37,714 bases of DNA, taken from positions 1 through 37,714 of the forward strand of contig JASBVM010000010.1 in assembly GCA_029961055.1 (NCBI GenBank). Reading direction: 5' to 3'. Source of the stretch: Bacillota bacterium. GTDB lineage: Bacteria > Bacillota > Sulfobacillia > JAIMAT01. Positions 1-37,714 of this stretch are shown here, piece after piece. Both the position numbers and the translations under genes were made by a program. The first letter of the stretch is position 1; each line of letters begins with the position of its first letter. The notes beneath the pieces are model-generated. The model searched no databases. It saw only the letters and a list, made by a program, of their open reading frames with translations, and was not told where the DNA came from.

Positions 1-364
1 CGGTGGTGGGCTCGTCGCCCAGCTGGCCGGCGGACGCCGTCGCGGCCGCGGCGGCGTCCAGCGTGCTGTCCTTCCGGAGCTTGCGGTTGATCCTCGTCTT
101 GAACTTGTGGATCTGGCGCTCCAGCTTGTCCACCACGAGATCGATGGAAGCGTACATGTCGGCGCTGGCTTCCTCGCCGCGCAGGATCATGCCGCCCAGC
201 GGGATCGTCACCTCGACGATGTGCCGCTTGCGGATGACGCTCATGCGGACCTGGGCGTCGATGGGCCGGTCGAAGTACTTGTCGAGCTTGCTCAGGCGCT
301 TTGCGGCGTACTGCCGCAGAGGCCGCGTCACCTCGACGTTCCGCCCCGTGAACGCGATCTCCAA
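1..364 (-). CDS. hpf: Ribosome hibernation promoting factor HPF/RaiA (3' end off window)
   Basis: The visible 121 residues form the N-terminal HPF/sigma-54-modulation domain, which binds in the 30S decoding channel and silences ribosomes in stationary phase. The start ITGRN-like signature is present as AFTGRNVEVT (residues 4-13), followed by a basic region ending in KTRINRKLRKDS around residue 100 and an Ala-rich linker beginning near residue 106. In Bacillota the long form carries a second, dimerising domain after such a linker; here it would lie beyond the left edge. I chose the TTG start at 364 because GGAGG sits 8 bases upstream; a GTG three codons earlier lacks room for a ribosome site. 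Position after fliS matches the fliS-(fliT)-hpf order known in Bacillus. Confidence 0.93.
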   Translation of the reverse strand, partial: MEIAFTGRNVEVTRPLRQYAAKRLSKLDKYFDRPIDAQVRMSVIRKRHIVEVTIPLGGMILRGEEASADMYASIDLVVDKLERQIHKFKTRINRKLRKDSTLDAAAAATASAGQLGDEPTT

Positions 365-686
365 AGCCTGCACCTCCAGCGTCCGCCCGTTGGCGCGACG
401 GCGGGCCGCTTCGGCGGACGTTGCCGCGGCTCGCCCGGGGCCGCACTCCCGCTTGGGCGGGTCCCCAGGACCCTATTCCCGAGCGGCGCGAGCTTCTCCT
501 CCGTCGGCCGGACGGCCCTGTGGAGATGTGGACAGCGGGATCCGCAGTCCTGTGGACAGAGTGCATATCTCTGTGAATAACGGACCAAGGAAGCCCATCC
601 GCTGTGGACTTCCTTGTGGACAGCTGTGGACACCCTTGTGGACAGGCAGCCGCGGCGAGGTACCGCGACGAAATCAGCCCACGCCT
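365..686. other. Intergenic region fliS-hpf
   Basis: This gap of about 320 bases holds no credible gene. It contains two overlapping perfect inverted repeats (CCCGC/GCGGG at 448-461 and GGGTCC/GGACCC at 459-473), neither followed by a T tract on the minus strand, so no clear fliS terminator. The fliS-proximal half carries the DnaA-box-like cluster described separately. I see no convincing sigma-A promoter for hpf, although some promoter must be here or upstream of fliS. Confidence 0.6.
519..645 (+). promoter_or_regulatory. Cluster of eight DnaA-box-like 9-mers
   Basis: Eight motifs of the form TGTGGAnnn, all in one orientation, start at 519, 527, 551, 572, 603, 615, 625 and 637. Four are identical TGTGGACAG, one is TGTGGACAC, one TGTGGACTT, one TGTGGAGAT and one TGTGAATAA. 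Read on the other strand these are CTGTCCACA and relatives, one base from the high-GC DnaA box TTGTCCACA known in Streptomyces; the site at 572 reads TTATTCACA, one base from the classical TTATCCACA. Spacings of 10, 12 and 12 place the last four on nearly the same helix face. DnaA binding is inferred; a dedicated repressor of hpf is the main alternative. Confidence 0.55.
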
Positions 687-1181
687 TTACCCGGCCGAGC
701 GCACTTCCGCCGCGGCGGCGCCCGGCCTCGCCCCGGAGGGCGCCACAGGCACCGCGACCGGCGCCGTTGCGGGCGCCGCTCCCTTCCCGTCCAGCCGCTC
801 CCAGGCCTCGCGGAGCGGCGAGATCACGTCGGCGAGGCCCTCCAGGGCGTCGGAGGCCGGCCGGAGCTCCGCCCGGACCAGGCGCTCGTAGAGGAACGAG
901 TAGATGGCCTCCAGCCGGGCGGCGATCTCGCCCCCTTGGCGGAAGTCGAGGCTCTGGCGGAGGAGCTGGAGGGCTTCCTTCGCCTTCTCGGTGTGGCGGC
1001 GCAGCTCGTCGGTCGCCTGGCGGTCGCGGGCCAGGCGGGCGGCCGTCACCTCCCGCTCCAAGACGCGCAGGGTGATGGCCACCAGCCCGGCGGGCGAGGC
1101 GGTCAGCACCTCGGCCTGCTCATAGGCACGGCGGCGGTCGGCGCCATAGCTCCCATGGGAGGCAGGGTAGCCGCCCGGCAT
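687..1181 (-). CDS. fliS: Flagellar secretion chaperone FliS
   Basis: FliS is the cytoplasmic export chaperone that caps the C-terminus of flagellin before secretion. The 164-residue product has the family start pattern YEQAEVLTASPAGLVAITL (residues 20-38), then a helical bundle with the LDFRQGGEIAARLEAIYSFL segment and LREAWERL near residue 128. The family is usually 120-135 residues; here the last 30 or so are a Pro/Ala-rich tail likely to be disordered. The ATG at 1181 is preceded by AGGAG 9 bases away. It follows flaG by 95 bases and precedes hpf, as in Bacillus, but fliD and fliT are missing from this block. Confidence 0.9.
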   Translation of the reverse strand: MPGGYPASHGSYGADRRRAYEQAEVLTASPAGLVAITLRVLEREVTAARLARDRQATDELRRHTEKAKEALQLLRQSLDFRQGGEIAARLEAIYSFLYERLVRAELRPASDALEGLADVISPLREAWERLDGKGAAPATAPVAVPVAPSGARPGAAAAEVRSAG

Positions 1182-1276
1182 AGGGTCACGCTCCTTCCTG
1201 GTTCGGGCCGCGCGGAAGGCGGGGCCCGCGGCACGGGGGGTCAGGCGCAGGGGCACCGGGGGTGGCGGGACAGGCC

Positions 1277-1660
1277 TCACCAGAACTCGTCCAGGAGCAG
1301 GCCGACCACCTGATCCATCAGGCGAGCCGCCTCCACCACCTTCTCGGGAGGAAGCTCCCGCACCACTTCGCCCCGCCCGTTCCGGACCTGCACCTTTCCG
1401 CTGGCGGGATCCACGTGGATCGAGAGCTGGGCGGTGGTCTCCAGCTTCTGCTGGATGCGCTGGACCGCCTCGTCCACCAGCGACTGGGCGGTGGCCAGGT
1501 CGTGCTGGCCGCGCCCCCGCCCTTCCTGGCCGCTGCCGCGGGAGCCGCTGGAGGCCTCCACCGCCTCGTCGGGACGTACCGCGCCGGCCGGGGCCTGGAC
1601 CGGGACGGCGGTGGCAGGCAGGCTTCCCTGCGCGGGTCGCAGCCGGACTTCCTCGGGCAC
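1277..1660 (-). CDS. flaG: FlaG family flagellar protein
   Basis: This 127-residue protein has a variable Pro/Ala/Gln-rich N-terminal 55 residues and a conserved FlaG domain in the second half: a predicted helix, a short beta region IHVDPASGKVQVRN, then the hallmark ELPPEKVVEAARLM and a C-terminal hydrophobic turn ending in LLLDEF. FlaG proteins influence filament length; the biochemical role is not settled. The start is GTG with GAGGGGGG upstream. In Bacillus flaG precedes fliD and fliS; here it is followed directly by fliS, so the cap gene has been lost from the cluster or moved. It begins 24 bases after the end of the biotin ligase gene. Confidence 0.85.
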   Translation of the reverse strand: MPEEVRLRPAQGSLPATAVPVQAPAGAVRPDEAVEASSGSRGSGQEGRGRGQHDLATAQSLVDEAVQRIQQKLETTAQLSIHVDPASGKVQVRNGRGEVVRELPPEKVVEAARLMDQVVGLLLDEFW

Positions 1661-1684
1661 CGCGGATCCCCCCTCGCTCCCTTC

Positions 1685-2524
1685 TCACTGGGGGATATCG
1701 GCCTCGGAACCGCCGCCTTGAGCGCCCAGCCGGAGGGAGAGCTCGCCGGCCAGGAGGCGCTCGACCCGCCCGCCGGGCAGACGGAGGAGGAGCGCGGCCT
1801 CGTCGTCGACGCCCAGGAAGGTGCCGCCCACGACCCGCTCCTCCGCCCCCTCCGCCCGGAGGGGGGCCCCCCGCAGCTCCACCGCCTGGCCGAGCCAGAC
1901 CGCCCGGGCGAGCCACGCCTCGCGCAGCACGGCGAAGCCCCCCTGTTGCCAGAGCTCCCAGGTCCTTTCCAGGGCCGCCAGGAGACGCCGGCGCAACTCG
2001 CCCAGGTCCACCGGGCCTCCGGCCAGCCGGCGAAGCGTGGTCGCCTGGCTCTGCAGCTCCGCGGGGAGCCGTTCCCGCTCGAAGTCGGCGTTGATGCCGA
2101 TGCCGGCGATGACGGCCGCGGCCGAGCGACCGTTGGCCCCGCCGGGGAACGCCTCGCAGAGGACACCGGCCAGCTTCCGCCAGGCGCCCTCCTCCTCGGC
2201 CACCAGATCGTTGGGCCACTTGAGCCCGAGCCTGTGTCCCCCGGACCAGGGCTCCACCGCCTCGAGCACCGCCAGCCCGAGCGCCGGCGCGAGCGAGCTG
2301 AGGCGCTCCGGAGGAAGCGTCCCTGGCGGTCTCAGCAGCAGCGACAGCCAGAGGCCGCCCCGCGGCGAGCTCCAGAGGCGTCCCAGACGTCCTCGGCCTT
2401 CCTCCTGTTCGGCCGCCACCACCACCGTCCCCTCGGGGGCCCCGCGCGCCGCCATGGCCCGCAGGAGATCGCTGGTGGAGCCCAGCCGCTCCATCTCGAA
2501 GAGCCGGAAGCGCAGAGCCCTCAC
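1685..2524 (-). CDS. birA: Biotin--[biotin carboxyl-carrier] ligase, catalytic form without HTH
   Basis: The enzyme makes biotinyl-5'-AMP and transfers biotin to the carrier lysine of carboxylases. The 279 residues begin almost at the catalytic core: GSTSDLLRA (about 15-23), the adenylate-binding loop EGRGRLGRLWSSPRGGLW, LKWPNDL, KLAGVLCE and IGIGINAD, then the C-terminal SH3-like domain. There is no N-terminal winged helix, so this is a class I ligase that should not act as the bio-operon repressor. The GTG start at 2524 overlaps a GGGAGG ribosome site with almost no spacer, so the true start may be slightly downstream; an internal ATG 10 codons in would cut into the family start. Placed between ftcD and flaG, with no functional link to flagella. 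Confidence 0.92.
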   Translation of the reverse strand: MRALRFRLFEMERLGSTSDLLRAMAARGAPEGTVVVAAEQEEGRGRLGRLWSSPRGGLWLSLLLRPPGTLPPERLSSLAPALGLAVLEAVEPWSGGHRLGLKWPNDLVAEEEGAWRKLAGVLCEAFPGGANGRSAAAVIAGIGINADFERERLPAELQSQATTLRRLAGGPVDLGELRRRLLAALERTWELWQQGGFAVLREAWLARAVWLGQAVELRGAPLRAEGAEERVVGGTFLGVDDEAALLLRLPGGRVERLLAGELSLRLGAQGGGSEADIPQ

Positions 2525-2572
2525 CTCCCGCCCCGCCCGCCTCCCGCCCGGCGACTCCGCGCCGCCACCGTC

Positions 2573-4168
2573 TCAGAGGCGGTGACGGAAGCTGGCCAGG
2601 ATCGCCTGCCAGAGGGCGCCGGAACGTTTCCGCAGCGCCTCGACCTCGGCGCGCAGGTCGACCACCTCCACCCCGTCGCGCAGGCCGGTCAGGTTGATCT
2701 CCACGTTGAGGAGCGCACCCTGGCAGGCGCTCCAGAGGAGCGTCCCCGCGCTGGCCCCGTCCGAGACCGCGTTCCGGTTGCCGATGTCGGTCACCTCGCG
2801 GGCCAGCGCCATCACCTCCACCGCCTTCCGCGCCACCTCCAGCGGCACCTGGCAGGCCTGGAGGAGGGCCTGCTGAACGGCCGAGTCCCTGGCGGCCCGC
2901 TCTTCCTCCGACTCCCGGGGCAGCCGCCGCGCCGCGATCACGGCGTCGAAGGCGGTGGCGTCACGGTCCGCCAGCTGCAGGAAGCTCTCCCGGGCCATGG
3001 CCGCCTGCTGCTCGATGGCGGCCATACGGCGCTCCACCTCGGCGTACTTCTTCCGTCCCTGCGTGAGCGCCGCCACCATGCCCACCAGCGAGGCCCCCAG
3101 CGCGCCGGCGAGCGCCGCCGCGGCGCCGCCGCCCGGCGCCGGCGAGTCCGAGGCCAGGTCCGCCAGGAAGTCCTCGACGCGGCGGGCGCGGACGGCGCCG
3201 CGCCGCTCCGCCTCCTCGCGCTCGCGCGCGCGGCGGTCCGCCTCCTCGGCGTCGGCGCGGGCCACCGCCCGCTCCAGCACCTGCCGGTCGGGGTCGAAGC
3301 CCTCCAGGCGGAGGTAGTAGCTGGCGCTCGCCTCCAGCGCGCGGCCCGGCACCAGGCCGACCAGCTCGGTGGAGGCGACGTCCAGCGCGAAGCGCGCCGC
3401 CTCGACCCGGAGGAGCTCCAGCGCCCGGTAGAGGGGCGTCGCCTCGGGATCGGTCAGGTCCATGGAGACTTCGATCTCCGGCCGCTCGGGGAGGGCGAAG
3501 CCGATGGCGCGCACGTTCCGGAGGCCGCCGGAGGAGGCCCGGATGCGGCGGGCCAGCTGCCTGGCCACCCGCTCGTCGCCGCCGCGCAGGTAGGCGTTGA
3601 AGGCGACGATGGCGCCCCGCGCGCCCACCGCCGTCGCTCCGGCCTTGCCGATGGCGTGCGGTCCGAAGTCCGGCAGGCGGCGGCCCTCGGCCACGTCCTG
3701 GCGGAGCCCCTCGTACTGGCCGCGGCGGACCTCCGACAGCTCCTGCCGCTCCGGCCGGAGCGCCGCCCGGTCGTACAGGTAGACCGGCAGGCCCATCTCG
3801 CCCAGCTGGCGTCCCACCTCCCGCGCCAGCTCCACCGCCGACTCCAGCGTGACGCCGCGGACCGGGACGAAGGGGGCCACGTCCAGCGCGCCGATGCGCG
3901 GGTGGCTTCCCTGGTGCCGGTCCATGTCGATGAGGCGCACGGCCGCCTGCGCCCCGGCCAGGGCGCTCCGGCGGACGGCCTCGGGCTCGCCCACCAGCGT
4001 CAGCACCAGGCGGTTGTGGTCGGGGTCGGCGTGGCGGTCGAGGAGCTGCACTCCCGGGACGCGGCAGGCCTCCGTCAGGGCGTCGATCACTTCCTGGCGG
4101 CGCCCCTCGCTGAAGTTGGGCACGAACGCGAGCAGCGGCCGCCGGTACGGGTCGCTCACCACCGGCAT
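2573..4168 (-). CDS. ftcD: Bifunctional glutamate formiminotransferase / formiminotetrahydrofolate cyclodeaminase
   Basis: This 531-residue protein fuses two enzymes of histidine-linked folate metabolism: transfer of the formimino group from formiminoglutamate to tetrahydrofolate, then deamination to 5,10-methenyl-THF. Residues 1-305 show the transferase start AFVPNFSEGRR, DRHADPDHNR and DMDRHQGSHPRIGALD, with the GKAGATAVGARG region near 170. After a charged linker (about 305-330) the cyclodeaminase domain has SDSPAPGGGAAAALAGALG and VTDIGNRNAVSDGASAGTL. The length matches known FTCD proteins. ATG at 4168 has AAGGGGG 9 bases upstream and overlaps csrA by 13 bases. No hut genes are visible here. 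Its frame is continuous with that of fliW across csrA (see findings). Confidence 0.93.
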   Translation of the reverse strand: MPVVSDPYRRPLLAFVPNFSEGRRQEVIDALTEACRVPGVQLLDRHADPDHNRLVLTLVGEPEAVRRSALAGAQAAVRLIDMDRHQGSHPRIGALDVAPFVPVRGVTLESAVELAREVGRQLGEMGLPVYLYDRAALRPERQELSEVRRGQYEGLRQDVAEGRRLPDFGPHAIGKAGATAVGARGAIVAFNAYLRGGDERVARQLARRIRASSGGLRNVRAIGFALPERPEIEVSMDLTDPEATPLYRALELLRVEAARFALDVASTELVGLVPGRALEASASYYLRLEGFDPDRQVLERAVARADAEEADRRAREREEAERRGAVRARRVEDFLADLASDSPAPGGGAAAALAGALGASLVGMVAALTQGRKKYAEVERRMAAIEQQAAMARESFLQLADRDATAFDAVIAARRLPRESEEERAARDSAVQQALLQACQVPLEVARKAVEVMALAREVTDIGNRNAVSDGASAGTLLWSACQGALLNVEINLTGLRDGVEVVDLRAEVEALRKRSGALWQAILASFRHRL

Positions 4169-4434
4169 CCGTCCAGCCCCCTTCCCAGCGCTTCGCTCCC
4201 GGGCAGGCCGCGGTTCAACAGGTCGCGGACCGCCTCGGAGGAAGTGCGCTTCGCTTCCTGGTTGGCCTCCGCCACCTGGCGGGCGATCTCCTCCCGCCAG
4301 ACGGCCACCTCGCGCGGCGCCTCCACGCCCAGCGCCACGGCGGAGCCGCTCTCCGCCACCACGACGCGGACCTGGCGCCCCTGGCCGAGGTCGATGAGGA
4401 TCGCCTCGCCCTGCTTCCTGCGGATGATCAGCAT
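4156..4434 (-). CDS. csrA: Carbon storage regulator CsrA
   Basis: CsrA binds GGA motifs in leaders and blocks translation; in Bacillus it represses flagellin (hag) mRNA and is neutralised by FliW. The start MLIIRRKQGEAILI and the strand VRVVVAESGSAVALGVEAP, then the RNA-contacting REVAVWREEI, are all present in residues 1-50. At 92 residues it is longer than the usual 60-75; the extra 30 residues after the helix form a divergent tail encoded partly over the ftcD start. ATG at 4434 has no strong ribosome site (only GGACAGG 6 bases upstream), which suggests translational coupling to fliW. No hag gene follows, unlike Bacillus. Confidence 0.92.
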   Translation of the reverse strand: MLIIRRKQGEAILIDLGQGRQVRVVVAESGSAVALGVEAPREVAVWREEIARQVAEANQEAKRTSSEAVRDLLNRGLPGSEALGRGLDGCRW

Positions 4435-4939
4435 GACGGCCTGTCCGCCGCAGCGGTGCGGCCCGGCCCGGTGGCCGGCGGCGGAGCGGCCAGCGGTCGT
4501 CCTCCAGGATGACCTGGCGGCCGAGGCGCCCGACCGGGTCGACGACCAGCGGCGCGCGCAGGTTGACGGTGGTCTCCAGCGGCCGCTCGGGAGGGACGAC
4601 CGCCACGCAGAGGACGAAGAGGCCGCCCCGCCCGGCCTCCCCGCGGCGCGCGTCGCCCGCCTCCCCCAGCGCCCCCGCCAGCCCGGCCCAGGCCTGCCGG
4701 TACTCCGCCCAGAAGGCGAGCGGATCGACCACCACCAGGGCGACGTCGCCATGGTCGACGCTCTGCAGCCAGCGGAGCGGGGCGGCCTCGGGGGCCGCGC
4801 CGTCTCGCGGGGACCGGGCGGCGACGTCGAGGAGCACCCAGCGCCGGTCGAGGGGCATGCCCACCAGGCCGTCGGGGAATCGGATCAAGCGTGCTTCCTC
4901 GATCTCCAGGGTGCCGAAACGGCTGGTCTCGACACGCAT
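4428..4939 (-). CDS. fliW: Flagellar assembly factor FliW (3' end abnormal)
   Basis: FliW binds flagellin and, when free, binds CsrA and relieves its repression. Residues 1-146 are typical: RFPDGLVGM (20-28), the central LVVVDPLAFW (68-77) and the C-terminal NLRAPLVVDPVGRLGRQVIL (126-145) before DDRWPLR. The ATG at 4939 has a GGGGGG ribosome site 10 bases upstream. Oddly, the reading frame has no stop near here: it stays open through csrA and joins the ftcD frame. The end I give, TGA at 4430-4428, lies in another frame and overlaps the csrA start as ATGCTGA; reaching it needs a one-base shift after about codon 143, so 512 bases are not a multiple of three. Either an indel (real or sequencing) or a genuine open fusion is present. 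Confidence 0.8.
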
Positions 4940-5012
4940 CTGCGCACGACCCCCCCGTGGCGCCTCCGGGCCGGGGCGGGCCCGGCCGGCCGCCCTCGTG
5001 GCGCCCGTTCGC

Positions 5013-6425
5013 TCAGCCGCCCAGCGCCAGGCGCTTGCCCGCCTCCAGCACCGCCTGCAGGCGCCCCGGCTCGTCCAGCTCGGCGTAGACCCTGACGATC
5101 GGCTCGGTGCCCGAGGGACGGATCAGGATCCAGCCGTGATCGCCCAGCTCGTACTTGAAGCCGTCCAGCGGATCGACACCGGTCACCGCCAGACCGGCGA
5201 ACTCGCGCGGCGGGCGTTCCGCCAGCTCCTCCATCAGCGCCTCCCGCCGCCCGGGAGGAAGGTGCAGGTCCACCCGGTCGTAGACGTGCGTCCCCACCGT
5301 CTCCATCAGTTCCCGGACGATCCGGCCGAGCGGCTTCCCGCGCTGCGCCACCATCTCCGCCAGCATGAGGCTGGACAGGATGCCGTCCCGCTCGGGGATG
5401 TGCGCGGCGGGGAAGCCGACGCCTCCGCTCTCCTCGCCCCCGATCAGCACCGGCTCCTCCAGCGCCAGCTCGCAGACGTACTTGAAGCCCACCGGCCGCT
5501 TGTGGAAGCGGAGGCCGTACCGCTCGGCCAGCCGGTCGACCATGCGGGTGACGGCAAAGGTCTTGACCACCGAGCCCTGCCAGTGCTTCTCCTCCACCAC
5601 GTGCTGGAGGAGGAGGGCGAAGCAGCGCTGGGCGTCGACCATCTCCCCCTTCTCGTCCACGGCGCCCACCCGGTCGGCGTCGCCGTCGGTGGCCACGCCG
5701 AGGTCCCAGCCGCCTGCCGGCACCGCCTCCATCAGCTCCGCGAGGTTGCGGCGGATCGGCTCGGGCGCGATGCCGCCGAAGCCCGGGTTGAGGTCCCCGT
5801 GGAGCTCCAGCACCTCGAGACCGGCTTCCTCCAGCAGGCCGCGCAGGATCCCCCGGCCCGCCCCGTGCATGGGGTCGACGGCCAGGCGGAGGCCCGCTCT
5901 GCGGATCGCCTCCAGGTCGACCAGCCGGCGCAGCTGGGCCACGTAGGGAGCCAGGAGGTCGGCCCGCTCGATCCTGCCCGCCCCGGAGCCCCTGGCGGGC
6001 TCCTTGCCCCGTTCCAGGTTCTCCCGCAGCCTCTGCTCGACCTGGGAGGTCAGCTCGGGCAGGGCCGAGCCCGCGTAGCTCGCCTTGATCTTGAAGCCGT
6101 TGTACTCCGGGGGATTGTGACTGGCGGTGATCATGACGGCCCCGGCCGTCCCCAGCTCTCGGACCGCCCAGGAGACGGCGGGCGTGGGGATGGGAGCCTC
6201 CGCCAGGACGACCCTCAGGCCGCCCGCCGCCAGCACCTCGGCCGCCGCCTGGGCGAAGCGCTCGGAAAGGAAGCGGGTGTCGTACCCGACCACCACGCCT
6301 CTGCCGGCCTCCCCGCGCTCCTCGAGCACCTCGCCGTAGGCCTGGGCGACATGCCGCACGTTCTCGAAGGTGTACTCGTCCGCGATGACGGCGCGCCAGC
6401 CGTCCGTGCCAAACTGGATCGGCAA
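5013..6425 (-). CDS. Phosphoglucomutase/phosphomannomutase family phosphohexomutase
   Basis: An alpha-D-phosphohexomutase of 470 residues that moves phosphate between C6 and C1 of hexoses, feeding nucleotide-sugar synthesis. All four family signatures are visible: the phosphoserine loop ITASHNP with Ser102, the metal-binding DGDADR at 247-252, the sugar-binding GGEESGG at 329-335 and the phosphate-binding RPSGTEPIVRVY near the C-terminus. Glucose versus mannose preference cannot be read from sequence. TTG at 6425 is the start, with GGAGG 8 bases upstream and no better alternative. It lies between flgL and fliW but is separated from flgL by a strong hairpin. Confidence 0.93.
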   Translation of the reverse strand: MPIQFGTDGWRAVIADEYTFENVRHVAQAYGEVLEERGEAGRGVVVGYDTRFLSERFAQAAAEVLAAGGLRVVLAEAPIPTPAVSWAVRELGTAGAVMITASHNPPEYNGFKIKASYAGSALPELTSQVEQRLRENLERGKEPARGSGAGRIERADLLAPYVAQLRRLVDLEAIRRAGLRLAVDPMHGAGRGILRGLLEEAGLEVLELHGDLNPGFGGIAPEPIRRNLAELMEAVPAGGWDLGVATDGDADRVGAVDEKGEMVDAQRCFALLLQHVVEEKHWQGSVVKTFAVTRMVDRLAERYGLRFHKRPVGFKYVCELALEEPVLIGGEESGGVGFPAAHIPERDGILSSLMLAEMVAQRGKPLGRIVRELMETVGTHVYDRVDLHLPPGRREALMEELAERPPREFAGLAVTGVDPLDGFKYELGDHGWILIRPSGTEPIVRVYAELDEPGRLQAVLEAGKRLALGG

Positions 6426-6450
6426 CGCCCACTCCTCCCGCCTCGCAAAG

Positions 6451-6476
6451 TTCGCCGGCCACGCCGTGCCGGCGAA
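6451..6476 (-). terminator. Hairpin between flgL and the phosphohexomutase gene
   Basis: A perfect 9-base inverted repeat TTCGCCGGC/GCCGGCGAA (6451-6459 and 6468-6476) with an 8-base loop lies after flgL and just upstream of the ribosome site of the next gene. On the minus strand it is followed only by CTTTGCG, a weak T tract, so it may terminate, partly terminate or act as a processing hairpin. Confidence 0.4.
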
Positions 6477-6551
6477 ACGAACAGGAAGAGCTTCCTCGAT
6501 CCGGGGCGCCTCTCCTTCCTGGCGCGGGCGTCCGGGCGCGGCTCGGCCGGC

Positions 6552-7451
6552 TCAGCGCAGGTAGTCGACCAGGGAGGGCTGGACGACGCGGGCGCCGACC
6601 GCCAGGGCGGCCTGGTAGGAGTACTGCGCCACGCTGAAGTCGATCGTGGCCTGGGTCATGTCCACGTCGGTCGCCTTGGCCGCCGACTGGCGCAGGAGCA
6701 GCTGGTCGCTCTGGAGCCGGCTCTGCACGTCCTGGATGCGGTTGAGCCGCGAGCCCACGGTGGCCCGCAGGTCGAGGACGTCGTCCAGGGCGCTTTCGAT
6801 GGCGGGGATGGCGCCTGCCACGCTCGAGGCGGTGGCCGTGCCGGATGCCAGCTGCGTTTCGAGGTTCTGGACGGCCTGGATCGCACCTTCCAGTTGATCC
6901 CCCGTCACGCTCAGCTGGAAGCCGGCGCTTCCGGAGCCGGTGATATCGATGGAGATCGCGACGGAGGAGGCCTGGTACCCGCCGTAATTCGCCTGGCTGG
7001 GATCCGGCTGGAAGGGAGGCGTTCCGCCGCTCGCCTGGACGCCTCCAAAGAGATAGCGGCCCCCGAACCGGCTGTTTCCCACCTGGATCAGCTGCTGGAG
7101 CAGCTGATCGACCTCCTTCGCCAGCGCCTGCCGGCTCTCAGGGGGCACCGCGTCGCTCGCCCCCTGCAGCGCCAGCTCCCGCGCCCGCAGAAGGATGTCG
7201 CCGATCGAGCCCAGGGCCGTGTCGGTGGCCTGGAGCCAGCCGCCGGCACTCTGGGCCGTCCGCCCGATGCGCTCGTCCAGCGCCAACTCCGAGTCGAAGC
7301 GCATCCCGTCGGCCGTCGCCACCGGATCGTCCTCAGGAAGGGAGACCTTCCTCCCGGAGGCGATCCGGTTCTGCGCCCGCATCAACCGCTCCTCCGCCTG
7401 CTGCAGGTCGAGGAGAAGCTGGCTCCCGCGAAGCGTCTCGGTCACGCGCAT
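6552..7451 (-). CDS. flgL: Flagellar hook-filament junction protein FlgL (HAP3)
   Basis: FlgL sits outside the cell at the junction between hook and filament, on top of FlgK. The 299-residue product has the flagellin-like N-terminal coiled coil: RVTETLRGSQLLLDLQQAE, then RIASGRKVSLPEDDP (about 29-43), where the family shows QIASGKRVxxPSDDP. A variable outer domain rich in Gly/Ser/Thr follows (140-215), and the C-terminal coiled coil contains LNRIQDVQSRL and TDVDMTQATIDFS. It follows flgK by 85 bases with no hairpin, so both should share one transcript. ATG at 7451 has GAGAGGG upstream. Confidence 0.94.
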   Translation of the reverse strand: MRVTETLRGSQLLLDLQQAEERLMRAQNRIASGRKVSLPEDDPVATADGMRFDSELALDERIGRTAQSAGGWLQATDTALGSIGDILLRARELALQGASDAVPPESRQALAKEVDQLLQQLIQVGNSRFGGRYLFGGVQASGGTPPFQPDPSQANYGGYQASSVAISIDITGSGSAGFQLSVTGDQLEGAIQAVQNLETQLASGTATASSVAGAIPAIESALDDVLDLRATVGSRLNRIQDVQSRLQSDQLLLRQSAAKATDVDMTQATIDFSVAQYSYQAALAVGARVVQPSLVDYLR

Positions 7452-7536
7452 GGTGGACGGATCCCTCTCTTCGCTTTCTTCCCGGCGCCTTGCTCACCCG
7501 GTGCATCGGACGTCCCGCGGTGATCTTTCGCCCCGC

Positions 7537-9015
7537 TCAGTGGCCGGCCGAGCCCAGCTCGCCGATGATCACGCCGAGCATCGCATCGATGCTGCTGACC
7601 ATCTTGGCGGCGGCCGCGTAGGCGGTCTGGTACTGGACCATGTGGACCATCTCCTCGTCCACCGAGACGCCGGAGACCGAGGCGCGCTGGTTGGCCAGCT
7701 GCTGGACCAGCGCCTGCGTACCCGCCACCTGGCCCTGGGCGCCCTGGGCCTGGTTGCCCAGCGTCGCCGCGGTCGCCTGGAGGAAGCCGTCTGGCGTCGC
7801 CCGCAGCGTCCCACCGCTCGGCCCCGGCAGGGCGAAGTCCGCCTGCTGGTTGGCCAGACCGGCGATCGCCGCCGCGTTTCGACCGTCGTCCGTCGGCAGC
7901 GGGCTGTCCGCGGTCCACCCCTGGGCGGATGCGGCCGCGATGCCGCCGGGCGTCGTGACCGCCACCTGGAGGCTGGAGAGGTCGAAAGACGTCCCCGTGC
8001 CGCTTCCCAGCGTGAAGAAGGCGACGCCGGTCTGCCCGTCGGCGGTCAGGCCCGCCTCATGGACGGCGTTGACGTCGGTCGCGAGGCGGTAGGCGAAGGA
8101 GGCCAGGCGCTGGCGGAGCGCGGGCAGCCCCTGGGTCGTGTCGGTCAGCATCGTCACGTAGCCGGTGATTTCACCGCCCGCGAGACCGACCTGCTGGGCC
8201 GAGACCCCGTCCGTCGCCGAGAGCTTTCCGGTATTGGCGTCGAACTGCAGGTGCAGCGCCGCCGGCGTCGCCTGACCCGCCGTCGCGAGGAGCGTCACCT
8301 GCCCGGTGCCGGTGCTGTCCGGCAGGCTGATCGTCAGGTCGCCGTTGGGCTGAAAGCTGGCGGTGGTGCCGGTCAGATGGCTCAGCTGGTCGAGCAGCCG
8401 GTCCCTCTGGTCGAGGAGGTCGTTGGGCGTCATGCCGCGCGCCAGGAGGAGGCGGATCTGGGGCACGATCTGCGCGATCTGGTCGAGGATCCCGTTGGCC
8501 TGGTCGACCCGGCTCTGGACGGCCGAAACGATCCCGCCCTGGATGGCCACGAGCCGCGCGTCGGTCTGCTGCAACGCCTGGACCAGGTTGTTGGCCTGGT
8601 CGAGGACCGCCTGCCGCGTCGCCCCGTCCGAGGGGTTGTTGGCGAGGTCGTTCCAGGCCTTCCAGAACGCGTTCAACGGGCCGGTCAGCCCCTGGCCCGC
8701 CGGCTCGTCCAGCGCCACCTCCATCTGCTGGTAGACCTGCTGGCGGATCTGCCAGTCGGCCAGCTGGGCGTCGCTCTTCCGCCACTCGCCATCCAGGAAG
8801 AGGTCGCGCTGGCGGGTGATCTGCCTGACGTCAACCCCGCCGCCGACGACGCCCGGACGCTCGGGCACCCCGGGCAGGTCCACCAGGTCGGGCCGCTGGA
8901 CGCTATAACCGGGTGTGGTGGCGTTGGCCACGTTGTGGCCGGTCAGCTCCAGCGCCAGCCGCTCGGCGGCCAGCGCGCGCTTCATGATCTCCAGCCCGTA
9001 GAAGCTCCCCGACAA
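7537..9015 (-). CDS. flgK: Flagellar hook-associated protein FlgK (HAP1)
   Basis: FlgK is the first junction protein on the hook tip. The 492-residue product starts SGSFYGLEIMKRALAAERLA and has the rod/hook signature LTGHNVANATTPGYSVQRP at about 24-42, then WKAWNDLANNPSDGATRQAVL (about 111-131), and ends with VSVDEEMVHMVQYQTAYAAA plus a helix near the C-terminus, the classic FlgK closing motif. The TTG start at 9015 follows GGAAGGGG by 10 bases; no ATG or GTG nearby fits the family start. It begins 18 bases after flgN, the gene of its export chaperone, so the two are co-transcribed and probably coupled. Confidence 0.96.
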   Translation of the reverse strand: MSGSFYGLEIMKRALAAERLALELTGHNVANATTPGYSVQRPDLVDLPGVPERPGVVGGGVDVRQITRQRDLFLDGEWRKSDAQLADWQIRQQVYQQMEVALDEPAGQGLTGPLNAFWKAWNDLANNPSDGATRQAVLDQANNLVQALQQTDARLVAIQGGIVSAVQSRVDQANGILDQIAQIVPQIRLLLARGMTPNDLLDQRDRLLDQLSHLTGTTASFQPNGDLTISLPDSTGTGQVTLLATAGQATPAALHLQFDANTGKLSATDGVSAQQVGLAGGEITGYVTMLTDTTQGLPALRQRLASFAYRLATDVNAVHEAGLTADGQTGVAFFTLGSGTGTSFDLSSLQVAVTTPGGIAAASAQGWTADSPLPTDDGRNAAAIAGLANQQADFALPGPSGGTLRATPDGFLQATAATLGNQAQGAQGQVAGTQALVQQLANQRASVSGVSVDEEMVHMVQYQTAYAAAAKMVSSIDAMLGVIIGELGSAGH

Positions 9016-9033
9016 CCTCGATCTGCCCCTTCC

Positions 9034-9549
9034 TCAGCGGTAGCGTGAAAGCGAGCGCGCCGCCGCCCGCAGGCTGGGCTCCACCGGCCGCCCCTCCGGC
9101 GTATAGGCGGAGACCACCTCATTCCGCTGCAGCACGTCCCGCAGGAAGCGCACGTAGCGCCCGAAGCTCTCGATCAGGCGCATGGTCGTATCGTTGGCGC
9201 GGCTGATCCGCTCCACCTCCTCCTCGATGTCGCGCCGCAGGCCGGCCAGCCTCTCGGCCTCCGGCGCCGGCAGGGCGGGGAGAACCGCGGCCAGGGAGCT
9301 CTCCGGCGGCAGTCCGGCGGCCAAGGCCACCCTCTGCTGCGCCGCCCGGCGCCGGCGGCGGCTCCGTTCCAGCTCCTGCAGCACCTCGTCCTGCTGGCGG
9401 AGGGCGGCTTCCACGTCGGCCATGCGCGCCGCCGTCAGCGCCGCCTGCAGCCGCTTCGCGCTCGCACCCAGGCGCCTGCAGGCCCGGCGCTCCGCTTCCA
9501 GCGCCGAGCGGAGCTCCTCCCATCTCCCGGTTTCGCCCCGGCCGCTCAT
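9034..9549 (-). CDS. flgN: FlgN-type flagellar export chaperone
   Basis: FlgN chaperones FlgK and FlgL for export. This 171-residue, almost entirely helical protein has a long amphipathic coiled coil (about 10-70, rich in Arg, Glu and Ala), then a second helical pair and the family-like ISRANDTTMRLIESFGRYVRFL segment (about 116-136), followed by a short tail with YTPEGRP. Sequence identity in this family is low, so the call leans on position: its ATG overlaps the flgM stop as ATGA and flgK follows 18 bases later. This is the flgM-flgN-flgK-flgL order of Bacillus. Confidence 0.85.
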   Translation of the reverse strand: MSGRGETGRWEELRSALEAERRACRRLGASAKRLQAALTAARMADVEAALRQQDEVLQELERSRRRRRAAQQRVALAAGLPPESSLAAVLPALPAPEAERLAGLRRDIEEEVERISRANDTTMRLIESFGRYVRFLRDVLQRNEVVSAYTPEGRPVEPSLRAAARSLSRYR

Positions 9550-9977
9550 GGCCGGGATCCCGGATCCGGCCGGGGAGCCTCCGTGCCCCCACTCGTGGAC
9601 GGGGAGGAGCCCAGGCGACCGGCCAGCTGGTCGGCGACCAGCCGGCGCAGCCAGGCCTTGGCCACCTCCTCGCCCGGAACCTGGTAGGTGCCCGCCTCGA
9701 TCCGGCGGCGGATCGACTCGATCTGGCGAGCCCTGGCCGGATCGGAGGAGGCGCGGGCGCGCAGGAGCTCCTGGGCGACGGGGGAGAAGTCCACGGAGTC
9801 GTGCTCGCCCGCGGGGGTCGGTCCGCTTCCTCCGGCTGCAGGGGAGGATGCGGCCCGGTCTTGCTGCGTCCGGCCGGCCCGCTCCGCCCCGGCGGCCCCC
9901 GGCTTCGGCGGGAGCTGCGCCTGGTACTCCTGCAAGAGGCGCTTCAACTGCTCGCTGGAGATGCGCACCTGCACCAC
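9546..9977 (-). CDS. flgM: Anti-sigma-28 factor FlgM
   Basis: FlgM holds the flagellar sigma factor SigD/FliA inactive until the hook-basal body is finished. The sigma-binding C-terminal part is clear: VDFSPVAQELLRAR (about 62-75) and RARQIESIRRRIEAGTYQVP (81-100) followed by VAKAWL. The protein has 143 residues, longer than the usual 85-100, with a disordered Pro/Gly/Ala insert at 22-58 and a Ser/Pro/Gly-rich tail. The first GTG at 9977 gives MVQVRISSEQ; a GTG three codons later, with GAGG 8 bases upstream, gives MRISSEQLKRLL, which resembles the family better and may be the true start. Confidence 0.9.
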   Translation of the reverse strand: MVQVRISSEQLKRLLQEYQAQLPPKPGAAGAERAGRTQQDRAASSPAAGGSGPTPAGEHDSVDFSPVAQELLRARASSDPARARQIESIRRRIEAGTYQVPGEEVAKAWLRRLVADQLAGRLGSSPSTSGGTEAPRPDPGSRP

Positions 9978-10037
9978 CTCGTGGGTTCTGGATGGGCTCC
10001 ACCCCGTCTCCCGCCGCCACGGGGCCTGCCGCCCGGA

Positions 10038-10064
10038 GAATCGACCGGAGGCGGGGCCGTTTGA
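10038..10064 (-). promoter_or_regulatory. Candidate sigma-D (sigma-28) promoter of flgM
   Basis: In the 102-base gap before flgM the minus strand carries TCAAA (10064-10060), 14 bases, then GTCGATTC (10045-10038). The known sigma-D pattern is TAAA, 15 bases, GCCGATAT, so the core CGAT and the AAA of the -35 match while spacing is one short. It would let flgM-flgN-flgK-flgL be switched on by SigD, as in Bacillus. Inferred from similarity only. Confidence 0.4.
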
Positions 10065-10079
10065 GCCTCCGCTGCAAGG

Positions 10080-10493
10080 CTAGTCGTCCGGGTTGGGGCG
10101 CGTGTGGAAGCGGCCGGTCCGGGGCGCAGGCGCCCGACCACCGGCGGGCCGCGGGGGTCCGGCCCGCGACGGGCGGTCGCTGGCGGCCAGCCCCAGCTCC
10201 TCGACGCAGCGCTCGCAGAACCTGCCGGTGGGGATGGGCGCGCCGCAGCGCTCGCAGGTCAACTCCCCGCCGGTCAGGCGCAGCCGCCCCTCGCGGATGA
10301 AGCCTGTCACCTCGGCCAGGGAGACGCCCGTCGCCTCGGCCGCCTGGGCGGCGGTTCCGCCCGGATGACGGTCGAGCCACTCCCGCACCCGGTCGAAGTC
10401 GGTCTCGCGCGCCTCGATGCACTCGGGGCAGAGGGTGGCGCCCGCCGAGGCGAAGAGTCTTCCACACCGTCTGCAGTTGAGAAGCTCGGCCAC
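10080..10493 (-). CDS. yvyF: YvyF-like flagellar operon zinc-ribbon protein
   Basis: The 137-residue product begins with a zinc-ribbon: NCRRCGRLFA and LCPECIEARE within the first 30 residues. A central winged-helix-like section RVREWLDRHPGGTAAQAAEATGVSLAEV suggests DNA or protein binding, and a second cysteine pair set CERCGAPI / FCERCVEEL follows around 80-96. This matches the flagellar operon protein family typified by YvyF, whose exact function I do not know. The Arg/Pro-rich tail after residue 105 looks disordered. GTG at 10493 has GGAGG 9 bases upstream. It sits between comFC and flgM as in Bacillus. Confidence 0.85.
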   Translation of the reverse strand: MAELLNCRRCGRLFASAGATLCPECIEARETDFDRVREWLDRHPGGTAAQAAEATGVSLAEVTGFIREGRLRLTGGELTCERCGAPIPTGRFCERCVEELGLAASDRPSRAGPPRPAGGRAPAPRTGRFHTRPNPDD

Positions 10494-10521
10494 CGGCTCC
10501 AGCCTCCCACCCGGCTATCGT

Positions 10522-11307
10522 TCAGCGGCTGCCCGTGTAAAGCGGCGCCGCGGCCACCACCGCCTCCACGCGCCCGGCGCCGGCCGCGTAGAGCGCCTCC
10601 GCCGCGGCGTCGAGGGTGGCCCGCGTGGCGTACAGGTCGTCCACCAGAAGGAGTCGGGCTCCGGTGATGTCCTCCTCCACGAGGAAGCCGCCCGCACGCG
10701 CGAAGCGGCGGTGTTCCCGGCCCCGGCCTTCCTGGCTCGCGGCGTCCCGGGTGCGGAGGAGCGACCGCACAGGGAGCCCCCAGGGCGCGGCCACCACCCG
10801 GGCGAGGAGCTCGGCCTGATTGTAGCCGCGGTGCCGGAGTCCTCCAGGGCTTGCGGGGAGAGGGACGACGAGATCCGGTGCGCCCAGACCCTCGCGCAGG
10901 CGAAGCGCCATCAGCGTCCCCAGGATGCGGGCGAGGTCGGTGCGACCGCTGTGCTTCAGCGCCAGCACCGCCCCGCGCAGGCTCCCCTGGTAGACGCCGA
11001 TGCAGCGGAGGCGGGCCGCCACGGGCGGATGCGCCGCGCACTCGGGGCAGAGCTCACCCCGGGCCGCTGCGCCGGCGGCGGGGCGGCCGCAGCGCGGGCA
11101 GACTTCCTCCTCGCGGGGGATGGCGTCGAGGCAGGCGCGGCAGAGGGGCGGGAGCTCGGCGGGCACCGCGGCCAGGCGGCGGCAGTCCCCCTCCTCCGGT
11201 CGGGACGTCGCGCCGGACAGGGGACCGCCGCAGAGGGCGCAGCGGCCGGCATCGGGGTAGAGGAGGGCCAGCAGCTCCTCCCGGGCGGCCTGCCAGAGAG
11301 GATTCAC
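10522..11307 (-). CDS. comFC: ComF family protein (ComFC, phosphoribosyltransferase-like)
   Basis: ComFC belongs to the late competence proteins that act in DNA uptake or handling of incoming single-stranded DNA. The 261-residue product has an N-terminal zinc region with several cysteine pairs (CALCGGPL, CRACLDAI, CPRCGRP, CPECAAH within residues 23-91) and a C-terminal PRTase fold with the PRPP-loop-like ARLLLVDDLYATRATLDAA near residue 218. The GTG start overlaps the stop of the upstream GGDEF gene as GTGA, so the two are translationally coupled. No comFA helicase gene precedes it, unlike Bacillus, so it may serve a housekeeping role. Confidence 0.92.
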   Translation of the reverse strand: MNPLWQAAREELLALLYPDAGRCALCGGPLSGATSRPEEGDCRRLAAVPAELPPLCRACLDAIPREEEVCPRCGRPAAGAAARGELCPECAAHPPVAARLRCIGVYQGSLRGAVLALKHSGRTDLARILGTLMALRLREGLGAPDLVVPLPASPGGLRHRGYNQAELLARVVAAPWGLPVRSLLRTRDAASQEGRGREHRRFARAGGFLVEEDITGARLLLVDDLYATRATLDAAAEALYAAGAGRVEAVVAAAPLYTGSR

Positions 11308-12992
11308 GGCAGGCCGGCCTGGCCGAGCTCGGGGCCCTTCTCCCGGTACATCATCCGGTCGGCGATGCGCAGGAGCTCGTCCACGCTCCGCCCGTCCTCC
11401 GGGCTGACGGCCACACCGACGCTGGCGGTGATCCGGATCAGGGTCCGCTCGCCGGCGGAGAAGGCGTACCCCGCCAGGGCCCGCTGGATCCGCTCGGCCG
11501 CCTCCTCGGCCGAGCGCCGGTCGGCTCCGGGCAGGATGACCGCGAACTCGTCGCCCGCGTAGCGGGCGGGCACGTCGCTCTCGCGGACGGAGCTGCGGAT
11601 CACCTGGGCGGCCGCGCGCAGCAGCTCGTCGCCCACCTGGTGGCCGAAGTGATCGTTGTAAGACTTGAAGCGGTCCATGTCGAGGAAGAGGACCGCCACG
11701 GGCTGGCCGCTGGCAGCCGAGCTCTCCAGCTCCGCCTGCAGGCGGCGGACGAGGTACCGGTAGTTGTAGAGCCCCGTCATGGCGTCCGTCTGGGCGGCCT
11801 CCGTCAGCTGGGTGTAGAGGAGGGCGTTATGGATGGCGCCGGCCGCCTGGCTGGCAAGTACCTCCAGCTGCTGCCGGTGGCCCGGGCGGTATCCGGTGGG
11901 CGGTCCTCCTCCCAGCATCACGAGACCGAAGGCGCTGGCGCCGGAGGTCAGCGGTGCCACCAGCACGCCGTGAGCCAGGGCCTGCGCGCCCAGCGGCAGG
12001 TCGGCTCGCACCAGCTCCTCCGCCGTCAGGACCCGCGCGCTTTGGGAGCGGAGCACCTCCCTCAGCCAGGGCACCCCGGGATCGAGGCTGCGACCCTCGC
12101 AGGCGGCCCCGGTGGCCGCCTCGCAGACGAAGCGCTCCCCGTCTTCGCTCAGCAGCCAGAGCGCCGCCCACTCCGCCGGGATCAGCCGCCGCGCAGCCGC
12201 GCTGAAGTGTTGGAAGGCGGTGGCCACGCCCGTCGCCCGCGAGAGCGCCAGCGCCGTCCGGTGATAGAGGTCCAGCTGCTCGTGGGTCTGCCGGAGGACC
12301 AGGTAGAGACGCGCCAGGGCGAGGAGGGGGAGAAAGGTCGCCACGGCGGTGAGCAACAGGCCTCCCAGGCCGGCGTCCGCGTACGTCTCACTGAACATCA
12401 GGCCGAAGATGGCGCTCGCGAGCGTCAGGGTGGCGTCAAAGAGTACCTGGCGCCGGTCGCTCAGGAGATTCTCCCCGTGCACCAGCCAGAGGAGCGTTCC
12501 GACCAGCGCGTAGTTGGCCACGAAGTAGCCGATGCCGAAGACGGCCACAAACGTGGCCATGCGGGCGTGGGGCCAGACGTAGGCTCCGGGGACGGGCCCC
12601 GGCACCCACGCGGCCGCCAGGAGCGCCCCCAGGCCGACGTTGAGCGCCGCCTGACCGGCGTTGAACGCGACCGCGTACCACGGGCGGCGCTGCCAGCGCC
12701 ACGTGTCGTAGACGTTCCACAGCCCCATGCTCAGGCCGTCGATCAGCATGGCCGGTCCGACGCCCAGGAGGAAGAGCGCCGCCACCGAGATGGCGAAGCC
12801 GAACCAGAGGTTGCCCCTGTCGGGCACGGGGACCGAGAGGAAGTCGCTGACCAGGGCCAAGCCGAAGAGGATGAGGCCCAGCCGCAGGTCGCCGGCCTCC
12901 GGCCGGTAACCACGCAGCGCCCAAAGCGTACCCGCCAGGGCGGCGACGAAGACTGTCCAGGCCAGCACCCGCGCCCAGGCCGACCGGCTCAT
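11304..12992 (-). CDS. Membrane GAF-GGDEF protein, putative diguanylate cyclase
   Basis: A 562-residue sensor that probably makes cyclic di-GMP. Residues 8 to about 225 hold seven or eight hydrophobic segments of an unassigned membrane sensor module; a GAF-like domain follows (about 235-380, ATAFQHFSAAARRLIP to SQAAGAIHNALLY). The GGDEF domain covers about 390-555, with DAMTGLYNYRYL, LFLDMDRFKSYND, the active-site loop RYAGDEFAVI (AGDEF at 479-483, a variant seen in active enzymes) and SVGVAV. RESD five residues ahead of the loop is a product-inhibition I-site (RxxD). I chose ATG at 12992 because GGAGG lies 7 bases upstream; an ATG at 13013 has none. It is coupled to comFC. Confidence 0.92.
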   Translation of the reverse strand: MSRSAWARVLAWTVFVAALAGTLWALRGYRPEAGDLRLGLILFGLALVSDFLSVPVPDRGNLWFGFAISVAALFLLGVGPAMLIDGLSMGLWNVYDTWRWQRRPWYAVAFNAGQAALNVGLGALLAAAWVPGPVPGAYVWPHARMATFVAVFGIGYFVANYALVGTLLWLVHGENLLSDRRQVLFDATLTLASAIFGLMFSETYADAGLGGLLLTAVATFLPLLALARLYLVLRQTHEQLDLYHRTALALSRATGVATAFQHFSAAARRLIPAEWAALWLLSEDGERFVCEAATGAACEGRSLDPGVPWLREVLRSQSARVLTAEELVRADLPLGAQALAHGVLVAPLTSGASAFGLVMLGGGPPTGYRPGHRQQLEVLASQAAGAIHNALLYTQLTEAAQTDAMTGLYNYRYLVRRLQAELESSAASGQPVAVLFLDMDRFKSYNDHFGHQVGDELLRAAAQVIRSSVRESDVPARYAGDEFAVILPGADRRSAEEAAERIQRALAGYAFSAGERTLIRITASVGVAVSPEDGRSVDELLRIADRMMYREKGPELGQAGLP

Positions 12993-13013
12993 CCCTCGGC
13001 CTCCCCCGGCCAT

Positions 13014-13160
13014 CCGGTGTGACAGATCGTCACGAACCCCGCGTTTTGCCGTCTAACCCGACGACGTCAAGCTTCCGCAGCGTTTGCCACGGTCGGCAAG
13101 ACGTCCGGCTTCCGATTTCGACATCTGTCTTTGCTTTCCTTCCAGGCAATCCTGATCTTG
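13014..13160. other. Gap between metK and the GGDEF gene
   Basis: After the metK terminator about 150 bases precede the GGDEF start. The stretch is less GC-rich than its surroundings. I see no good sigma-A promoter pair and no complete riboswitch consensus, although the gene would need its own promoter if the terminator is efficient. Confidence 0.4.
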
Positions 13161-13216
13161 GGAAGAAAAGGTCGGGCGGGGCGCGGTCCGCTCCCAGGCC
13201 GGTCCCGCCCGCCCTC
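13161..13216 (-). terminator. Probable intrinsic terminator after metK
   Basis: About 47 bases after the metK stop, the minus strand carries GGGCGGG (13216-13210) and its complement CCCGCCC (13180-13174), with a long GC-rich arm between, followed by GACCTTTTCTT. The stem plus the T-rich run fit a Rho-independent terminator ending metK, though the loop is longer than ideal. Confidence 0.55.
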
Positions 13217-13262
13217 TCGGCCGCAAGCGGCCGTCGCTGCCCGGCGGGCAGGTGCTTCTGCT

Positions 13263-14447
13263 TCAGCGCACCGCCGCGCGCAGCTCCCCCGTCCGGTTCG
13301 CCCTCTCCCACGGCAGATCCAGGTCGGCGCGGCCGAAGGCGCCGTACGTGGCCGTGGGGCGGTAGATGGGCCGGAGCAGGTCCAGGTCGCGGATGATCGC
13401 GGCCGGCCGCAGGTCGAAGACGCGCCGCACCACCTCGTCCAGCTCCGGGTCGGGCAGCGCCCCGGTGCCGAAGGAGTCGACGTGAATGGAGATGGGGCGG
13501 GCGACGCCGATGGCGTAGGCCACCTGGATCTCGCAGCGGCGGGCCAGGCCGGCCGCCACCAGGTTCTTCGCCACCCAGCGCGCGGCGTAGGAAGCGGAAC
13601 GGTCGACCTTGCTGGGATCCTTGCCGGAGAAGGAGCCACCGCCGTGGTGGGCCGCACCGCCGTAGGTGTCCACGATGATCTTCCTGCCGGAGAGGCCCGA
13701 GTCGCCCTGGGGGCCGCCGACCACGAACCGGCCTGTGGGGTTGACCAGGATGCGGGTCCCCTCGTCCAGGAGCCCCGCCGGGATCACAGGGCGGATCACC
13801 TGCTCGCGGAGGTCGCGCTCCAGCGTCGCCAGGTCCAGGTCCGGGTGGTGCTGGGCGGAGATGAGCAGCGTGTGCACGCGCACGGGCCGCTCGTCCTCGT
13901 ACTCGATGGTCACCTGGGTCTTGCCGTCGGGGCGGAGGTAGGGCAGGACGCCGGTCTTGCGGACCTGGGCGAGGCGGCGGGCCAGTGCGTGCGCCAGCTG
14001 GATCGGCAGGGGCATGGCCTCCGGCGTCTCGTCGGTGGCGTAGCCGAAGACCATGCCCTGGTCGCCCGCGCCCTCCGCGTCCAGCGGGTCCTGTCCGATG
14101 CCCAGGCGAACTTCCAGCGACTGGTTCACGCCGGCGGCGATGTCCGGCGACTGCTCGTGGATCGAGGTGACCACCGCGCAGGTGTCGGCGTCGAGGCCGA
14201 ACTTGGCGCGCGTGTACCCGATCTCGCGCACGGTCCGGCGGACCACGGACGGGATGTCCACGTAGCAGTCGGTGCTGATCTCTCCCGTGACGAAGACCAG
14301 CCCCGTGGTGACCAGCGTCTCCGCCGCCACGTGCGCCTCCGGGTCCTGTTCGAGGATGGCGTCCAGGATGGCGTCGGCGACCTGGTCCGCCACCTTGTCC
14401 GGGTGGCCCTCGGTGACCGACTCGGACGTGAAGAGGCGATTGGCCAT
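13263..14447 (-). CDS. metK: S-adenosylmethionine synthetase
   Basis: MetK makes SAM from methionine and ATP. The 394-residue product carries [14 protein letters not shown] (residues 9-22, His15 in the ATP site), the [12 protein letters not shown] loop near 115, and [19 protein letters not shown] near 260, the phosphate-binding loop with its catalytic Lys and Asp. Length and motifs are fully typical. I prefer ATG at 14447 (GAGGGG 8 bases upstream, [11 protein letters not shown]) over an in-frame GTG at 14456. It is inserted between a flagellar rod-type gene and the GGDEF/comF genes and has its own promoter and leader terminator. Confidence 0.97.
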
Positions 14448-14591
14448 GGCTCCCACCCCTCGTCACCAGAAATCCGAGGCGATGCTGGCGTCGGCCCGCG
14501 CCTGCTCGCCGCGCCTGGACCCGGTCCCGCCGCCGTGGCCGATCGGGCGGGCCGATCGGGCGGACTGAGACGGCCTGTCCGGAGCCCGGGC

Positions 14592-14618
14592 AAAAAAACG
14601 CCCCTCCACCGGGAGGGG
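14592..14618 (-). terminator. Strong intrinsic terminator in the metK leader
   Basis: A perfect 7-base stem CCCCTCC/GGAGGGG with a 4-base loop (14618-14601) is followed on the minus strand by CG and seven T residues (14598-14592). It lies between the promoter at 14697-14726 and metK (start 14447), so it must either attenuate metK or end an upstream transcript. Confidence 0.85.
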
Positions 14619-14696
14619 TTCTCGTGCGCCCGCTCGCCTCGCAACGTCGCACACCGCTTCGAGATGGACGGTCCAAAAGGGCGAGATATCGAACGC

Positions 14697-14726
14697 ATGC
14701 TACCATCCGGCACCGCGCCCCGTCAA
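14697..14726 (-). promoter_or_regulatory. Sigma-A-type promoter upstream of metK
   Basis: On the minus strand TTGACG (14726-14721) and TAGCAT (14702-14697) are separated by 18 bases. The -35 is 5 of 6 to consensus and the -10 has 4 of 6. Transcription would start near 14690, giving about a 240-base leader to metK that contains the terminator at 14592-14618. Confidence 0.6.
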
Positions 14727-14790
14727 ACCGTCCGGGCGGCCCAACGGGCCCTTCACGCCGAACCCCGGCCGATGCCGGAGGAAGCCGTGC

Positions 14791-15555
14791 TCACGTCACC
14801 GTCGAGGCCAGCCCATAGAGCCGCCCCAGCTCCTGGTCCTCGGTGCGGAGCGCGGAGGCGCTCAGCTGGTAGGCGCGCTGTGCGCGGATCAGGTCGACCA
14901 TGGCCGAGGAGAGGGCGACGTTCGAACCCTCCAGGACCCCCGATACGACCAGCCCGGCCGGCGCGCCGAGCCCTGCCGGCGCCGGGGATCCGGCGTAGGT
15001 GCCATCCGGCGCGGGGACGATCGGACCGTCCAGGCGGACCACGGCCAGTTGGCCCACCGTCTGGCCGCCAGCGAGCAGGCGGCCGCCGGAGTCGACCCGG
15101 ACCTGGTCTTCCCCCGTTCCCGGGGGTAGGCGCAGCGGCTGCCCGGTGACGCTGAGAACCGGAAGCCCGTCGGGATTGACCAGAAGACCGGTGGAATCAG
15201 GCCGCAGGGCCAGCGTGCGGACGTAGCCCGTGGAGCCGTCGTCGCGGCGGACGGCGAACCACCAGCCCTGCTGTGCCAGGGCCAGGTCCAGCGGACGGCC
15301 CGTGGGGGTCATGGGGCCCATCCGGTCGACCCCGCCGTACGTCAGGAAAGCGCTTCCGTAGGAGACGGGGCCGAGCGCCGCCTGGAAGAGGCCGTTCACG
15401 TTCCGCTGCAACTGGGGCTCGAGGTAGCTGTCGAAGGAGTCGGCGGTTCGGCGGTAACCGGGCGTGTTGACGTTGGCCACGTCGCCGGCCAGTGCGTCCA
15501 GCCACGCCTGTTCCGCCACCATTCCGGACCCCGCCATGTAGATGCCTCGCAGCAC
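14791..15555 (-). CDS. Flagellar basal-body rod/hook family protein (FlgF/FlgG, FlhO/FlhP-like)
   Basis: A distal rod or proximal rod component of the flagellar axial structure. The 254 residues begin MLRGIYMAGSGMVAEQAWLD and contain the family signature ALAGDVANVNTPGYRR (21-36); the C-terminal signature SNVALSSAMVDLIRAQRAY (about 213-231) is also intact. FlgF and FlgG are about 250-265 residues. Bacillus carries two such genes, flhO and flhP, after spoIIID-mbl; only one is present here and mbl is missing, so I cannot say which of the pair it represents. GTG start with GGAGG 8 bases upstream. Confidence 0.9.
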   Translation of the reverse strand: MLRGIYMAGSGMVAEQAWLDALAGDVANVNTPGYRRTADSFDSYLEPQLQRNVNGLFQAALGPVSYGSAFLTYGGVDRMGPMTPTGRPLDLALAQQGWWFAVRRDDGSTGYVRTLALRPDSTGLLVNPDGLPVLSVTGQPLRLPPGTGEDQVRVDSGGRLLAGGQTVGQLAVVRLDGPIVPAPDGTYAGSPAPAGLGAPAGLVVSGVLEGSNVALSSAMVDLIRAQRAYQLSASALRTEDQELGRLYGLASTVT

Positions 15556-15574
15556 GAGTCTCGCCTCCGCCCGC

Positions 15575-15592
15575 GGCCCCGCGAGCGGGGCC
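15575..15592 (-). other. Hairpin between spoIIID and the rod-type gene
   Basis: A perfect 7-base inverted repeat GGCCCCG/CGGGGCC with loop CGAG lies 20 bases upstream of the rod gene start. It has no T tract on the minus strand, so it may be a processing or translational element rather than a terminator. Confidence 0.35.
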
Positions 15593-15682
15593 CGTCCGAC
15601 ACATGCTCGTGCTTTCGCCGGGGAGCTGGCGATTCCTGCCGAATCCTGGCGACGGAGGCCGGGCCGGCTGGGGGCGGGCGGG

Positions 15683-15973
15683 TCAGGTCGTCCGCTCGCG
15701 GGTCGCGGGGGCTGCGGCGTTCTTGTGGCGTTCCGCGTACTTCCTCCGCGTCGCCTCGCCGCCGCGGAGGTGGCGTTCGGCCTTGTTCAATTCAAGGACT
15801 TGCTTCACTTGTTCGGAAAGCTTTTCGTTCACCCGTGGGAGCCTTTCGGTGACGTCTTTGTGAATGGTGCTCTTGCTGACGCCGAATACGCGAGCCGCGT
15901 CCCGCACGGTGGCCTTGGTCTCCGCGATGTACAGGCTCACCTCGAGAACGCGCTTCCAAATGTGGTCCTTCAT
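15683..15973 (-). CDS. spoIIID: Sporulation transcription factor SpoIIID
   Basis: SpoIIID is a small DNA-binding regulator that adjusts the sigma-E regulon in the mother cell. The 96-residue product (93 in Bacillus) starts MKDHIWKRVLEVSLYIAETK and has a helix-turn-helix TVRDAARVFGVSKSTIHKDV (about 22-41) followed by the conserved basic C-terminal region. ATG at 15973 has GAGGGGGG 7 bases upstream; the in-frame extension before it does not fit the family. It lies between the spoIIQ-like gene and a rod-type flagellar gene; the mbl gene that usually follows is absent. Confidence 0.96.
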   Translation of the reverse strand: MKDHIWKRVLEVSLYIAETKATVRDAARVFGVSKSTIHKDVTERLPRVNEKLSEQVKQVLELNKAERHLRGGEATRRKYAERHKNAAAPATRERTT

Positions 15974-16007
15974 GAAATAGCCCCCCTCGGCCCGGCGGAC
16001 TCGAGCC

Positions 16008-16039
16008 ATCTATATGTGCCGGGCGAGGGGGATCATGAC
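16008..16039 (-). promoter_or_regulatory. Candidate sigma-E promoter of spoIIID
   Basis: The minus strand shows GTCATGAT (16039-16032) and CATATAGAT (16016-16008) about 15 bases apart, 35 bases upstream of spoIIID. Sigma-E promoters typically read like GTCATATT and CATACAAT at this spacing. This AT-rich patch stands out from its GC-rich surroundings. spoIIID is sigma-E-dependent in Bacillus, which supports but does not prove the call. Confidence 0.45.
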
Positions 16040-16045
16040 GCGATC

Positions 16046-16188
16046 GGGCCCGCCTTGCGCGCGGGCCCGACGCTTTCTTCACGGAACCGGAGCCGCCGGA
16101 GACGGCTTCGACGGCCTTCTCACCTCCCCGCGTGCGCCGCCCGGGTACCGGGCGCTCTCCGCCGCGTCACCCCGGGCCCGCGGCGGAG
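16046..16188. other. Strong inverted repeats between the spoIIQ-like gene and spoIIID
   Basis: Two perfect hairpins lie here: GGGCCCGC/GCGGGCCC (16046-16053 with 16061-16068) and CTCCGCCGCG/CGCGGCGGAG (16157-16166 with 16179-16188), plus CGCCCGG/CCGGGCG next to the latter. On the minus strand none is followed by a T run; on the plus strand the first is followed by CTTTCTTC. They probably separate the spoIIQ-like transcript from the sporulation promoter of spoIIID. Confidence 0.4.
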
Positions 16189-16198
16189 CCAGGGGCCG

Positions 16199-17089
16199 TC
16201 ACGGCAGGGGCGGCAGGAAGTTGATCGGGTCGGTCGCCTCCCCGGAGGCCAGGATGGCGAAGTGGAGGTGCGGCGCTTCCGCCGCTTCCTCCAGGGGACC
16301 TCCTCCCAGGTTGCCCAGGACCTGACCCTTCTCCACCGTCTGGCCCGCCTTGACCAGCGGTCGCTCCAGGCCGCTGTAGACGGTCTGGACGTTGGCCACG
16401 TGCGAGAGGCGGACCGTCCAGCCCTGCTGGTCGTCCCCGGTCACGGAGACGACGCGGCCGGCGGCCGCCGCCTGCACCGGCGCGCCCACCTTGGCGGCGA
16501 TGTCGATGCCGTTGTGCCAGCGCCAGTCATGCATGGTGATGGAGTAGCCCCACCCGAAGCCTGCGATCACCGGGCCGCTCACCGGCCAGAGCAGTTTCCG
16601 CCCCGCCTGGTTGCCGGGGCCGGCCGGCTCCGCTCCCGCCTCCACGGCGGCCCGGTCGGCGCTCGCTCCCGCACCCGACTCCTTCGCCTTGGCCGCCTGG
16701 CCCGCGGAGGAAGCGGTGGCGGCCCCGGCGGCGCCCTGCGCCGCCCGGGCGCCGGTCTGGGCCCGCGCCTCGCTTCCCGGGTGCGAGGAGGGCGCGGCGC
16801 GGTGCGTCCCCGTTCCGGCGGAGGCTCGCAGGCGGTTGAGCGCCTGGCTGCCGGCCACCTGGGCTCGATGCAGCTCGGCCCCCAGGCCGGTCCACACCCT
16901 GGGTTGGGCGAGAACGGCGTAGTAGGCTCCGAAGGCTACGACGAAGACGAGAAGGGCCAGGGCGATCAGGCGCCGCGCCGGGCTCGCCACGACGGCCGCC
17001 AGCGCCCGCCGCCAGCGCAGCGACCACCAGGGGGCGGGCCGATGGGCTTCGTCCGCATGGCCCGGATTGGGACCCTGTTGTTCGTCCAT
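16199..17089 (-). CDS. spoIIQ: SpoIIQ-like membrane-anchored M23/LytM peptidase
   Basis: SpoIIQ sits in the forespore membrane and pairs with SpoIIIAH across the septum. The 296-residue product has one membrane helix (about 41-60), a long Ala/Gly-rich linker (90-165) and a LytM domain (about 166-290). Unlike Bacillus SpoIIQ, whose metal site is incomplete, all zinc ligands seem present: His192 and Asp196 in HNGID, and His274/His276 in HLH. This is the clostridial type, likely able to cut peptidoglycan. The ATG at 17089 has GGAGG 13 bases upstream, rather far. It follows spoIID by 48 bases, as in other spore formers; a general cell-wall endopeptidase is the alternative. Confidence 0.8.
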   Translation of the reverse strand: MDEQQGPNPGHADEAHRPAPWWSLRWRRALAAVVASPARRLIALALLVFVVAFGAYYAVLAQPRVWTGLGAELHRAQVAGSQALNRLRASAGTGTHRAAPSSHPGSEARAQTGARAAQGAAGAATASSAGQAAKAKESGAGASADRAAVEAGAEPAGPGNQAGRKLLWPVSGPVIAGFGWGYSITMHDWRWHNGIDIAAKVGAPVQAAAAGRVVSVTGDDQQGWTVRLSHVANVQTVYSGLERPLVKAGQTVEKGQVLGNLGGGPLEEAAEAPHLHFAILASGEATDPINFLPPLP

Positions 17090-17137
17090 GCCGAGAGGTT
17101 CACCTCCCGGCGGTAGGCTTTGCTATCTGTGGTGGTT

Positions 17138-18271
17138 CTATACAGGCCCCGGGGGAAGATGGGCGACCTGGGTCCCGGGGTAGTAGTGGGCGAGGATCGC
17201 CCGCGAGGAGTACCCTTGCTGCGCCAGGGCGGCCGCCCCGTACTGGCTGAGGCCGACGCCGTGGCCGTATCCGCGGGTGCGGATCACCAGGTCGCCGCCC
17301 TCGACGCGGATGCTCTCGATGAGCGTGGACGGGAGCCCCAGGAGCTGGCGGAAGCGCTCGCCGCTGACGGTCTGGTCGCCGACCCGCACCTTCGCCGCCC
17401 GGCCCGAGGCGGTGCGGGCGACCACAGCCACGGGGGAGGCGCTGCTCGTGTCCGTGCCCGCGGCGGCGGGGGGGATCGCGCCCTCGAGGCTGGCCGTCGA
17501 GAGCCCCAGCCTCCGCGCCGCCTCCTGCAGCGGGATGCGCGTCAACCCCAGCCGCGCCGGCCGGTCGGCGTCGGGCGAGGGAAGGCTCGGCAGGTAGGGA
17601 AGGTCGACGCCGAAGACTTCCTGGGCGCTGGCGGTCCGGCCGCCGGCGGAGGCGGTGTAGTAGGCGCGGATGGGACGCCCCTGCCAGACGAGGATCTCAC
17701 CCGCGGTCGCCTGCACGGCTTGGCGGATCTTGGCCTCGTAGACGGGGGCCAGAACGCCCCAGAACCGCCGGCGCTCGGCCTCCGAGGCCCAGGCCTGGCC
17801 GTGGTCGCCGTCGGAGCAGAACTGTGCCCGCGGTTCCAGGGGGCAGCGGGCCGTTCCGTCGATCAGGCGCAGGACGGCGAAGGTGCGAGCCGCCACGGCC
17901 TGCGCCTGCAGCGCGGCCGGGCCGAAGCTGGCCGGCATCTCGGCCGCCACCACGCCCTCCAGGTAGCTCTCCAGCGGCAGCTGGCGGATCTGCTGCGCCG
18001 GCTCGTCGTAGACCGTCACCACGGTCTGGTCGCCGGGCAACGGTCCTGCACCGGAGGTGTCGGGCGTGCCGGGGGTGCCGGATGCCGACGCGCCGTCCCC
18101 GGGCTCGGCAGGGCTGGCGCCGGGCCACCCCGCGAGAGGGGATCCCGGGGTGGGCGGCAGGTCCACCCGCGGCCCGGGCAGCCGCTCGCCCGCGAGGAGG
18201 GCGATGGTCGAGGGGACAAGCAGTACCGACGACAGGGCGAAGAGGATCGCGACGACCGCGAGCCGCGCCAT
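17138..18271 (-). CDS. spoIID: Stage II sporulation protein D, peptidoglycan lytic transglycosylase
   Basis: SpoIID is the membrane-anchored enzyme of the DMP engulfment machine. The 377-residue protein has an N-terminal membrane helix (about 4-27), a Pro/Gly-rich spacer (30-80), then the SpoIID domain: LPLESYLEGVVAAEMPASF with the catalytic Glu, ALQAQAVAARTFAV, the YYTASAGGRTASAQEVFG section and the closing GYGHGVGLSQYGA. ATG at 18271 has GGAGG 6 bases upstream, inside a hairpin (listed separately). The gene follows atpC by 87 bases; in Bacillus murAA and ywmB stand between them. Confidence 0.96.
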   Translation of the reverse strand: MARLAVVAILFALSSVLLVPSTIALLAGERLPGPRVDLPPTPGSPLAGWPGASPAEPGDGASASGTPGTPDTSGAGPLPGDQTVVTVYDEPAQQIRQLPLESYLEGVVAAEMPASFGPAALQAQAVAARTFAVLRLIDGTARCPLEPRAQFCSDGDHGQAWASEAERRRFWGVLAPVYEAKIRQAVQATAGEILVWQGRPIRAYYTASAGGRTASAQEVFGVDLPYLPSLPSPDADRPARLGLTRIPLQEAARRLGLSTASLEGAIPPAAAGTDTSSASPVAVVARTASGRAAKVRVGDQTVSGERFRQLLGLPSTLIESIRVEGGDLVIRTRGYGHGVGLSQYGAAALAQQGYSSRAILAHYYPGTQVAHLPPGPV

Positions 18272-18295
18272 GGGATCCCTCCGACAGGGGATCCC
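18272..18295 (-). promoter_or_regulatory. Hairpin enclosing the spoIID ribosome binding site
   Basis: Two copies of the palindrome GGGATCCC (18272-18279 and 18288-18295) flank an 8-base loop. On the minus strand this gives an 8-base stem whose 3' arm ends directly at the ATG and shares its first three bases with the GGAGGG ribosome site. Folding would hide the site, so spoIID translation may depend on opening this stem. Confidence 0.5.
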
Positions 18296-18358
18296 TATGG
18301 GGTTGGCGGCCGGGATATGCCAGCGCGGGCGTGGAGGCAGGGGGCCCCGCCGCGCACC

Positions 18359-18780
18359 CTAGCGCCGGCGCTCCGCCGCGGCCTCCTCGCCCAGTTCCAG
18401 CAGCGCCAGGACGCGCTGGAGCTTGAGCCGCGCCTCGGCCACTTCCTCGGGGTTGCCGCCGGCCTCGATCCTGGCCGCCAGGGCGGCGTGCTGCTCCTGC
18501 AGGTCGGCCACGTCGAGCTGGCCGGGCAGGTAGGCTTCCTCCACCAGCAGGGTGGCCCGGTCCTGCAGGATCTCGCAGAGCCCGGAGCCCACCGCGATGC
18601 CGTGCCGCCCGGCCATGCCGTAGTGGACCACGCCCGGTTTGAGCGCCACCACCATGGGCGCGTGCTCGGGCAGGACGCCGTAGATGCCCTCCACGCTGGG
18701 AAGCGTCAGGTACTCGACGGCGCCCTCGAAGAGCGTCCCCTTCGGCGTCACCACCGACATGCGGATGCGTCGTTCCGACA

Positions 18781-18781
<1 letters not shown>
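18359..18781 (-). CDS. atpC: ATP synthase epsilon subunit
   Basis: Part of the central stalk; couples rotation and can inhibit ATP hydrolysis. The 140 residues show the N-terminal beta sandwich with RMSVVTPKGTLFEGAVEYLTLPSVEGIYGVLPEHAP-type sequence (7-42; the GVLPEHAP turn is diagnostic) and a C-terminal helix pair from about 88 onwards. It is the last gene of the atp operon; ATG overlaps the atpD stop as TGATG. Confidence 0.96.
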
Positions 18782-21086
<2,305 letters not shown>

Positions 21087-21113
21087 GGCACCGCCCCCCG
21101 TGGAACCGGACGC

Positions 21114-22660
<1,547 letters not shown>

Positions 22661-22664
<4 letters not shown>

Positions 22665-23257
22665 CGGCCGATCCCTCCCTTTTCATCCGCCTGCCCCGAA
22701 TGGATGCCCGGTCCGGCTGCCGCGCCGGCCAGGTGGCGGCGCATCTCCTCCAGCCGCGAGCGGACCGACCCGTCGAGACGCCGGTCGCCCACACGAACGA
22801 TGAGGCCACCGAGGATCGAGGGATCCACGCGTTCGCGCAGCCGCACGCGGCCTTCGGTCCACGCCTCGAGCCGCCGCTGCAGCGCCTCCCGGCTCTCCTG
22901 GTCGAGCGGCATCGACGTGGTCACCTCGGCCTCCCGGATGCCCTCGGCCTCGTCGGCCAGGCGTCCGAACTCGCGGACGACGGCCTGGAGCAGCGTGCCG
23001 CGCCCCTTCCGCACGAGCACGTGGAGGAAGCGGCGGACCAGGGGAGACACGTCTTCCTGGAGGAGGAGGTCCAGCGCCGCCTCCCGCGACGCAGGAGAGA
23101 GCACGGGGCTTTCGGTCAGCCAGCGCCAGCGCCTGTCGCCGGCAGCTGCTCGGGCCACGCCCTCCAACGCGTGGCGGGCGGTCTCCAGCTCGCCACGTTC
23201 CCGCGCCAGTTCGAAGAGCGCCTGGGCGTAGTGGCGGGCGACGCTCTCACGTGCCAT
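22661..23257 (-). CDS. atpH: ATP synthase delta subunit
   Basis: Peripheral-stalk subunit linking F1 to the b dimer. The 198 residues have the start [20 protein letters not shown], the family [27 protein letters not shown] (about 65-91) and the C-terminal region [30 protein letters not shown], a delta/OSCP signature. ATG at 23257 lies inside the end of atpF (11-base overlap). Confidence 0.95.
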
Positions 23258-23756
23258 GACGTGCAGCCCCGATCTCCTCGACGAACTCGCGTGCCAGGCG
23301 GCGCTGGTCCTCCTCGCTGAAGTCGCGCTCGATCACGCGCCGCGCCACCTCCACCGCCAGGTCCGCCACCTCCCGGCGAAGTTGAGCCAGTGCCTCGTCC
23401 CGTTCCCGGGCGATGGTCTGCTCGGCCCGGGCCAGGATGGCGGCCGCCTCGTCCTGCGTCTGGCGCAGTTGCTGCTCCCGCAGTTGCGCGGCCGTGACCT
23501 GCGCCTGGGTGAGCATCTCCTCCACCTTGGCCTGCGCCTCGCGCAGGCGCTGCTCATACTCGTGGCGCGCCCGCGCAGCCGCCTCGCGCTCGTTCTCGGC
23601 GTGGTTCAGGTCGGCGGCGATCTTCTTCTCCCTCTCCTCCAGCATGCGCAGGACGGGCTTCCATCCGAAGTAAGCCAGGAGGCCGAAGAAGACCAGGAAG
23701 TTGATGATGCTCCAGATCACCTGGTTCCAGTCGATGGAGACGATCCCATTGCCCAC
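23247..23756 (-). CDS. atpF: ATP synthase b subunit
   Basis: Peripheral-stalk subunit with one N-terminal membrane helix (about 11-32, QVIWSIINFLVFFGLLAYFG) followed by WKPVLRMLEEREKKI and a very long charged coiled coil to residue 165. The 169-residue length is typical. The start is GTG at 23756 with GGAGGGGGG upstream. Separated from atpE by an unusually structured 183-base gap. Confidence 0.96.
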   Translation of the reverse strand: MGNGIVSIDWNQVIWSIINFLVFFGLLAYFGWKPVLRMLEEREKKIAADLNHAENEREAAARARHEYEQRLREAQAKVEEMLTQAQVTAAQLREQQLRQTQDEAAAILARAEQTIARERDEALAQLRREVADLAVEVARRVIERDFSEEDQRRLAREFVEEIGAARHGT

Positions 23757-23841
23757 CGGGATCCCCCCTCCCTCTGCGGACCTCGTTCACTACCCTTGCC
23801 GCTCGGATGCCCGGACGCCCGCAGGCCCGCTCCTGAAAAAG

Positions 23842-23923
23842 GGCCCGACTTACCGGGCCTCAAAGGCTCCCACCGGGAGCCGGTCGGGAGCCTCCCGGGG
23901 CGCGATGCATCGGGGAGGCTCCC
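23842..23923 (-). promoter_or_regulatory. Three hairpins and a U-tract in the atpE-atpF gap
   Basis: In transcript order: a perfect 11-base stem GGGAGCCTCCC/GGGAGGCTCCC (23886-23896 with 23913-23923, 16-base loop), a 7-base stem GGCTCCC/GGGAGCC (23865-23871 with 23875-23881), and a 6-base stem (23842-23847 with 23854-23859) followed by C and five T residues (23840-23836). The last looks like a weak intrinsic terminator. Expected effects are 3' protection of the atpE message and partial termination, giving more c subunit than the downstream products. Confidence 0.6.
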
Positions 23924-23939
23924 CACCCGCTTCTACCCC

Positions 23940-24155
23940 TTATACCTTGCCGTATAGCAAGAAGGCGATCAACAAACCATAAATGGCAAGCGCCTCGGTG
24001 AACGCGAGGCCCAAGATCATGACCCCCCGGGCGTCACCCAACGCCTCCGGCTGGCGCCAAGCCGCGTCGATGGTAGCGGAGACGATCTGCCCCTGCGCGA
24101 GCGCGGCCCCAAGGGCCGGTAGAGCGATAGCAATGGCCACAGCCAGTGCGGTCAC
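23940..24155 (-). CDS. atpE: ATP synthase c subunit
   Basis: The 71-residue proteolipid forms the membrane rotor ring. Helix 1 spans about 3-27, the polar loop RQPEALGDARG 34-44 faces F1, and helix 2 spans 45-68 with the ion-binding Glu in LAFTEALAIYG. A Gln (AQGQ) in helix 1 aligns with the Gln of sodium-binding rings and a Tyr follows the Glu at the right spacing, but the Ser/Thr pair after Glu is Ala-Leu, so protons are the more likely coupling ion. GTG at 24155 has GGAGG 7 to 8 bases upstream, a strong site fitting high expression. Confidence 0.96.
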   Translation of the reverse strand: MTALAVAIAIALPALGAALAQGQIVSATIDAAWRQPEALGDARGVMILGLAFTEALAIYGLLIAFLLYGKV

Positions 24156-24262
24156 CCGTTTCCCTCCTTTCGCCTGGCCCCGTTGCGGAGCGCATGATCC
24201 CTCCCGGTGGGAGGAAATGGTCGAACCGGCCCGATACCTGCCTCACGGCGCATATGCATCGC

Positions 24263-24982
24263 CTACTCCGCCTCTCCGGTGGCACCGGCGATGTAGACGC
24301 CGGTCAACATGGTGAAGATGAAAGCCTGCAGCAAGCCGAAGAGGACGAAGAGGACCATGAACGGGACCGGGACGATGTACGGCAGAAACGAGAGCATCAC
24401 CAGCAGTACCGAATCCTCGCCGAAGATGTTGCCAAAAAGACGGAGGGCCAGCGAAAGAGGTCGGATCAGCTCCTCGACGATATTGAGCGGCAACATAAAT
24501 GGAGAGGGTTCGATGAAATGCCTCAGGTAACGGAAGCCGTGGGTGACGAAACCCGACACATGGGTGGCCACGAACGAGACGAGGGCCAGCGCCGCGGTCA
24601 CGCTCAGGGTACTGGTGGGCGTCTTGAACCCCGGCACCAGGTTGGCCCCCGGCAGGAGCTCGGAATAGTTCGAGGCGAGGATGAAGACGAACAGGCTGGC
24701 CAGGAAGGGGAAATAGCGGCGTGCCTTCTCCCTGCTTCCGAGTGCCGGCACGAGCACTCCGTTCATGATCAGCTCCGCGCCGAGCTCCACCGCGTTCTGC
24801 CCGCCTCGCGGCACCATCTCCATCCGGCGCGTGGCGAGGATGACAGCGATCAGGACGAGCAGCATCAGACCCCACTCGGTGATGATCTGCCCGGTGACGT
24901 CGAGGCCGAAAACTTGGAAGAAGACCGGGTTGGCCTCATGCCCGATCTCGGGAACCCCCGCCGCCAAGATGATTCCGCTCAT
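24263..24982 (-). CDS. atpB: ATP synthase a subunit
   Basis: Membrane stator subunit with the proton half-channels. The 239-residue protein has five or six hydrophobic segments; the essential Arg lies in PLSLALRLFGNIFGED (about 175-190), and the last helices carry FGLLQAFIFTMLTGVYI with the conserved Gln. ATG at 24982 overlaps the stop of atpI as ATGA. The nearest GGAGG is 13 bases upstream, so coupling to atpI probably helps translation. Confidence 0.96.
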   Translation of the reverse strand: MSGIILAAGVPEIGHEANPVFFQVFGLDVTGQIITEWGLMLLVLIAVILATRRMEMVPRGGQNAVELGAELIMNGVLVPALGSREKARRYFPFLASLFVFILASNYSELLPGANLVPGFKTPTSTLSVTAALALVSFVATHVSGFVTHGFRYLRHFIEPSPFMLPLNIVEELIRPLSLALRLFGNIFGEDSVLLVMLSFLPYIVPVPFMVLFVLFGLLQAFIFTMLTGVYIAGATGEAE

Positions 24983-25284
24983 GGAGCGAGCATCGCCTCC
25001 CGCCTCGTCGCCCGGCGGGCCAGGCGCCAGAGCCCCAGGGCGCTACCGGCCAACAGGCCCGCGGCCACCGCCACAAGCGACCACCTCTCGCCTTCCGTCA
25101 GAAGCCAGGCCACCAGCAGGAAGAGGGCGTCCACCGTGAACCGTGCGGCAAACCCCCCAAAGACCCAGCGGAGATCCCGTCCGCCCCCCGAAGCCGCTCG
25201 TCGCAGGGCGTACCAGAGAATGCCGCTGTTCAACCAACCGCCGGCGAGCCCTGCCAAACCCGCCCAGAAGGGTGCTGGAATCAA
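24979..25284 (-). CDS. atpI: ATP synthase subunit I (AtpI)
   Basis: A 101-residue, three- to four-helix membrane protein of the ATP-synt_I type encoded at the head of atp operons, where it assists c-ring assembly and, with AtpZ, has been linked to divalent-cation transport. Hydrophobic stretches lie at about 6-27, 44-62 and 68-86, with the conserved RFTVDALFLLVAW. I propose a TTG start overlapping the atpZ stop (TTGA); it is the only start that leaves a plausible small protein. Weak sequence conservation in this family makes context the main evidence. Confidence 0.8.
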   Translation of the reverse strand: MIPAPFWAGLAGLAGGWLNSGILWYALRRAASGGGRDLRWVFGGFAARFTVDALFLLVAWLLTEGERWSLVAVAAGLLAGSALGLWRLARRATRREAMLAP

Positions 25285-25598
25285 TCGGCGCCCGTTTCCT
25301 TCCTGGGGCTCTCCGGGGGTTTCTCCCCCCGGCCACCCTCCTGCTTCTGGCTGTCCCGCGGTTTCCCTGCGGGCGGGCGACGGCCTCCGGTCTCCCGGAG
25401 AACGTCCTTGACCACCATCTGCAACGATCCGCCCACGGCCAGCAGGACCAGGACCGCGAGGAAGAGGGGAGATGTATGGAACCTGGCATCCAGCCAGGTA
25501 CCGCCGGCATACGCAGCCCACACCGCGACGCCCACGGTGATGGCGTCCGAGAGCGCCATCGCCAGCAGGCGGTTCGGTGGGTTCCTGCGATTGGCCAC
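25281..25598 (-). CDS. atpZ: AtpZ/AtpI-like two-helix membrane protein
   Basis: The 105-residue product has two hydrophobic helices (about 10-30 and 39-59) joined by GGTWLDARFHTSPLFLAV, the F1FO subunit I/AtpZ signature (Gly-rich first helix, Asp, then TSPLF), and a long charged tail rich in Lys, Arg, Glu and Pro. I choose GTG at 25598 because AAGGAG lies 6 bases upstream; an ATG two codons earlier touches the ribosome site. It opens the atp operon and overlaps atpI by four bases. Confidence 0.82.
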   Translation of the reverse strand: MANRRNPPNRLLAMALSDAITVGVAVWAAYAGGTWLDARFHTSPLFLAVLVLLAVGGSLQMVVKDVLRETGGRRPPAGKPRDSQKQEGGRGEKPPESPRKETGAD

Positions 25599-25724
25599 CG
25601 GCATCTCCTTCAACCGGCCACCCGGAGCGGTTCGCTCCCCGCTCCCCGGACGCCCGTGCCCGGCCTTGTGAACCACGTAGCAAGGTTGACCGAGCCCGAG
25701 CCGCGGGTGGCGATTCACGCGGTC

Positions 25725-25754
25725 AGTATACCTGAAAAGGCTGACCGGGGCCAG
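25725..25754 (-). promoter_or_regulatory. Probable promoter of the atp operon
   Basis: The minus strand has CTGGCC (25754-25749), 18 bases, then TATACT (25730-25725), the latter 5 of 6 to the sigma-A -10 consensus. It lies 120 bases upstream of atpZ in the only gap that separates the operon from the cytochrome gene. The -35 is weak. Confidence 0.5.
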
Positions 25755-25809
25755 GGCCGCGCGCTGGGCCGCTTTCCAGCTTCGCCCGGCGCGGAGCGGA
25801 CCGGCCGGC

Positions 25810-25848
25810 GGGGAGGCGTGGCGGGGGCGCCGCCCCACGCCCCTCCCC
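25810..25848 (-). terminator. Hairpin after the cytochrome gene
   Basis: A 12-base stem with one 2-base bulge (GGGGAGGCGTGG at 25810-25821 pairing with 25835-25848) lies 13 bases after the cytochrome stop. No T tract follows on the minus strand, so it may stabilise the 3' end or act with Rho. Confidence 0.45.
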
Positions 25849-25860
25849 GGCTCCGCGGCG

Positions 25861-26892
25861 TCAGGGCGCCTGCAGCTTGAGAGCGAGCGGATTCTGCGGA
25901 TAGAGCTGCGGGTAGTAGACAGCGTCCCGCGGCACCTTGCCGCCAGGGAAGGTGTAGTCCTTCGCCTTGTTCGGGAAGGAGGGCCGCGGCTGGGCGTCGA
26001 TGAAGGCGGCGATCTGCTGGGCTTCCTCGTCGCTCAGCGACCCGGGCTCGGAGTAGGGCATGGCGTAGCGGATGAATCCGGCCAGCGTGTAGACCCGGGC
26101 GAGCCCGGCGCCGTCGTTCCACGAGCCGGGTCCCCAGAGCGGGCCCGGTTTCAGGCCCGCCGCCATTTCCACACCCTGGCCGTCCCGGCCGTGGCAGGCG
26201 GCGCATTTCTCGGCGTACAGCTTCTGCCCCAGCTTCGGGTCCAGCCGGTCGACCGGGATCTGCCGCTCCCTGGGGATGACGTTCTGGTGGCGCCACGCGG
26301 GGCTCTCGCCGACGGGCAGGCCGTGGGAGATCCAGCTGAGGTAGGTGGCCACGGCGATCACGGGCTCCGAGTCGGCCGTGGCACGCTTGGGTGCGTTGGC
26401 GCCGTTCTCGCTGCGCAGGAAGCAGCTGACGATCCGGTCTTCCAGGCTGATGACGCGCCCGCTGTTCCCGCTCACGTCGGGAAAGGCTGCGGCCACGCCC
26501 ACCAGCGGGATGGCCTTGTCCTTCTGCCCGCCGTTCATGTGGCAGTTGGTGCACGACATGTCGTTGTGAACATACTCGGGCGCGTACTTGGGGGTGTCCA
26601 TGAAGATGCGGTACCCGTCCAGGATCTGGCTGGCCAGCTTCGGAGGCAGCTTCGCCTTGGTGGGATCCATGGGAAGTTGCTGCCAGGTGTCGATGGCGGC
26701 CTTGGCCGTCACCAGGCGCCCGCCGGCCGTCCGTTGCTGGACGGGCTGCGGACTCTTCTGCGCGGCCGGCGCCGATCCACCGGTGGAACAGGCGGAGATG
26801 ACGAGCGCAGGCAACACAAGAGCAAGGAAGGGGAAGGGGCGAGAGCGCTTCCTGGGCGCGGTCGTGCCCGGGGTGGCCGGAAGCCAGCGCAT
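25861..26892 (-). CDS. tsdA: Lipoprotein dihaem cytochrome c, TsdA-like (thiosulfate dehydrogenase / tetrathionate reductase family)
   Basis: The 343-residue precursor has a signal peptide with lipobox ISAC (Cys35), so it should be anchored outside the membrane. Haem sites are CTNCH (114-118) and CAACH (230-234). Between them LEDRIVSCFLRSENG (150-164) matches the TsdA motif whose Cys (here Cys157) ligates the active-site haem; the C-terminal IRYAMPYSEPGSLSDEEAQQIAAF (274-297) is also typical, with Met278 a possible haem-2 ligand. Such enzymes interconvert thiosulfate and tetrathionate and pass electrons to the respiratory chain. ATG at 26892 has GGAGG 9 bases upstream. It stands alone between wecB and the atp operon. 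A different dihaem electron carrier is possible but less likely. Confidence 0.8.
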   Translation of the reverse strand: MRWLPATPGTTAPRKRSRPFPFLALVLPALVISACSTGGSAPAAQKSPQPVQQRTAGGRLVTAKAAIDTWQQLPMDPTKAKLPPKLASQILDGYRIFMDTPKYAPEYVHNDMSCTNCHMNGGQKDKAIPLVGVAAAFPDVSGNSGRVISLEDRIVSCFLRSENGANAPKRATADSEPVIAVATYLSWISHGLPVGESPAWRHQNVIPRERQIPVDRLDPKLGQKLYAEKCAACHGRDGQGVEMAAGLKPGPLWGPGSWNDGAGLARVYTLAGFIRYAMPYSEPGSLSDEEAQQIAAFIDAQPRPSFPNKAKDYTFPGGKVPRDAVYYPQLYPQNPLALKLQAP

Positions 26893-26906
26893 GGGCCGAC
26901 ACCTCC

Positions 26907-26964
26907 GATGTGAGATGCGACCTCCCGAGCAGCTTCTGGCTTCAGGAGGCCCAGTTCTCACATC
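26907..26964 (-). promoter_or_regulatory. Long inverted repeat in the cytochrome leader
   Basis: A perfect 9-base dyad GATGTGAGA/TCTCACATC (26907-26915 with 26956-26964) encloses a second pairing CCTCC/GGAGG (26921-26925 with 26945-26949). It lies 15 to 72 bases upstream of the start, next to an AT-rich patch (26962-26995) that probably holds the promoter, though I see no clear -35/-10 pair. It could be a regulator site or a structured leader. Confidence 0.4.
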
Positions 26965-27045
26965 TTATTCAATCGTTGCTTTGAATTCTCCTTCCCCGCG
27001 GGTCGCTTGCGCCCCCATGCGACGCGCTCTCCCAGCCCGCCGCTA

Positions 27046-28224
27046 TCACGACCCTGTCCGGAAGTCGGCCGGCCGCTCCGTGGTCCCCAAGAGCTTCCAC
27101 TCCACGCCCTGGGCGATCCGCTCCGCCGCACGCCCGTCCCCGAAGGGGTTGGACGCCTCCGCCGACCGGCGCCAGGCCTCCGGGTCGGCCAGCAGGCGGT
27201 CGAGGACTCGCCGGATGCCGGGGTAGTCGTTCCCGGCCAGGTGGACGGTGCCCGCCTCCACCCCCTCGGGGCGCTCGCTGACCTGGCGCGCAAGGACCAC
27301 CGGCGTGTGGAGCGACGGGGCTTCCTCCTGGATGCCGCCGGAGTCGGTGACGATCACGTGGGCGCGCCGCATCAACTGGGCCCAGACGCCGTATGGCTGG
27401 GGCTCGATCAGGCGGACCCGCTGCCGGCCGGCCGTTCCGCGGCGGACGGCCTCCTGGACGATCGGATTGGGGTGGACGGAATAGAGGACCAGCACGTCGG
27501 GATGCGCCTGGGCCGAGTCGGCCACGGCGCGGGCCACTTCCTCGATCGCTCCGTCCCAGCTCTCCCGCCGGTGGGTTTCGGCCAGGACCAGGCGGCCCTG
27601 CCAGCCGTCCGAGAGCTTCCCGGCGGCGGCGATCTCGTCCGCCGCGGGATGCTCCACCGTCCAGAGGAGCGCGTCGATGGCCGTGTTGCCCGTGACCAGG
27701 ATGCCTTCCGGGGCGATTCCCTCGCGGAGCAGGTTCTCCCGCGCCCGGGCGGTGGGGGCGAAGTGGAGGCTGGAGAGGTGGTCGGTCAGCAGCCGGTTGG
27801 CTTCCTCGGGGAAGGGGGCGTCCAGCCGGAAGCTCCGCAGGCCCGCCTCGACGTGGCCCACCGGGATCCGGCGGTAGAAGGCGGCCAGCGCCCCTGCCAG
27901 GGTGGTCGTGGTGTCGCCGTGGACCAGCACCAGGTCGGGGTCCCAGCGCCCCAGCTCGGCATGGAGACGGAGCAGGGCGCGCGACGTCAACTCCTCCAGC
28001 GGCTGGCCCGGCTGCATCAGGCCCAGGTCGGCATCGGCCGTCAGGCCGAACTGCTCCATCACCTGGTCCAGCAGCTCCCGGTGCTGGGCGGTGAGGAGCA
28101 CGCGCACGTCGAGGCCGGGACGCCCGGAGAGCGCCCGCACCACCGGGGCCATCTTGATCGCCTCGGGGCGGGTGCCGAAGATGCAGACGACACGCTTCTC
28201 CCGTCGCTCGCGCTCGGCCGGCAA
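27046..28224 (-). CDS. wecB: UDP-N-acetylglucosamine 2-epimerase (non-hydrolysing)
   Basis: Converts UDP-GlcNAc to UDP-ManNAc for teichoic acid or other secondary wall polymers (MnaA/WecB). The 392 residues show VCIFGTRPEAIKMAPVV (13-29), HGDTTTTLAGALAAFY, HVEAGLRSF and the nucleotide-binding VIVTDSGGIQEEAPSL near 290-305. TTG at 28224 is the only start that leaves the family N-terminus whole; its ribosome site is poor, and the wecA stop is only 6 bases away, suggesting coupling. Together with the upstream transferase it commits UDP-GlcNAc to wall polymer synthesis. Confidence 0.94.
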   Translation of the reverse strand: MPAERERREKRVVCIFGTRPEAIKMAPVVRALSGRPGLDVRVLLTAQHRELLDQVMEQFGLTADADLGLMQPGQPLEELTSRALLRLHAELGRWDPDLVLVHGDTTTTLAGALAAFYRRIPVGHVEAGLRSFRLDAPFPEEANRLLTDHLSSLHFAPTARARENLLREGIAPEGILVTGNTAIDALLWTVEHPAADEIAAAGKLSDGWQGRLVLAETHRRESWDGAIEEVARAVADSAQAHPDVLVLYSVHPNPIVQEAVRRGTAGRQRVRLIEPQPYGVWAQLMRRAHVIVTDSGGIQEEAPSLHTPVVLARQVSERPEGVEAGTVHLAGNDYPGIRRVLDRLLADPEAWRRSAEASNPFGDGRAAERIAQGVEWKLLGTTERPADFRTGS

Positions 28225-28230
28225 CGCTGC

Positions 28231-29412
28231 TCAGAGCCCCGCCTGGTGGTGGGGCGGCACGCCCGCTCGCGTCCCCGCCGGCTTGCCCACCGGAGCCGGT
28301 CCCCTGGGCGCGGTCTCCGCACGCGTGCCGGACGGGTCGGAAGCCTGCCCTGCCCCCGCCGCCTTCCGGTCCGTCGTCTCGAGGAGGCCGAATGTCCGCG
28401 CGGCGTAGACCAGGGAGATCGCCAGGAAGGCGAAGATGAAGAAGCCGACCCAGAGGGTGGCCTCGCTGATGGCGATGGCTCCCACGCCCAGCCAGCCGGT
28501 CACCATGTAGAGGAGGAGCACCGCCTCGCGCTGGCTGAGGCCCATGGCCAGCAGCCGGTGGTGGAGGTGGTCCCGGTCGGCGGTGCCGATCGACTGGTGA
28601 CGCCGCGCCCGGCGAACGATGGCGAAGGCCGTGTCCAGGATGGGCACGCCCAGGGCCAGGGTGGGCACGGCAAGGGCCACGGCCGCGGCGCCCTTGGCCA
28701 TGCCCTGGACGGCGGTGGTGGCCAGGGTGAAGCCCAGGAAGAGCGCCCCCGCGTCACCCATGAAGATCTTGGCGGGCGGGAAGTTGTAAGGAAGGAAGCC
28801 CAGCGTGGCTCCCATCAGCGCCGCGGCCCCCATCACCGCCACCGGCTCCTGATGCGACTGGATGGCTCCCAGGAGCATGGTGCCCGATACGATGGCCGTG
28901 ATGCCGGCGGCCAGCCCGTCCAGGCCGTCGGCAAGGTTGATCACGTTCATCACCGCCACCAGCCAGACCATCGTCAGCGGGGCGCCCCACCAGCCCAAAT
29001 GCCAGAAGTCGGCGCCGAAAGGATCCTTCAGGTAGGTGATCCGCAGCCCGCCCCAGGTGACGGTGACCAGCGCCACCCCCACCTGGCAGAGGAGCTTCAG
29101 CCAGGCAGGCATCCGGAAGAGGTCGTCGATCAACCCCACCAGAAGGATCAGCACGCCCCCGGCGATGAAGCCGCGGAAGAGGGGATCCTGCGCATGGCCG
29201 CCCGCCACCAGGGAAAGAATGACGGCGAGGCCGATCGCCAGCCCGCCCAGGTAGGGCACCGGCTGCGTGTGGACGCTCCGCCGGTTGGGGCGGTCCAGGG
29301 CACCGGTCGCCAGGGCGAGGCGCCGCATCAGCGGCGTGGCACCCAGGCTGACGGCGAAGGCGACCACCAGCACGATCCAGAAGCGCTGGTTCAGCAGATC
29401 CCCGAGCGGCAC
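28231..29412 (-). CDS. tagO: Undecaprenyl-phosphate N-acetylglucosaminyl 1-phosphate transferase
   Basis: Membrane enzyme starting lipid-linked polymer synthesis (TagO/WecA/MraY superfamily). The 393-residue protein has about ten or eleven hydrophobic helices. Catalytic motifs are visible: the DD pair in VGLIDDLFRMP, NVINLADGLDGLAAG, and HLHHRLLAMGLS on the cytoplasmic side; the C-terminal 45 residues are a disordered Pro/Gly/Ala tail. I place the start at GTG 29412 with GGAGG 8 bases upstream; the ATG nine codons earlier has none. Pairs with wecB just downstream. Confidence 0.93.
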   Translation of the reverse strand: MPLGDLLNQRFWIVLVVAFAVSLGATPLMRRLALATGALDRPNRRSVHTQPVPYLGGLAIGLAVILSLVAGGHAQDPLFRGFIAGGVLILLVGLIDDLFRMPAWLKLLCQVGVALVTVTWGGLRITYLKDPFGADFWHLGWWGAPLTMVWLVAVMNVINLADGLDGLAAGITAIVSGTMLLGAIQSHQEPVAVMGAAALMGATLGFLPYNFPPAKIFMGDAGALFLGFTLATTAVQGMAKGAAAVALAVPTLALGVPILDTAFAIVRRARRHQSIGTADRDHLHHRLLAMGLSQREAVLLLYMVTGWLGVGAIAISEATLWVGFFIFAFLAISLVYAARTFGLLETTDRKAAGAGQASDPSGTRAETAPRGPAPVGKPAGTRAGVPPHHQAGL

Positions 29413-29463
29413 AGCTTGCACCTCCGGCACACGGCCCATTCTAGACCAGCCGCAGGGCGCGCG

Positions 29464-29799
29464 TCAGGTTCCGGCTCCTGGACGCTCGTCCAGCCGCAGG
29501 TAGCCCTTGCGGATCAGCTTCTCCACGTGCCGGGCGAGCGACTGGTCGATGTCGACGCCCATCTCGTCCTCCAGGACAAACATCATGGTGACCGCCGTCT
29601 GGGCGACGTCCAGCAGCTCCTCGCTGATGGCGCGGGCCACCTCAAGGGAGTCGCGGCGCTCCTGCTCGCCGCTCATGGCCCGGTACTTCCCGATGGCCTG
29701 GCTCAGCTCGCCCGCTTCCTCCATCAGCTTGAGCGCGGTCGATTCGAGCGTCGGCCGGAGGTTGTTCAGGCGGGGGAGGGCGATGGTCTTGGTCTCCAT
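29464..29799 (-). CDS. MazG-like nucleotide pyrophosphohydrolase
   Basis: A 111-residue all-helical protein with the MazG/dUTPase-like metal site: KLMEEAGELSQAIG (about 24-37) supplies the EExxE set and ISEELLDVAQTAVTMM (58-73) the ExxD set. Such proteins hydrolyse the pyrophosphate bond of (often non-canonical) nucleoside triphosphates; the substrate here cannot be told. ATG one base after the rpiB stop, with GGAGG 12 bases upstream in rpiB, so it belongs to the ywlE-rpiB transcript. Confidence 0.85.
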   Translation of the reverse strand: METKTIALPRLNNLRPTLESTALKLMEEAGELSQAIGKYRAMSGEQERRDSLEVARAISEELLDVAQTAVTMMFVLEDEMGVDIDQSLARHVEKLIRKGYLRLDERPGAGT

Positions 29800-29800
29800 C

Positions 29801-30256
29801 TCAGCGCGACGCCTCCCGGCTGGCGTCGAGCTCGTCCACCTTGGCGACGCGCCGCGCGTGGCGTCCCCCGGCGAAGGAAGCGGACATCCAGATCCCCACG
29901 ATCTCCTCCGCCACGCCCGGCCCCAGCACCCGCCCGCCGAGGCAGAGGACGTTGGCGTCGTTGTGTTCCCGAGAGAGGCGCGCCGTATAGGCGTCGTGGC
30001 AGAGTGCCGCGCGGACGCCGGGGACCTTGTTGGCCGTGATGCTCATGCCGATCCCGGTGCCGCAGACCAGCACGGCCCGGTCCACCTGCCCGCGCGCCAC
30101 CGCCTCCGCCACGGGGCGGGCGATGTCCGGGTAGTCGCAGGCTTCCTCCGAGTCCGTGCCGAAGTCGACCACCTGGTGGCCGGCCTGCTCCAGCCAGTGG
30201 CGCACCGCTTCCTTGAGGCGAAAACCGCCGTGGTCCGCACCCAGAGCCACCTTCAT
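29801..30256 (-). CDS. rpiB: Ribose-5-phosphate isomerase B
   Basis: Interconverts ribose-5-phosphate and ribulose-5-phosphate (pentose phosphate pathway). The 151 residues contain [13 protein letters not shown] with Asp8 and His9, the CDYPDIA section and the active-site [14 protein letters not shown] with Cys65, then [15 protein letters not shown]. The C-terminal REASR tail is short and ordinary. ATG overlaps the ywlE stop as ATGA and has GGAGG 8 bases upstream. In Bacillus the same neighbour pair is ywlE-ywlF. Confidence 0.96.
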
Positions 30257-30765
30257 GAGGAGCTCCTCCCTTCGCTCTCCAGACGCTCCACAAGACGCTC
30301 CGAGAGCCGCCGGAGCTGCGCGGCCACCCCCCGGTAGAGGCTGACGTCGGCGCCGACCGGGTCCGCCACCTCCAGCGTCTCCACCACGCCCTCCTCCTCG
30401 GCGGCGCGCCAGCCGTCGGGGTTGGCGTACTCGGCCAGGACGAAGCAGCGTTCACCCGCTTCCGGGAAGCGGCGGCGAAACTCGTCGCGCTGCCGGCGGG
30501 TCATGGTCAGGACCAGGTCGGCCCAGTCGGCCAGCTCCGCCGTGACCGGCCGGGAGCGGTGGCGTTCCAGCTCCTCCCTGGCCTCGGGGAGCACCTCGCG
30601 CGTCAGGCTCGCCGCCGGCGCGCCCTCCACCGCGTGCAGGCCCGCCGAGCGCACCTCCAGCCCCTCACCGCCCGCCCGGCGACGGATTAACGCCTCCGCC
30701 ATGGGGCTCCGGCAGGTGTTGCCGTCGCAGAGGACCAGCAGGTGGAGGCGCGGGCGGTCGCTCAT
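30253..30765 (-). CDS. ywlE: Low-molecular-weight phosphatase, YwlE-type protein-arginine phosphatase
   Basis: The P-loop CDGNTCRSP (Cys13 to Arg19, CX5R) and the general-acid VADPVGAD (about 133-140) place it in the LMW-PTP fold. The residue four after the catalytic Cys is Thr17; in Bacillus YwlE the equivalent Thr selects phospho-arginine, while tyrosine phosphatases have Ile or Leu. So it probably reverses McsB-type arginine phosphorylation; no mcsB lies in this window. 170 residues against about 150 in Bacillus. ATG with GGAGG 7 bases upstream. Confidence 0.92.
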
Positions 30766-30813
30766 GGTGTCACCTCCGTCGTCTCCGCCGTCCTCCGGCG
30801 CCGAGGCTCGCCC

Positions 30814-31623
30814 TTACCCGGGCTGACCGGCGTCCCGGGTCAGGGTCAGGAGCGCCTCCCTCCTCTCGTCGGGCCGGCTCAGCCAGGCGATCCGGCCGGG
30901 ATCGGCCGCGCCGAGGGGGTACATGGGTCGGCCCTGCTCCAGGCCCAGCGCCCGGAGATCTCGCGGCGGCAACGCGCGCGGATCGGGCAGGCGGGTGTAA
31001 TGGGGGTTCTCCACCCACTCCATCTCGCCGTCTTCTTCCAGCTCGTAGTAGGCCGCGCCGTGCGCGCGGGCGTAGGGCCGGTAATCGGAGGCGAAGGAGG
31101 CGTCGACCCAGTTGGCCATCGCCAGCGGGCCCGGGCCCGGGTTGATGGTGACGTGCCCGTAGCCCGGAGGCATGACCACGACGTCGCCCGGTCCGGCGTC
31201 GACGATCACCACGTCCTCCAGCTCGTCGTCGCCGGCGCCCCGCTTCTGCAGCAGGAAGTGCGCCCGCCCGTAGAGCACCTGATAGACCTCCGGATAGGCG
31301 AGGCGCCCTCCCGGCGGGAGCGGGTGGTAGTGCCCGTAGGTCTTGACCGGCTCCTGGCCGAGCCGCGCGTCGACCAGCACGGTGACGTCGTAGCGCACCC
31401 CGGCTGCGCGGATCCGCTCGGCTTCCTCGTCGCGCGCCAAGCCCCGGTACATGAAGTAGAGCTCCTCCGGGCCGCCCGCCCGGGGATCGCGCAGGACCTC
31501 CCGCATCGCCTCCAGCCGCCGGACGTCCGGTTCGACGGGCCTGACGCCCGGACCGAAGGAAAGCCTCCCCGTCTCCTCGTCCAGGCTCAGAGGAAGCCCT
31601 GCCACCGGCTCCAGATCGACCAC
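30814..31623 (-). CDS. Cupin-type (archaeal-like) glucose-6-phosphate isomerase
   Basis: Interconverts glucose-6-P and fructose-6-P with a metal-dependent cupin fold unrelated to the common Pgi. The core shows VTVLVDARLGQEPVKTYGHYHP, where GHYHP supplies two His ligands, YPEVYQVLYGRAHFLLQK with the Glu ligand, and GDVVVMPPGYGHVTINPG with the third His. I chose GTG at 31623 (GGAGG 10 bases upstream), giving 269 residues; an ATG at 31692 overlapping the ywlC stop would add 23 low-complexity residues. Archaeal-type PGI is patchy in bacteria, so lateral gain is possible. Inserted between ywlC and ywlE. Confidence 0.88.
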   Translation of the reverse strand: MVDLEPVAGLPLSLDEETGRLSFGPGVRPVEPDVRRLEAMREVLRDPRAGGPEELYFMYRGLARDEEAERIRAAGVRYDVTVLVDARLGQEPVKTYGHYHPLPPGGRLAYPEVYQVLYGRAHFLLQKRGAGDDELEDVVIVDAGPGDVVVMPPGYGHVTINPGPGPLAMANWVDASFASDYRPYARAHGAAYYELEEDGEMEWVENPHYTRLPDPRALPPRDLRALGLEQGRPMYPLGAADPGRIAWLSRPDERREALLTLTRDAGQPG

Positions 31624-31691
31624 CGCCTGTCCACCTCCCGTCGCTGCTCCGCCGCGCCCGGCGGGCCTCTCCCCGGGGCCCGCTCCGCGCA

Positions 31692-32771
31692 TCAGCAGTC
31701 GATGATCCGGCTGGCGGCGCGGCTGAGCCGCTCGGCCACGGCCAAGCCCAGCCCCTCGGCCGGCGGCGCCTCGGCCACGATGGCCGCCGCGCCCGTCCGC
31801 TCCGCCTCCCGCAACGCCCGGAAGAGCCTGGTCGCCCAGGCGGACGGGTCGGCCCGCGGGCCGAGGTCGAGGCGAAAGTCGGCATCATAGTATCCCATGC
31901 TCTCCCGCGGGGCGATGACGGCCACCCGGCCGCCGCCGGTCCGCAGCCTCCGGATCAGCTCCGCCGTCGTCTCCCGTACCCTCGCCTCCTCGCCCCGGAC
32001 CAGGTAGAGCGGCACCCGCGGCGCGTAATGCCGGTACTTCATCCCGGGCGCCCGGGGGCGGAAGCTACCTGCCTCGGTCTCCGCGTCGCGCCCCGCCGCG
32101 GGGCTCCCGTCCCGGCCCAGCTGGCGCAGGATGGCGCGGTCGATCTCCAGGCCGGGCAACCAGCGCCGCAGCTCCTCGACCGCCAGGCCGCCCACGCGCA
32201 GCACCAGAGGCGGGCTGCCGGTCAGGTCGACCACCGTGGACTCCACGCCGATGCGGCAGGGGCCGCCGTCCAGCACGGCGTCGATCCGGCCGTCCAGGTC
32301 GGCCAGCACGTCCTCGGCCGTGGTGGGGCTGGGCCGGCCGGAACGGTTGGCGCTGGGCGCGGCCACCGGCCGTCCCGTCGCCCGCAGGAGCGCCCGGGCC
32401 ACCGGGTGGTCGGGCATCCGAACCCCCACCGTCTCCAGGCCCGCCGTCACCTCGTCCGCCACCGCCGCCTTCCTGGGCAGAACCAGCGTCAGCGGCCCCG
32501 GCCAGAAGCGCCGCGCCAGCTCCAGCGCCGTCTCCGTCGGCTCGGCCGCCTCGCCGAGCGCCTCCAGGTCGGCCACGTGGACGATCAGAGGGTTGTCCGA
32601 GGGGCGCCCCTTGGCGGCGAAGATGGCGCGCACCGCCTCCGGATTGGTGGCGTCCGCTCCCAGCCCGTAGACGGTCTCGGTCGGGAAGGCCACCAGGCCG
32701 CCGCGGCGGAGGATGGACGCGGCCAGCCGGATCTCCTCTTCGTTTCGCCCGGAAAGGCGTCGCGTCTCCAC
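31692..32771 (-). CDS. ywlC: L-threonylcarbamoyladenylate synthase, Sua5 type
   Basis: Makes threonylcarbamoyl-AMP for the t6A37 tRNA modification. The YrdC domain (about 15-205) has VAFPTETVYGLGADA, IFAAKGRPSDNPLIVHV and RMPDHPVARALL plus PVAAPSANRSGRPSPT; the C-terminal Sua5 domain (about 240-359) starts with the linker FRPRAPGMKYRHYAP, which closes over the active site. I prefer GTG at 32771 with GGGGGTGAG upstream; a GTG at 32804 would overlap prmC by 29 bases and has no ribosome site. Follows prmC as in Bacillus, but spoIIR is missing between them. Confidence 0.93.
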   Translation of the reverse strand: METRRLSGRNEEEIRLAASILRRGGLVAFPTETVYGLGADATNPEAVRAIFAAKGRPSDNPLIVHVADLEALGEAAEPTETALELARRFWPGPLTLVLPRKAAVADEVTAGLETVGVRMPDHPVARALLRATGRPVAAPSANRSGRPSPTTAEDVLADLDGRIDAVLDGGPCRIGVESTVVDLTGSPPLVLRVGGLAVEELRRWLPGLEIDRAILRQLGRDGSPAAGRDAETEAGSFRPRAPGMKYRHYAPRVPLYLVRGEEARVRETTAELIRRLRTGGGRVAVIAPRESMGYYDADFRLDLGPRADPSAWATRLFRALREAERTGAAAIVAEAPPAEGLGLAVAERLSRAASRIIDC

Positions 32772-32775
32772 CCGC

Positions 32776-33783
32776 TCACCCCCGTCCCCGTCCCGCTCCC
32801 TCACCGCCGGCCGCCGCGGGCAGCGCCGGACCGCCGGGCAGCCAGCGCGCCTCCACCCAGCGCGGCCGCCCGGCCAGATCCGCGCGTACCCGGACCTCCC
32901 GGTACCCGAGCCGGCCGACTGCGTCCGCCAGGCGCCAGGCGCCCGTCTCCCCCGACTCCATCACGAGGAAGGCCCCGGCCGCCAGCCACGGGCGGACGGC
33001 CGCCGCCCAGCGGCGGCCCGGGCCGATCCCGCCTTCGCCCGCGAGGAGGGCCCGTCGCGGCTCGCGGCGGACCTCCGGCGGCAGCTCGACCACCTCCGCC
33101 GGAGGCACGTACGGCGGGTTGGCCACGACCAGCGCCAGAAAGCGCGCCCGCTTTCCTCCCCGCCACCGGCCGCCGGCCCACCTGCAGGAGGGCCCGCCCG
33201 GGCGTCCGCGCACGAGGCCCGCCAGCCCTCGCGCCGCGTCCCCACCCAGGAAGCGCACCCGCCGGGCCACCCCGGACCGCTCCGCGTTCATCCGGGCGAC
33301 GGCCAGCGCGCCCGGCTCCGACTCCAGGGCCAGCACCCGCACCCGCGGCCCGCCGCGCAGGGCGAGCCCCACCGCCAGCGCGCCGCTTCCCGTTCCCAGG
33401 TCGAGCATCCAGCGGAATCCGTCCACCGCAGGCGCCCGCTGCGCCAGCTCCAGTGCCCTCTCGAGGAGCAGCTCGGTCTCCGGCCGCGGCACCAGCACCT
33501 GCCGGTTGACGCGAAGGGGAAAGCCCGCCCATTCGAGCCGTCCCACCAGCACCTGGAGCGGCTCGCCCGCCCGGCGCCGCTCCACGCGTTGCAGCACCGC
33601 CGATTCCCAAGCCCGGGGCAGCTCCGCCTCCGGATGGGCCAGCAGCCGCTCCACCGGCCACCCGCTGACGGACTGGAGCAGGAGGCGCGCCTCCAGCGCG
33701 GGCGCCTCGCTCCCCGCTTCGGCGAGCCTGCGGCGGGCCTGCAGCAGGAGCTCTCCCACCTTCACCCCCCGCGGTCCGCGCAT
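32776..33783 (-). CDS. prmC: Release factor glutamine methyltransferase PrmC
   Basis: Methylates the Gln of the GGQ motif in RF1 and RF2. The N-terminal helical domain (1-80) binds the release factor; PRPETELLLERAL is followed by the SAM site LDLGTGSGALAVGLAL (about 129-144) and the catalytic NPPYVPP. With 335 residues it is longer than usual (near 280-290): an extra Gly/Arg/Trp-rich insert lies just before NPPY (about 193-215) and a Gly/Ala tail closes it. ATG 33783 has GGAGG 9 bases upstream. Follows its substrate gene prfA. Confidence 0.92.
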   Translation of the reverse strand: MRGPRGVKVGELLLQARRRLAEAGSEAPALEARLLLQSVSGWPVERLLAHPEAELPRAWESAVLQRVERRRAGEPLQVLVGRLEWAGFPLRVNRQVLVPRPETELLLERALELAQRAPAVDGFRWMLDLGTGSGALAVGLALRGGPRVRVLALESEPGALAVARMNAERSGVARRVRFLGGDAARGLAGLVRGRPGGPSCRWAGGRWRGGKRARFLALVVANPPYVPPAEVVELPPEVRREPRRALLAGEGGIGPGRRWAAAVRPWLAAGAFLVMESGETGAWRLADAVGRLGYREVRVRADLAGRPRWVEARWLPGGPALPAAAGGEGAGRGRG

Positions 33784-33809
33784 CCGGCGTCGCCTCCACC
33801 CCGCGGGGC

Positions 33810-34880
33810 TCAGCGGAGCGCCTTCAGCCGCTCCGCGGTGAAATGCTCGACCAGCGGATCGATCAACGGGTCGAGGTCGCCGTCCAGGACGTCTTCCAGC
33901 CGGTAGAGCGTCAGGTTGATCCGGTGGTCGGTCACCCGCGACTGGGGGAAGTTGTACGTGCGGATCTTCTCGCTCCGCTCGCCGGTCCCCACCTGGGCGC
34001 GCCGCTCCGCCGCCTCGCGGCCGGCCTTCTCGCTCTCCTTCAGGTCAAGGAGCCGTGCGCGCAGGATCCGCAGCGCCCGCACCTTGTTCTTGTACTGGGA
34101 GCGCTCGTCCTGGCAGGTGACCACGATGCCGGTGGGCTTGTGGATCACCCGGATGGCCGTCTCCACCTTGTTGACGTTCTGGCCTCCGTGGCCCCCGGCA
34201 CGGTAGGTCTCGATCTCCAGCTCCTCGGGGTCGAGCTCCACCTCGACCTCCTCCGCCTCGGGCAGCACCGCGACGGTGGCGGTGGAGGTGTGGATCCGCC
34301 CCGCGGACTCGGTGACAGGGACGCGCTGGACGCGGTGGACACCGCTTTCGAACTTGAGGCGGCTGTACGCTCCCTCGGCCTCGATGGAGAGGATCACTTC
34401 CTTGTAACCGCCGATCCCCGTCTCATTGCTGGAGAGGACCTGCGCCTGCCAGCCGCGGCGCTCGGCGTAGCGCAGGTACATGCGCAGCAGGTCGGCCGCG
34501 AAGAGCGCAGCCTCGTCGCCGCCGGCCCCGGCACGGATCTCCAGGATCACGTTGCGCTCGTCGCGTGGATCGGGAGGAAGCAACATCCGTTCCAGCCGCT
34601 TCCGCGCCTCCTCGACCTCCCCGCGCAGCCGCCCGGACTCCGCCTCCAGCCAGGCGCGCTCGCCCTCGTCGCTTTCCGCCTCCAGCAGCGCCTCGGCCGT
34701 GGCCAGCTCGGCCCGGAGGCTCTCCAACCGGTCCGCCTCCTCCAGGATCCCCTCCAGTCGACCTCGCTCGCGCAAGACTTCCTGGAGGCGTCTGGGATCG
34801 GAGAGCAGAGAGGGATCCGTCAGGGCCCTCTCCAGCTCGGCGTAACGCGCTCGAACGCTTTCCAGCTCCCGCGCCTCCAT
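33810..34880 (-). CDS. prfA: Peptide chain release factor 1
   Basis: RF1 ends translation at UAA and UAG. The 356-residue product has the helical domain 1 (to about 105), [13 protein letters not shown], the codon-reading PVT (188-190) of the RF1 PxT type and the catalytic GGQ at 232-234 in [28 protein letters not shown] closes the fold. ATG 34880 has GGAGG 8 bases upstream; the longer in-frame reading before it is non-coding. PrmC, which methylates the GGQ Gln, follows 26 bases later. Confidence 0.97.
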
Positions 34881-34938
34881 GGGCTCCACCTCCCTCCCGT
34901 CCGCCGTCCGGCCGCCACCGCCGCCCCCGAGAGGCGAC

Positions 34939-34965
34939 AAAAAGGGCAGAGCCCCCGCTCTGCCC
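34939..34965 (-). terminator. Intrinsic terminator after rpmE
   Basis: A perfect 9-base stem GGGCAGAGC/GCTCTGCCC with a 4-base loop (34944-34965) is followed on the minus strand by five T residues (34943-34939). It lies 12 bases after rpmE and 58 before prfA, so prfA must depend on readthrough or its own promoter. Confidence 0.93.
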
Positions 34966-34977
34966 GCCGCACCCCTG

Positions 34978-35199
34978 CTAGCGCTGCGCCGTGCCTGCGT
35001 ACTTCCTCCGGAAGCGCTCCACGCGGCCGCCGGTGTCCACGATCCGCTGCTGGCCGGTGAAGAACGGGTGGCAGCGTCGGCAGACCTCCACGTGCATCTC
35101 CTTCTTGGTCGAGCCGACCTCGTAGACGGCACCGCAGGAGCAGATGATGCGCGCCTTCTCATACCAGGTCGGATGGATCTCCGGCTTCATTTCTCCCAT
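34978..35199 (-). CDS. rpmE: 50S ribosomal protein L31 (zinc-binding form)
   Basis: A 73-residue ribosomal protein with the four zinc cysteines of the C-plus type: CSC at 20-22 and CRRC at 40-43, plus [20 protein letters not shown], a family hallmark. Zinc-dependent L31 is usually replaced by a zinc-free paralogue under Zur control in starvation. ATG at 35199 has GGAG 8 bases upstream; a second ATG three codons in lacks spacing. Lies directly after rho as in most Bacillota. Confidence 0.97.
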
Positions 35200-35262
35200 A
35201 CCACCTTCTCCGCGGTTCCCTGGCGGCCGGGCTCCGGTCCGGGCGCCCTGCGCGCTTCCCGA

Positions 35263-35279
35263 TCGCGCCCGGAGCGCCT
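35263..35279 (-). promoter_or_regulatory. Hairpin in the rpmE leader
   Basis: A perfect 6-base stem GGAGCG/CGCTCC with a 5-base loop, extended by three more pairs past one mismatch, lies about 65 bases upstream of rpmE and downstream of its likely promoter. It could be an autoregulatory L31 site, as structured L31 leaders are known in several phyla; I cannot match it to one. Confidence 0.3.
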
Positions 35280-35308
35280 GACGCTCCCGGCCCAGGCGGA
35301 CGGCAGGT

Positions 35309-35338
35309 AGTCTAGCACAAGGAAGCCGGGGCTGTCTC
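35309..35338 (-). promoter_or_regulatory. Candidate rpmE promoter
   Basis: GAGACA (35338-35333), 18 bases, then TAGACT (35314-35309) preceded by TGC, an extended -10. The 10-mer TGCTAGACTA here recurs exactly in the rho leader (36818-36809), which supports a shared promoter element. Confidence 0.4.
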
Positions 35339-35342
35339 GAGC

Positions 35343-36644
35343 TCAGGCGGTCTCGCGGCGCAGGAGCTCGAAGAACTCGGCGTTGCTCCGCGTCTTGGCC
35401 AGCCGGTCTTTCAGGATCTCCAGCACCTTGCCGGCATCCATGGCATGGGTGGTCCGGCGGAAGGCCCACATCACCTCGAGCTCCTCCTTGCTCAGGAGCA
35501 GCTCCTCGCGGCGGGTGCCCGAGCGCTTGATGTCGATGGCCGGGAAGAGCCGGCGCTCGGCCAGGCTCCGGTCCAGGATCAGCTCCATGTTGCCGGTGCC
35601 CTTGAACTCCTCGTAGATCACGTCGTCCAGACGGCTGCCGGTCTCCACCAGCGCGGTGCCGATGATGGTGAGGCTGCCCCCCTCCTCCACGTTCCGGGCG
35701 GCGCCGAAGAAGCGCTTCGGCCGGATCAGCGCCGCCGGGTCGAGGCCGCCGGAGAGCGTCCGCCCGCTGGGCGCCACCACCACGTTGTTGGCGCGGGCGA
35801 GCCGGGTGATGCTGTCCAGCAGGATGACCACGTCCTTCTTGTGCTCCACCAGCCGCTTGGCCCGCTCCAGCACCATGTCGGCCAGCTTGATGTGGTTCTC
35901 CGGCGGGTTGTCGAAGGTGGAGGCGAGGACCTCGGCGCGCACCGAGCGCTCCATGTCGGTCACTTCCTCGGGGCGCTCGTCGATGAGGAGGACGATCAGG
36001 ACGACCTCGGGGTAGTTGGTGGCGATGGCGTTGGCGATCTTCTTGAGGAGGACCGTCTTGCCACCCTTGGGCGGGGAGACGATCAAGCCGCGTTGCCCCT
36101 TGCCGACGGGCGCGACGAGGTCGATGATCCGCGTGGACAGCTCGTGGGCGTTCGTCTCCAGTTTGTACCGCTGGTTGGGGTGGATCGGCGTCAGGTTGTC
36201 GAAGAAGATCCGGTCGGCCGCCACCTCGGGGCTGACGCCGTTGACCGCCTCCACCCGCAGCAGGCCGAAGTAGCGTTCGCCTTCCTTTGGCTTCCGCGCC
36301 TGCCCTTGCACCTCGTCCCCCGTCCGCAGGTTGAAGCGCCGGATCTGCGAGGGGGAGACGTAGATGTCTTCATCGCTCGGAAGGAAACTCATCGCCCGGA
36401 GGAAGCCGAACCCTTCCGGCATGATGTCGAGGATCCCTCGCGCGAAGATGAGTCCATCCTTCTCCGTCTTCGCCTTCAGGATCTCGAAGATCAGCTCGCG
36501 CTTTCTCATGCTCGAGTAGCCCGTCAGCTCGAGCTCCTTGGCGAGCTGATAAAGCTGGGGGAGAGTCTTCCCCTCGAGCTCCTCGAGGGCCAGATTGGAG
36601 CCCGTGCCGGGCTTGGTCTTGGTGGTCATCGTTTTGGCCTTCAC
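35343..36644 (-). CDS. rho: Transcription termination factor Rho
   Basis: Hexameric RNA helicase ending transcription. The 433 residues comprise the N-terminal helical domain [37 protein letters not shown]-type start (17-55), the RNA-binding cold-shock fold [28 protein letters not shown], the P-loop [20 protein letters not shown], the Walker [15 protein letters not shown] and the Q/R-loop region [11 protein letters not shown]. There is no large N-terminal insert. I prefer GTG at 36644 (GGAG 6 bases upstream); ATG at 36629 is an alternative. Followed by rpmE. Confidence 0.97.
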
Positions 36645-36802
36645 TGCCTTCTCCCGCGAGGGTGGTGATACACCGGTCGGTCCACCGTTCCAGGCGAGGC
36701 GTCCAGGGGACGGCCCACAGGCCCGCGCCACCGGCTGGATCCTTGGTTGTGAGATGCTCAGGTGAGTCGCGATACGGAACAGGGCGGGGGATCCGCTTTC
36801 GT

Positions 36803-36816
36803 CTAGACTAGTCTAG
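36803..36816. promoter_or_regulatory. 14-base perfect palindrome in the rho leader
   Basis: CTAGACTAGTCTAG is its own reverse complement and contains three CTAG tetramers, normally rare in bacterial DNA. It lies within the 202-base gap between fsa and rho, about 160 bases upstream of rho and overlapping the promoter-like TGCTAGACTA shared with rpmE. An operator is a reasonable guess. Confidence 0.4.
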
Positions 36817-36846
36817 CATACGCGGGCAATCCGCGCGCATACATCG

Positions 36847-37518
36847 CTACGCCCTCTCCTTCACCCCGTCGTGCCTGCCGTAAACCTTCTCCCAGTCGCT
36901 CAGGAAGCGCTCCAGGCCGCGGTCGGTCAACGGGTGCTGCAGCATCGCCTTCAGCACGGCGAAGGGCACCGTCGCCACGTCCGCCCCCGCCAGCGCCGCC
37001 TCGGTCACGTGGAGCGGGTGGCGGATGCTCGCCGCAAGGACCTTGGTCGCGATCCCGTGCAGCCGGAAGATCTCGCCGATCTGGCGGACCAGAGCCATCC
37101 CGTCCTGGCCCACGTCGTCCAGTCTCCCCACGAACGGAGAGACGAAGGTCGCCCCCGCTTTGGCCGCCAGCAGCGCCTGGTTGGCGCTGAAGATCAACGT
37201 GACGTTGACACGGATACCTGCCTGGCTCAGGGTCCGCACGGCCTTGAGGCCCTCTTCGCCGATGGGGATCTTGACCACGATGTTCTCCGCGAGAGCCGCC
37301 AGCTCTCGCCCCTGCTCGACCATGCCGTGAGCGTCCGTGGCCGTGACCTCCGCGCTCACCGGTCCGTCGACCAGAGCTGCGATCTCCCGCAGGCGCTCGA
37401 AGAAATCGACGCGCTCCCGGGCTACGAGCGTAGGATTGGTCGTGACCCCGTCCAGTATGCCCCACTCCGCGGCGCGCCGGATCTCTTCGATGTCAGCGGT
37501 ATCCAGGAAGATCTGCAT
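36847..37518 (-). CDS. fsa: Transaldolase / fructose-6-phosphate aldolase family
   Basis: A short (223 residues) TalC/FSA-type enzyme of the pentose phosphate pathway with the Schiff-base Lys in [10 protein letters not shown] (about 82-91). The start [30 protein letters not shown] is diagnostic of the family, and [11 protein letters not shown] plus [20 protein letters not shown] close it. True transaldolase versus F6P aldolase activity cannot be settled by eye. ATG at 37518 has GAGG 7 bases upstream; the longer in-frame reading is not supported. Lies just downstream of the rRNA operon end and upstream of rho, as ywjH does in Bacillus. Confidence 0.93.
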
Positions 37519-37576
37519 GCGGGCACCTCGATGACCGCCGCCCAGGCGCGGCGGATGGGCTGGAAGCGGCGAAACC

Positions 37577-37605
37577 AGGTTACCACAAGCAGCCCTCGAA
37601 CCCAA
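37577..37605 (-). promoter_or_regulatory. Possible fsa promoter
   Basis: TTGGGT (37605-37600), 17 bases, then TAACCT (37582-37577) preceded by TGG, giving an extended -10 of modest quality. It is the best pair in the short gap between the rRNA terminator and fsa. Confidence 0.3.
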
Positions 37606-37624
37606 GGTCAGCTATAGGATACGC

Positions 37625-37658
37625 AAAAGGTGCCGCCCGCGCTACGCGGTGCGGCACC
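37625..37658 (-). terminator. Intrinsic terminator of the rRNA operon
   Basis: A perfect 8-base stem GGTGCCGC/GCGGCACC (37629-37636 with 37651-37658) whose 14-base loop can itself pair, followed by TTTT on the minus strand. It lies 25 bases downstream of the 5S rRNA end. Confidence 0.85.
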
Positions 37659-37683
37659 CGAATAAGACAAGAGCGAACCGGTT

Positions 37684-37714
37684 CCGGCAGCGACCTACTC
37701 TCCCGGGCGGTGGC
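37684..37714 (-). rRNA. rrf: 5S ribosomal RNA, 3' end only
   Basis: The last 31 bases, read on the minus strand, give GCCACCGCCCGGGAGAGTAG followed by GTCGCTGCCGG, the conserved 3' segment of bacterial 5S rRNA (GGGAGAGUAGGUCGCUGCC). The rest, and presumably the 16S-23S genes, lie beyond the right edge. The exact 3' end is approximate. Confidence 0.9.

Follow-up and report, generated by a model that had tools for sequence, protein, structure and literature searches.

The stretch of DNA analysed here (the window; 37,714 nucleotides, GC about 0.73) raises the question of why a row of DnaA-box-like repeats should stand in front of a gene for ribosome hibernation. The genome it belongs to comprises 54 contigs and 2.28 Mb (2,276,387 bp), the window being contig C10. 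Its first gene, hpf (1..364, minus strand; PF02482, 1.6e-29), encodes the ribosome hibernation promoting factor (S30AE); the probable start is the TTG at 364, which is preceded by GGAGGT, and the 3' end lies beyond the contig end at base 1. Upstream of the repeats is fliS (687..1181, minus strand; PF02561, 4.5e-23), whose stop codon is about 42 bp from the cluster, which thus occupies the fliS-hpf intergenic region at 519-645. A linkage of the repeats to fliS was considered and rejected, as the gene on this side differs among relatives. Farther along the window, a single 788-residue ORF (2573-4939, minus strand; N-terminal limit as given in the ORF list) combines FliW (residues 19-153) with a formiminotransferase-cyclodeaminase (FTCD_N, FTCD and FTCD_C), and is either an odd fusion or two genes in one frame.

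The preliminary description had reported eight same-strand TGTG(G/A)A motifs within 519-645, four of them identical, and both counts were confirmed. The motifs start at 519, 527, 551, 572, 603, 615, 625 and 637 (start-to-start spacing 8, 24, 21, 31, 12, 10 and 12) with TGTG always on the plus strand, and the exact TGTGGACAG is present at 527, 551, 615 and 637. Taken as TTATCCACA-like boxes they are read on the minus strand, toward hpf. Five boxes, starting at 615, 603, 572, 560 and 551, correspond in order and spacing (12, 31, 12 and 9 bp) to an array found in relatives, and we refer to them as B1 to B5. The start of B1 (CTGTCCACA, 615..623, minus strand) is 12 bp from that of B2 (AAGTCCACA, 603..611, minus strand), as in 38 loci, and B2 is followed after 31 bp (31 or 32 bp in 58 loci) by B3 (TTATTCACA, 572..580, minus strand), the only perfect TTATNCACA of the genome. 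B4 (ATATGCACT, 560..568, minus strand), which was not among the eight motifs originally listed, is degenerate, with two mismatches to TTRTNCACA. B5 (CTGTCCACA, 551..559, minus strand), with one mismatch, is the last box of the conserved core.

Four further boxes on the minus strand lie outside the conserved five. Two precede B1 (GTGTCCACA, 625..633, and CTGTCCACA, 637..645). On the hpf side there is another CTGTCCACA at 527..535, where both congeners also carry a box (TTGTCCACA and TTTTCCACA), and a weak box at 519..527 (ATCTCCACA) that together with its neighbour at 527 makes up TGTGGAGATGTGGA. The 127 bp therefore hold six boxes with at most one mismatch to TTRTNCACA and three weaker ones. 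By the definition cited in PMC7561715, which asks for three or more DnaA boxes spaced on average less than 100 bp apart, the region 519-645 is a DnaA-box cluster. The earlier remark that no AT-rich element is obvious has to be corrected, since AT content rises locally in the middle of the cluster (to 53% in 40-bp windows across 540-600, versus about 27% overall). The gap between B3 and B2 contains an inverted repeat, AAGGAAG...CTTCCTT (583-614), that is apparently not kept in the congeners. An RNA element was considered and rejected: no Rfam family matched positions 1-2500 of the window at the gathering threshold, and at loci with the cold-shock gene csp the element stands ahead of the promoter.

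Reading the repeats as DnaA boxes had been made dependent on the motif being rare in the genome, on the dnaA-linked origin using the same box and on relatives retaining the cluster. All three expectations were borne out. TGTGGAYA occurs 17 times in the genome (both strands, 2,276,387 bp), and 5 of these 17 occurrences are in the cluster; the Poisson chance of five is about 6e-18 at a given 127-bp place and about 4e-13 as a scan. Triple TGTGGA clusters were found only at the hpf site and at C8:7100-7149, and close TGTGGA pairs also at dnaA-dnaN (C11:20753 and 20807) and as one isolated pair on C7. Among three congeners, close pairs recur only at hpf and dnaA-dnaN, the few others in both congeners being unrelated single pairs. 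The C8 cluster (4101-4153 of locus L006) adjoins tRNA-like genes, a weak RepB-primase match and a DUF927 gene, and may represent the replication region of a mobile element integrated there; no cluster of this type was seen in the two congeners scanned.

When the window genome and 60 relatives were searched, hpf was found in 58 of the 61, and same-orientation TTATCCACA boxes lie upstream of it in many genomes from several families of the class. These boxes share a compound core in which TTATCAACA is followed after 3 bp by two abutting copies of TTATCCACA. When up to two mismatches were allowed, the core pattern was present in 93 of the 154 genomes of the class, in almost every case as a single copy, and in 176 of the 398 genomes of a phylum-wide sample, often in two copies. 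The reversed pattern gave zero matches among the same 154 and the same 398 genomes. In full, the array consensus reads TCCACA, TTATCCCCA, AAAnCC, TTATCAACA, TTATCCACA, TTATCCACA, and in relatives the box starts are 12, about 31, 12 and 9 bp apart in a conserved order. An alignment of 31 family-level representatives, mostly one locus per family, gave 1.48 bits per column in the core versus 0.02-0.04 in the far flanks; the other locus counts reported here are uncorrected for relatedness. Closer to the window, B3 is identical (G001 and G002 included) and B5 nearly identical in three congeners, the counterpart of B5 being GTATCCACA in both congeners, and the B4 position is an exact TTATCCACA in most other families.

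The copies fall into distinct genomic settings. Genes outside the window were named by tblastn with csp, hpf, secA and fliS queries, and otherwise by reading translations. At 73 of 84 fetched class loci csp and/or hpf is nearby, within the 1-3 kb fetched. The hpf-type copy, seen for instance in L268-L280, L283-L288, L291, L297 and L304, is followed by csp-hpf-secA or by hpf-secA. A second type, exemplified by L260, L263, L264, L266, L290, L292, L295, L302, L305 and L306, lies at the 3' end of tsaD; in many phylum members the three-box core is found there, which is the location of the gcp/ydiF DnaA cluster of B. subtilis. A few copies are situated between comFC and an amino-acid-binding protein gene, and some fetched copies are in other contexts. 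The tsaD copies also supplied a score for the hpf site. With a matrix trained on 12 tsaD-side copies only, all from outside the window's class, the segment 551-580 (minus strand) was the top site of the 37.7 kb at 23.5 bits, the runner-up reaching 2.3. The same matrix scored 34 of 57 class hpf upstream regions above the maximum of 1,710 shuffles, and a clear core was not seen with it in about 22 of the 57. A chance origin of the cluster was rejected on the rarity and density of the boxes, the reversed-pattern controls and the shuffle scores.

The proposed link between the cluster and hpf stood in part. The cluster does precede hpf and is kept there in relatives, but hpf is not its only partner. 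A small cold-shock gene, csp, with a promoter of its own, separates array and hpf in many relatives, and some lineages have an MFS, oligopeptide-binding or amino-acid-binding protein gene after the array. An MFS-type transporter gene between array and csp was seen in G118, G127, G128, G131 and G134 (L231, L237, L238, L256 and L257; L081-type). The distance from the array to the first gene is similar whether that gene is csp or hpf, and in family f6 and in G060 csp and the array are inverted together. The intervening csp, the joint inversion and the MFS or binding-protein genes downstream weaken a reading of the array as an hpf promoter element only, and because other genes follow it in some lineages, csp and hpf cannot be its sole target. 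The window's genus has no intervening csp, so here the array faces hpf directly.

Promoter motifs accompany the array. The order in many relatives is array, Spo0A box, sigma-A promoter, csp, sigma-H-type promoter and hpf. A sigma-A promoter (TTGACT, 17-18 bp, then TATAGT or TATATT) precedes csp in 41 of 89 loci; it is strongly conserved across many class loci and lies 46-240 bp past the array. About half of the examined class genomes have a sigma-H-type motif before hpf, mostly 60-100 bp from its start, as counted with a loose pattern and without a shuffle control. In the window a tentative candidate for such an hpf promoter lies at 475..502 on the minus strand (GGAGGAGAA, 11 bp, CGGGAAT). This is a weak match; in the congener G002 the motif is closer to the sigma-H type (GAAGGATAT, 12 bp, CGGGAAT), and the region is conserved in the genus. 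In the class, the density of Spo0A boxes (TGTCGAA) is raised on either side of the array (2.0-2.4 versus 0.27 per kb); in other classes it is raised downstream of the array (7.4 versus 0.14 per kb). No clear enrichment was seen at the tsaD copies, and no canonical Spo0A box is present at the window's own cluster. Spo0A itself is encoded by the window genome and was found in 58 of the 61 genomes searched.

We then considered how the cluster relates to dnaA and to the origin. The DnaA of this genome, GGRDHTTV motif included, matches the solved DnaA of B. subtilis almost from end to end. Its dnaA-dnaN region carries the same kind of box, with one perfect TTGTCCACA, and shares the 14-mer TGTGGAGATGTGGA with the hpf cluster. 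From the box sequence, the GGRDHTTV motif and the counterpart at gcp, we infer that the hpf copy binds DnaA. The preliminary description had also suggested that the cluster might be part of an origin, a reading that would suit the many boxes in a single orientation and the locally AT-rich centre. In the window genome the cluster and dnaA are on different contigs. In the complete relative G033 the hpf element is at 2.79 Mb, 683 kb from dnaA. The GC skew of G033, sampled at 20 places of 18 kb, stays positive between dnaA and about 1.7 Mb, flips near 1.73 Mb and is negative beyond, with no switch at the element. Because the flip is at dnaA rather than at the element, the cluster is not an origin in this relative, and the dnaA-dnaN region of the window genome is a conventional one that carries boxes; an origin role is accordingly very improbable. 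A further difference from oriC is that most class members have a weak compound core, or none, at dnaA. In family f27 (L115, L122 and L123) a weak three-box core (about 23-26 bits) was seen at dnaA and no hpf copy was found.

Rarity, the boxes shared with dnaA-dnaN, conservation and the G033 skew thus support the earlier assignment of a DnaA-box-type cluster outside oriC. What such a cluster does can be explained in several ways. It could be a pure DnaA reservoir, keeping DnaA from oriC and delaying initiation, with the neighbouring genes incidental. The same core at the 3' end of tsaD, where a promoter is not expected, is consistent with this, as is the survival of the array when the neighbour on either side is replaced. 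The hpf copy is also about 140-225 kb from dnaA in G023, G024 and G043, and B. subtilis with six extra-oriC clusters deleted initiates early (Okumura 2012, as reviewed in PMC13220808). A reservoir, however, needs no conserved distance to the csp or hpf start, no orientation toward the gene and no adjoining promoter or Spo0A boxes, and the G033 copy is far from dnaA; we regard this explanation as rather unlikely. The ordered boxes, their fixed spacing and the usually single hpf-type copy per genome might alternatively indicate a functional counterpart of datA or DARS, a site acting on which nucleotide DnaA carries. This we consider improbable, as B. subtilis has neither datA nor DARS loci according to that review. 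Recognition by a protein other than DnaA might account for the departures from the strict DnaA consensus, B3 often being TTATCAACA and B2 often TTATCCCCA. Against this, B4 and B5 match TTATCCACA exactly in most families, the matrix that finds the site derives from copies at tsaD, the counterpart of a locus bound by DnaA in B. subtilis, and the same kind of box occurs at dnaA-dnaN, making another protein a very remote prospect.

We therefore favour, as rather likely on the genomic evidence, an extra-oriC DnaA-box cluster that holds DnaA and probably regulates csp and/or hpf, often beside Spo0A boxes. The similar distance from array to first gene, whether csp or hpf, and the joint inversion with csp favour a regulatory role; the MFS and binding-protein neighbours and the tsaD 3' copy favour a DnaA-holding role too. 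Since there is evidence for both we propose a dual site, and regulation appears somewhat more likely than pure titration. The five same-orientation boxes, with the four extra ones of this species, would bind several DnaA molecules, perhaps cooperatively, upstream of the promoters of transition-phase genes, csp being served by sigma-A in many relatives and hpf by a sigma-H-type promoter. Bound DnaA, often with Spo0A at neighbouring boxes, would adjust csp and hpf transcription upward or downward, ribosome-hibernation and cold-shock output would track the DnaA available, and the array would also withdraw DnaA from oriC. In the window's own cluster, the degenerate B4, the weak sigma-H-type site and the missing canonical Spo0A box count against this reading. 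Because the same row precedes hpf or the adjoining csp across much of the phylum, it probably ties the control of chromosome copying to the shutdown of protein synthesis. A stronger version, in which an ancestral array of five boxes would, across much of the phylum, let DnaA and Spo0A directly control hpf and csp and so wire replication state to translational dormancy, is a tentative proposal that we hold with less than even confidence.

The conserved order and spacing and the similar distance to csp or hpf in families of several classes suggest an old DnaA control point that B. subtilis lacks or has lost. To our knowledge, Bacillota DnaA loci outside oriC are known mainly from B. subtilis. 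The csp/hpf array provides a second conserved locus, beside tsaD/gcp, for titration models, and its natural 12-31-12-9 bp spacing could be used in assembly studies of DnaA. It also makes testable whether replication-initiation capacity is a factor in the onset of ribosome hibernation. We found no literature joining 'DnaA box' with 'hibernation promoting factor' or Symbiobacterium in a search that most subscription papers lay outside. Within that scope, the extra-oriC DnaA-box cluster is a known kind of element, and a conserved csp/hpf cluster with a spaced five-box array was not found.

Among known systems, datA and DARS of E. coli require IHF as well as other cofactors. They resemble the array in being non-coding DnaA-box clusters that act on DnaA away from oriC (PMC13220808). 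B. subtilis hpf (yvyD) needs sigma-H and sigma-B, and its published promoter factors are sigma-H, sigma-B and CodY (PMC12421865). The sigma-H-type motif before hpf in many class members is a likeness to that promoter; a difference is that the paper makes no mention of DnaA. The extra-oriC clusters of B. subtilis are at gcp/ydiF, ywlC, ywcI/vpr, trmE/jag, sda/yqeG and yydA, tsaD/gcp being a strong DnaA site (PMC4447404). A location at csp/hpf is absent from the top-20 list and the main text of that source, and the hpf-type copy is set apart from the clusters as described there by its five-box spacing and by the Spo0A boxes next to it. The array is like these clusters in having several boxes within about 100 bp, outside oriC and, as most of them are, in a promoter region, and the second copy in many relatives shares the location of the gcp (tsaD) cluster. 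The sda promoter of B. subtilis concerns a different gene, but it too has a DnaA-box array at the promoter of a sporulation-transition gene.
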